Below, in pieces: positions 1 through 64,000 of a stretch of 64,000 nt of DNA. Each line of letters starts with the position of its first letter. Positions within the stretch are counted from its first letter, which is position 1. The stretch is from Sphingomonas sp. LM7. GTDB taxonomy: Bacteria; Pseudomonadota; Alphaproteobacteria; Sphingomonadales; Sphingomonadaceae. The notes below the pieces were generated by a model, which was given only the letters and a program-made list of their open reading frames with translations, made no database searches and was not told the DNA's origin. The stretch is taken from positions 3,565,001 to 3,629,000 of the forward strand of contig NZ_CP019511.1 of NCBI RefSeq assembly GCF_002002925.1, written 5' to 3'. The position numbers and the translations under genes were made by a program.

Positions 1-26
1 GCGATGCATCTTGCGCGCGCGTTTTC

Positions 27-44
27 CATCGGCTATTTCCGATG
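27..44. promoter_or_regulatory. Candidate ArsR operator
   Basis: A perfect inverted repeat, CATCGG and CCGATG arms around the 6-bp spacer CTATTT, ends just upstream of the arsR start codon at 46. Its position and symmetry fit an autoregulatory ArsR site that would also control the whole downstream ars operon. No ribosome binding site is visible before position 46, so the mRNA may be nearly leaderless. The promoter itself may lie beyond the window edge. Confidence 0.5.
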
Positions 45-45
45 C

Positions 46-378
46 ATGGATCAGGACAGCGCCACCGAGATGCTCGCCGCCCTCGCGCACCCGACGCGCC
101 TGTCGACCTTCCGTCTGCTCGTCCGGCACGAGCCGGAAGGCCTTTCCACAGGCGCGCTCGCCGAGACGCTGGAGCTGTCGCAGAGCACCTTCTCGACGCA
201 TCTTGCCGTGCTCGCCAAGGCTCGTCTGGTCCAGTCGGACAAAAAGGGCCGCCATTTCATCCAGCGCGCCCGCATCGAGGCACTAGGCGAGCTGATGACC
301 TTCCTCGCCAAGGATTGCTGCCAGGGCCGCGCGGAACTTTGCGAGCCGCTGGTCGCCGAACTCACCGCCTGCTGCTGA
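46..378 (+). CDS. arsR: ArsR/SmtB-family arsenic-responsive repressor
   Basis: A 110-residue winged-helix repressor expected to bind the operator at its own start and release DNA on binding As(III). The recognition helix region is LSQSTFSTHLAVLAKARLV (about 43-62), typical of the family. It lacks the classical ELCVCDL site of plasmid R773 ArsR; instead it has a cysteine-rich C-terminus (C91, C92, C99, C109, C110) like the C-terminal-cysteine class exemplified by Acidithiobacillus ArsR. An in-frame ATG at position 4 would add 14 residues and place the palindrome inside the gene, so the ATG at 46 was chosen. It is the first gene of an arsR-arsC-GNAT-acr3-YnfA-arsH operon. Confidence 0.9.
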   Translation: MDQDSATEMLAALAHPTRLSTFRLLVRHEPEGLSTGALAETLELSQSTFSTHLAVLAKARLVQSDKKGRHFIQRARIEALGELMTFLAKDCCQGRAELCEPLVAELTACC

Positions 379-386
379 GGACCGAA

Positions 387-803
387 ATGACAGTCGATGT
401 GATCATCTATCACAATCCCGATTGCGGCACTTCCCGCAACGCGCTGGCGATGATCCGCAATGCCGGGATCGAGCCGCATGTCGTCGAGTATCTTAAGACC
501 CCGCCATCACGTCCGATGCTCGTGTGGCTGATCGAGCGTATGGGGCTGACGCCGCGCGCGTTGTTGCGCGAGAAGGGCACGCCCTTCGCCGAGCTCGGCC
601 TTGGAGATCCGTCGCTGAGCGACGACCAGCTCATCGATGCGATGATGGACCACCCGATCCTGATCAATCGGCCTATCGTCGTCTCGCCGCTGGGCGTGAA
701 GCTGTGCCGACCGTCCGAGGCGGTGCTGGAGTTGCTCGACGCGCCACAGCGCGCGACTTTCATCAAGGAGGACGGGCAGGTGGTGGAATCATCGCCGCAA
801 TGA
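387..803 (+). CDS. arsC: Arsenate reductase, glutaredoxin-dependent
   Basis: A 138-residue cytoplasmic ArsC of the E. coli/R773 thioredoxin-fold type that reduces As(V) to As(III) with glutathione and glutaredoxin, giving the substrate for the Acr3 pump. The active-site loop HNPDCGTSRN lies at residues 9-18, with the predicted catalytic cysteine at C13. The IVVSPLGVKLCRPSE stretch carries the conserved arginine/phosphate-site region. Length matches the family (about 140). The ORF is open far upstream, but the start at 387 lies 8 bp after the arsR stop and gives the normal N-terminus. Its TGA overlaps the next start (ATGA). Confidence 0.95.
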   Translation: MTVDVIIYHNPDCGTSRNALAMIRNAGIEPHVVEYLKTPPSRPMLVWLIERMGLTPRALLREKGTPFAELGLGDPSLSDDQLIDAMMDHPILINRPIVVSPLGVKLCRPSEAVLELLDAPQRATFIKEDGQVVESSPQ

Positions 804-1327
804 GCATCTCGATCCGTCCCGTCGCGCCTGAAGACGCAACCGCGATCGCCGACATCTACGCCCATCATGTGCTGTACGGCACCGCGACCTATGAGACGGT
901 GCCGCCGTCGGCCGCGGCCACACGAGAGAAGATCGAGCATATCACGGCGAAGGGCTGGCCGTTCCTCGTCGCCTGCGAGGGGGAGACGGTTCTCGGCTAT
1001 TGCTACGCGACCCAGTTTAGGGACCGGCCAGCCTATGCCTGGTCGTGCGAAGACAGCATCTATGTCTCGGTCGACCATGCGCGGCGGGGGATCGGCCGCG
1101 CGCTTCTGGCGTCCCTGCTGACGGCAGCGACGGAACAGGGCTTCCGGCAGATGGCCGCCGTGATCGGGGGCGCCGAGCCGGCCTCGATCGCGCTCCATGC
1201 GGCGCTGGGCTTCGCGCATGCGGGACGGCTTCCCGCGATGGGCTGGAAGGCGGGCCGCTGGCTGGACAGCGTCTATATGCAGATCGCTCTGGGGGACGGC
1301 TCTTCCACCAGTCCGGCAGTACAATGA
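800..1327 (+). CDS. arsN: GNAT N-acetyltransferase of ars operon (ArsN1-like)
   Basis: A 175-residue GNAT acetyltransferase of the phosphinothricin acetyltransferase type. The acetyl-CoA loop is visible around RRGIGRALLASLL (about 95-107), and the C-terminal ALHAALGFAHAGRL segment is typical of PAT-like enzymes. Relatives in ars operons (ArsN1) acetylate the amino group of arsinothricin, an arsenic-containing glutamate analogue; this activity is inferred from operon position and family only. The start overlaps the arsC stop as ATGA, and the stop overlaps the acr3 start in the same way, so translation is probably coupled. It could instead act on phosphinothricin or methionine sulfoximine. Confidence 0.8.
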   Translation: MSISIRPVAPEDATAIADIYAHHVLYGTATYETVPPSAAATREKIEHITAKGWPFLVACEGETVLGYCYATQFRDRPAYAWSCEDSIYVSVDHARRGIGRALLASLLTAATEQGFRQMAAVIGGAEPASIALHAALGFAHAGRLPAMGWKAGRWLDSVYMQIALGDGSSTSPAVQ

Positions 1328-2370
1328 GCACCGCCGCGAAGGCCCCGATGGCCACTTTCGAGCGCTATCTCAGCCTCTGGGTCGCGCTTTGCATCGTCGT
1401 CGGGATCGCGCTCGGCTACGCCGTGCCCGGTCTTTTCGCGACGATCGCCGCGGCGGAGGTGGCGAAGGTCAATCTGGTCGTTGCGGTGCTGATCTGGCTG
1501 ATGATCATCCCGATGCTGCTCAAGATCGACCTGACTGCGCTTGGGTCGGTCCGGCGGCACTGGAAGGGAGTCGGCGTCACGCTGTTCATCAATTGGGCGG
1601 TCAAACCCTTCTCGATGGCGCTGCTGGGCACCTTCTTCCTCGGTTTCCTGTTCCGGCCATTCCTGCCGGAAACCGAGATCAGCGCGTATATCGCCGGCCT
1701 GATCCTGCTCGCCGCCGCGCCGTGCACCGCCATGGTGTTCGTCTGGTCCAACCTGTGCGACGGCGATCCGACCTATACGCTGAGCCAGGTCGCTTTGAAC
1801 GACATCATCATGGTGTTCGCCTTTGCGCCTCTGGTCGCGCTGCTGCTCGGCGTCGCGTCGATCACCGTGCCCTGGGACACGCTCCTGATCTCTGTCGCAC
1901 TGTACATCGTGGTGCCCGTTATCGTCGCCCAGATCATCCGCCGCGCCGTCCTGTCGGCGGCGGGACAGCCCGGACTCGATCGGGCGCTCGGCCGGCTTGG
2001 GCCTGTCTCGCTGATCGCGCTTCTGACGACCCTGGTGTTGCTGTTCGGGTTCCAGGGCGGGGCGATCATCGCGCACCCGCTGGTGATTGCGCTGATCGCC
2101 GTGCCGATCCTCATCCAGGTCTATTTCAATGCCGGGCTGGCCTATTGGTTGAGCCGGAAATTCGGCGTGGCGTGGTGCGTCGCGGCGCCCTCGGCACTGA
2201 TCGGCGCGTCCAACTTCTTCGAGCTTGCCGTGGCGGCCGCGATCTCGCTGTTCGGGCTGAAGTCCGGTGCCGCGCTTGCCACCGTCGTCGGCGTGCTCGT
2301 CGAGGTGCCGGTGATGTTGTCGGTGGTCGCGATCGTGAAGCGCACTCGTCCATGGTATGAAGCGGCATGA
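1324..2370 (+). CDS. acr3: Arsenite efflux permease, ACR3 family
   Basis: A 348-residue polytopic inner-membrane protein of the BASS/ACR3 superfamily with about ten hydrophobic segments, expected to export As(OH)3 using the proton motive force. The ACR3 signature [14 protein letters not shown] contains the conserved membrane cysteine (C134) needed for arsenite transport in characterised members. The later [13 protein letters not shown] segment is also family-typical. It is not ArsB, which belongs to a different superfamily. It sits between the GNAT gene (ATGA overlap at 1324) and the YnfA-like gene (ATGA overlap at 2367). Confidence 0.93.
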
Positions 2371-2690
2371 CGGCGCTGGTCTATATCGGCGCAGCGCTCG
2401 CCGAGATCGCCGGCTGCTTCGCATTCTGGGCGTGGCTTCGGCTCGGGCACTCCCCGCTCTGGCTGGTGCCCGGCTTGATGTCGCTTGCTCTGTTCGCCTG
2501 GCTGCTGACATTGGTGGACAGCGATGCGGCCGGCCGAGCCTATGCCGCCTATGGGGGCGTCTATATCTGCGCTTCGCTGGGCTGGCTTTGGGCCGTCGAG
2601 GGGCTACGCCCCGACCGTTGGGATCTGGGCGGGGCGGCGATCTGCCTCCTCGGCGCCAGCATCATCCTTTTCGCACCGAGAGCCGCATGA
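2367..2690 (+). CDS. YnfA/UPF0060 family small membrane protein
   Basis: A 107-residue protein with four predicted transmembrane helices and the UPF0060 pattern: an N-terminal [15 protein letters not shown] segment and a C-terminal [19 protein letters not shown] segment. YnfA resembles small multidrug resistance transporters, and some members have been linked to drug efflux. Its function here is unknown; its place inside the ars operon, with 4-bp overlaps on both sides, suggests a link to arsenic or organoarsenical tolerance. That link is inference from context. Confidence 0.85.
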
Positions 2691-3478
2691 GCCGTATCCG
2701 CAATCTCGTCGATCCAGGGCATCTCCCCGCACTAGATCCCGCGTTCGTGATCCCGCGCCCGGCCCTCGGTCTCGGCGACGATCGGCCGCGCCCCCGAATC
2801 CTTTTGCTGTACGGATCGCTCCGGCAGCGCTCCTTCTCGCGGCTCGCCGTCGAGGAGGCGGCGCGGCTGCTCCAGCTCTTCGGCGCCGAGACCCGGATCT
2901 TCGATCCGAGCGACCTGCCGCTTCCGGACCAGGTTGCGGGCGACGATCATCCCGCCGTCCATGAACTGCGCGAGCACGCCTTGTGGTCGGAAGGTCAGGT
3001 GTGGTGTAGTCCCGAGCGGCATGGCCAGATCACCGGCATCATGAAGGCGCAGATCGATCATCTTCCGCTCGAGATGAAGGGTATGCGCCCGACACAGGGG
3101 CGCACGCTCGCGGTGATGCAGGTTTCCGGCGGTTCGCAGTCGTTCAACGCAGTCAACACGCTGCGACTGCTTGGCCGCTGGATGCGGATGTTCACGATCC
3201 CGAACCAGTCGTCGGTGGCGATGGCGTACAAGGAATTCGACGAGGCAGGGCGCATGAAGCCGTCCAGCTATTATGACCGCATCGTCGACGTGATGGAGGA
3301 GCTGGTTCGCTTCACGGTTCTCCTGCGCCCGCATAGCGCGCAACTGGTGGACCGCTATTCCGAGCGCAAGGCCGCGAACCGGCCAATTACCGGCGACACG
3401 GATCACTCCCTGATTGCGATCCGTCCCGAAACGCCGGGCCGGCGGGTCGACCAGGAAGCGACTTCGCCCGCCGAGTGA
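2687..3478 (+). CDS. arsH: ArsH, NADPH-dependent FMN oxidoreductase
   Basis: A 263-residue flavodoxin-like enzyme. The FMN/NADPH phosphate loop is [15 protein letters not shown] (about 39-53), and [21 protein letters not shown] is the ArsH-specific version of the NADPH-dependent FMN reductase motif. Characterised ArsH proteins oxidise trivalent methylated and aromatic arsenicals to less toxic pentavalent forms. Start at 2687 by ATGA overlap with the YnfA-like gene; an upstream in-frame region was rejected because it lies inside that gene. It is the last gene of the ars operon, followed by a 127-bp gap that contains the next module's promoter. Confidence 0.95.
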
Positions 3479-3545
3479 GCCTCGGACGGCCACGTCGTCT
3501 TCGATCAGGAGCTTCGGGGTTGCAGCCCGCTTCAACAAAACACGC

Positions 3546-3576
3546 TTGACCCTCTAGCGGGTAGAGGGTGCAAACC
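3546..3576 (+). promoter_or_regulatory. MerR-type promoter/operator (Pb/Cd type) for FTR1 gene
   Basis: A TTGACC -35 (3546-3551) is followed after 19 bp by a weak -10 (CAAACC, 3571-3576). The long spacer is the hallmark of MerR-family activated promoters. The spacer region holds a perfect inverted repeat, ACCCTCTA (3549-3556) and TAGAGGGT (3562-3569) around GCGGG. This resembles CadR/PbrR operators and is probably read by the MerR protein encoded at 7467-7865. Confidence 0.75.
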
Positions 3577-3605
3577 GCGAATCATTCTCAACAAGTGAGT
3601 CGTCG

Positions 3606-5594
3606 ATGCACGTTCGCCAATCCGCTGCCTCCCTCTGCGCACCTCTTCGACCGTCGATTGTGGGTTGGTTCGCGCTTTGGCTTGCCATGCTCTTGCTGGC
3701 TCTGCCGGCAAAATCCTGGGCAAACGATGCCGAAGTGCAGACGACCTGGCGCCTGCTCGACTATATTGCGGTCGATTATCCAGGGGCGGTGTCGGGCGGC
3801 AAGATCGTCAGCGACGCCGAATATGCCGAGATGACGGAGTTCGCCGGCCAGGTCGAGGCGCGGGTCCAGGCCCTCGCGTCAACGGCCGCCAAGGCAGACC
3901 TGCTGCGTCGCACGAAAGCGCTGCGCAGCGCGATCGCCGCGAAAGCGTTGCCGGAGGCTGTGGCCGAACAGTCCCGGACGCTCGCATCGGCGCTGCTCGC
4001 CGCTTACCCGGTGCCGCTCGCGCCGACGGCACCGCCGGACCTCGCGCGCGCGGCGACGCTCTACGCGCAGAACTGTGCCGCCTGTCATGGCGCGACAGGG
4101 GACGGCCACGGTCCGAATGCGGCCAGGCTCGATCCGCCCCCGATCGCCTTCACCGACAAGTCCCGCGCAGACCAACGCAGCCTGTTCGGCCTGTATCAGG
4201 TGATCAGCCAGGGCCTGGACGGGACGGCGATGCAGAGCTTTGCAGCACTTCCCGAATCTGACCGCTGGGCATTGGCCCTTCATGCGGGCCAGCTCGCCTA
4301 TCCAGAGGCCGCGGCCCGCGAGGGCGAACGGCTGTGGCACAAGGATGCGGCGATCCGGGCCAAATTCCCCAATCTCGCAGCGCTGGTCGGCGTCACCCCT
4401 GCCGCATTGGCCGCCGACATCGGCAGTGACAAGGCGACGGCGCTCACTGCTTATCTGCGGCGCAATCCCGACGCCGTCACGGCGCGAGCTGGGAGCTCGC
4501 TTGCGTTGACCCGCGAGCGGCTCGAACAAAGCCTCGCCGCCTATCGCGCCGGCGACCGCAAGGCGGCGGCCAACCTCGCGCTTTCCGCCTATCTCGACGG
4601 ATTCGAGCCGGTCGAGCCGGTGCTGGCCGCCCGCGATGCGCCGCTGATGGCACGGATCGAGCGCGCCATGGGCGAGCTTCGCGCCGCGATTGGTGAAGGC
4701 CGCCCGGCTGACGAGGTCAAGGCCGCCAACCGGTCGCTGGCAAGCCTGTTCACCGAGGCCGAAGCGGCGCTGGCGCCTGAGCGGGCAAGCAGTGCATCGA
4801 GCTTTCTCGGCGCGTTCGGCGTGCTGCTGAGGGAGGGCCTCGAGGCGCTGCTGATCGTCGTCGCGATGATCGCCTTTCTCAAAAAGACCGAGCGCCCCGA
4901 GGTGCTCGGATTCGTTCATGGGGGCTGGATCGCGGCGCTCGCAGCCGGGATCGCGACCTGGTTCGTCGCCACTTATTTCATCAGCGTGAGCGGTGCGTCG
5001 CGCGAGCTCACCGAGGGGTTCGGCTCGCTGTTTGCGGCCGTCATCCTGCTCACTGTCGGCATCTGGATGCACGGCAAGAGCAACGCGGAAGCCTGGCAGC
5101 GGTACGTCAAGGCAAAGGTCACCGCCGCGCTGTCGCGGCGATCGGGATGGCTCCTGTTCCTGCTCTCCTTTGTCGTCGTCTATCGCGAAGTATTCGAGAC
5201 GATTCTGTTCTATGCCGCGCTGTGGGCGGAGGGGAACGGCGCAGCGATGCTCGCCGGCGCCGGCGCAGCAGCGGCGCTGCTCGCACTCATCGCCTCGGCG
5301 ATGCTGCGCTACAGCGCGCGACTGCCGATCACCCAATTCTTCTCGTGGAGCTCGATCCTGATCGCGATCCTGGCGGTCGTTCTTGCCGGCAAGGGCATCG
5401 CGGGGTTGCAGGAAGCCGGCATTCTCGGCGTGCGGCCGCTCGCCAGCGTTCCGCGGGTCGAGATTTTGGGGCTGTTCCCGACAATCCAGAGCGTGCTGGC
5501 ACAGATTGCGGCGATTGTCGTCCTGGCCGGCGGCTTCTGGCTCAACAGCCGCCGGACCTCCCCGGCGGGCGCGTCGGCGTCACCCGCCGAATAG
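3606..5594 (+). CDS. Cytochrome c-FTR1 family iron/lead permease fusion
   Basis: A 662-residue membrane protein. An N-terminal hydrophobic signal/anchor (about 19-40) is followed by a periplasmic domain with a cytochrome c haem site CAACH (157-161), a helical linker, and from about residue 400 an FTR1 permease domain with several membrane helices. The two FTR1 iron-ligand motifs are present: REGLE (409-413) and REVFE (527-531). The family imports Fe ions after redox coupling. Relatives in lead operons (PbrT) carry Pb(II), and the MerR-type operator upstream points the same way. Its 3' end overlaps the convergent MAPEG-like gene by 15 bp. Substrate is uncertain: Fe or Pb. Confidence 0.85.
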   Translation: MHVRQSAASLCAPLRPSIVGWFALWLAMLLLALPAKSWANDAEVQTTWRLLDYIAVDYPGAVSGGKIVSDAEYAEMTEFAGQVEARVQALASTAAKADLLRRTKALRSAIAAKALPEAVAEQSRTLASALLAAYPVPLAPTAPPDLARAATLYAQNCAACHGATGDGHGPNAARLDPPPIAFTDKSRADQRSLFGLYQVISQGLDGTAMQSFAALPESDRWALALHAGQLAYPEAAAREGERLWHKDAAIRAKFPNLAALVGVTPAALAADIGSDKATALTAYLRRNPDAVTARAGSSLALTRERLEQSLAAYRAGDRKAAANLALSAYLDGFEPVEPVLAARDAPLMARIERAMGELRAAIGEGRPADEVKAANRSLASLFTEAEAALAPERASSASSFLGAFGVLLREGLEALLIVVAMIAFLKKTERPEVLGFVHGGWIAALAAGIATWFVATYFISVSGASRELTEGFGSLFAAVILLTVGIWMHGKSNAEAWQRYVKAKVTAALSRRSGWLLFLLSFVVVYREVFETILFYAALWAEGNGAAMLAGAGAAAALLALIASAMLRYSARLPITQFFSWSSILIAILAVVLAGKGIAGLQEAGILGVRPLASVPRVEILGLFPTIQSVLAQIAAIVVLAGGFWLNSRRTSPAGASASPAE

Positions 5595-6122
5595 CCGGCG
5601 CAAAAGGAAGATGGCAGCGGCAAGATAGCAGGCAAGCGAGGCGAGCGTGGTCGTGGCCATGCCGAAAGCGCGCGCGCCGGCGCCTTCGGGATAGCGGCGA
5701 TAGAAACTGAGCCGGCCGATCGCAAACAGCAAGGCGGAGGCGACGAGAAGGCCCAGCCAGCGGCCACCGGCAACCGAGGCGAGCAGCAGATGCGCGCCGA
5801 CGCCCAGGAAGGCTTGCTCGAGCGTGTTCTGGAGGAATGCGACCTTCATCGCGAGCGCCGGACTCGGAGGCCCCGTGGCGGCTCCGTCAATGTCTGCCTC
5901 CGAGCGGTAGCGTCCGCTCGCGACGAGGCGGACCGCGAGCAGAACAGCGCCAAAGTGGACGAGGCTGGTCTGGATCGCGAGAGCGAGCCGCGCGTCGGTT
6001 TCACTTGGGAAAGCAACCCATTCGGGCAGAAAGAAGACGCTCGCCGCGGAGACCGCTGCACAGAGCAGAAGGGCCAGGACCGCCTGCTTCCTTATCTGCC
6101 GCTGCTCCGCCAAGAGGTCCAA
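5580..6122 (-). CDS. MAPEG-family membrane protein
   Basis: A 180-residue integral membrane protein with four hydrophobic segments. The FLQNTLEQAFLGVGAHLLLA segment (about 96-115) and the IGRLSFYRRYPEGAGARAFGM segment are characteristic of the MAPEG superfamily (membrane-associated proteins in eicosanoid and glutathione metabolism). Its bacterial role is not known. It appears to start with TTG at 6122, because no in-frame ATG fits and a GGGAGA lies about 8 nt upstream. It is the last gene of a minus-strand run CDF-methyltransferase-MAPEG, 15 bp after the methyltransferase stop, so it is probably co-transcribed from the MerR-type promoter at 7440-7470. Confidence 0.75.
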   Translation of the reverse strand: MDLLAEQRQIRKQAVLALLLCAAVSAASVFFLPEWVAFPSETDARLALAIQTSLVHFGAVLLAVRLVASGRYRSEADIDGAATGPPSPALAMKVAFLQNTLEQAFLGVGAHLLLASVAGGRWLGLLVASALLFAIGRLSFYRRYPEGAGARAFGMATTTLASLACYLAAAIFLLRRLFGG

Positions 6123-6137
6123 GACGCCATCTCCCTG

Positions 6138-6782
6138 TTAGCCGGGCCGATCCGCTGCGATCAGCGATATCGTACCGGTCACGGTGTGAATGTGCCCGGA
6201 CTCTCTGACATTGGCGAATCCGGCCTTTTCGACGAGCGCGGGCAAAACGCCGTCCGCATTGGGCTGGGTGTCTGTCACGCCATCGAGCCGCTGGATGGTC
6301 AGCCGGAACAGCAGGCGCATGAGGCCTGCCTGCCGGCCATAGTCGGCAATCACAAGCCGCCCGCCCGGTCTGAGAGAGGCAAACATTGCGGCAAGCCCTG
6401 CCTCTTTCTCGGGCAGCGGCATCTGATGGAACATCAGGCTCGAGACCAACGCGTCGGCGGAGCGGACGTCGATGTCGCGTGCGAAGCCGCGTTCCCAGCC
6501 GATGTCGAGACCGGCGGCATCAGCCTTGGCCCGCGCGATCGCCAGCGCTTCCGCATCGGGGTCGATGCCGATGAGTTTCACCTCGGGACGGGCGGTCTTG
6601 AGCATTACCGCGAAGCTCCCGGTGCCGCAGCCGACGTCGACGATGGTTTCGCCGGGTCGCGGTGCGAGCAGGCCGATCATGGCGCGGCGCCAGCGCATCT
6701 CGCGGGTCCAGCGACGGATCGCCCGATCATAGTCGGCGGTGTCGCCGGTTCCGAGGGGCGGCGTGTAGGCGCGTTCGTTCAA
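6138..6782 (-). CDS. Class I SAM-dependent methyltransferase
   Basis: A 214-residue cytoplasmic methyltransferase. The SAM-binding motif I VDVGCGTGSFAV (about 48-59) is followed by the acidic motif LIGIDPDAEAL and the post-motif GGRLVIADYG, all typical of the ubiE/methyltransf_11 fold. The substrate is not evident. It lacks the cysteine triad expected of ArsM, so arsenite methylation is not supported. The start is TTG at 6782, overlapping the stop of the upstream CDF gene (TTGA), which implies translational coupling and a role in the same metal-induced operon. Confidence 0.8.
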   Translation of the reverse strand: MNERAYTPPLGTGDTADYDRAIRRWTREMRWRRAMIGLLAPRPGETIVDVGCGTGSFAVMLKTARPEVKLIGIDPDAEALAIARAKADAAGLDIGWERGFARDIDVRSADALVSSLMFHQMPLPEKEAGLAAMFASLRPGGRLVIADYGRQAGLMRLLFRLTIQRLDGVTDTQPNADGVLPALVEKAGFANVRESGHIHTVTGTISLIAADRPG

Positions 6783-7411
6783 GCGGGCGTCCTCCTGTGT
6801 TCCGCAAGCTCGCGGCGCGCGTCACGGATGATGTCCCAGGCCGAATGCAGGAACAGCAGCGCGATGACGCCGGCGACGACAAGATCGGGCCAGGCCTGCC
6901 TCGTCCAGCCGACGAGGAGGGCGGCGACGATGACTGCGATATTGGCGAGGGCGTCGTTGCGCGAGAACAGCCAGATCGCGCGGGAGGCCGCGTCGCCCTG
7001 ATCCCGGAACCGTGCGAGGACCAGCGCCGCGGCGACGTTGACCGCCAGCGCGGCAATGCCGATGCCGCCCATCAGCTCGGCTTCGGGCGGCAGCGCGACG
7101 ACTGCGCGCCACGCGGCATATCCGATCACGCCAAAACCGAGGGACGCGAGGAATAATCCCTGGACGAGCGCGATGCGGCTGCGAACGACGGCAGTCCAGC
7201 CGAGCGCGATGAGGCCGAAAAGCGTGATCGACCCATCACCGATGAAATCGAGCGAGTCGGCCTTCAGCGCCTGCGAGTTCGCGATGAATCCGCCGACCAG
7301 CTCGACCACACCGAAACCGAGGTTGAGAATGATCACGATCCATAGCGCGCGCCGGTAGGCGGGATCGGTACTCGCCCGCGCGGTGTCCGTCTCACATCCG
7401 CAGTCGCTCAT
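6779..7411 (-). CDS. Short CDF-like cation efflux protein
   Basis: A 210-residue membrane protein with about six transmembrane segments, resembling the cation diffusion facilitator transmembrane domain. The metal-site-like helix motifs are KADSLDFIGDG (TM2) and SRNDALANIAV (TM5). It ends soon after the last helix and lacks the C-terminal cytoplasmic ferredoxin-like domain of full-length CDFs (about 300 residues). The N-terminus MSDCGCE has a CxC motif. A strong GGAGGTGA lies 4 nt upstream of the ATG. It is first in the operon driven by the MerR-type promoter at 7440-7470; likely substrates are divalent cations such as Cd, Zn or Pb. Confidence 0.85.
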   Translation of the reverse strand: MSDCGCETDTARASTDPAYRRALWIVIILNLGFGVVELVGGFIANSQALKADSLDFIGDGSITLFGLIALGWTAVVRSRIALVQGLFLASLGFGVIGYAAWRAVVALPPEAELMGGIGIAALAVNVAAALVLARFRDQGDAASRAIWLFSRNDALANIAVIVAALLVGWTRQAWPDLVVAGVIALLFLHSAWDIIRDARRELAEHRRTPA

Positions 7412-7439
7412 TTGTCACCTCCGCAGCGAGTCGCGGATC

Positions 7440-7470
7440 ATTCTAGGACCTGTAGTTACTAGAGGGTCAA
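7440..7470 (-). promoter_or_regulatory. MerR-type promoter/operator for short CDF operon
   Basis: On the minus strand a TTGACC -35 (7470-7465) and a TAGAAT -10 (7445-7440) are separated by exactly 19 bp. The spacer carries the imperfect dyad CCTCTAGTAACTACAGG, close to CadR/PbrR operators and to the site at 3546. The -35 overlaps the stop codon of the upstream merR gene, so regulator and target are tightly packed. Confidence 0.85.
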
Positions 7471-7865
7471 GCGGCCTCGACCGGCCCGAGCGCCTCGATG
7501 ATCCGGCATGTCGAGATGGACCCTTGCGAGCATTGGCCGATCAGATCGTCGAGCTCGCGCCGCAGCGCGCGCAGGTCCGCAATCTTCCGGTCGATCTCCG
7601 CGAGATGCTTGCGCGCAACCGCGTCCACCGCGCCGCACGAGCTGTCCCGCTCGTCGGAGAGGGCAAGAAGGGCACGGACCTGATCGAGCGTGAAGCCGAG
7701 GTCGCGTGCCCGCCGGACAAAGGAAAGGCGGGCCAGATGCGCGGGTCCATAGTCGCGATAATTGCTCTCGGTCCGCGCCGGGACCGGCAGCAAACCGATC
7801 TTCTCATAGAAGCGAATTGTCTCGACCTTCGTCGCGGTCGATCGTGCGAGTTCGCCGATCTGCAT
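7467..7865 (-). CDS. MerR-family Cd(II)/Pb(II)-responsive activator (CadR/PbrR-like)
   Basis: A 132-residue MerR-family regulator. The N-terminal winged HTH (GELARSTATKVETIRFYEKI, residues 4-23) is followed by a dimerisation helix and a metal-binding C-terminus. Cysteines at C77, C112 and C120 match the CadR/PbrR ligand pattern for Cd(II) or Pb(II). In contrast to CueR, residue 77 is cysteine, indicating divalent metals. The gene lies just upstream of the promoter at 7440-7470 and is the best candidate for reading that site and the one at 3546. Choosing between CadR and PbrR is not possible from sequence alone. Confidence 0.9.
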   Translation of the reverse strand: MQIGELARSTATKVETIRFYEKIGLLPVPARTESNYRDYGPAHLARLSFVRRARDLGFTLDQVRALLALSDERDSSCGAVDAVARKHLAEIDRKIADLRALRRELDDLIGQCSQGSISTCRIIEALGPVEAA

Positions 7866-7874
7866 TTGCTGGCC

Positions 7875-7905
7875 TTAACCCTGAAGTTGTTGCAGGCTGA
7901 ATATA
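7875..7905 (+). promoter_or_regulatory. Probable MerR-type promoter without an obvious target
   Basis: TTAACC (7875-7880), a 19-bp spacer containing CTGAAGTTGTTGCAG, and AATATA (7900-7905) form a MerR-like promoter reading rightward, 10 bp upstream of the divergent merR gene. The half-sites resemble those of the promoter at 8550. No convincing gene starts until the small ORF at 8097, so the intended target may have been lost or may be that ORF. Confidence 0.45.
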
Positions 7906-8096
7906 GCGAGGACATCGAAGCCACGAGTGAAAATGATCCGCAACGGCGGGCGCCTGCGTCGCGCCTGGTTTCAACTGCGCCACGACTCATCCATTGCGGG
8001 TGCAGCCGTTGCGTTTGTGCAAGCTCAGCTCCACTGTCACCGGTAAGGTCGGGCAATCGTGATACCGGATCATGATCATAGGTGTATGCAATCGTC

Positions 8097-8345
8097 ATGA
8101 GGAGCGTTCGACCAAGGCGTGCCGATAGCCGGGAGGCGAAAAACCAACGGCGAAAAGACTCGGCCGGCCTGATCGTCCTTGGCACCGTAGCGGCCCTTGC
8201 GCCTCTGTCGTTGGCGGCAGTGTGCCTGCATATGCTGACGCCTCTCGCAATCAAACAGCTGGACGGAATTCTCGGCATAATGGCGATTACCGCGGGGGCC
8301 GGCATCGCCTTCACCTTGCTAGCCTTGATCAGAAAGCGGACATAG
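8097..8345 (+). CDS. Hypothetical small membrane protein
   Basis: A predicted 82-residue protein with a highly basic N-terminus (MRSVRPRRADSREAKNQRRK) followed by two hydrophobic helices (about 23-46 and 56-76) and a basic tail, consistent with a two-helix inner-membrane protein. I recognise no family. A GTG at 8082 would add five residues; neither start has a clear ribosome binding site. It lies between a MerR-type promoter (7875-7905) and the CDF gene at 8614. It may be a genuine small gene or chance coding in GC-rich DNA. Confidence 0.4.
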   Translation: MRSVRPRRADSREAKNQRRKDSAGLIVLGTVAALAPLSLAAVCLHMLTPLAIKQLDGILGIMAITAGAGIAFTLLALIRKRT

Positions 8346-8549
8346 CCGAGCCTCCCTGGCGACGGGAGCGATTCGGCCGGCCCTGCGGGGCTAAACTTGC
8401 GCGCCGGCCATGCCACGGCTGTCGAGCGACCTCGCTACTGAGTTCGCAGACGCGCGATCCCGTTAGTTTCTTCCGGGTACATCGAGGCGCGTAAAGTTGG
8501 TTCGGTCGTCCCGCCGCCAGCTTCGCATCCTGAGAAGATCATTGAGCGC

Positions 8550-8580
8550 TTGACCCTGAAGCGGCTTCAGAGTGCATAAA
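8550..8580 (+). promoter_or_regulatory. MerR-type promoter/operator for second short CDF gene
   Basis: TTGACC (8550-8555), a 19-bp spacer and CATAAA (8575-8580). The spacer contains a perfect dyad with CTGAAG and CTTCAG arms around CGG (8556-8570). The arms differ from the CTCTA-type sites at 3546 and 7470, suggesting a different MerR paralogue, perhaps encoded elsewhere. The -10 overlaps an in-frame GTG at 8572, which excludes that codon as the gene start. Confidence 0.75.
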
Positions 8581-8613
8581 AGTCGTCGTGTTATCCCCGG
8601 CGAGGTGAACGGC

Positions 8614-9282
8614 ATGGTTTGCAGCAGCTGCGTCCCCGAAACCAAGGACGCGAAAACAGATAAAGCCTGGCGCACCGTCCTTTGGATTGCGCTCGCAATC
8701 AACGCCGCCATGTTCGTGGCGGAAATCGTCGCCGGCATCGCGTCGGGCTCGCGGGCTCTGCAGGCCGACGCGCTCGACTTCCTTGGGGACACGGCGAATT
8801 ATGCGATCAGTCTTGGCGTCGCGGGAATGGCGCTCCGCTGGAGATCGCGCGCCGCATTGGTCAAGGGTGCTACGATCCTTGCGTTCGGTGCCTTTGTGGT
8901 CGTTACTACGATTGCCGCCGCCTTCGGGGACGGCGTGCCACGCGCCGAGACGATGGGTATCGTGGGCCTCCTGGCCCTGATTGCGAACGGTGCAGTTGCC
9001 GCGATGCTCTATCGCTACAGGTCGGGTGATGCGAACATGCGTTCGGTGTGGATTTGCTCGCGCAACGACGCGATCGGCAACCTTGCGGTGCTGGCCGCGG
9101 CGGCCGGCGTCTTCGGCACGGGCACCCAATGGCCTGATCTTGCGGTAGCCGCGATTATGGCGGCGTTGGCTTTGACCGGTGGGATACAAATCTTGCGGCA
9201 GGCAAGTAGTGAGCTCAAACCTTCAGCAAAACGCGATCAGTTACGTAAAATTACTGGGTCCGACACCTTTGTGATGAAATAA
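8614..9282 (+). CDS. Short CDF-like cation efflux protein
   Basis: A 222-residue paralogue of the protein at 6779-7411. The N-terminal MVCSSCVPE carries a CxxC motif. Membrane helix motifs LQADALDFLGDTAN and CSRNDAIGNLAVL match CDF metal-site helices 2 and 5. There is again no C-terminal cytoplasmic domain; the last 30 residues are basic and polar. The start at 8614 is supported by GAGGTGA at 8602-8608, and an upstream GTG is rejected because it lies in the -10 box. It is monocistronic and preceded by its own MerR-type promoter. The likely role is divalent metal efflux. Confidence 0.85.
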   Translation: MVCSSCVPETKDAKTDKAWRTVLWIALAINAAMFVAEIVAGIASGSRALQADALDFLGDTANYAISLGVAGMALRWRSRAALVKGATILAFGAFVVVTTIAAAFGDGVPRAETMGIVGLLALIANGAVAAMLYRYRSGDANMRSVWICSRNDAIGNLAVLAAAAGVFGTGTQWPDLAVAAIMAALALTGGIQILRQASSELKPSAKRDQLRKITGSDTFVMK

Positions 9283-9360
9283 CGTGAAGCTGGTCCGCTT
9301 CTTTTAACTTGATCCGACTAATATTTTTTCGCCGCAGGATCAATCTTGCGTCGAATAGGT

Positions 9361-9374
9361 CTACCAAATGGTAG
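9361..9374. promoter_or_regulatory. Inverted repeat upstream of czc operon
   Basis: CTACCA and TGGTAG arms around AA, 24 bp before the start of the His-rich gene at 9399 and after an AT-rich tract (about 9325-9350). The placement suits an operator for a czc regulator, but I do not recognise the motif as a known family site. Confidence 0.35.
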
Positions 9375-9398
9375 CGTTTTGAGATAGGGGCCGGCCGG

Positions 9399-9740
9399 AT
9401 GCGCAAGCTGATCGCCTTGATCGCAAGTCTGATGCTGGTCCTGACTCTGTGGTCGGGCTTCCAGGCATCGGCCGCTTATGCCTCCGAAGCAACCGGTTGC
9501 GTTGCGGTTGCCGCCGACGCGTATGGCCATGCCCCCGGTGACGCCGATGAAGTCCGCGGCGACAGCGACAAGGCCGCGCCGCACCATCACAATGTGAGCC
9601 ACTCGCACGAATTGGGTATCCCGGTCTCCGACTGGATCGACGTCGCTTTCGTGCGCACCTCGCTTCAAAGCGGCATCGGGCCGGGCGTGCCTCCGGCGGC
9701 GTTCGCGTCTCACCGCGACCTGAGGCCGCCGATCGCCTGA
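9399..9740 (+). CDS. CzcI-like periplasmic His-rich protein
   Basis: A 113-residue secreted protein: signal peptide with a hydrophobic core at about 4-24 and probable cleavage near ASAAYA, then an acidic segment and a histidine-rich motif APHHHNVSHSHELG (about 60-73). Small periplasmic His-rich proteins of this kind (CzcI/CnrI-like) precede czcCBA operons and are thought to bind Zn/Co/Cd or modulate expression. It is the first gene of the czc operon, 66 bp before czcC. Family membership rests on position, size and His content, so the name is tentative. Confidence 0.7.
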   Translation: MRKLIALIASLMLVLTLWSGFQASAAYASEATGCVAVAADAYGHAPGDADEVRGDSDKAAPHHHNVSHSHELGIPVSDWIDVAFVRTSLQSGIGPGVPPAAFASHRDLRPPIA

Positions 9741-9806
9741 CATCGCCGTCTCTCCGTGCGTCCATGACGCGCGGAGCTCTCGCGAATGTCAGGGAGAATC
9801 CCCAAT

Positions 9807-11069
9807 ATGTCTCGTTTCATCGCGGCGCTTCTCGCCGCGGCGTCCTGCGCAGGTATCGCGCAGGCGCAAACGTCGCCACCCGTCGAGTCTGTCGACGTAA
9901 CCACGCTTGATGAAGCGCTGTCGCAAGCCGGCGCAGCGTCCCCTTCGACCGAGGCTGCCGGCTTCGGCATCCAGGGAGCGGAGGCCGGCCGAACCGTTGC
10001 CGGCCTTCGTCCCAATCCCTCGGTTTCTATCGAAGCCGAGAATGTCGCGGGCACCGGACCCTATCGTGGGCTCGACAGTGCCGAGACGACCATCGGCTTC
10101 TCGATGCCGATCGAGCTCGGGGGGAAGCGAGGCGCACGCATCGGCGTCGCCAACGCGCGGACGACCCGCGCACGTCTCGAAGCCGAGATCGCGCTCGCCG
10201 ATGTGAGGCTACGGGTCACCCAGGCTTATAACGAAGCCGTCGCTGCCGAGCGGCGATTGACGGTGGCGCAGGAACAGCTGCGCATTACCGACGAAGCTCT
10301 GCGTGTTGCGAACGACCGCGTCATGGTCGGCGCTACTTCCCCGATCGATGAACAGCGCGCCGCGGTTCAGCAGATCAATGCGAAGACCGACGTTGAGCGC
10401 GATCAACGCGCAGCTGAAGTCGCCCGCGCCAATCTCGGCCGGCTGACGGGAAGCCCGGTCGTCGGACCGCTCGATCAGCGCTGGTTCGACCAGGCGGGCA
10501 AGCCCGGGCCGGAAGTTCCTCCTCGCGCCGAGGGCACGTTGGCTTATGCGGCCGCGGCGGCCGATCTGTCGATCGCCACCGCAAACGTCCGGCTGGCGCA
10601 GAGTCAGCGCGTGCCTGACCTGACGGTCACCGCCGGCACGCGGCGGCTGGAGGCGACGAACGACGTCGCGGCGGTGCTGGGCGTATCGGTCCCGCTGCCC
10701 TTCTTCAACAACGGCCGCGCTTCGATTGCCCAGGCGCGCGCCGAACGCAGCCAGTTCGATGCTCGCCTCAGGCTTGCCCGTCTCGATGCCGAGCAGGCGA
10801 TCGCCAGCGCGCGCGCCGAACGCGACAATGCGGCCGCCACGGTACGTGCTTCGGGGCCGGCACTGGAGGCTGCAGCCGAGGCCGCGCGGATAGCGCGGAT
10901 CGGCTACGGCCAGGGCAAGTTTGACCAGATCATTCTGCTCGAGGCCGAACGCACGCTCGCCGAGACGCGATCGCAGGCGATCGACGCGCTTTTCCAGTTT
11001 CACGACGCCGAGGCCCGACTGGCGCGCCTGACCGCGCCTGCGCCCGACTTTGCCGGAGACATTCGATGA
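9807..11069 (+). CDS. czcC: CzcC-like TolC-family outer membrane efflux protein
   Basis: A 420-residue outer membrane factor with a signal peptide (MSRFIAALLAAASCAGIAQA) and two long coiled-coil repeats rich in Ala/Arg/Glu, as in TolC/CzcC. It forms the outer membrane duct of the CzcCBA Co/Zn/Cd efflux pump. The start at 9807 was preferred over the ATG at 9786 because it gives a clean signal peptide and has AGGGAG upstream. Its stop overlaps the start of czcB (ATGA at 11066). Confidence 0.9.
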   Translation: MSRFIAALLAAASCAGIAQAQTSPPVESVDVTTLDEALSQAGAASPSTEAAGFGIQGAEAGRTVAGLRPNPSVSIEAENVAGTGPYRGLDSAETTIGFSMPIELGGKRGARIGVANARTTRARLEAEIALADVRLRVTQAYNEAVAAERRLTVAQEQLRITDEALRVANDRVMVGATSPIDEQRAAVQQINAKTDVERDQRAAEVARANLGRLTGSPVVGPLDQRWFDQAGKPGPEVPPRAEGTLAYAAAAADLSIATANVRLAQSQRVPDLTVTAGTRRLEATNDVAAVLGVSVPLPFFNNGRASIAQARAERSQFDARLRLARLDAEQAIASARAERDNAAATVRASGPALEAAAEAARIARIGYGQGKFDQIILLEAERTLAETRSQAIDALFQFHDAEARLARLTAPAPDFAGDIR

Positions 11070-12226
11070 CCTTCAACGACAAACGCCTTCTCGGCGGCGT
11101 GAGCGGAGCCGTTCTGCTCGCCGCCATCGGCGGCTTCACCGTCGCGCGTTATACGACGCCGGCGCCAACCGCGCAGGAACCTGCCGCCGCAGAGGAAGCG
11201 CCCGAAGCCGCCCCGGACAGCCTCACCATGACCGGCGAGGCCATCAAGGCGGCCGGCATCCAGACCGAAGCGGTGAGCGCGGGCGGTCTCGGTGCCGAGA
11301 TCGTCTCGCAGGCGACCGTCACTGCGTCTCCAAGCGGCGAGGCCATGGTTACCGCGCGCGCCGGGGGTGCCGTCACGCGCGTCTTCAAGAGGCTCGGCGA
11401 TCCGGTCCGCGCCGGCGAGGCGCTGGCGATCGTCGAAAGCCGCGAGGCTGCACAGATCGCAGCCGAGCGCACCTCGGCCAATGCCAAGGCTGTACTCGCC
11501 CAGAAGGGCCTGGCGCGCGAGCAGTATCTCTACAGGCAACGCGTGTCGGCACGCGTCGATCTCGAACAGGCGCAGGCCGAAGCCGCGGCGGCGAACGCGG
11601 AGGCGCGGCGCGCCCAGGCTGCGGCAGGTGCCGCCAATGTCACGAGCGACGGCAGAGGCGTCATCGTGGCGAGTCCGATCTCGGGGCGCGTGACATCGAC
11701 TGCCGTGACCCTCGGTGCTTTCGTGCAACCCGAGACCGAGCTGTTCCGTGTTGCCGATCCCCGGCTGATCCAGATCGAGGCGCCGGTCGGCTCGATGGAC
11801 GCAGGCCGCATTGCCGCGGGCGATACCGCGGTGGTCGAAATGGCCAACGGCAGAACCGTCAACGCGCGAGTGCGGGCCGTCACCCCGACCCTGAGCGGCG
11901 AGACACGCGCAGCAACGGCAGTGCTCGACGTGGCCGGGGGCGAGCTGCAGCCCGGCCTCGCAGTCCGTGTCCGGCTTAAGCCGAGCCGCGGCGAAACCAC
12001 GACGGCGATTGTCGTGCCGGAGGAGGCGGTCCAGTCGCTCGAGGGGCGCGACGTCGTCTTTGTGAGGACTCCGCAGGGCTTCCGTGCGGTCTCCGTCACT
12101 CTCGGTCGGCGCAGTGCCGGTCGTGTCGAGGTCCTGACCGGTCTGTCCAATGGCCAGACGGTCGCCACGCGGCAGGCGTTCCTGCTCAAGGCCGAACTTG
12201 GCAAGGGCGCGGGGGAAGAGGAATGA
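11066..12226 (+). CDS. czcB: CzcB-like RND periplasmic adaptor
   Basis: A 386-residue membrane fusion protein. An N-terminal hydrophobic anchor (about 8-26) is followed by a lipoyl/barrel-sandwich half (VTARAGGAVTRVFKRLGDPV), an alpha-helical hairpin, the second lipoyl half (IVASPISGRV), and beta-barrel and membrane-proximal domains. It links CzcA to CzcC across the periplasm. It overlaps czcC and the following lipoprotein gene by 4 bp each. It lacks the N-terminal His-rich extension of some CzcB proteins. Confidence 0.92.
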   Translation: MTFNDKRLLGGVSGAVLLAAIGGFTVARYTTPAPTAQEPAAAEEAPEAAPDSLTMTGEAIKAAGIQTEAVSAGGLGAEIVSQATVTASPSGEAMVTARAGGAVTRVFKRLGDPVRAGEALAIVESREAAQIAAERTSANAKAVLAQKGLAREQYLYRQRVSARVDLEQAQAEAAAANAEARRAQAAAGAANVTSDGRGVIVASPISGRVTSTAVTLGAFVQPETELFRVADPRLIQIEAPVGSMDAGRIAAGDTAVVEMANGRTVNARVRAVTPTLSGETRAATAVLDVAGGELQPGLAVRVRLKPSRGETTTAIVVPEEAVQSLEGRDVVFVRTPQGFRAVSVTLGRRSAGRVEVLTGLSNGQTVATRQAFLLKAELGKGAGEEE

Positions 12227-12645
12227 GCGGGATCAAAGCGGCGGCGATCGCCGCCGCGGGTCTGCTGGTCATGACGATTTCGGCATGCGCCAATGGCCCG
12301 CGCCTCGCGGTCCCGCTTCAGTCGGCGTCCGGCAAGCAGCTCAAGATCTGGACGGTGACGGCCAGCGATGAAGGTGACACTGTGCTCGTGTCCGGAATGG
12401 TGCGGCGCCCGGCTTTGTCGGTGGGCCCGATCCCGGGGCACCTGCACGTTGTGGCGCATTTCGCCGATGGCCGCCCCGAAGTCGTCGCCGACACGCACTG
12501 GGGCAGCATCCCGGTGCGCGGCTCGCGGTCCGGGCGCTATTCCGTCCGCCTGCCGATCGCCGATGCCGGAGCCGTAGCAAATATCATCGTGTCCTATGTC
12601 GGCTCCGCCGACATGGTCGACGCGCCATCGGGAACCAACCCATGA
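12223..12645 (+). CDS. Putative lipoprotein inside the czc operon
   Basis: A 140-residue protein with a lipoprotein signal: a hydrophobic stretch ending in the lipobox ISAC (predicted lipidated cysteine C22). The mature part is mostly beta-prone (IWTVTASDEGDTVLVSG, GHLHVVAHFADGRPEVV). I do not recognise a named family. It overlaps czcB and czcA by 4 bp each (ATGA), so it is translationally embedded in the pump operon and probably works in or near the periplasmic complex. A metal-binding or assembly role is inference. Confidence 0.75.
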   Translation: MSGIKAAAIAAAGLLVMTISACANGPRLAVPLQSASGKQLKIWTVTASDEGDTVLVSGMVRRPALSVGPIPGHLHVVAHFADGRPEVVADTHWGSIPVRGSRSGRYSVRLPIADAGAVANIIVSYVGSADMVDAPSGTNP

Positions 12646-15600
12646 TCGCAAGTCTAATCGGGCTATCCGTCCGCGCACGCTGGGCGGTGCTCTTCCTGTT
12701 CCTCGCCATAGCCGGTGTCGGCTTGTGGCAGCTCACCAAGTTGCCGATCGACGCGGTGCCCGACATCACGAATCGCCAGGTCCAGATCAACACCGTCGAA
12801 CGCGGTCTTTCGCCAAGCGAGATCGAGAAACGCGTCACCTTCCCCATCGAAACTGCACTCGCCGGTATTCCCGGACTCGAGACAACCAGATCGCTGTCGC
12901 GCAACGGCTTCAGCCAGGTCACCGCGATCTTCACCGACCGGACGGACCTCTATTTCGCACGGCAGCAGGTCAGCGAGCGGCTGACCCAGGCCCGGGACAC
13001 GCTTCCGGACGACGTCCAGCCACAGATCGGGCCGGTCACCACCGGACTTGGCGAAGTGCTGATGTACTCGGTCGATTTCACCAATCCCGGCGGCAAGGGC
13101 GCGCCGATCAAGGATGGTCAGCCCGGCTGGCAGCGCGACGGCAGCTTCCTCACGCCTGAGGGCGACCGGCTGACCGACGAGATCTCGCGCGCTGCCTATC
13201 TGCGCACGGTGCAGGACTGGATCATCCGCCCGCAGCTCCGCACCGTTCAGGGCGTCGCCGGCATCGATTCGATCGGCGGCTATGCCAAGCAATATGTCGT
13301 GGAACCCGATCCGGTGAAGCTCTCGAAGTTCGGCATCTCCTTTTCCGAACTGGCCAAGGCACTCGAGTCAGCTAACCTCGCGGTCGGCGCCAACTACTTC
13401 AACCGTGGCGGCGAGGCGTTCCTCGTGCGTGCAGACGCCCGTATCCGGGACCTCGATGAAATCACGGACGCGATCGTCGCGACTCGCGGCGGCGTTCCGG
13501 TCGCGGTGAAGGATGTCGCCACTGTGCGTGTCGGCGGCGAGCTTCGCACCGGCGCTGCGAGCATGAACGGTCACGAGGCGGTCATTGGTACCGCACTGAT
13601 GCTCATCGGGGAGAACAGTCGCACCGTCGCCGGGGCGGTCCGCGACCGCCTCGACACGACTGCGAAGTCGCTGCCGCCAGGAATCATGGTTACCCCGGTG
13701 CTCGACCGTTCGAAGCTGGTCAACGCGACCGTCAGCACGGTCCAGCGCAACCTTGCCGAAGGCGCATTGCTGGTCGCGGCAGCGCTGTTCCTGCTGCTCG
13801 GCAACTGGCGCGCCGCGCTGATCGCTGTGCTCGTGATCCCGTTCTCGTTCCTGATGATGGCGATGGGGATGAACGCGTTCGGCGTTCCTGGAAACCTGAT
13901 GAGCCTTGGCGCGCTCGATTTCGGGCTGATCGTCGATGGTGCAGTGATCATTATCGAAAACTGCCTTGCGAGGTTGGCGCACCGCCAGGAGCATGAAAGT
14001 CGTCTGCTGACGCTCCGGGAACGCCTCGAGGTCACGATGCGGGCGAGCCAGGAGATGATCAAGCCGACCGTGTTCGGACAGGCGATCATCCTGCTCGCCT
14101 TTGCGCCCTTGCTCATGTTCACCGGTGTCGAAGGCAAGACGTTCTCGCCGATGGCGATCACGATCATGCTGGCGCTGGTCGCCGCGTTCATTCTCTCGCT
14201 CACTCTCGTCCCGGCACTGATCGCGCTGCTGATCCGCGGCAAGGTCGCGGAGAAGGAGGTCTGGCTGATCGCCAAGTCGAAGGCGCGCTATACGCCGCTC
14301 CTCGAACGCGCCGTGGCAACGCCCTGGCCGTTCATCGGCGCGGGCTTCGCCTTCTTTGCGGCCTCGGCCTTTGTGTTCGGCCTTTTGGGGCAGGAATTCA
14401 TCCCCCAGCTTGACGAGAAAAATCTGGCGGTCGCGTCGACCCGTGTACCCTCCGTGGCGCTCGAGCAGTCGCTGATGATGCAGCGCGGCGTCGAGCAGGC
14501 CGTCACCAGCCTGCCCGAAGTCGAACTGATGTTCTCCAAAACCGGTACCGCCGAAGTTGCGACTGACCCGATGCCGCCGAACATCTCGGACGGATTCGTC
14601 ATTCTCAAGCCGCAGGAAGAATGGCCGGCCGGAGTCGAGACGAAGGAGGACGTTCTCAAGCGTATCGAGAAGGTGACGGGCGCACGGTTGGGACAGGTCT
14701 ATGAAGTCAGCCAGCCGATCCAGCTGCGCTTCAACGAACTGATCGCCGGTGTGCGCGGGGACGTCGCGATCAAGCTTTACGGCGACGATCTCGACAAGAT
14801 GGGGGCCGCGGCGAACCGTATCGTCGCAGCGATCCAGGGGGTACCGGGTGCGGCGGACGTGAAAGCCGAGCAGACCAGCGGCTCCCCGACGCTGGAGGTC
14901 AACTTCGACCGCGCGGCCATCGCCCGGTTCGGGCTCACCGTCGAGGAGGTCGCCGACACGGTCGCCGCCGCGATGGGCGGCCGCGAGGCAGGCCTGGTGT
15001 TCGAGGGCGACAGGCGCTTCGAGATCACCGTCCGGGTGCCGGATACGACCCGCGAGAGCCTTGACGCGCTCGCCAGCCTGCCGGTGCTGCTGCCGAACGA
15101 AGCAAACGGCACGCGGGAATCGGTACCGCTGTCCCAGGTGGCACAGTTCCGGTTCAGCGAAGGGCTGAACCAGATCAGCCGCGAGAATGGCAAGCGCCGC
15201 GTCGTGATCCAGGCCAATGTGCGCGGTCGCGACGTCGGATCCTTCGTGACCGAGGCGCAGGCGGCGGTCGACAAGGTGGCACTGCCCGCCGGCTCCTATC
15301 TCGAATGGGGCGGGCAGTTCCAGAACCTGCAGGCGGCGTCGCAGCGGCTCGCGATCGTCGTGCCCTTGTGCTTCGCGGTGATCTTCGGGCTGCTCTACAT
15401 GGCATTGGGCGGTTTTGCGCGGGCGACCGCGGTCTTTCTCGCCGTACCTCTGGGCCTTGCCGGCGGCGTGTTCACGCTCGCCCTCACCGGGATCGCTTTT
15501 TCGGTGTCGGCGGCCGTCGGGTTCATCTGCCTCGCTGGTGTCGCGGTGCTCAACGGTCTCGTCGTGATGACGGCAATCCGCGAGCGGCTCGACGCCGGGA

Positions 15601-15905
15601 TGGAGTTGAGCAACGCGATCATCGAGGGCACCAAAGAGAAGATGCGCGCGGTCGTGATGACCGGGTTCGTCCCCGCCATCGGCTTCGTGCCGATGGCGCT
15701 CGCACATGGCACCGGCGCCGAAGTGCAGAAACCGCTGGCTACCGTCGTGATCGGCGGCCTGATCGCTGCGACGATCCTCACGCTGCTCGTCCTGCCTGCA
15801 ATCTCCAAGGTCGTGCTCGGCCTCGGCGAACGCTGGTCGGCCCGGCGTGAACGCCGCGTCGCGGCGCAAGGCGACCTGCAAGTTGCCAGAGAAACGGGAG
15901 ATTGA
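12642..15905 (+). CDS. czcA: CzcA-like heavy-metal RND efflux pump
   Basis: A 1087-residue HME-RND transporter with twelve membrane helices and two large periplasmic loops. The TM4 motif LDFGLIVDGAVIIIEN carries the proton-relay acidic residues and matches the Co/Zn/Cd-exporting HME1 class rather than the CusA type. The opening segment VRARWAVLFLFLAIAGVGLW and PIDAVPDITNRQVQINT are typical HME N-termini. Start by ATGA overlap with the lipoprotein gene. It acts as the proton-driven inner membrane component with CzcB and CzcC. Confidence 0.95.
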   Translation: MIASLIGLSVRARWAVLFLFLAIAGVGLWQLTKLPIDAVPDITNRQVQINTVERGLSPSEIEKRVTFPIETALAGIPGLETTRSLSRNGFSQVTAIFTDRTDLYFARQQVSERLTQARDTLPDDVQPQIGPVTTGLGEVLMYSVDFTNPGGKGAPIKDGQPGWQRDGSFLTPEGDRLTDEISRAAYLRTVQDWIIRPQLRTVQGVAGIDSIGGYAKQYVVEPDPVKLSKFGISFSELAKALESANLAVGANYFNRGGEAFLVRADARIRDLDEITDAIVATRGGVPVAVKDVATVRVGGELRTGAASMNGHEAVIGTALMLIGENSRTVAGAVRDRLDTTAKSLPPGIMVTPVLDRSKLVNATVSTVQRNLAEGALLVAAALFLLLGNWRAALIAVLVIPFSFLMMAMGMNAFGVPGNLMSLGALDFGLIVDGAVIIIENCLARLAHRQEHESRLLTLRERLEVTMRASQEMIKPTVFGQAIILLAFAPLLMFTGVEGKTFSPMAITIMLALVAAFILSLTLVPALIALLIRGKVAEKEVWLIAKSKARYTPLLERAVATPWPFIGAGFAFFAASAFVFGLLGQEFIPQLDEKNLAVASTRVPSVALEQSLMMQRGVEQAVTSLPEVELMFSKTGTAEVATDPMPPNISDGFVILKPQEEWPAGVETKEDVLKRIEKVTGARLGQVYEVSQPIQLRFNELIAGVRGDVAIKLYGDDLDKMGAAANRIVAAIQGVPGAADVKAEQTSGSPTLEVNFDRAAIARFGLTVEEVADTVAAAMGGREAGLVFEGDRRFEITVRVPDTTRESLDALASLPVLLPNEANGTRESVPLSQVAQFRFSEGLNQISRENGKRRVVIQANVRGRDVGSFVTEAQAAVDKVALPAGSYLEWGGQFQNLQAASQRLAIVVPLCFAVIFGLLYMALGGFARATAVFLAVPLGLAGGVFTLALTGIAFSVSAAVGFICLAGVAVLNGLVVMTAIRERLDAGMELSNAIIEGTKEKMRAVVMTGFVPAIGFVPMALAHGTGAEVQKPLATVVIGGLIAATILTLLVLPAISKVVLGLGERWSARRERRVAAQGDLQVARETGD

Positions 15906-15907
15906 TC

Positions 15908-16240
15908 ATGCAGAACACAAGGCTGCTTCGCATCTACACCGATGAGGCCGCCTATTTCGGGGATCGCAAGGTCCTCGAAGTGGTCGCCAGCCGCGCGCGC
16001 GACGCGCGGCTGGCGGGGGCGACGATCCTCGAGGCGCTGATCGGCTTTGGCCGCTCCGCGCATCAGCATCGTCGGCACGTGCTCGAAAGTGATCGCTCGG
16101 TCGTCATCGAGATCATCGACGAGGAAGGCGCGCTGCGCCGCTTTGCGCAGACCCTCGACGACATACCCGGTCTCGGCCTGATCACACTGGAAGCCGTCGA
16201 AGTGCTCGGCGGCGCGTTCATGCGAGCAGATCCGGCGTGA
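15908..16240 (+). CDS. DUF190 domain protein
   Basis: A 110-residue protein of the DUF190 family, with a GlnB-like ferredoxin fold predicted for the family. Recognisable segments are RIYTDEAAYFGDRKVLEVV near the N-terminus and ILEALIGFGRSAHQH. Members sit beside czc genes or fluoride channel genes; the biochemical role is unknown. The ATG at 15908 is preferred to the TTG at 15902, which overlaps the czcA stop. It is tightly linked to czcA and is probably the last gene of the czc operon. Confidence 0.85.
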   Translation: MQNTRLLRIYTDEAAYFGDRKVLEVVASRARDARLAGATILEALIGFGRSAHQHRRHVLESDRSVVIEIIDEEGALRRFAQTLDDIPGLGLITLEAVEVLGGAFMRADPA

Positions 16241-16274
16241 CTCGAATGGCGGGGCCGTCGGCGGGAGAGCGCGA

Positions 16275-16961
16275 ATGCTAGCGTTCGGCTATACGCTGGT
16301 GCCGGTCGCCGCAGTGTTTCTCGGCTCGCTTGCCGCAGTATTGCGGCGACCGAGCGAAGCGATGATCAGCGCAATGCAGCATCTCGCGGCGGGCGTTGTG
16401 TTCGCCGCCGCGGCGACCGAGATCCTCCCACAGGTCATGCATCAGGCGTCGCCTGCGGCCACGCTCATCGGCGGCGGCCTCGGCGTGGCGACGATGCTCG
16501 CACTCAAGGAGATCGAGAAAAGGTTTGAAGGCAAGATCGCACTGCTCGGCGCGATCGGGCTCGATATCCTCATCGATGGGCTGGTTCTGGGGCTCGCCTT
16601 CGTTGCGGGCGCGAGAGCGGGCTTGCTGCTTACCATCGCGCTCACGCTCGAAGTGCTGTTCCTGGGGCTGTCGCTGGCGACCGAGCTCAGTGCAACGAGC
16701 CGCTCGCGACTGCGCGTCGTGGCGACCACCACCGCGGTGGCATTGCTGCTGCCCGCCGGTGCGCTGCTGGCGGTACCAGTCGCCCAGTTTCCGCCGGTGG
16801 TCATCGCCGGCTTCCTCAGCTTCGGCCTGATGGCGCTGCTCTATCTCGTCACCGAAGAACTGCTGGTCGAGGCACATGCCAGGCCGGACAGCCCTTTGAT
16901 CAGCGCGATGTTCTTCATCGGCTTCCTCACCCTGCTGCTCATCGAAGAGATGCTGGGATGA
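16275..16961 (+). CDS. ZIP-family metal transporter
   Basis: A 228-residue membrane protein with about seven to eight helices. The ZIP TM4/TM5-like metal-site segments are QHLAAGVVFAAAATEILP (about 35-52) and LDILIDGLVLGLAF (about 95-108), with a C-terminal IGFLTLLLIEEML. ZIPs move Zn or other divalent cations toward the cytoplasm; in resistance clusters their direction and substrate are often unclear. GGGAGAG lies just upstream of the ATG. It is followed 46 bp later by the P1B-4 ATPase and is probably co-transcribed with it. Confidence 0.85.
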   Translation: MLAFGYTLVPVAAVFLGSLAAVLRRPSEAMISAMQHLAAGVVFAAAATEILPQVMHQASPAATLIGGGLGVATMLALKEIEKRFEGKIALLGAIGLDILIDGLVLGLAFVAGARAGLLLTIALTLEVLFLGLSLATELSATSRSRLRVVATTTAVALLLPAGALLAVPVAQFPPVVIAGFLSFGLMALLYLVTEELLVEAHARPDSPLISAMFFIGFLTLLLIEEMLG

Positions 16962-17007
16962 GACGGTCGCCTCGCCAATGCAATTCCCAGCCGGAAGGAT
17001 CGAGATC

Positions 17008-19545
17008 ATGAGCGCCAAGCTCTGCCTGGACATCCCCGTCATCCTCCCCGAGATCCCCGACGCAGCCGATGCCTGTGTCGATCGGCTGAAGGGCGAACTC
17101 GCCGGCAGGCCGGGCATAGAGCAGGTCCATGTCGTCAAGGGCACCGAACCGAACGCGCCTGCACAGCTTTGCGTGCATTACGATCCCGACACGCTGTCGC
17201 TCGCCCGGATCAACGATATCGTCATCGGTGCCGGTGCCAGGTTGACCGAAAGCTACGGACATCTTGCATTGAATGTCGACGGGATCGGCCACCAGCGCCG
17301 CGCCCGCAGCGTCGCGGAGCAATTGCTCCGCGTGAAAGGCGTGCAGGAAGCCGAAGCCAGCGCCGCAGGTACGGTTCGGATCGAGTTCGACCGGTCCGCT
17401 TTGTCGGAGGAAGCCCTGCGCAGCTTCCTCGGCCAGATAGGCATCCATGAGCGCCCGAAGCGCGGCCCCAAGCCGCGCGCCGCCGGCCTCGATCGAGGCA
17501 CGGCGGAACCCGCGACCGGCGACGCGCACACGCCGGGCGAGGCGCACGATCATGACGGGGATCACGAACATGGCGACGCGGAAGGCGGACATGGGCACGC
17601 TCATGGCGGCATTTTCGGCGCGAACAGCGAGCTGATCTTCGCGCTGCTGTGCGGCGCCCTGCTCGGCATCGGATTTGCGATTGAGAAACTGGTACCTGCG
17701 CCGGCATGGCTGCCGATCGCACTTTTTGTCGGCGCGTACGGATTCGGCGGCTATTTCACGATGCGCGAGGCCATCGACAATCTGAGACTCAAACGGTTCG
17801 AGATCGACACGCTGATGCTCGTCGCCGCGGCGGGCGCGGCCGCGCTGGGGGCCTGGGCGGAAGGCGCGCTGCTCCTTTTCCTGTTCAGCCTGGGCCATGC
17901 CCTCGAACATTATGCGATGGGACGTGCCAAGCGCGCAATCGAGGCGCTTGCCGAACTCGCGCCGGATACCGCCCTGGTCCGTCGCGGAGACGAGCAATCG
18001 GAGATTCCGGTCGAGGAGCTGCAGATCGGCGACACCGTCATCGTCAAGCCCGACGAGCGGATCGCTGCCGACGGATTCCTCATCAAGGGCACGAGCAGCG
18101 TCAACCAGGCGCCGGTCACGGGCGAGAGCATGCCGGTCGACAAAAGGCCGGTGATGGATCACCCGGCAGCCAGTGCCGCGCCGGATACGGTCGAGGCCGC
18201 CAATCGGGTTTTTGCGGGCACGATCAACGGCAGCGGACTGATCGAGATCGAGGTCACCAGGAAGTCCACCGACAGCGCGCTGGCAAAAGTGGTCAAGATG
18301 GTGAGCGAGGCCGAGACGCAACGATCGCCCACCCAGCGCTTCACCGACCGCTTCGAGCGAATCTTCGTGCCCTCGGTGCTCGCGCTGACCGTCGCGTTGC
18401 TGTTCGCATGGGTCATCGTGGACGAGCCGTTCCGCGACAGCTTCTACCGCGCGATGGCGGTGCTCGTCGCCGCGAGCCCCTGCGCGCTCGCCATCGCCAC
18501 GCCGAGCGCCGTCCTCTCGGGCGTTGCGCGCGCCGCGCGCGGCGGCGTGCTGGTCAAGGGAGGCGGACCGCTGGAGAATCTCGGCTCGTTGAACGCCATC
18601 GCCTTCGACAAGACCGGGACGCTGACCGAAGGCCGGCCGCAGATCACCGACGTGATTCCGGCGGAAGGCGTCGAGGAGGAAGAGCTTGTCGCCATCGCCG
18701 TCGCGGTCGAAAAGCTCAGCAACCATCCGCTCGCGCGCGCCATTGCGCGCGACGGCGCGGAGCGCCTCGGCGAACGTCCGATTCCGACCGCGACCGATCT
18801 CGGCAGCCTTACCGGGCGCGGTGTGACCGCGCGCATCGACGGCGACCAGATCACGATCGGCAAGGCAGAGATGTTCGGCAGCGACGGTGTCGCCCCCTTG
18901 TCCCCCGAAATGGCGGACGCGATCGCGAAGCTTCGCGAGGGAGGCCGAACGACCATGGTCGTCCGCCGCGGCGACAAGGATCTTGGCGCGATCGGGCTCA
19001 TGGACACGCCGCGCGAGGCGGCGAAGGCGACGCTCGCCCGCCTTCGCGAGCTCGGCATCACGCGGATGATCATGATCTCCGGCGACAATCAGAAAGTTGC
19101 CGAGGCGATCGCGAGCGAGGTCGGGATTGACGAGGCGATCGGCGACCTGATGCCCGAAGACAAGGTCGATGCGATCAAGAGGCTCCGCGGCGAGGGCAAA
19201 GTTGCGATGGTCGGGGACGGTGTCAACGACGCCCCCGCAATGGCGAACGCCACCGTCGGAATTGCGATGGGCGCTGCCGGATCCGACGTTGCGCTCGAGA
19301 CCGCCGACGTTGCGCTGATGGCCGACGATCTGGCGCATCTGCCGTTCGCGGTCGGGCTCAGCCGCAGCACGCGCAGGATCATTCGTCAGAACGTCTTCGT
19401 CAGTCTCGGGGTCGTGGCGGTCCTGGTGCCCGCCACGATTCTCGGCCTTGGCATCGGTCCAGCGGTCGCGGCCCACGAAGGCTCCACTCTCGTGGTCGTG
19501 TTCAATGCGCTGCGCCTGCTCGCGTACAAGGATCGCGGGGCATGA
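17008..19545 (+). CDS. P1B-4-type metal-exporting ATPase (Zn/Co/Cd)
   Basis: An 845-residue P-type ATPase. Two N-terminal HMA-like folds lack CxxC metal sites; a His/Asp-rich loop follows (around DHDGDHEHGDAEGGHGHAHG, about 170-195). Catalytic features are SPC in the membrane (AASPCALAIATPSA), the phosphorylation site DKTGTLT, and GDGVNDAPAMA. SPC together with the C-terminal HEGST motif places it in the P1B-4 (CtpD/CoaT/PfeT-like) group rather than the CPC Cu or Cd/Zn groups. The start at 17008 follows GGAAGGATCGAG; an earlier in-frame ATG at 16978 is less well supported. It probably exports Co(II), Zn(II) or Fe(II). Confidence 0.9.
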   Translation: MSAKLCLDIPVILPEIPDAADACVDRLKGELAGRPGIEQVHVVKGTEPNAPAQLCVHYDPDTLSLARINDIVIGAGARLTESYGHLALNVDGIGHQRRARSVAEQLLRVKGVQEAEASAAGTVRIEFDRSALSEEALRSFLGQIGIHERPKRGPKPRAAGLDRGTAEPATGDAHTPGEAHDHDGDHEHGDAEGGHGHAHGGIFGANSELIFALLCGALLGIGFAIEKLVPAPAWLPIALFVGAYGFGGYFTMREAIDNLRLKRFEIDTLMLVAAAGAAALGAWAEGALLLFLFSLGHALEHYAMGRAKRAIEALAELAPDTALVRRGDEQSEIPVEELQIGDTVIVKPDERIAADGFLIKGTSSVNQAPVTGESMPVDKRPVMDHPAASAAPDTVEAANRVFAGTINGSGLIEIEVTRKSTDSALAKVVKMVSEAETQRSPTQRFTDRFERIFVPSVLALTVALLFAWVIVDEPFRDSFYRAMAVLVAASPCALAIATPSAVLSGVARAARGGVLVKGGGPLENLGSLNAIAFDKTGTLTEGRPQITDVIPAEGVEEEELVAIAVAVEKLSNHPLARAIARDGAERLGERPIPTATDLGSLTGRGVTARIDGDQITIGKAEMFGSDGVAPLSPEMADAIAKLREGGRTTMVVRRGDKDLGAIGLMDTPREAAKATLARLRELGITRMIMISGDNQKVAEAIASEVGIDEAIGDLMPEDKVDAIKRLRGEGKVAMVGDGVNDAPAMANATVGIAMGAAGSDVALETADVALMADDLAHLPFAVGLSRSTRRIIRQNVFVSLGVVAVLVPATILGLGIGPAVAAHEGSTLVVVFNALRLLAYKDRGA

Positions 19546-20033
19546 GAATCATCGAGAACGAGACAGCGATCGCCGCGCCGCCGGCTCAGGTCTGGCGCGT
19601 TTTGAGCGACTTTCCAGGCTACTGTGGCTGGCATCCTTTCATCCGGCTTTCCGGCGAGGCGACGCTCGGCGCCGAGGTGGATTACGAATTTACCGCCATC
19701 CTCCGCAGCCGGAGGGTTCGGCACTCTCCCGCGGTGATCACGCGCCTGGAGCGCGATACCGCGCTGGAATGGCAAATGGGATACCGGCACGTCTTCCAGC
19801 ACATCGAATCCTGGGAGCTTTCGCGCCTTCCGACGGGCACCCGATTGCGGCACTGGGTGGAATTTCGGGGGGCGTTTGCGCTGCTGATGAGCCGCGCGGC
19901 CAGAAACGCGGCGCATTCCCGGATGTGCGAAGCAGATGATGACCTTCGGAGTCATGTCGAGGGCAAGAAGTCGCGCACTCCGGCCCCCGTCCGGCGGGCA
20001 CCCCGCAATGGCTTCAGAAAGCCGCGGAGATGA
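19542..20033 (+). CDS. SRPBCC-family (START-like) protein
   Basis: A 163-residue cytoplasmic protein with the SRPBCC opening pattern: a first strand INETAIAAPPAQVWRVLSD-like segment, then GWHPFIRLSG and a C-terminal amphipathic helix region. This hydrophobic-pocket fold binds small molecules or lipids. The last 30 residues are an unusually basic tail (KKSRTPAPVRRAPRNGFRKP) not typical of the fold. It overlaps the P1B-4 ATPase by ATGA and the next gene in the same way, so the three form one operon. Function is unknown. Confidence 0.8.
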   Translation: MRIIENETAIAAPPAQVWRVLSDFPGYCGWHPFIRLSGEATLGAEVDYEFTAILRSRRVRHSPAVITRLERDTALEWQMGYRHVFQHIESWELSRLPTGTRLRHWVEFRGAFALLMSRAARNAAHSRMCEADDDLRSHVEGKKSRTPAPVRRAPRNGFRKPRR

Positions 20034-20362
20034 CCAGGCGGGGCCCAGGGAGCACGCCGCCGACGGAAGGCGCGGACCACAGGCGTAGCCGGCCAAATGA
20101 CCGGCGTCTTTGGTCAGAGGCCGATGATGCACTTCTTCGGCAGCTGATCGAGCGCCGCGAGCCGCCAGCAAGTATCGCGCGCCAGATGGAGCGTAGGCAG
20201 GATGCAATCCGCGGACGAGCAGGACAGCTCGGGCTCGCCGTTCCCTCTCCGCTACGTCCCTGGCGCAAGCATTGGGGTCGCGCGCTGCGCGACGCCCTGA
20301 AGCCTGAACGCGAGAGTCAGGTCGATGACTCCGGGGCGACCGACACGGCGGACCGCGGATGA
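20030..20362 (+). CDS. Small GcrA/Myb-like HTH DNA-binding protein
   Basis: A 110-residue basic protein. The central part (about 27-70: LWSEADDALLRQLIERREPP, then SIARQMERRQDAIRGRAGQL) matches the W-x-E-x-D-x-x-L ... IA-x-x-L ... RA-x-x-LGL pattern of GcrA/SANT-like helix-turn-helix domains. It is probably a DNA-binding regulator or nucleoid-type protein. The tails are disordered and charged. It overlaps the SRPBCC gene by 4 bp. The role is not known; a regulator of the surrounding metal genes is one option. Confidence 0.65.
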   Translation: MTRRGPGSTPPTEGADHRRSRPNDRRLWSEADDALLRQLIERREPPASIARQMERRQDAIRGRAGQLGLAVPSPLRPWRKHWGRALRDALKPERESQVDDSGATDTADRG

Positions 20363-20461
20363 TCTCTGTGATGCTGTCGACGCCGTTCGTGCTGCCGACT
20401 ATGTCCCCTTGGTTCTTCGGTCGCGAGATGCTGATCCGCAGCGAAAGCGCGAGGTGAAGGC

Positions 20462-21061
20462 TTGAGCGAGAAGTCCTTTTCGTTCGACACGGCGGCCAAG
20501 CGCCGCACCTTGTGGATCGTTCTGGTGCTGAACGTTGCGCTCGCGGCGGGGTTTGGAATCACGGGAGCGCTGGCAGATTCGAGCGCATTGATAGCCAACG
20601 GTCTCGATAATGCGTCCGATGCGCTGGTCTATGTCATCAGCCTCGTGGCGCTTACCCGTGCGGGCGCCTGGAAGCGCGCTGCGGCGCGTGTCTCCGGCAC
20701 GCTTCTGCTGATCTTCGCGGCAGGTGTCCTGCTCGACGCGGGGCGACGCTACCTGATCGGTAGCGAGCCGCTAGGTTCCGACATGATCGCAATGGCGGTG
20801 ATCGGCGCAGTTGTGAACGGGATCTGCCTTTGGCTGCTGAAGCGGCTGGAAGAGCCGGACGTGAACCTGCGGGCGGCGACGACGTTCAGCTTCAACGACT
20901 TCGTTTCCAACGGTGGGATCGTGGTCGCCGGGGTGGTCGTGCTCTGGACCGGCCAGAACTGGCCCGATCTCGTTGTTGGCGCGGCCGTGGCCGCGATTGC
21001 GATCAAGGGTGGGATCGAGATCCTGAGGGATGCCGCCGACGAGGCCCGCGATGCCAGATGA
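20462..21061 (+). CDS. Short CDF-like cation efflux protein
   Basis: A 199-residue membrane protein with about six helices, the third short CDF-like protein in the window. Motifs correspond to those of the others: IANGLDNASDALVYVISL (TM2 region) and SFNDFVSNGGIVVAG (TM5 region), with the usual TM2 Asp and TM5 Asn-Asp, and no C-terminal cytoplasmic domain. The start is TTG at 20462 with GAGGTGA 4 nt upstream. Unlike the other two it has no CxC/CxxC N-terminus and no MerR-type promoter in front. The likely role is divalent metal export. Confidence 0.8.
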   Translation: MSEKSFSFDTAAKRRTLWIVLVLNVALAAGFGITGALADSSALIANGLDNASDALVYVISLVALTRAGAWKRAAARVSGTLLLIFAAGVLLDAGRRYLIGSEPLGSDMIAMAVIGAVVNGICLWLLKRLEEPDVNLRAATTFSFNDFVSNGGIVVAGVVVLWTGQNWPDLVVGAAVAAIAIKGGIEILRDAADEARDAR

Positions 21062-21212
21062 GCATGACAACCTGCCGCAACGCAGGCCATCGCGTACGCC
21101 TGGGAAGGGCCGTGGATGGGGTACGGGGCTGGGCGCAGGTGTTGGGCGTGCTCTCGGGCCGCGCCTGCGTCCTTTGCGGACGGACCCGCGTGGCTGCTAA
21201 CCAGGTTGGCAC

Positions 21213-21599
21213 CTAGCGCGCCAGCGTCTCGATGATCGGACAATCCGGCCGATCGTCGCCGTGACATCGTCTCGCGAGATCCAGCAAACTTGCCCGCATC
21301 TCTTCAAGTGCCCTCGCTTTGCGGCCGAGTTCCTCAGCGCGCGCAGTGGCGAGCGCCTTCACGTCAGCGCTCGAACGGCTCCTTTCCTGCCAAAGGCTGA
21401 GCAACGAGCGGATCTCCTCGATCGGAAATCCGAGATCGCGCGCATGTGCAATGAAGCGCAGCCGGCCAACATCCGCGTCTGAATAGTCGCGATAGCCGCT
21501 GTCGCGGCGCGGCGGCGGGGGAATCAGGCCAAGCTTCTCGTAATGGCGGATCATGCGTTGGGAGACGCCGCTCGCCTTCGACGCCTGGCCGATATTCAT
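21213..21599 (-). CDS. cueR: CueR, Cu(I)/Ag(I)-responsive MerR activator
   Basis: A 128-residue MerR-family regulator. The N-terminal HTH contains [15 protein letters not shown]. The C-terminal metal loop [12 protein letters not shown] places cysteines at C112 and C120, the same numbering as E. coli CueR, and Ser77 is present, the residue that marks monovalent-metal specificity in CueR. The start overlaps the stop of the copper ATPase (21596-21599), so it is the second gene of a copA-cueR operon. It should bind the palindromes at 23987-24017 and 26974-27004 and activate both promoters when Cu(I) rises. Confidence 0.93.
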
Positions 21600-23962
21600 A
21601 ACTTCACCGCGTTCAATCGTAGCGCATTCAATACCACCGTGAAGCTCGACAGCGCCATCGCCGCGCCGGCGAACATCGGCGACATGAGGATGCCCGCGAC
21701 CGGATAGAGCACCCCCGCCGCGACGGGAACGCCGATGCCGTTGAACAGGAACGAGAAGAACAGATTCTGGCGGATGTTCGCCATCGTCGCCTTCGCCAGC
21801 CGGCGCGCACGCACCATCGCGTTGAGATCGCCCTTGGTCAGCGTCATGCCCGCGCTCTCGATCGCGACGTCGGTACCCGTTCCCATCGCCACGCCGACAT
21901 CGGCGGCGGCAAGCGCGGGGGCATCGTTGATGCCGTCGCCCGCCATCGCGACCCGCGCGCCCTTGGCCTTGAGCTCGCCGACGATCCGCGCCTTGTCCTC
22001 GGGGCGAAGATCGGCATGGACCTCGTCGATGCCGCCGATCGTGCGGGCGATCGCCTCGGCCGTGCCGCGGCTGTCGCCGGTCAGCATGACGATGCGCAGC
22101 CCCTCGGCGTGGAGCGCCGCGATCGCGTCGCGGGCGGACTCCTTGATCGGGTCGGCGACGGCGAGCAGCCCCGCCACCTTGCCGTCGATCGCGACCAGCA
22201 TCACGCCTGCTCCCGCGCCGCGATGCCGTTCGGCGGCGGCTTCGAGCGGCGCCGGATCTGCGCCGACCCGACGCATCTGCGCCGCGTTGCCCACGACGAT
22301 CGTTCGTCCGCCGACACGGCCGCTGATCCCAAGCCCGGTCTGCGAGTCGAAACCGTCGACGTCATCGAGCTTGAGCCCGCGCTCCTCGGCGGCCTGGACG
22401 ATCGCATGGGCGAGCGGGTGCTCCGAGCGGCTTTCGACGGCAGCCGCTGCGGCGAGCAGCTCGTCTTCTGTCAGACCGGCAACCGGCTCGATCGCCACCA
22501 GTTTGGGCCGGCCCTCGGTGAGCGTCCCGGTCTTGTCGATCACCAAAGTGTCGACCTTTTCCAGCGCCTGGAGCGCCTCGGCATTCTTGATCAGCACACC
22601 GGCATGCGCGCCGCGTCCGGTACCGACCATGATCGACATCGGCGTGGCGAGGCCGAGCGCACAGGGACAGGCGATGATCAGCACCGCAATGGCGTTGAGC
22701 AGCGCATGCCCGAAGGCGGGCTCGGGACCGACCAGGATCCACACGACGAAGGCCGCGACCGCGATCAACACGACGAGCGGCACGAACCAGCCCGAGATGC
22801 GGTCGGCGACGGCCTGAATCGGCGCGCGGCTGCGCTGCGCTTCGGCGACCATCCTCACGATGCGCGCGAGCACGGTGTCCGATCCGACTGCGCGCGCTTC
22901 CATCACCAGGCTGCCGGTGCCGTTGACGGTGCCGCCGGTCAGCTGCGCGCCTGCTTCCTTGAGCACGGGCGCGGGCTCGCCGGTCAGCATCGACTCATCG
23001 ACCGACGAGCGGCCCTCGAGCACGATCCCGTCGACCGGTACCGCCTCGCCCGGCCGAACGCGCAGTCGATCGCCGGCGACCACGTCGGCAAGCGTCACTT
23101 CGGCTTCGCTGCCGTCCGCACCGATCCGGCGCGCAAGCTTCGGCGCGAGGTCCATCAGCGCGCGGATCGCACGACCCGTGGCGGCCCGCGCCCTGAGCTC
23201 GAGGACCTGACCGAGCAGCACGAGCGTGACCACCACGCCTGCGGCTTCGTAGTAGACCGGGATCATCATGCCGTGCTGGCGGAAGCTCGGCGGGAACAGC
23301 TGCGGCGCGAGCGTCGCAACCAGACTGTAGAGGAACGCCGCGCCGACCCCGATCGCGATCAGCGTGAACATATTGTAGTGGCGCGACTTGAGCGACGCCC
23401 AGCCGCGCTCGAAAAAGGGCAGGCCGCCCCACAGCACGATCGGCGCCGTGAGCGCGAGCTGCACCCAGGGCGAGGCGGCGGGGCGCACCAGCTGGAGCCC
23501 GAGCATCTCCGCGCCCATCGACACGGCGAGCAGCGGCACGGTGAGGATCGCCGACACCCACAGCCGGCGGGTGAAGTCGACCAGTTCGGGGTTGGGCCGA
23601 TCGTCGAGCGTCGGCTCCTCGGGCTCGAGCGCCATGCCGCAGATCGGACAGGTGCCGGGGCCTTCCTGGCGAATTTGCGGATGCATCGGACAGGTCCACA
23701 TCGCACCCGGCGTCGCCTCGGGTAGGGCACGCGGTGCATCGCCCAGATAGTGTTCGGGGTCCGCCAGGAACTTCGTCCGGCAACCGGCGCTGCAGAAATG
23801 GAACGCTTCGCCGTCATGCCAGGCATGATGCTGCGTCTTCGCCGGATCGACGGTCATGCCGCAGACCGGATCCTTGACCTGTGCCGCAGCGTCGGGCGCC
23901 GGATCGCCTTGACTCGAGCAGCAGCTCTTGCCGTGGCCATGGTGTGCGTGGTCGTGATTCAT
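21596..23962 (-). CDS. copA: Cu(I)-exporting P1B-1 ATPase with YHS and HMBD domains
   Basis: A 788-residue P-type ATPase. The His/Cys-rich N-terminus ([15 protein letters not shown]) is followed by a YHS domain ([11 protein letters not shown] to [13 protein letters not shown], about 30-75) and a heavy-metal-binding domain ([10 protein letters not shown] ... [13 protein letters not shown]), not classical HMA domains. The ATPase core shows [19 protein letters not shown] and [10 protein letters not shown]. The CPC motif defines Cu(I)/Ag(I) transport from cytoplasm to periplasm. GGAGGA lies 8 nt upstream of the ATG, and a CueR-type promoter stands in front. It is followed by cueR with a 4-bp overlap. 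Confidence 0.95.
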
Positions 23963-23986
23963 GCGTCGATTCCTCCAACGCAGTAT

Positions 23987-24017
23987 CAGATAGGGTTTGA
24001 CATCATGTCAGGGTCAA
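23987..24017 (-). promoter_or_regulatory. CueR box/promoter of copA
   Basis: On the minus strand TTGACC (24017-24012), a 19-bp spacer and TATCTG (23992-23987). The spacer contains the perfect palindrome TGACATGATGTCA. The element is almost identical to the one at 26974-27004, indicating a shared regulator, most likely CueR encoded at 21213-21599. Confidence 0.88.
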
Positions 24018-24204
24018 GCAGGAAAATCCGGATGAGGCGAGGGCCCATCCAATTCCCTTCCGTAACCGGCGTATGGATGCGGGGACCGATCCTGGCGGCG
24101 TGAATGGGTTGGCATAGCGCAGTTCTCCTGCGGCATCTCTCATTAACTACGCGGCGCGAGCGCGGTGCCCTCGCCCGCTCGCCGTCCGATCGTACCGCCC
24201 TGCC

Positions 24205-25131
24205 TCAGGCCGGCATCGGCTCGAGCGTGCCGAGCCACGCCACCAGCGCGAGGATCAGCGCCGCGCAGAGGGTTTCGACGACCAGGCTTGTCCGCAGCAC
24301 GGCAAGCGCGGCCCGGTGGTCCTCGGCCGCGAGCGCCCGCTCGAAGGCCGGTACGAGCCGGAAGCGGTGCGATGCGGCGAGACCGAGCATCACGGCGAAC
24401 GCCGCGAGCTTGAGAAGCAGGAGCTGGCCATAGAGCGATCCTGGCAGGCCGCCGAGCTGATCGAAACCGACCACCAGCAACAGGTTGACGGTGCCGGTGA
24501 CGATCAGCGTCGCAACGACGATCGTTCCGACGGTCGCGAATCCATCCAGCGCGCGATGCGAGAGCCTGAGATCGTCGGAGGTCATTCGGTCGCTTCGCCG
24601 GAAGACGAGCAGGAGGAGCGCGACCAGCGCACCGACCCAGATTCCGGCGGCAAGCAGATGAAGAATGTCCGAGCCGAGATGGGCGGCACCGGCAGCACCC
24701 TCGCGCATTGCAGCGTGACCGCCCCATGCGAGGCTGGCAAGCGCGACCGCGCCGCCGAGCCCGGCGCCCGACAACATGGCGATCGGACGGGTGCTGGCAA
24801 GCAGGACCGAAGCGAGCACAAAGGCACAAGCTGCCATGCGCATGATCCAGGCGGTTCCGACCGCGGTCCCGCTGACAATCATGGTGATCGAGGCGGAATC
24901 GACCGCGATCAGCGGCACGCCGGCCATCGCGGCGGCCAGCGCGGCCAGTCCCGCCGCCGACAGCAGCAGGCCAAGCAATGCCGTGCCGCCAAGCAGCGGA
25001 CGGAAGGCAATCGCGGCGCCCGACCGGCGTTCGTCGCCGCGCAGGCCGTAAAGGCCGAACGCGGCGACGCCGAACAGCACCATCAGGTCGAGATAGAGTC
25101 CGAACCGGAGGGCGACCGCGATTACGTCCAT
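24205..25131 (-). CDS. copD: CopD-like copper resistance membrane protein
   Basis: A 308-residue polytopic membrane protein with about eight helices. CopD-family features include the GHAAMREGAAGAAHLGSDIL segment and HLLAAGIWVGALVALLLL, with conserved histidines in helices. CopD is associated with copper uptake or delivery together with CopC. The start lies 2 bp after the copC stop, so they form a copCD operon. It points toward copA but is separated from it by copA's own promoter and about 190 bp. Confidence 0.9.
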   Translation of the reverse strand: MDVIAVALRFGLYLDLMVLFGVAAFGLYGLRGDERRSGAAIAFRPLLGGTALLGLLLSAAGLAALAAAMAGVPLIAVDSASITMIVSGTAVGTAWIMRMAACAFVLASVLLASTRPIAMLSGAGLGGAVALASLAWGGHAAMREGAAGAAHLGSDILHLLAAGIWVGALVALLLLVFRRSDRMTSDDLRLSHRALDGFATVGTIVVATLIVTGTVNLLLVVGFDQLGGLPGSLYGQLLLLKLAAFAVMLGLAASHRFRLVPAFERALAAEDHRAALAVLRTSLVVETLCAALILALVAWLGTLEPMPA

Positions 25132-25133
25132 CC

Positions 25134-25505
25134 TTACTGGACTTTGAAGCTGTAATTGCCCTGCACGCGGTGGGTATCGGCCGACACGACATGCCAGTCG
25201 ACGCGGTAGCTGCCCTTGGGAAGCGGCTTCGCCAGCGTCAGCACCAGCGTCTTGCCGTCCCCGGCAACGCTCGCCTTGACGGGCATCTTCATCGGTCCGT
25301 GCATCTTCATGCCCGGCATCTCGGTCATCACGACATCAGCGCCGGAGAACTGCGCGACCAGCCGCTCGGAGAAGACGAGCTGTACGCGCGCGGTCGGCGC
25401 AGTCGCCGAATTGGGCGCCGGCGTCGCCGAGACGAGCTTGGGATGGGCAAGGGCCGGAAGCGGCGCGACGAGCGCCGCAAGGGCGAAAACAGGGGCAAAG
25501 CGCAT
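25134..25505 (-). CDS. copC: CopC periplasmic copper-binding protein
   Basis: A 123-residue periplasmic protein with a signal peptide (MRFAPVFALAALVAPLPALA) and the mature N-terminus HPKLVSATPAPN, giving the His1 copper ligand of CopC. A Met-rich loop (MPGMKMHGPMKM) and a C-terminal DWHVVSADTHRVQG with His ligands follow. The start at 25505 has GGAGTGA about 8 nt upstream; an upstream in-frame TTG at 25559 would spoil the signal peptide. First gene of copCD and divergent from the CnrYXH-like set, with a 174-bp shared upstream region. Confidence 0.92.
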   Translation of the reverse strand: MRFAPVFALAALVAPLPALAHPKLVSATPAPNSATAPTARVQLVFSERLVAQFSGADVVMTEMPGMKMHGPMKMPVKASVAGDGKTLVLTLAKPLPKGSYRVDWHVVSADTHRVQGNYSFKVQ

Positions 25506-25679
25506 TCGAGGTTCACTCCAGGACGCCGGCGAGATGCCGGTCTTATGGACAATACGCATTGGCGACGCGCAACCCTCATCAACTAGCGCCCGGACGAGGA
25601 GATGCCAGAGAGAAGCTATGCGCGAGGGATTGCCGGTCCATCTGCGTATAGGCAGAAGAGGGGCGAGCGGAGCGATGAC

Positions 25680-25964
25680 ATGAACATGGAACTGGATGAG
25701 GTGCTGGGCAGGCTTTCGGCCGCGCCGGTGCCTCCCGGCCTCGCGGAGATCGAGGACAGAGTGTTCGCGCGGGTGCGCGAGGAAGCGGCGTTCGCCGCGC
25801 AGGCGACCAACCGGCTGCGGATTGGCGCGATCGCGGTGGTGGCAGCCCTTGGCCTTGGCGTGGCCGCCGGCAGCCCGGTCACGGCGGTGGCTGCGCCGAA
25901 CACCCTGTCGCCGTTCGGCCCGTCGAGCCCCCTGGCTCCGTCGACACTGCTGGCATCCGGTTGA
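25680..25964 (+). CDS. CnrY-like small membrane anti-sigma candidate
   Basis: A 94-residue protein. The N-terminal half is cytoplasmic and helical (MNMELDEVLGRLSAAPVPPG), with one hydrophobic segment (about 48-72) and a short Pro/Ser-rich periplasmic tail. Sequence identity to CnrY is not obvious, but size, topology and position match the CnrY-CnrX-CnrH order of Cupriavidus, where CnrY is the anti-sigma factor. Start at 25680 with GGAG about 7 nt upstream. It overlaps the next gene by 4 bp. The anti-sigma role is inferred from context. Confidence 0.65.
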   Translation: MNMELDEVLGRLSAAPVPPGLAEIEDRVFARVREEAAFAAQATNRLRIGAIAVVAALGLGVAAGSPVTAVAAPNTLSPFGPSSPLAPSTLLASG

Positions 25965-26401
25965 TGAGACCCTGGCGCTGGACGGTCGGCCTCGCCGTCA
26001 TCGCCTTCCTCGCGGGTATCGCGGGCGTCCTTGCCGGCCGCATGCTGATCCCGGCGCGGACGCAATCGACCGAATTGCATGAAGTCCTGCACCATCAGCT
26101 CAAGCTCGACGCGGGCCAGGAGGCGCGTATCGAGGCGATCGAGCAGCAATTCGCGGTACGCCGCCGAGCGCTCGAGTTCGAACTGCGCGCCGCCAATGCG
26201 CGGCTTGCCGATGCGATCCAGGCCGAGCACGGCAACGGGCCGAAGGTCACGGCGGCGGTCGATGCGTCGCATGTCGCCATGGGCGAGCTTCAAAAGGCGA
26301 CGCTCGGGCACATCTTCGCGATGCGGCAGATTCTGCGCCCCGACCAGGCGGCCAAATTCGACCGGGCAGTGGTGAAGGCGCTGACCGCCGACGCGCGGTG
26401 A
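25961..26401 (+). CDS. CnrX-like periplasmic metal sensor
   Basis: A 146-residue membrane-anchored periplasmic protein with an N-terminal helix anchor (about 6-27) and a four-helix hairpin-type domain rich in Arg/Ala/Glu, resembling the CnrX/Spy-CpxP class (periplasmic heavy metal sensor). Possible ligands in the sensor domain include H32, H36 and H37 (TELHEVLHHQLKLD) and Met residues near the C-terminus (AMRQILRPDQ). It would transmit metal binding to the upstream CnrY-like protein. Overlaps at both ends (ATGA before, GTGA after) show tight operon packing. Confidence 0.8.
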   Translation: MMRPWRWTVGLAVIAFLAGIAGVLAGRMLIPARTQSTELHEVLHHQLKLDAGQEARIEAIEQQFAVRRRALEFELRAANARLADAIQAEHGNGPKVTAAVDASHVAMGELQKATLGHIFAMRQILRPDQAAKFDRAVVKALTADAR

Positions 26402-26967
26402 GCCTCGACCTGTCCGCACTGAGCGACGGCGAACTCGCGACCCTGAGCCAAAGCGGGCGGGACACCGCTTTTGCCGAGATCATGCGTCGGCACCGCGACG
26501 CGATCTACCGTATCGTCGCGGGCAATATCGGCGATCCCGAAGAAGCGCTCGATCTTGTCCAGGAGACGTTCGTCGCGGCGCATCGCGCGCTCGGCCGCTA
26601 TGACGGGCTGCGCCCGATGCGGCGCTGGCTGGCGACCATCGCGCTCAACAAATGCCGGGACTGGCGACGGCGCCGCGCGGTGCGCCGCCTGTTCGCCTTT
26701 GCACTGCCGCTCGACGCGAGCAGTGCGCAGGTTCCCGAGGACCGGGCGCTGCCGGATGCCGAAGCCGCGGATCGCGCCGAAGTGCAGCGCGTCGGGCGCG
26801 CGATCGCCGCGCTTCCCGCGCAGCTGCGCGAGCCGCTCGTGTTGCGCACGGTCCAGGATCTGAGCCAGTCGGAAACCGCGGCGATCCTCGGCATCACCGA
26901 GAAGGCGGTCGAGACGCGCGTGCGACGGGCCCGGGCGAGGCTCAGCGAGCAATTGCGGCAATCCTGA
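26398..26967 (+). CDS. ECF-type RNA polymerase sigma factor (CnrH-like)
   Basis: A 189-residue sigma factor. Region 2 is seen around HRDAIYRIVAGNIGDPEEALDL (about 25-46) with the -10 recognition helix near FVAAHRALGRYDGLRPM. Region 4 lies around ALPAQLREPLVLRTVQDL and ETAAILGITEKAVETRVRRA (about 140-180). Start is GTG overlapping the sensor stop. By analogy to CnrYXH it would be released when the periplasmic sensor binds metal, but which metal and which promoters are not known. Its stop lies 6 bp before the CueR box of the copper oxidase operon. Confidence 0.9.
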   Translation: MSLDLSALSDGELATLSQSGRDTAFAEIMRRHRDAIYRIVAGNIGDPEEALDLVQETFVAAHRALGRYDGLRPMRRWLATIALNKCRDWRRRRAVRRLFAFALPLDASSAQVPEDRALPDAEAADRAEVQRVGRAIAALPAQLREPLVLRTVQDLSQSETAAILGITEKAVETRVRRARARLSEQLRQS

Positions 26968-26973
26968 CGCCTC

Positions 26974-27004
26974 TTGACCCTGACATAATGGCAAACCCTA
27001 TCTG
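26974..27004 (+). promoter_or_regulatory. CueR box/promoter of copper oxidase operon
   Basis: TTGACC (26974-26979), a 19-bp spacer and TATCTG (26999-27004). The spacer holds TGACAT-A-ATGGCA, one base from the perfect palindrome in the copA promoter. It starts 6 bp after the ECF sigma gene and drives the CopA-type oxidase and CopB genes. Confidence 0.88.
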
Positions 27005-27095
27005 AGCTGCGGCAGAAAAACGGTTCCGCGGTGAGGGCATCGCCGCGCCCATGCGTACCTGCAATCAAAGGCTCAGGCCCGTCACGGGGATAACA

Positions 27096-29012
27096 ATGAC
27101 AAAAAAGATCAACCGCCGACAGTTGCTGCGCGGTGCGACCCTAACCGCGGGCGGGTTCGCCGCCGTCAGCTGGCTGCCGGCCTGGGCCCAGACCGTCTCG
27201 CCCGGCATCGTCCGGCCGTTGCCGACGCTCTCGGGCAACGACATCACGCTCAAGATCGCGCGGATGACGTTGGCCCTGGACGGCCGCAAGTCCAAGGCCA
27301 TCGGCATCAACGGCACCGTACCCGCGCCGCTGCTGCGCCTGCGCGAAGGCCAGACGGTGCGGCTCAACGTCGTCAACGATCTGGACGAGGACAGTTCGAT
27401 CCATTGGCACGGCCTGCTCGTGCCACCGCAGTTCGACGGCGTTCCGGGCGTGTCCTTTCCCGGCATCAAGCCGCGTTCGAGTTTCCTCTACGAATTCCCG
27501 CTCCGGCAGAACGGCACCTATTGGTATCACAGCCATTCGGGGCTCCAGGAGCAGCTTGGCCATTACGGTCCGATCGTGATCGATCCCGCCGGGCCCGATC
27601 CGGTCCAGTACGACCGCGAGCATGTGCTCGTGCTCGCCGACCACAGCGAACTCTCGCCGCAGGAGATCTTCCGCCGGATGAAGGTCGATCCGGGACATTT
27701 CAACTTCCAGCGCCAGACGCTTGCCGGCCTGCTTTCGGGCAAGGACCAGAAGCTCAAGGACCGGATTGACTGGGGCGCCATGCGGATGGACCCGACCGAC
27801 GTGTCCGACGCCACCGGCGCCGCCTACACCTATGTCGTCAACGGGCATGGCCCGCGCGACAACTGGACGGGCCTGTTCAAGCCCGGCGAGCGCGTGCGGC
27901 TGCGCGTGATCAACGCCTCGGCGATGACCAATTTCAACGTGCGCGTCCCCGGGCTCCGGCTCTCGATTGTCCAGGCCGACGGCCAGAACGTCCATCCGGT
28001 CGAAGTGGAGGAATTCCAGATCGGCGTCGCCGAGACCTATGACGCGATCGTCACGCCGGCCGAGGACAAGGCCTATACGATCGCCGCCGAGGCAGTCGAC
28101 CGCTCGGGAATGGCGCGCGCGACGCTGGCGCCCCGGCCGGGCATGGCCGGCGAAGTGCCGCCGCTGCGCAAGCGCCCGCTCGCGACGATGAAGGACATGG
28201 GCATGGACATGTCGAGCATGCCCGGGATGGAGGGCATGGACATGTCGGGCCCGGCCCGCGGCGTCGACCCCAGCGCCGAGCAGAATGCGTCGGCGACGCT
28301 CGCCACGGGCGGTGCTGCCGCAATGGGTGGCATGGATCATGGCGCGATGCCGGGAATGGATCATGGCGCAATGCCCGGGATGGACCATGGCGCGATGCCG
28401 GGCATGGATCACGGATCGATGCCGGGCATGGACCATGGCGCGATGGACATGGGCTCGATGAGGATGCGCGACTTTTCCAATGCCCCGCAGGTCAGGAAGG
28501 GCCCCGGCGTGCAGACGATCTCGCCGATGCCGATGGACCGCACCGGCGAGCCCGGCCAGGGCCTCGAGGATGCCGGGCACAAGGTGCTGGTCTACAAGGA
28601 CCTGATGGCGCTCGACCGCAACCCCGACGTGCGCGCGCCGTCGCGCAGCATCGACATCCACCTCACCGGCAACATGGAACGCTTCATGTGGTCGTTCGAC
28701 GGCGAGAAGATGTCGGACCATCACGAGCCGATCCCCTTTATCGAGGGCGAACGGGTGCGGGTGAACCTCATCAACGACACGATGATGAGCCATCCGATCC
28801 ATATCCACGGCCATTTCTTCGAGCTGGTGACCGGTCATGGCGACCATGGTCCGCGCAAGCACACAGTGCTCGTCCAGCCCGGCGGCAAGGTGACGTGGGA
28901 CTTCACCGCCGACGCGGTCGGCGACTGGGCGTTCCACTGCCACCTGCTGTACCACATGGAAGCGGGCATGATGCGCGTCGTGAGCGTGCGGCCGAAGGGA
29001 GATGCGGCATGA
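27096..29012 (+). CDS. CopA-type multicopper oxidase (copper resistance, TAT-exported)
   Basis: A 638-residue periplasmic multicopper oxidase of the PcoA/CopA class, thought to oxidise Cu(I) to Cu(II) and bind copper. The N-terminus has a twin-arginine signal ([15 protein letters not shown]). Copper sites are visible: HWHG (103-106), [18 protein letters not shown] and [12 protein letters not shown] at the C-terminus. A Met/His-rich insert of repeated MDHGAMPG units lies about 413-450. Start at 27096 follows GGGGA; the upstream ATG at 27051 lacks a signal-compatible context. The gene overlaps copB by ATGA and is headed by a CueR box. Confidence 0.95.
28332..28445 (+). repeat. In-frame 24-bp tandem repeat encoding MDHGAMPG
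   Basis: Four complete 24-bp units and a partial fifth inside the multicopper oxidase gene. Each encodes MDHGAMPG or MDHGSMPG. Units differ mostly at third codon positions, so the peptide is under selection while DNA has drifted. Met/His repeats of this type bind Cu(I)/Cu(II) in PcoA/CopA proteins. Confidence 0.85.
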
Positions 29013-30151
29013 ACCGGCTCCTCATCGCGCTCGCGGCGTCGACGGCGCTCGCTTCTGCCCAGCCGGCGCTCGCGCAGGACCATTCGCAGCACCAGGGCAT
29101 GAACATGCCTGGGATGCAGATGCCCGCTCCGGCGAAGAAGCCCGCGAAAAAGCCCGCGCCCAAGAAGCGGGCGGCGAAGCCTGACGCCAGGCCCGCGCCC
29201 AAGCCTGCGCCGCGGCCGGTGACGCCGCAAAGCGGCAGCATGGAGGGCATGGATCATTCGGCGCACGACATGAGCCAGATGCCGCCAGCGTCGGATCAGG
29301 CCAAGCCGGCCGAGCCGATGCCCGGCATGGACATGCAGGACCACAGCCAGCATGGCGCGGCTCCGCAGGCCGAGCATGGCGGCATGGCAATGACCGGAAC
29401 GGCGCTGCCCGCCGGCGACGCGCCCGCACCGCCGCCGCCGATGGACCATTTTGCCGACCGGCAGTTCCCAAAGGACGAGATGGCGCGCGCGCGGGAGCGC
29501 ATGATGCGCGAGCAGGGTGGCCAGACCTTCTATCAGGTCATGTTCAACCTGGCCGAATATCGCGCCCGGCAGGGCCGTGACGGCTATCACTGGGACGGCG
29601 AGGCCTTTGTCGGCGGCGACATCAACCGCCTTTGGCTCAAGTCGGAGGGCGAAGGTTCGTTCGGCGAGCCGCTCGAAAGCGCTGAGGTGCAGGCGCTCTA
29701 CAGCCACGCGGTTGGTCCCTATTTCAACCTGCAGGCCGGTGTCCGCCAGGATTTCGGGCGAGGACCCGACCGCACCTATGCGACGGTCGGCTTCGAGGGG
29801 CTCGCGCCCTACATGTTCGAGGTCGAAGGCGCGCTGTTCCTCTCGACCAAGGGCGATCTGCTCGGCCGCCTCGAGGGCTATTACGACCAGCGCATCACGC
29901 AGCGGCTGATCCTGCAGCCGCGCGTCGAGCTCAACCTCGCGGCGCAGGACGTGCCCGAGAACCGGATCGGCGCCGGCCTGACCGATGCCGAACTGGGACT
30001 CAGGCTGCGCTACGACATCTCGCGCCGGTTCGCGCCCTATGTCGGCGTCTCCTGGGAGGCGAAGACCGGCCGCACGGCCGATTTCGCGCGCGCCGACGGC
30101 GAGGATCCTACCACGACGAGCTTGGTCGCGGGCGTGCGCATCTGGTTCTGA
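29009..30151 (+). CDS. copB: CopB-like outer membrane copper resistance protein
   Basis: A 380-residue protein: signal peptide ([22 protein letters not shown]), a long periplasmic Met/His/Lys/Pro-rich region ([17 protein letters not shown], many KKPA repeats, [11 protein letters not shown], about 23-150), then a PcoB/CopB beta-barrel domain ending with GVRIWF, a terminal aromatic as in outer membrane proteins. It is thought to sequester copper at the outer membrane or export it. It overlaps the copper oxidase gene (ATGA) and forms the copAB pair of the CueR-controlled operon. Confidence 0.92.
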
Positions 30152-30261
30152 CGCCGCCCCGATACGGCGCAGGCAGGGAGAGGGCGACGGATCACGGCAC
30201 GCAGGGGGAAATTTGAAGCGCCGGGCGTTGGTCCGGCAGCACGGCCCGGGAGAGACGCGCT

Positions 30262-30708
30262 ATGATGAAGAACGCCTATGCCAGCCTCGCGCTGCAGACC
30301 GTGGTCAGCGGCATCATCATGTATCTGGTGATGTTCGTGATGATCGACGGCCTGTCCAGCTTCTACAACAACCTCAACATGCTCTACATGACGCTGATGA
30401 TGGTCGCGCCGATGGTGGTGCTGATGATCCTGGCGATGCGCCACATGTTCCCGTCGCGCGCGGCCAACAATGCGCTGCTGGTCGGCGCGGTCGTGGTGTT
30501 TCTTGGCTCGTTCGCGTTGATCCGGACGCAGACGACGATCGGCGACACCGCCTTTCTGCGCTCGATGATCCCGCACCATTCGGGGGCGATCCTGATGTGC
30601 CGCGAGGCCTCGATCCGCGACCCGGAGATCAAGGCACTGTGTGACGGGATCATCCGATCGCAGGCGCAGGAGATCGACCAGATGAGGGCGATCCTCGCGC
30701 GCATGTGA
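30262..30708 (+). CDS. DUF305 family membrane-anchored protein
   Basis: A 148-residue protein. Three hydrophobic helices (about 10-30, 36-58, 68-88) precede a DUF305 domain with MIPHHSGAILMCREA (about 103-117) and QAQEIDQMRAIL. The DUF305 motif with paired His and Met/Cys residues is thought to bind metal; members are frequent in copper and iron loci. GGGAGAG lies 7 nt upstream of the ATG. It follows copB by 110 bp and probably belongs to the copper response. Confidence 0.88.
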   Translation: MMKNAYASLALQTVVSGIIMYLVMFVMIDGLSSFYNNLNMLYMTLMMVAPMVVLMILAMRHMFPSRAANNALLVGAVVVFLGSFALIRTQTTIGDTAFLRSMIPHHSGAILMCREASIRDPEIKALCDGIIRSQAQEIDQMRAILARM

Positions 30709-30798
30709 CGCGGTCCGGCGCAAACTTCGCAAGCGTGCGTGAAGATTAGAGCGCAACTCCGCCGGCGTGTGGCGAAGCGGCGAAACCGAAGGATGGAT

Positions 30799-31239
30799 AT
30801 GAGACGGATCAAGATTGTCCTGGCTGCTCTGGCGCTCGGTCTCCCCGCAACCGCGCTGACGGCCCAGCAGATCGCAGTTTATCGCGATCCCGGCTGCGGC
30901 TGCTGCGAGAAATGGGCGCAGCAGGTGCGCGCCCAGTTCGGACGGCAGGTCCGGATGATCGACGACACCAAGCGCGCGGCGCTCCACAAGAGGTTCGGCA
31001 TGCCCGGCGATCTCGCCTCCTGCCACACCGCGATCATCGACGGCATGGCGTTCGAAGGACATGTCCCTATAGCCGACATGAAGCGCGCGCTGGCGCAGCG
31101 CCCCAAAGGAGTGTCGGGTCTTGCGGTCGCCGGCATGCCGCTCGGCTCGCCGGGAATGGAAGTTCCCGGCCAGCGCGCGCAGGCGTTCGAGGTAATCGCC
31201 TTCGGCCCTGCCGGCCGACGCGTTTTTGCCCGTCACTAG
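30799..31239 (+). CDS. DUF411 periplasmic metal-binding protein
   Basis: A 146-residue secreted protein with a signal peptide (MRRIKIVLAALALGLPATAL) and a DUF411 domain. The thioredoxin-like opening IAVYRDPGCGCCEKW contains the CxCC motif, and later ASCHTAII and EGHVPIADMKRAL are family-typical. DUF411 proteins are proposed copper/metal-binding factors in resistance clusters. The start at 30799 follows AAGGA; earlier in-frame starts give no signal peptide. Confidence 0.88.
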   Translation: MRRIKIVLAALALGLPATALTAQQIAVYRDPGCGCCEKWAQQVRAQFGRQVRMIDDTKRAALHKRFGMPGDLASCHTAIIDGMAFEGHVPIADMKRALAQRPKGVSGLAVAGMPLGSPGMEVPGQRAQAFEVIAFGPAGRRVFARH

Positions 31240-31285
31240 CGTAACGATTGCTGCAAGCGACCCAATCCACTAGGCTGTCACCACC

Positions 31286-31648
31286 ATGCTGCGCGCGTTC
31301 CACCTCCTAATTCTCCTCGGGGCCCTGATCGGGCTGTTCGGGCTGGAGGGTGCCTATGCCGCCGGACCGCGGATGGCACCCGTGCCGGTCGCGGCGTCCG
31401 GGATGGACGCCGACTGCATGGCAATGATGGAGAAGCAGCAGCCGCAGCCGGCCCAGGCACCGTGCAAGGGCATGACGCTGGACTGCATCGCCGCCATGGG
31501 CTGCATCGTCCCGCTCCTCGCGGTCCCCCAGAGCGGCGCAGGGGCAGCTGTGCAGCAGGCGCCGGCTCTCGTCTATTGGACGGTCACGCCGACCCTGACC
31601 GGCAACGAGCTTCCACCCGAACAACACCCGCCGACCATCCTCGGCTGA
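31286..31648 (+). CDS. Hypothetical secreted Cys/Met-containing protein
   Basis: A 120-residue protein with a signal peptide (hydrophobic core about 5-20, cleavage near AYAAG), then a Met/Cys-rich region (MDADCMAMMEKQ, CKGMTLDCIAAMGCIVP) and a C-terminal hydrophobic to proline-rich part. Four or five cysteines near methionines suggest copper binding. I recognise no named family. A TTGCTG-N17-TAGGCT promoter-like element (31248-31276) ends 10 bp before the ATG, so the transcript may be nearly leaderless. Confidence 0.65.
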   Translation: MLRAFHLLILLGALIGLFGLEGAYAAGPRMAPVPVAASGMDADCMAMMEKQQPQPAQAPCKGMTLDCIAAMGCIVPLLAVPQSGAGAAVQQAPALVYWTVTPTLTGNELPPEQHPPTILG

Positions 31649-31731
31649 TCTGTCGCGGCCGCGACCGGTGCGCACGCAAGGCGTGCGTGTCCCTGCGCGG
31701 CCATCTCGATGATTCAGTCAAGGATTCAGCC

Positions 31732-31930
31732 ATGAAGATCCATATTCCCGCCGCCGCGCCCGGCGCTGCCTTCGCGTTGCCATTGCCGGCGCTCGCAGCA
31801 GGTTCGCCACAGCATAGCGGCGGCGGCCAGCACCCGTCTGCAGCCTAGGCCGGCCAGCCCGGGCCGGCTGGCACCGGATTGCCGCGTGGGCCGCCCATGT
31901 GCCGATCCGACCGCAAATCCGCCGACCCGT
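31732..31930 (+). pseudogene. Possible decayed cupredoxin-like gene
   Basis: An ATG at 31732 opens a secreted-type peptide (MKIHIPAAAPGAAFALPLPA then LAAGSPQHSGGG) that stops after 38 codons at 31848. Past the stop, one frame reads AGQPGPAG, and a shifted frame gives RIAAW ... IRPQIR. These resemble the G-x-P-G-x-A linker and the R-T-(I/V)-x-V ... F-x-P-x-x-I part of periplasmic cupredoxins of copper clusters. This suggests a start region followed by frameshift and deletion. The reading is tentative; the 38-codon ORF could simply be non-coding. Confidence 0.35.
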
Positions 31931-31954
31931 CGTCATCCCATCGGGAGCGAATCA

Positions 31955-33181
31955 ATGCGATTGTTCATCCTGGCGCCGCTGCTCGCGGTGCTTCCCACGG
32001 CGGCCCTTGCCGATCCGCTGACCTTCGGCGAAGCGCTTCGCCGCGCGACCGCTGAGGCGCCATCGCTGCGCGCAAGGTCGCTGGAGGTCGAGGCGCGCCG
32101 CTCGACGGCCGTGTCGGCCGGACAACTGCCCGATCCCAAACTCGGCGTCGGGCTCGACAACTTCCCGATCTCCGGGCCGCCCGCCTTCAGCTTCGGCGGC
32201 GACGACATGACGATGGCGCGTGTCGGCATCAGTCAGGAGGTGCCCAATCTCGCCAAGCGCCGGGCGCGCTCGGGGCGCGCGGAGGCGGACATCGGTGTCG
32301 CCGAGGCCGACCGGATCGCAGAAGTGCGCAAGGCCCGTGTGACGACCGCGATTGCCTGGATCGACCTTGCCTATGCCGAACGCCGGCTCGCGGCGATCGA
32401 CAAATCGCTCGCCGACCTCGCCGAATATGTCACGCCGGCGACCTCGGGCGTCGCCTCGGGGACCGCCCGGCCCGCCCAGACGCTCGATATCCGCCAGGCG
32501 ATCGCCGTGCTCGAAGACCGACGCAGCGAAGTCGCCGCCGAGGTCGCCCAAGCTCGCGCAACCCTCGCGCGCTGGACCGGCGATCCCAGGCCGACGATCG
32601 AGGGGGCGGTTCCGGAATTCGCGATCGACCCGGACCAGCTTCGTGCGGCGATCGAGCGGCATCCCGACCTCGCCGCCGCGATCGCGCGGGTGCGGGCGGC
32701 CGAAGCCGACGTGACGGTAGCGCGCGCCGACAAACGGCCGGACTGGGGCTTCGACCTCGCCTATCAGAAGCGCGGGAACGGCTATGGCGACATGGTCTCG
32801 GTCGGGGCCACGGTCAGCCTGCCGTTGTTCACCAGGCGCCGGCAGGGTCCGATGATCGCCGCGTCGGTGGCCGCCGAAGGCGCGGCGCTAGCGCAACGCG
32901 AGGATGTCCGCCGCGCCTTGCTCGCGGACCTGGATGGGAGCCTCGCCGATCATGTGATGCACCACGACCAGTGGATCCGCGCGCGCGACACCTTGCTGCC
33001 GCTCGCCCGCCGGCGCGTCGACCTCGAGATCGCGAGCTATTCGTCAGGCCGCGCAATGCTGACCGAAGTGATCGCGGCGCAGGCGATGTTCACCGATGCC
33101 GCGCTTCAGGCGCTCGACCGCGAAGCCGTCGTGGCGCGCGACGCGGCCCGGCTGGTGCTGACCTATGGGGGTGACCAATGA
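31955..33181 (+). CDS. cusC: CusC-like TolC-family outer membrane efflux protein
   Basis: A 408-residue outer membrane factor with a signal peptide (MRLFILAPLLAVLPTAALA) and two coiled-coil repeats; PDPKLGVGLDNFPISGP is typical of the heavy-metal TolC class. It forms the outer-membrane channel of a CusCBA-type Ag/Cu tripartite pump. The start at 31955 follows GGGAG; upstream in-frame ATG at 31886 gives no signal. It overlaps cusB by ATGA. Confidence 0.88.
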   Translation: MRLFILAPLLAVLPTAALADPLTFGEALRRATAEAPSLRARSLEVEARRSTAVSAGQLPDPKLGVGLDNFPISGPPAFSFGGDDMTMARVGISQEVPNLAKRRARSGRAEADIGVAEADRIAEVRKARVTTAIAWIDLAYAERRLAAIDKSLADLAEYVTPATSGVASGTARPAQTLDIRQAIAVLEDRRSEVAAEVAQARATLARWTGDPRPTIEGAVPEFAIDPDQLRAAIERHPDLAAAIARVRAAEADVTVARADKRPDWGFDLAYQKRGNGYGDMVSVGATVSLPLFTRRRQGPMIAASVAAEGAALAQREDVRRALLADLDGSLADHVMHHDQWIRARDTLLPLARRRVDLEIASYSSGRAMLTEVIAAQAMFTDAALQALDREAVVARDAARLVLTYGGDQ

Positions 33182-34650
33182 CGTTCGACCTTTCGCACCG
33201 CGCCCGGCTGGGGCTCGCGGCGGCGGCGATCGCGCTCGCAGCGGGCGGTATCGGCTATGGCATCGCCCGGCTCGATCGGGATCAAGCACCGCAGCAGGCG
33301 GCCGAAAATGGCCGCAAGATACTCTACTGGTACGACCCGATGGTTCCGAGCCAGCATTTCGACAAACCCGGCAAATCGCCGTTCATGGACATGCAGCTCA
33401 TCCCCAAATACGCAGACGGGGCCGCGGGCGAGGCCGGCGTGAAGATCGATCCGGCGCGCGTGCAGAATCTCGGGGTCCGCGTCGCGACCGCGCAGCGCGG
33501 TTTGCTGTCGAGCGGGCTCAGCGCCACCGGCACGATCGACTTCAACCAGCGCGACGTGGCGATCGTCCAGGCCCGCGCTGCGGGCTTCGTCCAGCGCGTC
33601 TATGCCCGGGCGCCGGGCGACGTTGTAGGCGCCGGCGCACCGCTCGCCGACCTGCTCGTCCCCGAATGGGCCGGGGCGCAGGCCGAGTATCTCGCGGTCC
33701 GCCGCACCAGGGATGCGGCGTTGACACGCGCGGCGCGCCAGCGGCTGGCGCTGCTCGGCATGCCCGCGGGCACGATCGCTGCCGTCGAGCGCAGCGGGCG
33801 GCCGCACAATGTGATCACCGTTTCCACGCCCACCGGCGGCATGATCAAGACGCTGGGCGTGCGGCAGGGCATGACCGTCACCGCCGGGCAGACGCTCGCC
33901 GAAGTGAATGGGCTCGGCACGGTCTGGCTTAACGCCGCGGTGCCCGAGGCCATGGCGGGACGGCTCCGGCCCGGCCAGGCTGCGACGGCGATGCTCGCCG
34001 CCTGGCCCGGCGAACGCTTCGCCGGCCGCGTCGCCATGATCCTGCCCGACGTCCAGGCGGAGAGCCGCACGCTCACCGTGCGGATCGAGCTTGCCAATCG
34101 CGGCGGTCGCCTACGGCCCGGCATGTTCGCAAGCGTGGATTTCGGCGGCGCCAGCCGGTCCGCGCTCCTCGTGCCGTCCGAAGCGGTGATCCGGACGGGC
34201 AAGCGCAATCTGGTGATGCTGGCATTGTCCCAAGGCCGCTATCAGCCTGCCGAGGTGCAAACGGGAAGCGACGCCGGTGGACAGACAGAGATCCTTGCCG
34301 GACTTGCCGAGGGCGAGAAGGTGGTGGCCTCGGGCCAGTTCCTGCTCGATTCCGAGGCGAGCCTGTCGGGCGTGGAGGCGCGGCCAATCGCGGGCGCGAC
34401 GACTGCAACGGTCGCATCGCCGGCACTCTACGAAGCAGTCGGGCGGATCGAGAGGATCGACGCGAAGGGCGTGACGCTCGATCATGGTGCGGTGCCGGCG
34501 CTCAAATGGCCGGCGATGACGATGACCTTCCGGCTCGGCAGCCCGGCGCTCGCGCGCGGATTCAAAGCGGGCGACCGGGTGCGATTCGGCTTCGATCAGC
34601 CCCCGGAGGGGCCGACGCTTCTACGGATGACGCGGGAAGGCGTCCGATGA
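33178..34650 (+). CDS. cusB: CusB-like RND adaptor with C-terminal CusF domain
   Basis: A 490-residue membrane fusion protein. After an N-terminal anchor (about 8-30) comes a heavy-metal-binding segment [20 protein letters not shown] then [11 protein letters not shown] (about 48-78), the lipoyl, hairpin and barrel domains, and at the C-terminus (about 420-490) a fused CusF-like domain with [19 protein letters not shown]. It should receive Cu(I)/Ag(I) in the periplasm and pass it to CusA. The built-in CusF domain duplicates the separate CusF at 37808. It overlaps both neighbours by 4 bp. Confidence 0.92.
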
Positions 34651-37600
34651 TCGCGCGGTTGATCCATTGGTCGGTGGCGAACAAGCTGTTCGTCGTGCTG
34701 GGGACGCTCGCGCTGGTCGCCGCCGGTTTCTGGGCGGTGCGCGCAACGCCGGTCGATGCGCTCCCCGATCTCTCCGACACGCAGGTGATCATCCGCACCA
34801 GCTATCCCGGGCAGGCACCGCAGATCGTCGAGAACCAGGTGACCTATCCGCTGGCGACGACGATGCTGTCGGTGCCCGGCGCGAAGACCGTGCGTGGCTA
34901 CAGCTTCTTCGGCGACAGCTTCGTCTATGTGATCTTCGAGGACGGCACCGACCTCTATTGGGCGCGCAGCCGCGTGCTCGAATATCTCAACCAGGTGCAG
35001 GGGCGCCTGCCCGAGACGGCGCGCAGCGCGATCGGCCCCGATGCCACGGGCGTCGGCTGGGTCTATGAATATGCGCTGGTCGACCGCACCGGCGGCCATG
35101 ACCTGTCGCAGCTCCGGTCCTTACAGGACTGGTTCCTGCGCTACGAATTGAAGAGCCTGCCCGGCGTCGCCGAGGTCGCGAGCATCGGCGGGATGGTCAA
35201 ACAGTATCAGGTGGTGCTCGATCCGGTGAAGCTCGCCGGCTACGGCGTCACCCATGCCCAGGCGGTCGAGGCGATCCGGCAAGCGAACCAGGAAGCCGGC
35301 GGCGCGGTCGTCGAACTGGCCGAGGCCGAATATATGGTCCGCGCCTCGGGTTACCTCAAATCGCTCGATGATTTCCGCGCGATTCCGCTGCGGACGGCGG
35401 CGGGCGGCGTGCCGGTGACGCTGGGCGACATCGCCACCATCCAGGTTGGGCCGGAGATGCGGCGCGGCATCGCCGAGCTCGACGGCGACGGCGAGGTCGC
35501 AGGCGGCGTGGTCATCCTGCGCTCGGGCGCGGATGCGCGGCAGACGATCGAGGCGGTGCGGAGCAAGCTTGAGGAGCTCAAGAAGAGCCTGCCGTCGGGC
35601 GTCGCGATCGTACCCACCTATGATCGCTCGCAGCTGATCGATGCGGCGATCGAGAACCTCACCCACAAGCTCGCCGAGGAGTTCGTCGTCGTCGCGATCG
35701 TCTGCGCGCTGTTCCTCTGGCACCTCCGCTCGGCGCTGGTAGCGATTGTGACCTTGCCGCTCGGGGTGCTCGCCGCCTTCGTCGTGATGCGGTTCCAGGG
35801 GGTCAACGCCAACATCATGTCGCTGGGCGGCATCGCGATCGCAGTCGGCGCGATGGTCGATGCGGCGATCGTGATGATCGAGAACGCGCACAAGGCTATC
35901 GAGCGCTGGGAGCATGCGCATCCGGGCGCTCGGCTCGACGGCGCGGAGCGCTGGCGGGTGATCACCCAGGCTGCGGTCGAGGTCGGCCCGGCGCTGTTCT
36001 TCAGCCTGCTGATCATCACCTTGTCGTTCGTGCCGGTGTTCACCCTGCAGGCACAGGAAGGCCGGCTGTTCGCGCCACTCGCTTTCACCAAGACCTATAC
36101 GATGGCGGCTGCCGCGATCCTGTCGGTGACTCTGGTCCCGGTGCTGATGGGCTGGCTGATCCGCGGGCGTATCCCGTCCGAGCGGGCCAATCCGATCAAC
36201 CGCGCGCTCACCGCGGTCTATCGGCCGGCGATCGACTGGGTGCTCAAACGACCCAAGGCAACGCTCGTCATCGCGGCACTCGTCTTCGCGACCACCGCCT
36301 GGCCCGCGTCGCGTCTCGGCGGCGAGTTCCTGCCGGCGATGAACGAAGGCGACCTGCTCTACATGCCTTCGGCGCTGCCGGGCCTGTCGGCGGCCAAGGC
36401 CTCCGAGCTGCTCCAGCAGACCGACCGGATGATCAAGTCGGTGCCCGAGGTGCAGAGCGTGTTCGGCAAGGCCGGGCGCGCCGAGACCGCGACCGATCCG
36501 GCGCCGCTCGAGATGTTCGAGACGACGATCCGCTTCAAGCCCCGCGACCAATGGCGGCCGGGCATGACCCCCGACCGCCTCGTCGACGCGCTCGACCGCG
36601 CGGTGAAGGTTCCCGGTCTTGCCAACATCTGGGTGCCGCCGATCCGCAACCGCATCGACATGCTCGCGACCGGCATCAAGAGCCCGATCGGGGTGAAGGT
36701 CTCGGGCAGCGATCTCGCCGAGCTCGACCGCATCGCGCGCGCCGTGGAAGGGGTGGCCAAGACCGTCCCGGGCGTCAGCTCGGCGCTGGCCGAGCGGCTC
36801 ACCGGCGGGCGCTACATCGACGTCGACATCGACCGCGCGGCGGCGGCCCGCTACGGCCTCAACATCGCCGACGTGCAGGCGATCGTCTCGGGCGCGATCG
36901 GCGGCGAGAATGTCGGCCAGACCGTCGAGGGGCTGGCGCGCTACCCGATCAACGTGCGCTACCCGCGCGAGCTGCGCGACAGCCCGGAAAAGCTGCGTGC
37001 GCTCCCCGTGCTCACCCCTTCGGGCCAGCAGATCACGCTCGGCACCGTGGCGCGCATCGCCGTGACCGACGGTCCACCAATGCTCAAGACCGAGAACGCG
37101 CGGCCGTCGAGCTGGGTCTATGTCGATGTGCGCGAGCGCGATCTCGCCTCGGTCGTGTCCGACTTGCGTGCGGCGGTGGCGCGGCAGGTCAGGCTCTCAC
37201 CCGGCGTGTCGATCGCCTATTCGGGGCAGTTCGAATATCTTGCACGCGCCATGGACCGGCTGATGCTGGTGGTCCCGGCGACGCTCGCGATCATCTTCCT
37301 GCTGCTGTACCTGATCTTCCGGCGGATCTCCGAGGCGGCGCTGATCATGGGGACGCTGCCGTTCGCGCTCACCGGCGGCTTCTGGATCCTCTATCTGCTC
37401 GGATACCATCAGTCGGTCGCGACGGTCGTGGGGTTCATCGCGCTCGCCGGCGTGACGGCCGAGTTCGGCGTGGTGATGCTGATCTATTTGAAGCATGCGC
37501 TCGAGGAACGCGGCGCCGATCCCGATGCCGCCCAGGTCGGGCAAGCTGTGCGCGAAGGCGCGCTGCTGCGGGTCCGGCCCAAGGCGATGACGGTGGCGGT

Positions 37601-37796
37601 GATCGTCGCGGGGCTGCTCCCAATCCTGATTGGCTCGGGTGCCGGCTCGGAAGTGATGCGCCGGATCGCCGCACCGATGATCGGCGGCATGCTGACGGCA
37701 CCTTTGCTGTCGATGTTCGTGATCCCCGCCGCGTACCTGCTGATGCGACGGCGGCGCGCGCGGCGCGAACCCCAACCCCAACCCGATCAACCATGA
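34647..37796 (+). CDS. cusA: CusA-like Ag(I)/Cu(I) HME-RND efflux pump
   Basis: A 1049-residue proton-driven inner membrane pump. The TM4 motif [16 protein letters not shown] is the HME4 (CusA) type, distinct from the CzcA motif earlier in the window. The N-terminal [20 protein letters not shown] and the periplasmic Met-containing cleft region [15 protein letters not shown] fit CusA. Start at 34647 by ATGA overlap with cusB. It works with CusC and CusB to expel monovalent metals. Confidence 0.95.
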
Positions 37797-37807
37797 AGGA
37801 GACCATG

Positions 37808-38197
37808 ATGAACCCTCTCTACGTGGCGAGCGCGCTCGTCCTCGCCGGCCTGCTGGCCGCCTGCGGCCAGCCCGAGTCCAACACCATTGCCCCGGCGAAC
37901 AGCGCGGCGCCGTCGGAGGCCGCCGCCATGGGGAACATGTCGGGCGACATGAGCAACATGGTGGTACCAGGCGCAATGACGGCCAAGGGGACCGGCACGG
38001 TCACGGCGATCGACAAGGCCGCGGGCACGATCACGCTCGACCACGGGCCGATTCCCGAGGCGAACTGGCCGGCGATGACGATGGGGTTCAAGGCCGCACC
38101 AGGCCTGACCGACAGCGTGAAGGTCGGCGACAAGGTCGCTTTCGATCTCAAGCTCGAGGGTGGCTCCGGTGAGATCACGGCGATCTCCAGGCAATGA
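37808..38197 (+). CDS. cusF: CusF-like periplasmic copper chaperone, lipoprotein
   Basis: A 129-residue protein with a lipoprotein signal (LVLAGLLAACGQ) and a CusF domain. The copper site region DHGPIPEANWPAMTMGFK provides the His, Met, Met and Trp ligands for Cu(I)/Ag(I). The start at 37808 was chosen because AAGGAG lies 6 nt before it; ATG at 37793 overlaps the cusA stop and lies upstream of that site. It is the last gene of the cusCBAF operon and hands metal to the pump. Confidence 0.9.
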   Translation: MNPLYVASALVLAGLLAACGQPESNTIAPANSAAPSEAAAMGNMSGDMSNMVVPGAMTAKGTGTVTAIDKAAGTITLDHGPIPEANWPAMTMGFKAAPGLTDSVKVGDKVAFDLKLEGGSGEITAISRQ

Positions 38198-38365
38198 TGC
38201 GGTCGCGCAGCGCGACGGCGTTGCGCGATCCGCCCGACGCGACGGCGCGCCATGGCAATCGTGGCGGTCTTTGGCGCGTCGGGTTCGGCGTACCCGAGCA
38301 AGCCGCCGTGAACGGCATTTCGCTCCTGTTTGCCTCGCGAAAGCGTGGCGTGGACGAAGCAGAGC

Positions 38366-38377
38366 CTGTATAGACAG
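38366..38377. promoter_or_regulatory. Candidate GntR/HutC operator
   Basis: The palindromic CTGTATAGACAG (CTGT and ACAG arms) ends 3 bp before the ATG of the GntR regulator gene. It resembles HutC/UTRA-type sites built on TGTATA-like half sites, so an autoregulatory role is plausible. No clear -35/-10 pair is visible next to it. Confidence 0.45.
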
Positions 38378-38380
38378 CTG

Positions 38381-39190
38381 ATGACAGCGACTGCGGCCAA
38401 ACGCACGGAATCGAAGGCGAGCAAGGCCGGGGAGACCGCCAGCACAGACGCTGGGGGCCATCGCTTGGCAAACCGCGTGGGCGATGCCCCGCTGTATGCG
38501 GCGATCAAGCTGTTCATCCGTGATGCGATAAAGGCAGGAGCGCTGCGGCCCGGCGAGCGGGTGCCCTCGGAAGCGGAACTGGTCTCGCGGTTCGGCGTGT
38601 CGCGGATGACGGCGAACCGCGCGCTTCGCGAGCTGCAGAGCGCCGGCGTGCTGGTGCGGCGCGCCGGGAGCGGGTCGTTCGTCGCCGAGCCGAAGCCGAT
38701 CGGTCACATGATCGAGATCCGCAACATCGCCGACGAGGTCCGCGCGCGCGGTCACGCCTATCGGGCAAGGGTCGTCCAGAACGAAGCAGTGAAGGCGGGC
38801 GCCGATACCGCGGCGCTGATGCGCGTGGCGGCCGGCACGCGCCTCTTCCATTCGATCATCGTCCATCATGAGGACGAATTCCCGATCCAGCTCGAAGAGC
38901 GCATCGTGCTGGCCTCGGCAGCGCCGGACTATGGGGACATGGATTTCACCCGCACCACGCCCAACGAATATCTCACGCGGATCGCACCGATCGAGCGCGT
39001 CGAGCATCGCGTCCGCGCAGCGATACCCGACGATCGGACCCGTGGCCTGCTGGGACTGGCAGACGGCGAGCCCGTCCTCGTGATGACCCGGCAGACCTGG
39101 AGCCGCGGCCGGCTCGTCTCGCATGCCTGGCTCACCCATCCGGCGAGCCGCTTCGAGCTCTCGGCCAGCTTCGCGGTGCCGAATGCCTGA
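38381..39190 (+). CDS. GntR-family regulator with UTRA domain (HutC-like)
   Basis: A 269-residue regulator. After a charged N-terminal extension comes a GntR winged HTH (LYAAIKLFIRDAIKAGALRP, VPSEAELVSRFGVSRMTANR, about 38-100), then a UTRA ligand domain with RLFHSIIVHHEDEFPIQLEE and a C-terminal SHAWLTHPASRFELS. The C-terminal pattern resembles HutC, which senses urocanate, but no hut genes are nearby. ATG at 38381 is preferred to an upstream TTG. The gene lies alone between cusF and convergent PepSY genes; its targets are unknown. Confidence 0.85.
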   Translation: MTATAAKRTESKASKAGETASTDAGGHRLANRVGDAPLYAAIKLFIRDAIKAGALRPGERVPSEAELVSRFGVSRMTANRALRELQSAGVLVRRAGSGSFVAEPKPIGHMIEIRNIADEVRARGHAYRARVVQNEAVKAGADTAALMRVAAGTRLFHSIIVHHEDEFPIQLEERIVLASAAPDYGDMDFTRTTPNEYLTRIAPIERVEHRVRAAIPDDRTRGLLGLADGEPVLVMTRQTWSRGRLVSHAWLTHPASRFELSASFAVPNA

Positions 39191-39193
39191 CTG

Positions 39194-39925
39194 CTAGAGC
39201 GAGGCGCCCGGCATGCGCCGGCGCCTGCGCAGCCAGCGGAAATCGGCGGCGCGAAAGCTCTTGAACAGGAGATAGAAGCCGGTTCCCGAGAGCCACAGCA
39301 CGCCGAAGGCGACGAAGATGATTAGCGGATGATTGAAGCTGGTCCGCGTCACATAATCCATGTTGTGGATCATCCAGAAGAAGTCCCAAGTCCGCCAGGT
39401 ATCGCCGCGCATGACGAGGAAGCGACCGGTCTCGGCGGAGACATAGGCGCTGCTGTTGGCCTCGTCGGCAAAGTTCACGCGCCACATCGGCCCGGCATGC
39501 TCGCGCGCCTCGAGATTGGGTTTGTCGAGCCGCACCACGTCCCGGACCGGCGCGTCACTGGCCATTGCAGCGGTCGCCTTGGCGGTCTCGGCATCGATCG
39601 CGATGCGGCGTCCGTCGGCCGCATCGACGAGCTGGACGCCTCTGGCCGTCCGCAACTCATAGACGGGGCGGCCGGCGAGATCGCGCAGCGTGAGGCCCGT
39701 GACCGAGCCGACGCCGGCAAGCCGCGACGGATCGACCAACGCTGTCTCAGCCGGCAGGGCATGCGCATGCGCGGCGGGCATGTCGTGGCCGCCAACCGCG
39801 TCCATGTCGAGCAGCGCCATTACAGAGCCGCTCAAGGCCCAGAGAAGGAATTGCAGTCCGAGGATCAGCCCGACCCATTTGTGGATGCGGCGGAAAAGCA
39901 GCGGCGAGAGGCGGATGCGCTTCAT
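39194..39925 (-). CDS. PepSY domain membrane protein
   Basis: A 243-residue protein with an N-terminal membrane helix (LFRRIHKWVGLILGLQFLLW), a periplasmic PepSY-like region (about 60-180) and a C-terminal helix (HPLIIFVAFGVLWLSGTGFY). Such proteins accompany TonB-dependent receptors and take part in siderophore or metal reduction/uptake. The start overlaps the stop of the second PepSY gene. It is convergent with the GntR gene, 3 bp apart. Confidence 0.82.
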   Translation of the reverse strand: MKRIRLSPLLFRRIHKWVGLILGLQFLLWALSGSVMALLDMDAVGGHDMPAAHAHALPAETALVDPSRLAGVGSVTGLTLRDLAGRPVYELRTARGVQLVDAADGRRIAIDAETAKATAAMASDAPVRDVVRLDKPNLEAREHAGPMWRVNFADEANSSAYVSAETGRFLVMRGDTWRTWDFFWMIHNMDYVTRTSFNHPLIIFVAFGVLWLSGTGFYLLFKSFRAADFRWLRRRRRMPGASL

Positions 39926-40641
39926 GCCGCTGCCTTCTTTTTCTTCTTGCGCCGGGGAAAGGCCCAGACCAGCAGCCAGGCGCCGCTCAGCGCCATGGCG
40001 AAGGCGCTCCAGGTTGCGACCCGAAGGAGCGGATTGTTGACGTCGGTGCGCGCGTCATAGTCCATGATGTGGAGCATCCAAGCGAAGTCGAAAATGCGCC
40101 AGAGATTGTGGCGCCGCGAGATCAGCTCGCCGGTTGCCGGCGACAGATAGAGCGTCGGGCGGTTCCAGCCTTCGAACTCGACCTGCCAAAAAGGCGGCTT
40201 GCGCGACTGCATCTCCTGCGGCGCCTGCGTCAGCAGACGCACCGACACGATGTCTCCGGTTCCGGTATAGATCCGCCGGGCGAGCAGGCGGATGTCCCGC
40301 TCGGTCGGCGGCGCGAGCCGCGCGCCCGTCCGCGCGTCGAACAATGTTAGCCCCGCAGGCGTCTGCGCGCGCCAGACGGGCCGGTCGAAATAGCGCTGGA
40401 GCCGCAGCTCCGAACTCTCCGGCGCCGCCGCCAAGATCCGCGCCGGCGGGACGATTTGGGTCAGATCGAAGGGCTGCGCCGCAGGGGCGCGAACGAGGTG
40501 GTCGCCATGGATCGTGTCGATATGGACGACCACCATGTAGAAGCCGGTGAGCGTCCACAGCACGACCTGGACCCCCACGAGCAGCGCCAGCCATTTGTGC
40601 GTGCGCCGTGCGACGAGCGGCCAGCGGATCTTGCCTGGCAT
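39922..40641 (-). CDS. PepSY domain membrane protein
   Basis: A 239-residue paralogue of the next gene downstream, with helix LVARRTHKWLALLVGVQVVL at the N-terminus, periplasmic PepSY domain (LYLSPATGELISRR) and C-terminal helix VATWSAFAMALSGAWLLVWA followed by a poly-lysine tail. The ATG at 40641 (GGGA four nt upstream) was chosen over 40680, which overlaps the upstream gene and has no ribosome site. With the upstream TonB-receptor remnant this is the usual receptor-PepSY-PepSY order. Confidence 0.8.
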   Translation of the reverse strand: MPGKIRWPLVARRTHKWLALLVGVQVVLWTLTGFYMVVVHIDTIHGDHLVRAPAAQPFDLTQIVPPARILAAAPESSELRLQRYFDRPVWRAQTPAGLTLFDARTGARLAPPTERDIRLLARRIYTGTGDIVSVRLLTQAPQEMQSRKPPFWQVEFEGWNRPTLYLSPATGELISRRHNLWRIFDFAWMLHIMDYDARTDVNNPLLRVATWSAFAMALSGAWLLVWAFPRRKKKKKAAA

Positions 40642-40654
40642 TGTCCCGTTCGCC

Positions 40655-41341
40655 TCAGAAGCCGGTACGGAAACCGACATAGAACCGGCGCCCGAGCAGG
40701 TCGTAGGTCATGGTGTCGGTGTTCGCATCGGTGAAGCTCTGGATGTACGGCGCCTTGCGGTCGAAGAGATTGTCGACGCCGAGCTGGAAGCGCGTGCGCT
40801 CGTTGATCTCGAAGGCGAGCTGCGCATTGTGATAGAACACATTCGGCGTGCTGTAGCCGATATCGCCGGGGGCCGCATTGAAGTCGGTGGCCTTGCCGAT
40901 CCACTGCGTCGACCAGGTCGCGCTGAAGCCGTCCTTGCGAGCGGTCACCACGCCGTAGCCGCGCCACTTGGGATAGCCGCCATTGCCGCCGCCGATGAAG
41001 CCGTCGAACGGAATGGGGTCTCCGCCGGGGAAAGGCAGCACAGCCGGATCGCGCTGGATCTTGTCCTCGGCGATATACCAATAGCCGGCAACGTCGGTCA
41101 GGTCCTCGTGGCTGACGACCACCAGCAGGTCGAAATCGGACTGGTATCCATTCTCAGGCTCGTCGACCCAATCGTCGCGCGCATAGCTGCCGAACAGGAT
41201 GATCTTGAGGATCTTGCCGTTTTTCTTCCACGGCTGCGTCGAGGTTGAGATCGCGTTGGTGAACTCGTCCATCAGCGTCTGGCGCACGCGCGCCAATTCG
41301 CTCTGTTGGGCTTCCGGAAGATGGTCGAGATCGACACGCAT
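40655..41341 (-). pseudogene. Chimeric gene: MNT nucleotidyltransferase start joined to TonB-receptor end
   Basis: An open frame of 228 codons made of two unrelated parts. Residues 1 to about 100 are the N-terminal half of a MNT-type nucleotidyltransferase (LKIILFGSYARDDW with the GS motif and SDFDLLVVV with catalytic Asp residues). From about 101 the sequence is the C-terminus of a TonB-dependent receptor beta-barrel (RTRFQLGVDNLFDRKAPYIQ, YDLLGRRFYVGFRTGF). The junction is near 41030-41045. It is best explained by deletion that fused two genes in frame; neither original function can survive. The receptor part sits directly before two PepSY genes, as in intact loci. Confidence 0.8.
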
Positions 41342-41372
41342 GGTCAAAGCCTAGCGGGGCGCGCGGTCATGC

Positions 41373-41570
41373 TCAACGCGCCGAATCATAATCGGCCAAA
41401 TGCCGGATCGCGCGCGCCAGGTGCGCCTCGACCTGCTGGACCGTCAGCCCGAGCCGACTTGCGATGTCCCGGTAATCGAGGTCGTCGAACCGGGCGAGCT
41501 CAAACACACGGCGGTCCGCTTCGGGCATACAGTCGAGCGCGCGGCGCAGGCGGATCAATTCGGACGTCAT
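41373..41570 (-). CDS. Sigma-70 region 4-like small protein
   Basis: A 65-residue protein consisting almost only of a sigma region 4 HTH: LDCMPEADRRVFELARFDDL then YRDIASRLGLTVQQVEAHLA. There is no region 2, so it cannot act as a complete sigma factor. It is either a remnant of an ECF sigma gene or a stand-alone DNA-binding regulator. It lies 31 bp upstream of the chimeric gene, next to a rearrangement point. The 183-bp gap before it (41571-41753) holds only GC-rich DNA with a CCGGCCGGGAGC element similar to one in the leaders at 46766 and 48098. Confidence 0.65.
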   Translation of the reverse strand: MTSELIRLRRALDCMPEADRRVFELARFDDLDYRDIASRLGLTVQQVEAHLARAIRHLADYDSAR

Positions 41571-41753
41571 GATCGATCTCCGTGTCGTGCCGGCCGGGAG
41601 CGGGCGGCAGGACCGTGCCGGGCCCGCGCACAGAGGCGGACCGCACCGGAAGGCCGGAATGCAGTGGAGGACGCGGCAGCATGCCGCGTTGCGGTCCGGC
41701 GGCGCGGGACCATAAGCGGTCCCGGCCGGTCACCGGCGGGTCGGAAGAGGCGA

Positions 41754-42680
41754 TCATCGCCGTCTCCGATCGATAACAGCGATCCCCGCCGCACGGGCCT
41801 TGTCGAACAGATTGTCCTGGATGCCCCCGCCCGGGAAAATGATGATGCCCCGCGGCATGGTCGCGAGCACCTTGTCGTTGCGCTTGAACGGTGCGGCTGC
41901 GCGGCTGTGCCTCGTGAAGTCGGGAGCGAAAGGGACCTGGGGGACATTGCGCTGCGCCGCCCAGAGCGCGGCGATCCGCTCGGCGCCGATGCGCGAGGCG
42001 CCGTGCAGCAGCACCATCCGCGGATTGCGGGAATGGACTTCGTCGAGGACCCGCCAGATTTCGCGGTGATCGTTGTAATCGGCACCGCCGCTTACGTAGA
42101 TCCGCTCGCCGGGGGGCAGCAGCAACTGGCTGTCGGTCCAGCGACGGCCGTTCACGAATTCGCGGCTCTCGATCACCGCGGCGGTCATCGCGCGGCGATT
42201 GAGCATCGAGCCCGAGCGCGGCAGCCAGGCCTTGCGGTAATAGTGCCGGAACTGCTCGGCGAAGGCGTCGCGAAAGGCTTCCATCGCGTCACGGCGCTCG
42301 ATCATGGTGCGCCCTTCGGCGATGAGCGTCTCGAGCTCGACTGACTTGACCTCGGAGCCGTCCTGCTCGCGCTGGAGGCGACGTTGGGCCTGTTCGTTGG
42401 CGTCGAGCTCGCGTTCGACCCGTTCGCCGGCGCGGTGGAATACATTGGTGAAGCCCCAGAGCAGGTCTTCCATGTCGGGCTCGAGCCTGGTGTCGGCGAG
42501 GCACGCCACCATCGCATCGAAGCTGTCGGCGGCCGCGGCCTCGACCAGGCGTCCTTCGGGCAAGGGCCGCGGGTCGAGATCGTCGTCGAAGGGCCTGCGT
42601 CCGTAGAGTTCAAGCTCCTGGAGCATGTCGGCCAGCGGCGATTGCCCGGCCGTGCCGTCGTCGGTGTGATCCAAGGTCAT
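41754..42680 (-). CDS. DUF2493 (SLOG-like) protein of mobile-element backbone
   Basis: A 308-residue protein. The C-terminal 120 residues form a DUF2493 domain with ERIYVSGGADYNDHREIWRV, the Rossmann-like MVLLHGASRIGAERIAALWA and GIIIFPGGGIQDNLFDKARA. The N-terminal part is charged and helical. DUF2493 belongs to the SLOG nucleotide-sensor superfamily, and such proteins are frequent on sphingomonad plasmids and integrative elements. The specific function is unknown. GGAGA lies 6 nt upstream of the ATG. Confidence 0.85.
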   Translation of the reverse strand: MTLDHTDDGTAGQSPLADMLQELELYGRRPFDDDLDPRPLPEGRLVEAAAADSFDAMVACLADTRLEPDMEDLLWGFTNVFHRAGERVERELDANEQAQRRLQREQDGSEVKSVELETLIAEGRTMIERRDAMEAFRDAFAEQFRHYYRKAWLPRSGSMLNRRAMTAAVIESREFVNGRRWTDSQLLLPPGERIYVSGGADYNDHREIWRVLDEVHSRNPRMVLLHGASRIGAERIAALWAAQRNVPQVPFAPDFTRHSRAAAPFKRNDKVLATMPRGIIIFPGGGIQDNLFDKARAAGIAVIDRRRR

Positions 42681-43047
42681 GTTGCGTCTCCGCTCTCGGC
42701 CGCGCCCTCGCGGCCTTCACGGCGACACGAGGCGGCATGCCGCCGCGGGCGGGCACCAGCGAAGCGTTCGGCGGCGCAGCCGACGAGGCCGAAGCGCAGC
42801 GAAGGACGGCGAAGCCCGGCTATTTTGGCTCGCGATGCAAAGCGGGCCTGGGCCCGCGGCGGAAAATAGCCGGGTGCAGCCGTTGCGCGCCCGTGCGGCA
42901 TGCCGATCCGTCGCCCTCTGGAAGGCCAGGCGCGGACTCCGGGAGCTGGGACACCGGCCGGAGACATGCCCGGATGACGCGATCCCAGGAACCGGGCCCG
43001 ACCTGCTTTCAGCCGCGGCTACGCCTCGGACCGAACCCGCGACTCCG
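42681..43047. other. Palindrome-rich non-coding stretch
   Basis: No convincing gene in these 367 bp; the open frames present lack start signals and family resemblance. It contains a long-armed inverted repeat, CCCGGCTATTTT at 42815-42826 and AAAATAGCCGGG at 42863-42874, enclosing a second perfect hairpin with GCGGGCC and GGCCCGC arms (42842-42857). Immediately upstream of the DUF2493 gene there is another hairpin with GGCCGCG/CGCGGCC arms. The DNA could hold a replication, transfer or partition site, but no known oriT or iteron set is recognisable. Confidence 0.5.
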
Positions 43048-43464
43048 CTACCGAGCCTCGCGGCACCTTCGTGCCAAGGTGCTGCCGTCGTCCCAGTCGG
43101 CGCGATATCGCGCCTGTCGGGTGCGAAGCTGCCAGCACGACAGATCGCCGACGGGTCCACGGACCAGCCCCAACGTCCTTCCATAGCGATCAGACCCGAT
43201 ACGCTCGATCGTCAGCCGCCCTGCCATTGCCCTGGCGAGACTGGCCCGACTCGCAAACGGATCGCCCGGCGCGCAGCGGCGGCCCTTCTGGCAGTGGCCC
43301 GGCATCTCGGGCGCGTCGATCCCAAGCAGACGGATGCGTTCGTGTCCGCACCGCAGCGTATCGCCATCGACAACGCGACAATTCCGCAGTGGCGCGCCGT
43401 CGCTGGCGGGTTGGGGCGCGGGTCCTGCCACCAGGATCAGGAGGAGGGAGCTAATCAGAGACAT
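43048..43464 (-). CDS. Secreted SNase-like (thermonuclease-family) nuclease
   Basis: A 138-residue protein with a signal peptide (SLISSLLLILVAGPAPQP) and a staphylococcal-nuclease-like OB fold. VVDGDTLRCGHERIRLLGI then DAPE, and later GSDRYGRTLG, cover the family's Asp/Arg/Glu/Arg catalytic positions. It probably cuts nucleic acids in the periplasm or outside the cell; TNase-family proteins are common on conjugative elements. A LexA box lies about 45 bp upstream of the start, so it may be induced by DNA damage. Confidence 0.82.
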   Translation of the reverse strand: MSLISSLLLILVAGPAPQPASDGAPLRNCRVVDGDTLRCGHERIRLLGIDAPEMPGHCQKGRRCAPGDPFASRASLARAMAGRLTIERIGSDRYGRTLGLVRGPVGDLSCWQLRTRQARYRADWDDGSTLARRCREAR

Positions 43465-43508
43465 GTGTTCTCTCGTCGGGAATGGCAGCCGCTACCAGAT
43501 TCGTCTTT

Positions 43509-43523
43509 GTTCGGGCAATGTTC
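43509..43523. promoter_or_regulatory. LexA (SOS) box upstream of nuclease gene
   Basis: GTTC-GGGCAAT-GTTC matches the alphaproteobacterial LexA consensus of two GTTC half-sites 7 bp apart. It stands 45-59 bp before the start of the SNase-like gene on the minus strand, in a good position to control it. Confidence 0.7.
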
Positions 43524-43553
43524 TATTCAGCGCGATAAGCTCAGGATCGTCGT

Positions 43554-44582
43554 CTAGATCGCCGCGCCCTTCTCCTCGGGCTGAAGCTGGGGTCGCAGCC
43601 GTTCGGCGAGCGTCGCCACTCCGAATGCGCAGAGGTCGGCATTGAAGTCGTCGAGCTCAGAGTTGAGTGGGACGACCTCGATGCCAGCGGATGCGCCGCG
43701 CGCCGCGAGTTGGACGAAGGCGGCGCGCCCCGCCCCGTCATCCTCCCGCGCGACATAGAGCCGGCGCAGCGGCTCGGGGAAGCGGATCGCCGCCAGATGC
43801 GCGGCCGAGAGCGCGGCGATCATCGGCATGCGCGGCATCGACATGCGCAGCGACAAAACGCTCTCGATGCCTTCGCCCGCAACCATGACCGGTGCCGCGC
43901 CGCCGAAGCGGACGCCGTGCCCGAGCAATTCGCCCATGGCGCGGCGGGGAACCGCGACCGGCGCCTTGCCGCAACCGCTGCCGTCGAGCCACGTGCGGTG
44001 GACGCCCATGATGCTGCCGTCCAGATCGGTGACGGCAGCGATCAACGCAGGCATGGCCGTAGGCGTGGGCGCGACATCGTCGCGATCGGGGCGATACCAG
44101 CAGGCGGCATGGAAGCGCAGCCATCGTGCGGCGCGCATGCCGGTGATGCCCCGGGAGACGAGATAGCGCTCCGCGAGAGTGGCCCCGATCGGGCGCGATA
44201 TGGCGAACAGCCGCCGGGCAGCTGCCGGCGAACCGGCTGGCGCAGCCTCCGCGTCGAAGATCTCGGGTGCTTCCGACCTCGGCAATGCGAGGAAGCGCCG
44301 CGCCTCGTCGAGGGTGTCAGCCAGACGGCGGTGGCCGTAGTGGAGCGCGAGCAAATCGAGCAGATCGCCATGCGCGCCGGTCGCGGCGTCGGTCCATTTG
44401 CCCGCGGCACCGCGGCCGTGATCGGGACCTTTAAGGCGCACATAGAGGCTGCGTCCGGCCGAACCGAACGCGTCCCCGACAATCCAGTAGCGGCCCTCGG
44501 GCCGGCCGGCGGGAAGGTAGCGGCGGCACAGGGCTTCGGCATTGCGCGCGAGCCTGCGCGACAGGTCCGAGGCTGCGGACAT
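43554..44582 (-). CDS. Toprim domain protein (primase-like)
   Basis: A 342-residue protein. The N-terminal region has a short fold related to plasmid primase/helicase proteins (RYWIVGDAFGSAGRSLYVRL), a middle part resembling DUF7146 and a C-terminal toprim domain: PVMVAGEGIESVLSLRMSMP with the catalytic Glu, and LYVAREDDGAGRAAF with the D-x-D-like motif (EDD). It is probably a primase-like protein of a plasmid or integrative element. It is separated from the ParB gene by a rho-independent terminator; GGAG lies 7 nt upstream of the ATG. Confidence 0.85.
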   Translation of the reverse strand: MSAASDLSRRLARNAEALCRRYLPAGRPEGRYWIVGDAFGSAGRSLYVRLKGPDHGRGAAGKWTDAATGAHGDLLDLLALHYGHRRLADTLDEARRFLALPRSEAPEIFDAEAAPAGSPAAARRLFAISRPIGATLAERYLVSRGITGMRAARWLRFHAACWYRPDRDDVAPTPTAMPALIAAVTDLDGSIMGVHRTWLDGSGCGKAPVAVPRRAMGELLGHGVRFGGAAPVMVAGEGIESVLSLRMSMPRMPMIAALSAAHLAAIRFPEPLRRLYVAREDDGAGRAAFVQLAARGASAGIEVVPLNSELDDFNADLCAFGVATLAERLRPQLQPEEKGAAI

Positions 44583-44600
44583 CGCTCGTCTCCGAAACAG

Positions 44601-44628
44601 AAAAAGAGGCCCGCCTCGTCGACGGGCC
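44601..44628 (-). terminator. Rho-independent terminator after parB
   Basis: On the minus strand the RNA would form GGCCCG (44628-44623), a 9-nt loop and CGGGCC (44613-44608), followed by a U-rich tract (rc of 44601-44607, UCUUUUU). It follows the ParB stop by 17 bp and precedes the toprim gene. Confidence 0.8.
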
Positions 44629-44644
44629 CCAGGGAGGCAGCGCC

Positions 44645-46765
44645 TTATTCGGCAGCGATGGCGAAGGATTCGGCGTCGGCGTCGGCTTCCGCCCGATCGG
44701 TTCCGAGCGGAGCCGGATCGTCGTTCGCGACCGGGGCGGCGGGTGGCGTGTCAGGTTCGACCGGCGCCGGCGTGCGCAGCGGCTCCGCGAGCCAGCCGCT
44801 GCCGTCGAGCAGAGATTCGGCCTCGCGCGCCATGTCGGGCTTCTTCAGCCCGGCGATACGTGCTGAGACCTCGGCGCCCTTCGCTTCCTCGACGGCGGAC
44901 AGGATCCGCGCCTTGGTCACCCGGCCAAGATAATTGTCGACCGTCGCGCTCCAGCCTGCTGCCACCGGATCGAGGCCGGCGGCGCGGGCAAGGACGTGCG
45001 AATGGGCGAGGCGGCCCGCCACCGCCCGTCCCGATACCCGGCCATCGCTGTAACGGTTGGCGGGCTCCCAGACGGCATTGATGCCGGACGCGGCGCAATG
45101 CGCGAACAAGGCGGCCTGCTCATCTGCGGAGAAACCGGCGAGCGTCTCCCAGAGCTGGTCGGGATCGTCGGGCAGACGATCTGCCCACGCCTGGCTTCGC
45201 TGCTCGATGGCCTGCGCCGACGGACTGTCGCCCAAGCCCGGCGCATGGTTGCCGAGACTGCCGCCGCGCACCGAAATCTCGACGCAGCTCTCGGCGCCGG
45301 CATAGCGGTAGAAGGCGTCGAGCACGAGCGCGTGAAGGACGGCAGCGAACGCGACGGCAGGGCTGAGCGCGACGGCGTTGCGCAGCGCGAGCGTGCGCCA
45401 GGTTGTGAGCTCGGTCACCAGCCGGTCGGGCAGTGGCTTGCCCGGGTCCTCCTGCTCCTCCTCCTCGTCGCCAGCATCCGGGGCAGCGATTGCTTCGCCA
45501 GAGCCCATCGAATCCTCATCGGCGTCGGGGCGCTCCTGCAAGGCATCGGGGTCGGGCACTTCGTCGTCGACGATCTCGAGGCCGGGCTCGTCCTCCGGAC
45601 GGACATAGCCGCGGTCCACATCGATCCCGCCCAGCCGGTCGATGCTGATGAACACGCCGGCCCGGGCCACTTCGTCCGGGTCGTAGGCGAGCGGCCGCTC
45701 CACTATCGCCGCGATCTCCTCGTCGATCGCGGTCACGCGTGCGTCGATCTCGTCGGGAATGTCGGGCTTGCCCGACCATTCGCCTTCGAGCGCCTCCGCC
45801 TCGCGGCGAAGCGCCTCGAGCCGCGATTCCTGCTCGTCGGTGAGCGGAGGCTGCTCGCCTTCGAGGATGCGCATGCCCGCATCGGCGTCGTACGGGAACT
45901 CGACCGCGGTCGCGATCCACTTCCAGCCCTCGCCGGCGATGCGGTCGGCTTCCGCTTTGAGCTTCGCGTCGACAAGGGCGTCGAGCATCGCGACATCCTG
46001 CAGCCAGCCGCCGTCATCGGCCTCGAACAGATCGCGCAACACATAGCCGCCGGCGGCCTGATAGGCGTCGAGCCCGATGAAGCGGGCACGCTTGTCCGAT
46101 GCACGCACCGCTTCCTCGGTGAGCTTGTGCCGGATCATCCATGGCTGCTTGTTGTGGCTCGACTGGAGCAGCTCCCAGACCTGCTCCTGGCGCGCATGAT
46201 CCTCGGACACCGAGAAGGCCATGAGCTGCTCGAGCGTCATGCCGTCTTCGGCATAGATGTCGTGCAGCCGGGGTGAGACCGAGGCGAGGCGGAGGCGCTG
46301 CCTGACCACCGCGGGCGTGGTCATGAAGGTCGCGGCGATCGTTTCGACATCACTGCCCAGGCCCGCGAGCTGCTGCATCGCGCGGAACTGGTCGAGCGGA
46401 TGCAGGGCCTCGCGGTGGGTGTTCTCGGCGAGCGAATCCTCCTCGGCCGAGATTTCGTCATCGTCGCGCACGATGCACGGCACGGGCGCGGTGCGCGACA
46501 GGCGCTTCGCCTTGACGAGCTGCTGGAGGGCGCGGAAGCGGCGGCCGCCCGCCGGGACCTCGAACTTGCCGGTCTCGGCCCCGGACTCGTCGCGCTGCGC
46601 GCGCACGGTCAGGCTCTGGAGCAGCCCGCGCCGGGCGATGTCGGCGGCGAGCGCGTCGATCGAGACGCCGGCCTTCACACGCCGGACATTGGACTGGCTG
46701 AGCACCAGCTGATTGAAGGGAATGTCGCGCGAGGCACTCAGCGCGATCTTGGTCGGCTTGGTCAT
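44645..46765 (-). CDS. ParB/RepB/Spo0J-family protein, large mobile-element type
   Basis: A 706-residue protein. Near the N-terminus is a ParB/Srx nuclease-like domain: DIPFNQLVLSQSNVRRV, FEVPAGGRRFRAL and EDSLAENTHREALHPLDQFR, then an HTH region (VETIAATFMTTPAVVRQRLR). The long C-terminal half is acidic and helical, of unknown role. Such long ParB-like proteins occur on sphingomonad plasmids/ICEs and may act in partition, regulation or as CTP-dependent DNA-binding factors. ATG at 46765 with GGAGA 6 nt upstream; a structured leader covers the start region. Confidence 0.85.
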   Translation of the reverse strand: MTKPTKIALSASRDIPFNQLVLSQSNVRRVKAGVSIDALAADIARRGLLQSLTVRAQRDESGAETGKFEVPAGGRRFRALQQLVKAKRLSRTAPVPCIVRDDDEISAEEDSLAENTHREALHPLDQFRAMQQLAGLGSDVETIAATFMTTPAVVRQRLRLASVSPRLHDIYAEDGMTLEQLMAFSVSEDHARQEQVWELLQSSHNKQPWMIRHKLTEEAVRASDKRARFIGLDAYQAAGGYVLRDLFEADDGGWLQDVAMLDALVDAKLKAEADRIAGEGWKWIATAVEFPYDADAGMRILEGEQPPLTDEQESRLEALRREAEALEGEWSGKPDIPDEIDARVTAIDEEIAAIVERPLAYDPDEVARAGVFISIDRLGGIDVDRGYVRPEDEPGLEIVDDEVPDPDALQERPDADEDSMGSGEAIAAPDAGDEEEEQEDPGKPLPDRLVTELTTWRTLALRNAVALSPAVAFAAVLHALVLDAFYRYAGAESCVEISVRGGSLGNHAPGLGDSPSAQAIEQRSQAWADRLPDDPDQLWETLAGFSADEQAALFAHCAASGINAVWEPANRYSDGRVSGRAVAGRLAHSHVLARAAGLDPVAAGWSATVDNYLGRVTKARILSAVEEAKGAEVSARIAGLKKPDMAREAESLLDGSGWLAEPLRTPAPVEPDTPPAAPVANDDPAPLGTDRAEADADAESFAIAAE

Positions 46766-46823
46766 GGGTCTTCTCCATGACGGGCGGCCGGGAGCCTCTC
46801 TCTCGACCCTCAACCCGTCATGG
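46766..46823 (-). ncRNA. Structured 5' leader of ParB gene (radC-motif-like candidate)
   Basis: The 58 nt before the start fold into an outer 10-bp stem CCATGACGGG/CCCGTCATGG (46823-46814 with 46784-46775 in RNA sense) around a loop with GAGAGAGAGGCTCCCGGC. The last two stem bases are the first G residues of the GGAGA ribosome site. A near-identical leader precedes the DUF932 gene, with compensatory base changes. The arrangement recalls the radC RNA motif described upstream of mobile-element and DNA-related genes, but I have not confirmed the match. Confidence 0.6.
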
Positions 46824-46835
46824 CGCCGGCGCCGC

Positions 46836-46857
46836 CCTCTCCCTTTGATGGGAGAGG
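46836..46857. repeat. Short palindrome downstream of DUF932 gene
   Basis: CCTCTCCC (46836-46843) and GGGAGAGG (46850-46857) form a perfect 8-bp hairpin with a 6-bp loop. It lies between the DUF932 stop and the ParB leader, with no T-tract. A degenerate CCTCTCCCTCT sequence occurs again at about 48166-48180. It may act as a weak terminator or be an intergenic repeat. Confidence 0.5.
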
Positions 46858-46891
46858 ACGACGCCGGACCCGGACCAGCCGGTCGGAGGGG

Positions 46892-48097
46892 CTAGCCCGC
46901 CATCGCGAGGAGCTTCGCGGCCTTGCCCTCCAGCTCGACCCGCGCGTCCTGGTGCGGCTTGTCGCGCGCCAGCGCGGTGATGCCCTGGACGAAATCGAAG
47001 ATGGACGCGGGCGGATGCCCTTCCTCGTCGAGCACGGTGGCGATGATCCGGCCGGTCTCGGCCTTTGAGAAGCCGCGCTTGCGCAGGAAGTCCTGCCGGT
47101 CCTCTTCGCTGCGGGCGACGACGCGCTGCCGGGCAGCCAGGATGCCCGACAGAAAGGGCGTGGGCGAGGAATTGGCGAAATTCTCGAGCGCGGGCGCCGC
47201 CTCATGCGCGAAGCGATTGGCGGCGAACTTGGAGTGGCGGATGCTGATCTCCTCGAAGCCTTCGGCGCCCCAGATGTTGCGGTTCATGCAGACCGCGCGG
47301 AGATAAAAGCTCGCCATGCCGAGCGTCTTCGAGCCGACCTCGCTGTTCCAGCAATAGAAGCCGCGGAAATAGAGGTCGGGGTCGCCGTTCGGCAGCCGGC
47401 CTGCCTCGATCGGGTGCGCATCGTCGACGAGGAAGAGGAAGACGTCGCGGTCGCTCGCGTAGAGCGTGGTCGTGTCCTTCGTCACTTCGACGAACGGATT
47501 GTGGGTCATGGTCGACCAGTCGAGCATGCCCGGCACCTTCCAGCGCGTGTCGCCGGTGCCGTTGCCCGCGATCCGCATCACCGCCGCGACGAGTTCGTGA
47601 TCCCAGATCCGGCCATAATCGGGGCCGGTGACTGCGCGCAGCTCGGTGCGGCCGTCCTCGGTCTCGAGCGTCTTGATGAGCTCGCCGCGATGGGTGAGCA
47701 AGCCGTGCTGAAGGTTGATGCCGGAGAGCGGCGCGGGGAGCTGGCGGAGATAGCCGGATGGGGCGCCGACCAGGCCGCAAAGCTGGCCGAACGACCAATG
47801 GGTCGGCGCAATCGGCGCGTCGCGGCCCGGGAGCAGGAGTGCGAGGCGCTCGGCATCGTCGCGGCTCGCCTCCACCCGGACCTCGCGGGTTTCGACTGTT
47901 CTGGTGGTGGCGCGCCGTGCCCGCGCCTCGACCGCGGCGTGAAGCTCGGTCAGCGAGAGGAAGCGCTCGTCGTCGGGGCGCGAAAACCATTCGGACGAGA
48001 CGCGGCCGATACGAGACCCTCGCGAGATGTCGACCTTGTAGGCGCCGGATGCAGCGCGCGTGCCCGCGCCGGGGAGGTGATCGATGACGGTAGCCAT
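46892..48097 (-). CDS. DUF932 protein (phage/plasmid DUF932-like)
   Basis: A 401-residue protein of the DUF932 family, with ARRATTRTVETREVRVEASR, then YGRIWDHELVAAVMRIAG, ASDRDVFLFLVDDAHPIEAG, and KFAANRFAHEAAPALENFA. DUF932 proteins are encoded on phages, plasmids and ICEs and are sometimes linked to antirestriction; no biochemical role is established. The start at 48097 follows GGAGAAA. It has the same type of structured leader as the ParB gene. Confidence 0.88.
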   Translation of the reverse strand: MATVIDHLPGAGTRAASGAYKVDISRGSRIGRVSSEWFSRPDDERFLSLTELHAAVEARARRATTRTVETREVRVEASRDDAERLALLLPGRDAPIAPTHWSFGQLCGLVGAPSGYLRQLPAPLSGINLQHGLLTHRGELIKTLETEDGRTELRAVTGPDYGRIWDHELVAAVMRIAGNGTGDTRWKVPGMLDWSTMTHNPFVEVTKDTTTLYASDRDVFLFLVDDAHPIEAGRLPNGDPDLYFRGFYCWNSEVGSKTLGMASFYLRAVCMNRNIWGAEGFEEISIRHSKFAANRFAHEAAPALENFANSSPTPFLSGILAARQRVVARSEEDRQDFLRKRGFSKAETGRIIATVLDEEGHPPASIFDFVQGITALARDKPHQDARVELEGKAAKLLAMAG

Positions 48098-48154
48098 TGG
48101 ATTTCTCCGCGACGGGCGCCGGGAGCCTCTCTCTCGGTCCTCACCCGTCACGGC
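48098..48154 (-). ncRNA. Structured 5' leader of DUF932 gene (same family as ParB leader)
   Basis: About 87% identical to the leader at 46766-46823. The outer stem reads CCGTGACGGG/CCCGTCGCGG in RNA sense. Relative to the other copy one A-U pair has become G-C and one U-A pair has become U-G, so pairing is kept while sequence changes. The GCTCCCGGC loop and GGAGA ribosome site are conserved. It probably controls translation start. Confidence 0.6.
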
Positions 48155-48322
48155 CAACACGGCCAACCTCTCCCTCTCAAGGCGGGGCGTTGCGGGGCGC
48201 GGCCCCGCAGAAGGGGTAGGGCGAGACCTGGGCTTGCCCTCAGGGGAAGGCGTTCCCCTCCCCAACAACGTTCATGGGAACCCTCGCGAATCTCGTCGAT
48301 TCATTCCGCAAGGAGATAAGAT

Positions 48323-48514
48323 ATGAGCGACGATACGACTCTGCGCGCGCCGCAGGATGCTTCCCGCATCGCCATGGGCGAGGACTATGAGGTGCGCTAT
48401 TGGACGAACAAGTTCGGGGTAAGCCGCGATCGGCTGCAGGAAGCGGTGGACGCGGTCGGCAACAGCGCGACCGCTGTGGAAGCCTATCTACAGCGTGCGG
48501 CCGCCAATCCATAA
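48323..48514 (+). CDS. DUF3606 small protein
   Basis: A 63-residue protein of the DUF3606 family, with YEVRYWTNKFGVSRDRLQEA and VEAYLQRAA, a small helical fold widespread in proteobacteria, often on plasmids. AAGGAG lies 6 nt upstream of the ATG. It is transcribed divergently from DUF932. The 225-bp gap holds the DUF932 leader and two strong palindromes (TGCGGGGC/GCCCCGCA and AGGGGAA/TTCCCCT). Function is unknown. Confidence 0.75.
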   Translation: MSDDTTLRAPQDASRIAMGEDYEVRYWTNKFGVSRDRLQEAVDAVGNSATAVEAYLQRAAANP

Positions 48515-48595
48515 ATCGCGTGGAGAAGCAGGGGTAAGCGCTCGCTCACATTTGGCGACGGGTCGTCAGCGACGCCCCGGCGATTGCCCATGCGC

Positions 48596-49531
48596 CTATA
48601 GGAACTTCTCCGCGAGCGCGCGCTTTCCGCGAGGCTCGGTGTGCGTGATCTTGTGGCCCTCGGGATAATAGAAGCCGGACACATTGAGGTCGAAGTTGCC
48701 GATTTCGATGCGCACGGAGATTTCGTGATTGTCGTTCCAGGTGTCGCGCAGGAATGCCTTGCAGGTCTCCCCGCGCATCTCGAAGGTGAATGCGTCGGTC
48801 TTCCTGTCCCAATTCTCGACCGCGGTGCGGATCAGCGTTTCACTGATCGCGTCGCGCTTCTTCTTGGACAGCATCTCCAACGAGGATTCCTTGATTGGGC
48901 CGAACATGCCGCTCTCGTTCATGGCCTCCAGGATCTTGCGCATGTGAGCGCCCGTGTGCTGGTTTACGAACAGCGACGAGCGTGAGCCGTGCGGACCGCC
49001 CAAGATGTTGGAGCGGATATTCCACCATGTCTCGGCTACCTGTGCGCTGCTGGCTTCGCTTGCGGTCTGCTGCGCGAACCAGGCCAGAGCGTCCCGGCTG
49101 CGGATCGTGCCGTCGGCCTCGAGCTCGACATTCATGGCGACGACCACAACTGGGTAGGCACTGTCCGCGTACAGCGGCTCCTGCAGGCGATAGGCGTGGA
49201 GCCCGGGTATCTGCCGTACGGCTTCGACCAGTCGGTCCGCTCCCTCGTCGGAATAGGGGCAGGTCACGAAGCCCCTGACGAACTCCTGTGTGTGGTCGAG
49301 TTCCGCATAGGTTTTCAGCTGCGACAGGCTGGCGACGTGCTCGGTCCCGTTCCGGGGAGGGGCCGTCAGGATCGGATGCCAGTCGGGATAGAAATCCACG
49401 GCGTTGCCCAGTTCCTCTACCAGGCTGTCGACCTGGCGCCGTCCGGCCTGCCGGTCCCGCAGGTCCTTCGTCAGATAGGTCATCGCCTTTGCATTCTGCT
49501 GGGCGGCTATCGTTGGCGATCTGAATTCCAT
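48596..49531 (-). CDS. Hypothetical protein of mobile-element backbone
   Basis: A 311-residue soluble protein that I do not recognise. It starts with a charged helix (TYLTKDLRDRQAGRRQVDSL), has a central region with HTQEFVRGFVTCPYSDEGAD and MNVELEADGTIRSRDALAWF, and a C-terminal beta-rich part (IEIGNFDLNVSGFYYPEGHK). No signal peptide or membrane segment is seen. Upstream is an AT-rich region with three TCACGTA-type sites (49544-49587), so its expression may be tightly controlled. Confidence 0.75.
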   Translation of the reverse strand: MEFRSPTIAAQQNAKAMTYLTKDLRDRQAGRRQVDSLVEELGNAVDFYPDWHPILTAPPRNGTEHVASLSQLKTYAELDHTQEFVRGFVTCPYSDEGADRLVEAVRQIPGLHAYRLQEPLYADSAYPVVVVAMNVELEADGTIRSRDALAWFAQQTASEASSAQVAETWWNIRSNILGGPHGSRSSLFVNQHTGAHMRKILEAMNESGMFGPIKESSLEMLSKKKRDAISETLIRTAVENWDRKTDAFTFEMRGETCKAFLRDTWNDNHEISVRIEIGNFDLNVSGFYYPEGHKITHTEPRGKRALAEKFL

Positions 49532-49543
49532 GGTGGCTATCTT

Positions 49544-49587
49544 TCACGTAAATGCTATAAGTCACGTATATATACTACTTTACGTGA
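49544..49587. promoter_or_regulatory. Multi-site TCACGTA operator region
   Basis: Three copies of the 7-mer TCACGTA or its complement: 49544-49550, 49562-49568 and TACGTGA at 49581-49587. The last two form an inverted repeat with a 12-bp AT-rich centre (TATATACTACTT). The block lies 13-56 bp upstream of the 311-residue gene on the minus strand and is unusually AT-rich for this genome. It looks like a promoter with cooperative operator sites. Confidence 0.6.
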
Positions 49588-49632
49588 TATGTCAAGATCA
49601 CGAGAATGACCTACTTTCAGTTCCACCTTCGA

Positions 49633-52895
<3,263 letters not shown>

Positions 52896-52896
<1 letters not shown>

Positions 52897-54704
52897 CAGC
52901 CGAAGAACCCGTGCAGATACCAGCTGAGGTCGCCGGTCTCGGGCACGACGCCGTCGCCGCGGCGGAACACCCAGAAACGCTGCCCGCCCTCGACCTCGAC
53001 GCGGAAATAGTCGCGTACCGCCCAGAGCTCGCGGTCTGTCCGCCACCATTCGCCATGAATGCGCTCGGGACCGTCGCCGGCAACGACCGCATAGGGCTTG
53101 CCCCGCCAGGTGAAACGCCGCGGCGGATGGTCGGGCAGCAAGGCGACGACATGGCTGAGCATCTCGGGACGCCGGAGCAGGCGCACCGGCCGCTTCCAGG
53201 CCGGCCAGCCCTCGACGACCGCGAGCGGGTCCGCGCGCCGTATGGCGCGCTCGGGCACATCGCTCTGCTCGAGAGTCAGACGGAACACCGCCTGCTCCCC
53301 GGCACGCCCGGCAAGCTGGTCGATCGCCGGGGCAAGGTCCGGCGCATCGCTGCTTTCCGGCAAAAGCATGTCGCCATACCGTGCGCCAAGGGGCTCGCTG
53401 TGGGGGACGGTGAGATGCATCGCCTCGATGCCGAGCCCCGGATCGATGCGCTCGAGCTTCAGGCCGAACATGCGCACGAGATGCTTTGCGTCGCGTGTGG
53501 CGCGCGATGCGCCGATCGCGATCCGCTGGTCGGCGCCGTCGACACGGACAGCGGTCAGCACGACGCTGCGCACGCCGAGACCGCGCTGCTGGAGGACGCG
53601 CACCAGATCGTCGACCAGATCGGCGATCACCTGCTCGATCGCCTCGGCGGTTCCGATCGGCTCGAGCAGCCGGCGTGAGACTTCCGGCGCCTCGAACGGG
53701 ACGACCGCTACGATCGGCTCGGCGGCGCGGCCGAGCGCCTGATCGAGCCGTTCGACGGAGGTGAGGCCAAGGCGGCGCGCCAGGGGCCCGCGCGGCATCG
53801 GGTAGAGGTCGCCGACACGTTCGAGCCCGAAGCGCGCCGCGGCGACGAGCGCATCGGGCCGGAGACGCAGCGCGGCGATCGGCAGGCTGGCCAGCGTCGA
53901 AGCCTCGGCCGAAGGCGGCAGGATTGTGATCGGCTCGCCGCCATAGCGCGCCAGCGCATGCGCCGCCCCGGGCGTGCCGGCGATGGCGATCGCGCCCGAA
54001 AAGCCGAGGCGCGCGAGGAAGCGCAGCACATGGCGGCAAAAGCACACCTCGCCACCGAAGAGATGGCTGGCGCCGGTCATGTCCAGCCAGATGCCGTCCG
54101 ATCCCGACACGCTGGCAGTTGGCGTCCAGTGCGTGACGGCATGCAGCGCGAGGCGGTCGAGCCAGGCACGGTCGGCCGCGGCATCGGCCTCCTCCACGTC
54201 GAGATCGCCGACCAACGCCCGTGCGTGTGCGGCGGCCATGCCGGGCACCAGCCCCAGCGCCAGTGCGACCGGGCAGGCCGCGGTCACGACCTCGCGCTGC
54301 CCGACCCGCTCGATCAGCACGGTCGGACGTCCCCAAAGCGGCGTTCGAACCGGAGCAAGGGCGGCACCGGCCGGGCCACCCTCGTCCGGGCGCATCGCGC
54401 GAAACGGCGGATCGGCCGGCTCCGACCGCCGGCCCAGCTCGCGCATGGGCGGGCGCTGATGCGCCGGCAGACGCGCGATTTGCGCTTGGACGTCGGTCTC
54501 TCGCGCTGCGCCGTCCTGCGCCCAGCGCGCACCGGGACGCCAGCCCCCGCCGCGCGGGGCCGAGCAGGCGCCTGGATCATCATCGACCGGTGGCAGCAAA
54601 GGTGCCGGGGACCAGGCGCGCTCAGGCGGCGCGACTGGTCGCTGCGACCGGCGCAGCCGCTCGATCGCGAGCTGCGGCAGGTAGAGCGAGGCGACCCGTG
54701 TCAT
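52896..54704 (-). CDS. imuB: ImuB, Y-family polymerase-like mutasome protein
   Basis: A 602-residue Y-family polymerase homologue, with [14 protein letters not shown] at the start, [20 protein letters not shown] and [14 protein letters not shown] in the palm/finger region, and a long C-terminal part ([20 protein letters not shown]). ImuB lacks the catalytic acidic residues of active Y polymerases and serves as a hub between ImuA, DnaE2 and the beta clamp. The start at 54704 gives the normal N-terminus and overlaps imuA by 83 bp; an upstream in-frame start lies well inside imuA. Confidence 0.9.
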
Positions 54705-55398
54705 CGCATGCCTCGAGGATGAGAGAGAAGGGATTGCCGCCGCGCTGGCGGACGAGATCGACCGACCAGCAGCCACGGCCGACGCCTGCATGCGAAAGCG
54801 CCGCCGAAGGCGCGCAGCCAATCCGCCACCGCGTGCAGGCGGCGGAGGGTTTCTCGAGCGGGTCCCGTGCGGCGCGCGCCCAGCGGCGCAGCAGCAGCAT
54901 CGGGGTATGGCCATCGGCAGCGGCAAGCTGGAGGCGGCGCGTCGCGGTCTGATCGGCTGCTTTCACTTCGGCGACGACTGCGGCGAAGCTGCCCAGACGC
55001 AGGCAGTCTTCGGCAAGCGCGAGCGCCATGACCTCGTCCCGCGCCTCCAGATAGAGCAACTTCGCCGGGGAAATGCCCGCCTGTTCGAGCCCGGGCGCAT
55101 AGAGATCGAACCGGGTCAGCGCCCAGCCGATCGTCGCCACCGGCCGGTCGGCGAAGCGGGCCGCGATGCCCGCGACGAACAATGTCGCCGCCGCATCGTC
55201 ACCAAGCGTCGGCGAGGCGGCCGCGATCTCGTGCAGCCCGCCGCCGTCAATCCCGCCATGGGCAAGCCTCGAATCGAGTGCATCGATCCCGAACGGCAGC
55301 AATCGCGCATCGCTCGTCTCGGGCGCGGCAATGCGTGCCTTCAGCTCGGCAAGCAGGCGTGCGCGATCGGTCTCGGCAATGGCGGCTTCGGTTTGCAT
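54622..55398 (-). CDS. imuA: ImuA, RecA-like mutasome protein
   Basis: A 258-residue protein of the ImuA/SulA-RecA-like family: LLPFGIDALDSRLAHGGIDG near the start, GWALTRFDLYAPGLEQAGIS, and SRVRWRI-type C-terminal segment (CTRWRIGCAPSAALSHAGVG). It is the first gene of the imuA-imuB-dnaE2 mutasome operon, and its upstream region has a LexA box. The C-terminal 27 codons overlap imuB. ATG at 55398 is the natural start. Confidence 0.9.
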   Translation of the reverse strand: MQTEAAIAETDRARLLAELKARIAAPETSDARLLPFGIDALDSRLAHGGIDGGGLHEIAAASPTLGDDAAATLFVAGIAARFADRPVATIGWALTRFDLYAPGLEQAGISPAKLLYLEARDEVMALALAEDCLRLGSFAAVVAEVKAADQTATRRLQLAAADGHTPMLLLRRWARAARDPLEKPSAACTRWRIGCAPSAALSHAGVGRGCWSVDLVRQRGGNPFSLILEACDDTGRLALPAAARDRAAAPVAATSRAA

Positions 55399-55418
55399 AA
55401 GGGAATAACGACTCGCTC

Positions 55419-55433
55419 GTTCCTATTATGTTC
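55419..55433. promoter_or_regulatory. LexA (SOS) box of imuA-imuB-dnaE2
   Basis: GTTC-CTATTAT-GTTC, a perfect match to the alphaproteobacterial LexA consensus, 21-35 bp upstream of imuA on the minus strand. It overlaps a CATAAT-like -10 and should repress the mutasome operon until SOS induction. Confidence 0.88.
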
Positions 55434-55630
55434 CGCTCTGGCGGGCATCTCGTCAAGGCGTCGAATCGAGGAAGAGGGCTGAACGGAGGCCAGGCCTGCC
55501 AGCAACGCACCGGTGCAGGCTGGATGTCGTGACTATACCGGGAGATTGAGCTGCGTTACGAGATGCAGACGGCCGTCAGCGCGGACGGAGAGCTCCGGAG
55601 GACGCGGAGCAGGGGGACGAACTCGCGATA

Positions 55631-56563
55631 ATGGCAATGCAGCCAATCCAGCGATGGCAGTATCGAGTGACGTTCGACCTGCGGGTCCGAAACGCCTACG
55701 GTGTCGCGTTCCAGGACTTTTTCTCCACTATCATGGAAGCCCGCTACGGAAGCGACTTCATCAGGGTAAGGCCCTTTGGCTCGCTTGGGGACAAAGGTTG
55801 CGACGGCTACGGGAGCACCGGTGGCTTGGTTTTCCAGTGCTACGGGAAGCTGGAGGATGCGGCTCCCAAAGCTGCGACCATCGCGAAGAAGATTGGCGAT
55901 GACTATCAGCTCGCCGGCGGTCATCTCGGGACGATCATGAAGGAGTGGCACTTCGCTCATAACCTTGTCAGCGGGCTACCGATCGAGGCGGTCCAGAAAA
56001 TCGAGGAACTGAAGCAGGCCGGTGCTCACGCGGTCGGCGTCTTTGGGCCGGCAAGCCTCTGGACGATCGTCGACGAACTGAAAGAGACCGACCTTTTCAA
56101 CCTCCTCGGACCGGCTGCGACGGCCGAGGATAGTCAGAACCTGAAGCTCGAGGAGGTCAGGCGTTTGACCGATTCGTTGATGGCGTCGATATCGGCGGGG
56201 ACCGTCCTGAACGGCCCGATCAAGCCGGTACCGTCGGATAAGCTGACCTTTAATCAGCTTCCAGGCCACTGGGTCCAGCTACTCACGATGGCGTCGAGCA
56301 ACGGCCCATTCGTCCAAGAATATTTCGAACAAAATTCCGATGTCGAACTGGGCGCCAGGATCGCCCAGGCGTTTTCCAGCCGGTATATGGCGCTGAAGCA
56401 GGAAGCGCTCACACCTGGACAGATCATGGACGCCCTCTACGAGCAGACGACCGGCATGGGTTCGGTGTCCACGGTGAGGCAGGTCGCCGCGCAGGCACTG
56501 CTGGCATATCTGTTTGACGCTTGCGAAATCTTCGAGGATCACACCGACAAGGTGGGGCCATGA
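55631..56563 (+). CDS. ABC-three-component (ABC-3C) system REase-like protein
   Basis: A 310-residue protein, first gene of an ABC-3C system. The N-terminal domain (about 25-80) has FQDFFSTIMEARYG, GSLGDKGCDGYG (51-62) and VFQCYGK (67-73), the pattern of restriction-endonuclease-like effector domains of this class; putative catalytic residues are D58, Q69 and K73. The remainder is helical with a C-terminal region GSVSTVRQVAAQALLAYLFD. It overlaps the middle component gene by ATGA. Catalytic activity is not proven, and the Q-x3-K spacing departs from classical PD-(D/E)xK. Confidence 0.75.
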   Translation: MAMQPIQRWQYRVTFDLRVRNAYGVAFQDFFSTIMEARYGSDFIRVRPFGSLGDKGCDGYGSTGGLVFQCYGKLEDAAPKAATIAKKIGDDYQLAGGHLGTIMKEWHFAHNLVSGLPIEAVQKIEELKQAGAHAVGVFGPASLWTIVDELKETDLFNLLGPAATAEDSQNLKLEEVRRLTDSLMASISAGTVLNGPIKPVPSDKLTFNQLPGHWVQLLTMASSNGPFVQEYFEQNSDVELGARIAQAFSSRYMALKQEALTPGQIMDALYEQTTGMGSVSTVRQVAAQALLAYLFDACEIFEDHTDKVGP

Positions 56564-56811
56564 TCCTTCCCTCGAAGCACATATCAGAGAGCCGTTCCCT
56601 CGCAGCGATCGGCGGCGAGATTCTCGCCCAGCTCGAAGAGCCGCGCGCCGTCTCAGAGATCTGGGAGCGGGTCCTGGCTGCCCGACGAGCGACCGGGCGA
56701 GGTGCTCCGCTGCCCTACGACTGGTTCATCTTGGCGCTGACCTTCCTCAACTCGATTTTCGCGGTGGAGCTGTCCCAAGGGCTCGTCATGCGGACGGAGG
56801 GCCGGCGGTGA
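56560..56811 (+). CDS. ABC-3C middle component protein
   Basis: An 83-residue protein matching the small middle component of ABC-3C systems: it opens with MILPSKHISESRSLAAIGGE, then VSEIWERVLAAR and PYDWFILALTFLNSIFAVEL, a winged-helix-like fold. It probably bridges the nuclease-like component and the ABC ATPase. It overlaps the genes on both sides by 4 bp (ATGA before, GTGA after), so all three proteins are made in a coupled way. Confidence 0.8.
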   Translation: MILPSKHISESRSLAAIGGEILAQLEEPRAVSEIWERVLAARRATGRGAPLPYDWFILALTFLNSIFAVELSQGLVMRTEGRR

Positions 56812-58574
56812 TCATCTCGATCGAGAGCGATCTGCCGAGTTTCAAGCCAGTCCGGCTGAAGCCTGGCCTAAACGTCCTGCTAGCCGACAAGTCCCCCTCT
56901 TCAGGTGAAAAGCAGACGCGAAACAGCGCCGGCAAATCGAGCCTTGTGGACGTCATAAACTTCCTGCTCGGGGGCAAGGCGGCAAGCGCTGTCGCCTGCC
57001 ACGACTCCCTCAAGGCCTACGCGTTCTACGGGACCTTCAAATTCGACGGCGACGAGATCAGGGTCGGACGTTCAGGCGACGAGCCGTCGAAGATATTAGT
57101 CGACGAGGAGAAGACGACGGCTTTCGGGCTGACACCCAAGCTGGACAAGAAGACCGGTCGCCATTTCGTCTCGAACGAGGTGTGGAAGGAGTTTCTCGGC
57201 AACCGACTCTTCGCATTGCCATTCCCCACCAAGGGAACGGCATTCGAGCAATCCTACACGCCCAGCTTCCGGTCGATGATCGCCTACTTCGTTCGCCGCC
57301 GCGGCGGCTTCATGCGCCCGGACAAGCATGCCGAGAAGCAGGCCACATGGGATAGCCAGGTAAATCTCTCATACCTGCTTGGTCTCGACTGGACCATACC
57401 ATTCGAGATCGAGAAGGTGCGGCAGCGCGAGCGTCAGCTGGTGGAGCTCAAGAAGGCGGCCGAGGGCGGTGTAGTCGGGGACATCATCGGCACCGTCGCG
57501 GAGCTGCGTCCAAGGGTCGTCCTGGCGGAAGCTAACGTCGAGAAGCTGCGAGGGGATTTGGCGGCGTTCCGCGTCGTCGACAGCTACCGCGAGATGTCGG
57601 ATCGAGCCTCCGCGATCCGCGGCGAGATGCTCGCGATCGAGCGTAACTCGGTGATCCTGAAGCAGACGCTAGACCACCTTGAGACCAACTACAGGGAAGA
57701 GCAGCCGCCCGCGACGACGGATGTCAATCGGCTCTACAAGGCGATCGGGATCGAACTGCCGACCGTCGCGGTGCGGCGCTTCGAGGAGGTCCGAGCATTT
57801 CACGAGTCTGTGGTGGCGAACCGACGGAAGCGCCTCGAGGAGCAGATCAACGTTACGAAGACGGAACTTTCCGAGGCTGAAGCGCGCTCGGCGGCGCTTG
57901 ACGGCGAGCGTAGCGAAATCCTCCGCTTTCTCGAAGGCAGCGGCGCGTTGGAGGACTTCACGGCACTCCAGGAACGGCTCGCGAGCCTGGCAGTCGAGGC
58001 GGCGGCGCTGCGCGAACGCTTCAACGCAGCCGAGATCCTCGAAGGCGAGAAGACTGAGTTAGAGGGCGACCGCATCAACCTGAAGCGACGTCTGCAGGAC
58101 GACCATCAGGCGCGGCAAGCGCAGCTGGACAAGGCGATCCTGTTCATTGGCGGGGCGATCGACCAGCTCTACAGCGACCGGACTGGAGGATTCGTCGTTG
58201 CCGCGAATGACGGTGGACCCGAATTCGAGATCTCGATCCAAGGAGATCGGGGCGGGGGCATCTCGCAGATCGAAATCTTCTGTCTAGACCTTGCTCTGCT
58301 GTCGCTCACCGCGGAAGCCCGGCGGGGTCCGCGCTTCCTGATCCATGACAGCCACCTCTTCGACGGCGTCGACGAGCGTCAGGTTTCAAAGGCACTTCAG
58401 CTAGGCAAGGACACGGCTGACCGGATCGGCGGGCAGTATCTTGTCACCATGAACTCGGACATCTTCGACCGACTGCCGTTGCCCGCGGCCTTCGATAAGC
58501 CTGCGCATGTGCTGTCCACGCGCCTGTCGGACGATGGCGAGGGAGGCGGATTGTTCGGCTTCAGGTTTGACTAA
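56808..58574 (+). CDS. ABC-3C ATPase (DUF2326, SMC/RecN-like)
   Basis: A 588-residue ABC-class ATPase. The Walker A region is RNSAGKSSLVDVINFLLGG (K43), the centre is a long coiled coil (about 200-470), and a DUF2326 C-terminus carries the Walker B-like RFLIHDSHLF (about 510-518; D514). SMC/RecN-like ABC ATPases act on DNA or nucleoprotein complexes. Start is GTG at 56808 overlapping the middle component stop. It is likely the sensor/motor part of a putative anti-phage or conflict system; direct activity is not known. Confidence 0.85.
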   Translation: MIISIESDLPSFKPVRLKPGLNVLLADKSPSSGEKQTRNSAGKSSLVDVINFLLGGKAASAVACHDSLKAYAFYGTFKFDGDEIRVGRSGDEPSKILVDEEKTTAFGLTPKLDKKTGRHFVSNEVWKEFLGNRLFALPFPTKGTAFEQSYTPSFRSMIAYFVRRRGGFMRPDKHAEKQATWDSQVNLSYLLGLDWTIPFEIEKVRQRERQLVELKKAAEGGVVGDIIGTVAELRPRVVLAEANVEKLRGDLAAFRVVDSYREMSDRASAIRGEMLAIERNSVILKQTLDHLETNYREEQPPATTDVNRLYKAIGIELPTVAVRRFEEVRAFHESVVANRRKRLEEQINVTKTELSEAEARSAALDGERSEILRFLEGSGALEDFTALQERLASLAVEAAALRERFNAAEILEGEKTELEGDRINLKRRLQDDHQARQAQLDKAILFIGGAIDQLYSDRTGGFVVAANDGGPEFEISIQGDRGGGISQIEIFCLDLALLSLTAEARRGPRFLIHDSHLFDGVDERQVSKALQLGKDTADRIGGQYLVTMNSDIFDRLPLPAAFDKPAHVLSTRLSDDGEGGGLFGFRFD

Positions 58575-58709
58575 CTGCAACCGCCATTGACGGCTTGTGG
58601 GTCATATCGCCTTCGCACCCGGGCAACGCGAGGGTCCGCCTTACTTGATTCGGCACCCCGAAGCCGCGTGTCCGCAACCCGCCTAAAAACAGGCGCGATA
58701 ACAACGGAC

Positions 58710-59132
58710 TCAGCCCTCCAACATTCTCAGGGTGTCGCTGTCACGCTGCCCCGTGAACCAGCGATCGAGCGCGGCGGCCAGCAATGGGCTCGGTCTCGCC
58801 GCCTCGAACAAGGTCAGCGAAGAGCGCAACTTCATCGCATCTACGGATCCGAAGACCGCAACGGCATCGCTGACATTGAGATCCTGAAGCGCCCCGACGC
58901 ATTCGAGGTAGCGGCGGCCAAGCAGAGGGTGATCCAGATAGGCGATCGCCTCTTCCAGCGAGCGGATGCCGAAGAACCGCGCCGTTTCGCTGCGACCGAG
59001 CCCCGCGAGCTGCGGGAAAATGAACCACATCCAGTGCGACCGCTTGGCGCCGCGTCGAATCTCAGCCAGAGCGGTCGCGTAGATCGGCTCCTGGGCCTCA
59101 ACGAAGCGCTCAAGCGACGAACCCACCGTCAT
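58710..59132 (-). CDS. DUF1810 family protein
   Basis: A 140-residue protein of the DUF1810 family, with RFVEAQEPIYATALAEIRRG, the core motif KRSHWMWFIFPQLAGLG and PLLGRRYLECV. Relatives are structurally close to NADAR-type proteins, but the function is unknown. It follows the SRAP gene at 59135 by 2 bp on the same strand, so it is probably also under the LexA box at 59773. The 135 bp beyond its 3' end show nothing notable. Confidence 0.85.
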   Translation of the reverse strand: MTVGSSLERFVEAQEPIYATALAEIRRGAKRSHWMWFIFPQLAGLGRSETARFFGIRSLEEAIAYLDHPLLGRRYLECVGALQDLNVSDAVAVFGSVDAMKLRSSLTLFEAARPSPLLAAALDRWFTGQRDSDTLRMLEG

Positions 59133-59134
59133 GG

Positions 59135-59743
59135 TCAGAGGAGCGCCGCCTGCGCGGGCGCCGGCGGAAAGACGCGCACCACGTCTAGGCTTCCCTTGGG
59201 TAACGCAACCAGCACGTCATCGGCGGGAACTTGCGTGTCGAGCCATGCCGCCCAGCGATCACGCGGAAGCGGAACGATCTGCCGAGAGTGATAGGGCGCC
59301 ACATCCTCTCCAGGCTCGATCGTGAGCATGGTGAAGGCCTCGCCGACCGGGCTATCGCGCCAGATGCCGGCGATGCAGAACCAGCGATGGCCGGCGAGAG
59401 TGAACAGCCATTTGTCCTGCCGCTTCTGCTTGGGGTCCTCGGGTTTGGTGAATTCGTAGAAGCCGTCGGCGAGTATCAGGCAGCGGTTCGAATCGAACTG
59501 CCGTCCCTCGGAGCGGAAATTGTAGACCGGCTTGCCGCCCGGCGCCGGCCAGCTCCATCGCCGGTTGACGAGCTCGCCGCCGATCGCACCGCTGCGCACG
59601 ATGGGTGCCACGTCGGTGATCTTGATATCCTCACGTGCCGCGACATTCGGCGTGCCCTCCGGCAAGTCGATCTTGATCTTGAGGTCGTCGAAATCCTCCA
59701 TGATCGAGGCGATATCGACCTCGAGCCGGTAGTCATTGCACAT
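59135..59743 (-). CDS. yedK: SRAP-family (YedK/HMCES) abasic-site shield protein
   Basis: A 202-residue SRAP protein that forms a thiazolidine link to abasic sites in single-stranded DNA. It starts MCNDYR, so the catalytic Cys2 is exposed after Met removal. GFYEF supplies the catalytic Glu and APYHSRQIVPL the catalytic His. The start at 59743 is required: GGAGG lies 6 nt upstream, whereas an ATG at 59749 would bury the cysteine and touch the ribosome site. A LexA box stands upstream, and DUF1810 follows immediately. Confidence 0.92.
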   Translation of the reverse strand: MCNDYRLEVDIASIMEDFDDLKIKIDLPEGTPNVAAREDIKITDVAPIVRSGAIGGELVNRRWSWPAPGGKPVYNFRSEGRQFDSNRCLILADGFYEFTKPEDPKQKRQDKWLFTLAGHRWFCIAGIWRDSPVGEAFTMLTIEPGEDVAPYHSRQIVPLPRDRWAAWLDTQVPADDVLVALPKGSLDVVRVFPPAPAQAALL

Positions 59744-59772
59744 CGACATCCTCCGATTTGCGCCGCGCGCTC

Positions 59773-59787
59773 GTTCGCATTATGTTC
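59773..59787. promoter_or_regulatory. Shared LexA box between two SRAP genes
   Basis: GTTC-GCATTAT-GTTC matches the alphaproteobacterial LexA consensus. It lies 30 bp from the yedK start on the minus strand and 6 bp from the second SRAP start on the plus strand. CATTAT (plus) and CATAAT (minus) inside it form overlapping -10 elements, so one site can repress both genes. Confidence 0.85.
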
Positions 59788-59792
59788 TCACC

Positions 59793-60317
59793 ATGAAAGC
59801 GAGTCCCTTCGAGTCGGAAGCGCCTCTTGGCAGCCGTCGCGCCATCATCCGGCGAAACCCGGACGATGCGCAAGAGATCGAGATGATCGAGGCGGCGTGG
59901 GGGATGCAGCTTGGCGAAGATGGCGCCAAGCCCTTCAAGTTCCTCCGCTCGGAGGGCAAGCAGTTCAGAACCCAGCGTTGCCTGGTCCCGGCGAGCGAGT
60001 TCCACGTCAAGAACGGCGACCGGCGGTTCCGCGTCACGCTCGAGGACGGCAACTTCTTCTACCTCGCAGGCGTCTGGCAGCCGCCGACCGGCGATCGGCT
60101 GACCAGCTTTGCGATCGTCACTATCGAAGCCAATCCGGACGTTTTCTTCTACCAGGAGCGGCAGGGTGCCGTGCTGCTGCGTCGCCAGAATATGGCGTGG
60201 CTCGATCTCACCGTACCGCAAGACGAACTGCTCAGGGCCCTGCCGCCGCGCAGCTTCGCGATCGAGGAGATCGCGCCCCGGCAGCCCGAGCTCCGGCAAG
60301 CAGAGCTGGCATTCTGA
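59793..60317 (+). CDS. Degenerate SRAP-family protein without catalytic residues
   Basis: A 174-residue SRAP homologue. The fold-defining segments are present: FLRSEGKQFRTQRCLVPASE, FYLAGVWQPPTGDRLTSFAI and the final AWLDLTVPQDELLRAL. But it starts MKASPF, without Cys2, has FHVKN where the catalytic Glu of GFYEF should be, and FYQERQ where the catalytic His should be. It is therefore predicted to be an SRAP pseudoenzyme that might still bind DNA. With the -10 inside the LexA box, the mRNA would be leaderless, starting at or near the ATG. Confidence 0.8.
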   Translation: MKASPFESEAPLGSRRAIIRRNPDDAQEIEMIEAAWGMQLGEDGAKPFKFLRSEGKQFRTQRCLVPASEFHVKNGDRRFRVTLEDGNFFYLAGVWQPPTGDRLTSFAIVTIEANPDVFFYQERQGAVLLRRQNMAWLDLTVPQDELLRALPPRSFAIEEIAPRQPELRQAELAF

Positions 60318-60327
60318 AGGACAGGGC

Positions 60328-60732
60328 ATGATTCCGTTTCAACCGCAGATTGCGGACGCCACACCGATCGCAAGCGCCATGGAGCGCCTCAACGGCGTGA
60401 AGGTCAGCGCGGCGCAACTCCAGACTGCTCTCGAGCGGCTTTCGTCATTGCCAGCCCATCTGCGCAATAAGGCGCCGGCGCAGGCATTGGCGCTCCAGGC
60501 CCTCGCAGCGGAAGAAGCTTTCGCAGAAGATTATGGTTCCGCGGCGCTGCATGCACGGATTGTGGCGCTAGCCAAATGGACGGCGCTCCATGATCCGGAG
60601 CGCCAGTCTGACGCCGAGGCTGTCATCGAGGCGGCGGCGCGCTTTCCCCTCAGCGAAAGCGAAGACGGCGTGCGTTTCGAACCCGGCGGCTTTCAGGAGA
60701 TGATCCTGTTCATCGAGGAACTGCCTTGGTGA
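60328..60732 (+). CDS. Hypothetical protein
   Basis: A 134-residue soluble, mainly helical protein (SAAQLQTALERLSSLPAHLR, ALALQALAAEEAFAEDYGS, EPGGFQEMILFIEELPW). No family is recognised. It starts 10 bp after the degenerate SRAP gene, so it is probably co-transcribed under LexA control. The next 288 bp (60733-61020) before the tRNA contain no gene that I can support. Confidence 0.7.
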   Translation: MIPFQPQIADATPIASAMERLNGVKVSAAQLQTALERLSSLPAHLRNKAPAQALALQALAAEEAFAEDYGSAALHARIVALAKWTALHDPERQSDAEAVIEAAARFPLSESEDGVRFEPGGFQEMILFIEELPW

Positions 60733-61020
60733 GTTGAGTCGTTGGCCGACCCCGATGCCGAGCCCCTCTCAGATCTTCGCCCCATAGAGGGCCCGACACG
60801 CTGCTCGCCATGAGCTTGTCGATGGTTCGCATGGCGGCCCTTCGAGTCGGTGTTTCGATGCTGCCCGCGACACGCGCCGTTCGGACGGAGGTGAGAATCG
60901 CAGGGACAGCGGCGGATTCGCTCCTAGCCCCCATCGCTCTCACGATGGGACGCTGTAGTGAGATTCTGGTGAGAATGGGAATCATGCCGCTTGGCGGCAT
61001 CGCCTAAGTCATTGAAAAGC

Positions 61021-61097
<77 letters not shown>

Positions 61098-61149
61098 CTG
61101 GAAAGCCGCGCCTAGCAAAGCAAAACGGGGCGCGCCAGCCGATTTCGCG

Positions 61150-61812
61150 TCAGCGCGCGGCAGACTTTCGTTCAGACGGGGCCGGGGTCTTGGGTTTGTA
61201 GGCGCAGAGATCGGCGACGACGCAGCGCCAGCATTCGGGCGTGCGCGCCTTGCAGGTGTAGCGGCCGTGGAGGATCAGCCAATGGTGCGCGTGGAGACGA
61301 AAGGGCTGGGGCACGCGCTTTTCCAGCTTGAGTTCGACTTCCAGCGGCGTCTTGCCGCGCGCCAGCCCGGTGCGGTTGCCGACGCGAAAGATATGCGTGT
61401 CGACGGCGAAGGTCTCGTGCCCGAATGCGCTGTTGAGCACGACGTTCGCCGTCTTGCGGCCGACGCCGGGCAGCGCTTCCAGCGCGTCGCGGTCGTCGGG
61501 CACCTCGCCGCCATGCTGCTCGATCAGCGCGCGGCTCAGCGCGAGGACGTTCTTCGCCTTCGTGTTGTAGAAGTTGATCGTGCGCAGATGTTCGCGCAGC
61601 GTGTCCTCGCCGAGCGCGAGCATCTTTTCCGGCGTGTCGGCTTGCGCGAACAGTTTCCGCGTCGCCTTGTTGACCCCGGCATCGGTCATCTGCGCGGAGA
61701 GTACGACGGCGACGAGCAACGTGAACGGATTGCTGTATTCGAGCTCGGTCTCGGGGTGCGGATTGTCCGCCGCAAGCCGCGCGAAGAACTCGACGATCTC
61801 CGCCTTGTTCAA
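61150..61812 (-). CDS. nth: Endonuclease III
   Basis: A 220-residue base-excision repair glycosylase/AP lyase for oxidised pyrimidines. The HhH motif with catalytic Lys is ALPGVGRKTANVVLNSAFG, the catalytic Asp lies in VDTHIFRVGNRTGLA, and the 4Fe-4S cluster is CKARTPECWRCVVADLC (C-x6-C-x2-C-x5-C). The start is TTG at 61812, giving MNKAEIVEFF as in E. coli Nth and overlapping the dapB stop (TTGA); a longer frame upstream was rejected. Confidence 0.95.
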   Translation of the reverse strand: MNKAEIVEFFARLAADNPHPETELEYSNPFTLLVAVVLSAQMTDAGVNKATRKLFAQADTPEKMLALGEDTLREHLRTINFYNTKAKNVLALSRALIEQHGGEVPDDRDALEALPGVGRKTANVVLNSAFGHETFAVDTHIFRVGNRTGLARGKTPLEVELKLEKRVPQPFRLHAHHWLILHGRYTCKARTPECWRCVVADLCAYKPKTPAPSERKSAAR

Positions 61813-62537
61813 ATGCCGAGCACCTGGTCCATCGTGTATCGGCCGGGCTGCTGGGTCTTGAGCCACAGCGCCGCCTGGACCGCGCCGCGCGCGAAGATCG
61901 CGCGGTCGTCGGCGCGGTGGGTGAGCTCGATCCGCTCGCCCGCAGTGGCGAAGACCACGCTGTGATCGCCGACCACCGATCCGCCGCGCAGGCTCGCCAT
62001 GCCGATCGTGCCGCCCGCGCGCGGGCCGGTGAGCCCGGCGCGGTCGCTCACGCCGGCTTCGGCGAGCGTCGTGCCGATGCCGTGCGCGGCAGCGTTGCCG
62101 AGCATCAGCGCAGTGCCCGACGGGGCATCGGCCTTGTTGCGATGGTGCATCTCGACGATCTCGATATCCCAATCGGGGCCCAGCCGCGCCGCCGCCTCGC
62201 GCACCAGCCGTGCGAGCAGGCCGATGCCCATCGAGGTATTGCCGGTCTGGAGCACCGGGATCTCGGTAGCGGCGGCGTCGATCAGTTCGTGATGGTGCGC
62301 GCCGATGCCGGTGGTGCCGATCACGATCGGCGTCCACGCGGCGCGGGCGGCGCCGAGATGTGCCTCCAGCGCAGCGGGTGCCGAGAAATCGACCAGCACA
62401 TCGGCCTTGCGGGCAAGGTCGGCGGGATTGTCGCCAACATCCGAACCGCCCGCCAGTTGCGCGCCGAGGCTCGGGGCGAGCGCGGCGATCGCCTGCCCCA
62501 TGCGGCCCATGCTTCCGAAGATTCCGATGCTGGTCAT
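61809..62537 (-). CDS. dapB: 4-hydroxy-tetrahydrodipicolinate reductase
   Basis: A 242-residue enzyme of lysine/diaminopimelate synthesis. The NAD(P)-binding start is IGIFGSMGRMGQAIAAL, the catalytic/substrate motifs are EMHHRNKADAPSGTALMLG and GERIELTHRADDRAIFARGA. Start at 62537 with ATG; the frame extends upstream without family likeness. It is co-transcribed with nth (4-bp overlap). This marks the housekeeping side of the tRNA. Confidence 0.95.
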   Translation of the reverse strand: MTSIGIFGSMGRMGQAIAALAPSLGAQLAGGSDVGDNPADLARKADVLVDFSAPAALEAHLGAARAAWTPIVIGTTGIGAHHHELIDAAATEIPVLQTGNTSMGIGLLARLVREAAARLGPDWDIEIVEMHHRNKADAPSGTALMLGNAAAHGIGTTLAEAGVSDRAGLTGPRAGGTIGMASLRGGSVVGDHSVVFATAGERIELTHRADDRAIFARGAVQAALWLKTQQPGRYTMDQVLGI

Positions 62538-62577
62538 GGCCGATGCTGTGGCACAATCGGGGGGCAGCGCGACAGGG

Positions 62578-62910
62578 CTATTTCTTGTTCTTGCGTCCCA
62601 GCGGCATGCGAAAGCGGACCATCGCGGCGGGCGATTCCGCGCCGGGGAGGCTGCGCTGCTCGGCCTCGACCGAGAGTTCGCCCGGCCCCAGCTGCGTCGT
62701 CGCGCGCACCGGCGGCTCGACATAGCGTGGTGCGATCTTCTTGAGCCGGAAGCGATCGGGATCGGCGATGCCGCACACGACGATGTCCTCGGTGGCGGTA
62801 TCGCAGCGCGTATCGGTGGCCGTCGTCCGCGTGCCGTCGTCCTCGCCGCCCGGGAATGCGGCGCGGTCCTGCAGCGGGGCGCCGGCGAGCAGCAATGCGA
62901 GGACCACCAT
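62578..62910 (-). CDS. Hypothetical secreted protein
   Basis: A 110-residue protein with an N-terminal signal segment (MVVLALLLAGAPLQ) followed by a soluble region with a CDTATEDIVVCG motif (two Cys, possibly a disulphide) and LKKIAPRYVEPPV, ending in KKNKK-like basic residues. Proteins of this pattern are frequent but uncharacterised in sphingomonads. ATG at 62910 was chosen because GGAG lies about 9 nt upstream and an upstream TTG adds no signal. It is divergent from cobB. Confidence 0.65.
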   Translation of the reverse strand: MVVLALLLAGAPLQDRAAFPGGEDDGTRTTATDTRCDTATEDIVVCGIADPDRFRLKKIAPRYVEPPVRATTQLGPGELSVEAEQRSLPGAESPAAMVRFRMPLGRKNKK

Positions 62911-62987
62911 CGGCAGGCACTCCGGAAGGACGCAGCCATACAACAGCGGGTTTGCGGCAAAGGCGTGGCGGACGGTACAAGCGACGC

Positions 62988-63692
62988 ATGACCGACATTC
63001 GCAACATCGTGATCCTCACCGGCGCCGGCGTGTCCGCAGAAAGCGGCGTCGCGACCTTCCGCGGCCCGGGCGGATTGTGGGAGGGGCACCGCGTCGAGGA
63101 TGTCTGCACGCCGCAGGCGCTGGCGCACGATCCCGAGCTGGTCCATCGCTTCTACGACGCGCGGCGTGCCCAGCTCGCCGGCGTCGCGCCCAATGCCGCG
63201 CACCGCGCGCTGGCGCGGCTCGACGCGGAATGGCCGGGCGAGCTCTTGCTGGTCACCCAGAATGTCGACGATCTGCACGAGCGCGCCGGATCGCAGCGGC
63301 TGCTCCACATGCATGGCGAGCTCAAGTCGGCGCTGTGCGCGGCGTGCGGGGTGCGCACCGGCTGGGAAGATTTGCTGCCGCCCGAGACCGAATGCCCCAA
63401 TTGCGGTACGCCCGCGCTGCGCCCCGACATCGTGTTCTTCGGCGAAATGCCGTACCAGATGGAGCGGATCGAGGCGGCGCTTGCCGCAGCCGATCTGTTC
63501 GTCTCGATCGGCACGTCGGGCGCGGTCTATCCCGCCGCGGGTTTCGTCCAGACCGCGCGCCACCACGGCGCGGCGACGCTCGAGCTCAACCTCGATCCGT
63601 CCGAAGGCAGCCTGTGGTTCGGCGAGAGCCGGATGGGGCCGGCGGGGGTTTTGGTGCCCGCGTGGGTCGAGGAACTTTTACTCGCGGGATAG
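62988..63692 (+). CDS. cobB: NAD-dependent protein deacylase (sirtuin)
   Basis: A 234-residue sirtuin. GAGVSAESGVATFRGPGG is the NAD-binding start, TQNVDDLHERAGS and the catalytic His in LLHMHGELKS follow, and a zinc-binding pair CAAC...CPNC is present. RFYDARR holds the Tyr-x-x-Arg pair of class III sirtuins, which remove succinyl and related groups. Start at 62988; a longer upstream frame lacks support. Adjacent to housekeeping genes, not part of the accessory region. Confidence 0.93.
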   Translation: MTDIRNIVILTGAGVSAESGVATFRGPGGLWEGHRVEDVCTPQALAHDPELVHRFYDARRAQLAGVAPNAAHRALARLDAEWPGELLLVTQNVDDLHERAGSQRLLHMHGELKSALCAACGVRTGWEDLLPPETECPNCGTPALRPDIVFFGEMPYQMERIEAALAAADLFVSIGTSGAVYPAAGFVQTARHHGAATLELNLDPSEGSLWFGESRMGPAGVLVPAWVEELLLAG

Positions 63693-63728
63693 GCGCATCT
63701 ATGTCCTCACCCTGTGGGAGAGGGATTT

Positions 63729-64000
63729 CTAGTCCACCCAGTCGAGCCCGATCTCGCGGTAGAGCGAGCGGTCCTCTTCCCATTTCGGGTTGACCTTGAC
63801 GTGCAGGTACAGATGCACCGGCACGCCGGTGATCCGCGATAGTTCGGCGCGGGCGCGGGCGCCGATCTCCTTGATCCGCGTGCCCCCCTTGCCGAGCACG
63901 ATCGCGCGCTGGGTCTCGCGCGCGACGAGGATCTGCTGGTGGATCTCGACCGATCCGTCGGGTCGCTCCGAATATTTCTCGGTCTCGACCGCGCTGGCAT
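63729..64000 (-). CDS. era: GTPase Era, C-terminal part (cut by window end)
   Basis: The last 90 codons of era, read on the minus strand. The KH domain with KGGTRIKEIGARARAEL and the end VHLYLHVKVNPKWEEDRSLY then REIGLDWVD, followed by TAG, identify it. Era is an essential GTPase acting in 30S ribosome maturation. The GTPase domain lies beyond the window. It is convergent with cobB, 36 bp apart. Confidence 0.9.
   Translation of the reverse strand, partial: ASAVETEKYSERPDGSVEIHQQILVARETQRAIVLGKGGTRIKEIGARARAELSRITGVPVHLYLHVKVNPKWEEDRSLYREIGLDWVD

Follow-up and report, generated by a model that had tools for sequence, protein, structure and literature searches.

Within the window, by which we mean the whole 64,000-nucleotide stretch of Sphingomonas sp. 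LM7 DNA that was analysed, four genes on the minus strand make up one module. Two of them, encoding a ParB-family protein and a DUF932-like protein, are each preceded by a leader of about 85 nt. The genes and the parts of the two leaders are as follows.

41754-42680, minus strand: YAcAr (DUF2493-type) gene of the module
43554-44582, minus strand: Toprim gene of the module
44645-46765, minus strand: ParB-family gene, 706 amino acids, with ParB_N
46763-46765, minus strand: start codon ATG of the ParB gene
46773-46776, minus strand: ribosome site GGAG of the ParB gene, its first two G within stem P1
46775-46785, minus strand: ParB leader, 3′ arm of P1, running into the ribosome site (predicted fold)
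46787-46807, minus strand: ParB leader, hairpin P2 with loop AGAGG and one A-C mismatch (fold and model R2)
46813-46823, minus strand: ParB leader, 5′ arm of P1 (predicted fold and model R2)
46837-46846, minus strand: ParB leader, purine box AAAGGGAGAG (located by sequence; family consensus AGAGnnAGAG)
46892-48097, minus strand: DUF932-like gene, 401 amino acids
48095-48097, minus strand: start codon ATG of the DUF932-like gene
48105-48108, minus strand: ribosome site GGAG of the DUF932-like gene
48107-48117, minus strand: DUF932 leader, 3′ arm of P1 (predicted fold)
48118-48138, minus strand: DUF932 leader, P2 region with loop AGAGG (model R2)
48143-48153, minus strand: DUF932 leader, 5′ arm of P1 (predicted fold and model R2)
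48168-48177, minus strand: DUF932 leader, purine box AGAGGGAGAG
48184-48258, minus strand: three-hairpin block, a separate conserved element 5′ of the DUF932 leader

The DUF932-like protein scores 17.6 bits against Pfam DUF932, below the cut-off of 23, and its plasmid orthologues carry the annotation DUF932. The N-terminal part of the ParB protein matches PDB sequences of Spo0J, Noc, and KorB. Plasmid pDB-1 shows the gene order DUF932-ParB-toprim-DUF2493, which is that of the window, and has both leaders, while the window sits in a single 4.16-Mb contig. The shared order and leaders suggest that the window carries a plasmid-type module that seems to reside in the chromosome. Three other features lie in the same stretch. 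At 55631-58574 on the plus strand, two genes match the PADLOC candidates PDC-M68A (E 9.5e-16) and PDC-M68B (E 3e-135), the former also matching CTD10 of ABC-3C systems; this pair near the module is likely a defence pair. The long overlapping frames at 49633-55398 on the minus strand resemble what we take, from the look of their translation, to be an imuA-imuB-dnaE2 mutagenesis cassette. A tRNA gene (61024-61097, minus strand) is a possible integration site for an element.

The initial annotation had proposed two similar leaders before the ParB and DUF932-like genes, and both are present there on the minus strand. Their similarity held, the identity being slightly lower than the roughly 87% first given: the aligned stretches of 57 nt (ParB copy) and 58 nt (DUF932 copy) share 47 identities over 55 gap-free columns, or 85%. 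The stem changes between the copies, A-U to G-C and U-A to U-G, are as described, and the outer stem does reach into the ribosome site, with the first two G of GGAG lying in P1 of the ParB copy. When compared with 200 shuffles, the folds gave z values of -3.94 for the ParB leader and -4.04 for the DUF932 leader, and no shuffle was as good. An A-C mismatch lies inside P2 in both copies, and the single-sequence minimum-energy inner fold of the DUF932 copy departs from the consensus P2. In the own genome (4.16 Mb), model R1, which had been trained on both window leaders, reached E<1 at these two places only. Model R2, built without the window sequences from inputs that had been found with R1, recovered both (E 4e-21 and 1e-19). 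Two copies from one window would be thin evidence on their own; the leader claim is solid because homologues were found.

Consensus, covariation, and strand of the leader family

Homologues were sought with the DUF932-like protein, and the 140 nt upstream of the best 80 loci, nearly all of them alphaproteobacterial by record titles, contained the same leader in many cases. A pattern script that required the loop, paired arms, and GGAG marked 76 places, 40 of which were non-redundant and, aligned by sequence, constitute set A1, so that the pairing rule took part in its collection. Read 5′ to 3′, the A1 consensus begins with the purine box AGAGnnAGAG, followed by the 5′ arm of the 11-pair stem P1, a small internal loop that often reads GAGG, and the 8-pair P2 closed by the loop AGAGG or AGAGU; the 3′ arm of P1 then enters GGAG, after which comes the start codon. 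Between the box and the TGACGG of P1 lie 15 to 19 nt in 145 of the 146 leaders measured. In set A2, described below, each AGAG..AGAG position of the box is conserved at 90% or more.

Standard pairs make up 95.5% of the A1 cells, and double changes occur in 11 of 19 pairs, amounting to 55 double-change cells against 15.4 in shuffles; when the partner is slid by one column, pairing falls to 42 to 46%. Because A1 had been collected by a pairing rule, two further sets were examined. Set A2 comprises 68 further sequences from genome scans and plasmids, each less than 90% similar to A1 and to one another, which were found by model R1 or lay in plasmid loci picked by BLAST. Here, 93.7% of cells are paired, 15 of 19 pairs show double changes, and 74 double-change cells compare with 22.7 in shuffles. 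Since A1 and A2 were gathered with the pairing rule or the model, their counts lean towards structure. The third set was drawn from upstream of the DUF932 orthologues by a filter on sequence only, with no pairing criterion; 38 of the best 80 loci passed and 25 were kept. It was paired in 95.1% of cells and had 33 double-change cells against 8.4, with none of 1000 shuffles as high. The shuffles for all three sets ignore the relatedness of the sequences. Thus, covariation in further homologues, on which the initial annotation had made its proposal depend, is strong in three alignments. As to other folds, pairing of the box with the 3′ strand of P2 was equalled or bettered by 43 of 200 permuted pairs, and a hairpin between the box and the bases immediately 5′ to it scored weakly in every class (mean z -0.36 to -0.79).

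On the coding strand, G-U pairs number 140 in A1 and 224 in A2, as against 10 and 25 A-C combinations. This large excess indicates that the coding strand folds; the fold belongs to the coding strand, either as mRNA or as coding-strand DNA. Model R2 likewise gave 82.3 bits at the ParB leader on the sense strand and 9.4 bits on the opposite one. Weak antisense matches overlie sense ones at two loci (19 bits in L169 and 13.8 bits in L240).

The element is tied to the translation start by its near-fixed spacing and by the predicted pairing of GGAG. With 195 of 211 model hits used (16 were dropped as repeats, cut or weakest), GGAG and a reading frame stand behind 190, and the spacing is 7 to 9 nt in 184 of those 190, where 2 to 17 was allowed. 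Among 220 leaders preselected for the 7 to 9 nt spacing (11 were skipped), both G of GGAG are predicted to be paired with a probability above 0.5 in 202, in folds reaching 35 nt past the first base of the start codon; the A and the last G are paired less surely (means 0.66 and 0.69). The family has two features of cis-regulatory leaders in general, namely a covarying structure of the coding strand and a place directly upstream of the start that overlaps the ribosome site.

Distribution, associated genes, and relation to described elements

Model R1 found matches in 21 of 289 genomes sampled within the class Alphaproteobacteria and in 34 of 398 genomes from the phylum, all 34 being in Alphaproteobacteria. 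In another phylum draw, consisting largely of genomes already met, model R2 matched 16 of 200, of which 15 belong to the class and one, a weak match (E 0.004), lies outside it. Scans of more than 40 genomes used stricter filters, by which weak matches are lost. BLAST with the ParB leader hit 120 of 72,556 plasmid records at E<=0.01. The carriers span five orders and include Sphingomonas, Sphingobium, Rhizobium, Mesorhizobium, Methylocystis, Acidocella, Rhodobacter, Ketogulonicigenium, Phaeobacter, Asticcacaulis, and Indioceanicola.

These two R1 scans of the class and the phylum, which were blind to genes, yielded 119 distinct hits in 52 genomes, and 106 of the 119 stand before one of four gene families: ParB (56), ArdC (23), DUF932 (22), and a small unknown family (5), the other 13 being unclassified. 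These classes come from BLAST to clusters that were labelled through family searches of individual members. The ArdC label was borne out on one member, which has ArdcN and MPTase-PolyVal; the small family is named RadC in one record, and its two members tested had no match in Pfam. A ParB leader is present in 45 of the 52 genomes, and 38 have at least two leader copies. DUF932 leaders occur in 17 and ArdC leaders in 20 of the 52, both together in only one. Being nearly mutually exclusive, DUF932 and ArdC seem to occupy the same slot, as if interchangeable. On the Phaeobacter plasmid pP97_c, copies of the leader stand before ParB, DUF932, and the RadC-named gene, and a fourth, weak match lies near a methyltransferase-helicase gene (E 0.041).

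A phage origin of the leader was considered and rejected, as 50,697 phage records gave one weak match over 31% of its length. The IMG/VR contigs L240 and L241, which are called viral, have two and three sense leaders, and those looked at by eye have ParB- and ArdC-like frames behind them; both contigs may be plasmids.

The initial annotation had likened the element to the radC RNA. The structured cis-acting leader is supported by covariation, G-U asymmetry, and fixed place, and the radC identity is not supported. A scan of 46600-48400 with RF01754 gave no match at E<=10, and neither the whole own genome nor six leader-bearing plasmid loci (126,838 bases) had one over the gathering cut-off of 40 bits. 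True radC hits, found in 5 of 398 genomes, all of one family, have an unrelated architecture of 149 positions with several hairpins and a CCCAGG linker, whereas the leader consists of P1 and P2. Conversely, R1 on the radC loci gave 27 weak matches, none overlapping a radC hit; the best had 16.5 bits and lay downstream on the opposite strand. The radC RNA is associated with antirestriction and RadC genes and sits upstream of mobile-element DNA genes. The leader shares this place upstream of mobile-element genes and, like the radC RNA with its up to four hits, is a structured element repeated in one genome. The analogy, one leader before several mobile-element genes, holds only in the sense of working alike. 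In PMC2864571, the radC RNA is tabled as a likely cis-regulator in Proteobacteria, and the STAXI motif, too, is placed near antirestriction, topoisomerase, and integrase genes. STAXI consists of tandem pseudoknots (PMC2864571) and is set apart from the leader by this description.

No family of Rfam 15 matched the leaders at its cut-off, and none matched at a leader at E<=1 in seven homologous loci. At E<=10, the stretch 46600-48400 gave mir-4904 (E 0.34), MIR1858 (3.5), sR32 (7.4), and mir-4928 (7.8), the mir-4904 and MIR1858 matches covering the ParB leader's 5′ portion and sequence upstream of it; we take all four, being far below their cut-offs, as chance. Searches of open-licence papers brought up no description of the leader, a 2017 survey of 224 candidate RNAs being covered through those of its families that are in Rfam 15; an earlier report may exist. 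In word searches of PMC8632094, PMC11109978, and PMC6429828, ParB, DUF932, radC, and antirestriction were absent, as were plasmid and conjugat in the latter two. The leader appears to be an uncatalogued RNA family of alphaproteobacteria.

The nearest printed concept may be the establishment gene regulatory sequences EGeRS1 and EGeRS2 of pLS20 and p576, by analogy with their description in sections of PMC8708921. There, likewise, one conserved upstream sequence serves several establishment operons, including ardC, and EGeRS1 is rich in inverted repeats and directly precedes the ribosome site. EGeRS differ from the leader, as far as the same sections describe them, in belonging to Bacillus, in the 400 to 600 bp of EGeRS1, and in the strong promoter of the p576 region; the comparison is by description only. 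The feature that marks EGeRS, the same sequence before several establishment genes including ardC, was found for the leader with ParB, ArdC, DUF932, and the small family, and ParB and DUF932 would accordingly be counted among establishment genes.

A proposed translational role and its rivals

On entry, plasmids and integrated elements need rapid expression of their anti-restriction and maintenance genes, which must then be restrained. Printed answers to this problem include single-strand promoters (in parts of PMC11541004) and the two sequence types of Bacillus (in parts of PMC8708921). As excerpts of the respective reports state, ArdC of R388 is required in the recipient and not in the donor (PMC7213743), and ArdC, ParB-like, RadC, and toprim domains are parts of the early effectors of invading elements (PMC5512222).

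We consider it probable, if by no means assured, that the leader is a translational 5′ RNA element that coordinates a plasmid establishment module and is shut when P1 forms. It would be transcribed as a structured 5′ untranslated RNA controlling translation of each gene behind it. With P1 formed, the first bases of GGAG would be paired with the 5′ arm, and because P1 takes up these bases, the ribosome site would be partly shut and translation repressed. The purine box and the AGAGG or AGAGU loop, both GAGAG-like, are probably contacted by a trans-acting factor common to these genes; it would most likely be a protein, perhaps one encoded by the element. Since the leader is common to ParB and to the ArdC or DUF932-like gene, one such factor would control the module as a unit, opening or shutting it. 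Expression of the module could plausibly come as a burst when the element enters a new cell, followed by shut-off. Leaders persist on chromosomes, as in the window, and no conserved alternative fold was found, both of which count against the translational reading. More tentatively, we regard as possible rather than probable an RNA regulon of alphaproteobacterial mobile elements, in which the leader and one element-encoded protein would coordinate translation of an establishment module, composed of ParB plus either ArdC or, in its place, a DUF932-like protein, for an anti-defence pulse on entry.

The main rival is a plain insulator, a constitutive RNA element that fixes mRNA stability or a low translation rate against read-through and has neither regulator nor signal. 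Such an element would suit a simple stem-loop for which no alternative fold was found, and EGeRS1 of pLS20 does block read-through expression upstream of ardC, according to sections of PMC8708921. However, the unpaired box and the loop are conserved in sequence across five orders, beyond what insulation needs, and we judge this reading unlikely.

We find it improbable that the element acts as single-stranded DNA in the manner of Frpo or ssi, where the entering strand folds and RNA polymerase starts. Leading regions typically contain anti-restriction genes, and Frpo, likewise a hairpin, is found before leading-region genes of other plasmids, as described in PMC11541004, where the words ArdC and DUF932 are absent. 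A promoter of this kind should require a fold of the template strand, on which a coding-strand G-U would become A-C, whereas the leader folds on the coding strand, where A-C combinations are rare (10 and 25), and overlaps the ribosome site. Moreover, P1 ends inside the ribosome site at a near-fixed distance from the start, so that almost no leader would remain. The coding-strand fold argues equally against a double-stranded DNA operator, such as one for autoregulation by the ParB-family protein, to which the inverted repeats might otherwise belong. The match of the ParB N-terminal part to the DNA-binding group of Spo0J, Noc, and KorB and the rank of the ParB gene as the commonest target (56 of 119) would fit an operator. 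But a G-U wobble makes no palindrome in double-stranded DNA, the middle between the arms is variable, and the compensatory changes preserve pairing rather than one sequence, which leaves this reading very doubtful. Least probable is translational control by a small open frame upstream of the gene, lying in the P1 5′ arm ([AG]TG ACG GGT TGA). In its favour, 74 of the 148 leaders examined (out of 195 hits) have the stop at the fourth codon. We reject it as not general: 56 of the 148 have no stop within the stretch read, the phase to the gene is spread over all three frames (54, 52, and 41, one unknown), and pairing alone explains the conserved letters.

If the translational reading is true, a shared translational leader is another solution to expression on entry, in symbiosis, soil, and marine plasmids of alphaproteobacteria. 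The leader also offers a search handle, since genes found behind it can be taken as candidate establishment genes, and it would place DUF932-like proteins and the small unknown family in the functional group of ArdC.

Other elements upstream of DUF932 and ArdC genes

First genes (DUF932 and ArdC) have the three-hairpin block immediately 5′ of their leader, in the window as well as in L116, L135, L145, L155, and other loci. The block, which may be an operator, a promoter, or an RNA, consists of three GC-rich hairpins, namely the near-palindromic GGGGAARGCCTTCCCC, a variable stem, and TGCGGGG..CCCCGCAACGCCCC. The 72 nt preceding the box contain its core CGCAAYGC in 16 of 55 DUF932, 7 of 22 ArdC, 1 of 91 ParB, and 0 of 18 other leaders. 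Of the 16 DUF932 cases, L048 does not represent the block, and in L160, the single ParB case, the block lies further upstream. The longer CGCAAYGCCC has a frequency of 0.0016 per 72 nt over all loci, block copies included. Rfam gave no match at E<=10 over the window block, and its strand comparison gave 2 G-U and 3 A-C in 300 cells. A second copy in the own genome (G000:C1:2494117-2494164; L245, L249) is followed about 0.6 kb downstream by an ArdC gene (2494754-2495644) without the leader.

The 6.5-kb Sphingomonas plasmid NZ_CP155764.1 (L142) has one leader with a three-hairpin block; a script found a DUF932-type frame behind it, where the incomplete gene table of the record lists none. Upstream of some DUF932 orthologues without the leader, a palindrome GCAGCGCTGC is present, in 16 of the best 80 loci by a rough pattern (L050, L054, L062-L063, L065-L066, L074, L081, and others). 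Other such orthologues have an upstream hairpin GGAAGGCATG..CATGCCTTC, which was seen in 11 of the best 80 loci (L053, L058, L067, L069, and others).
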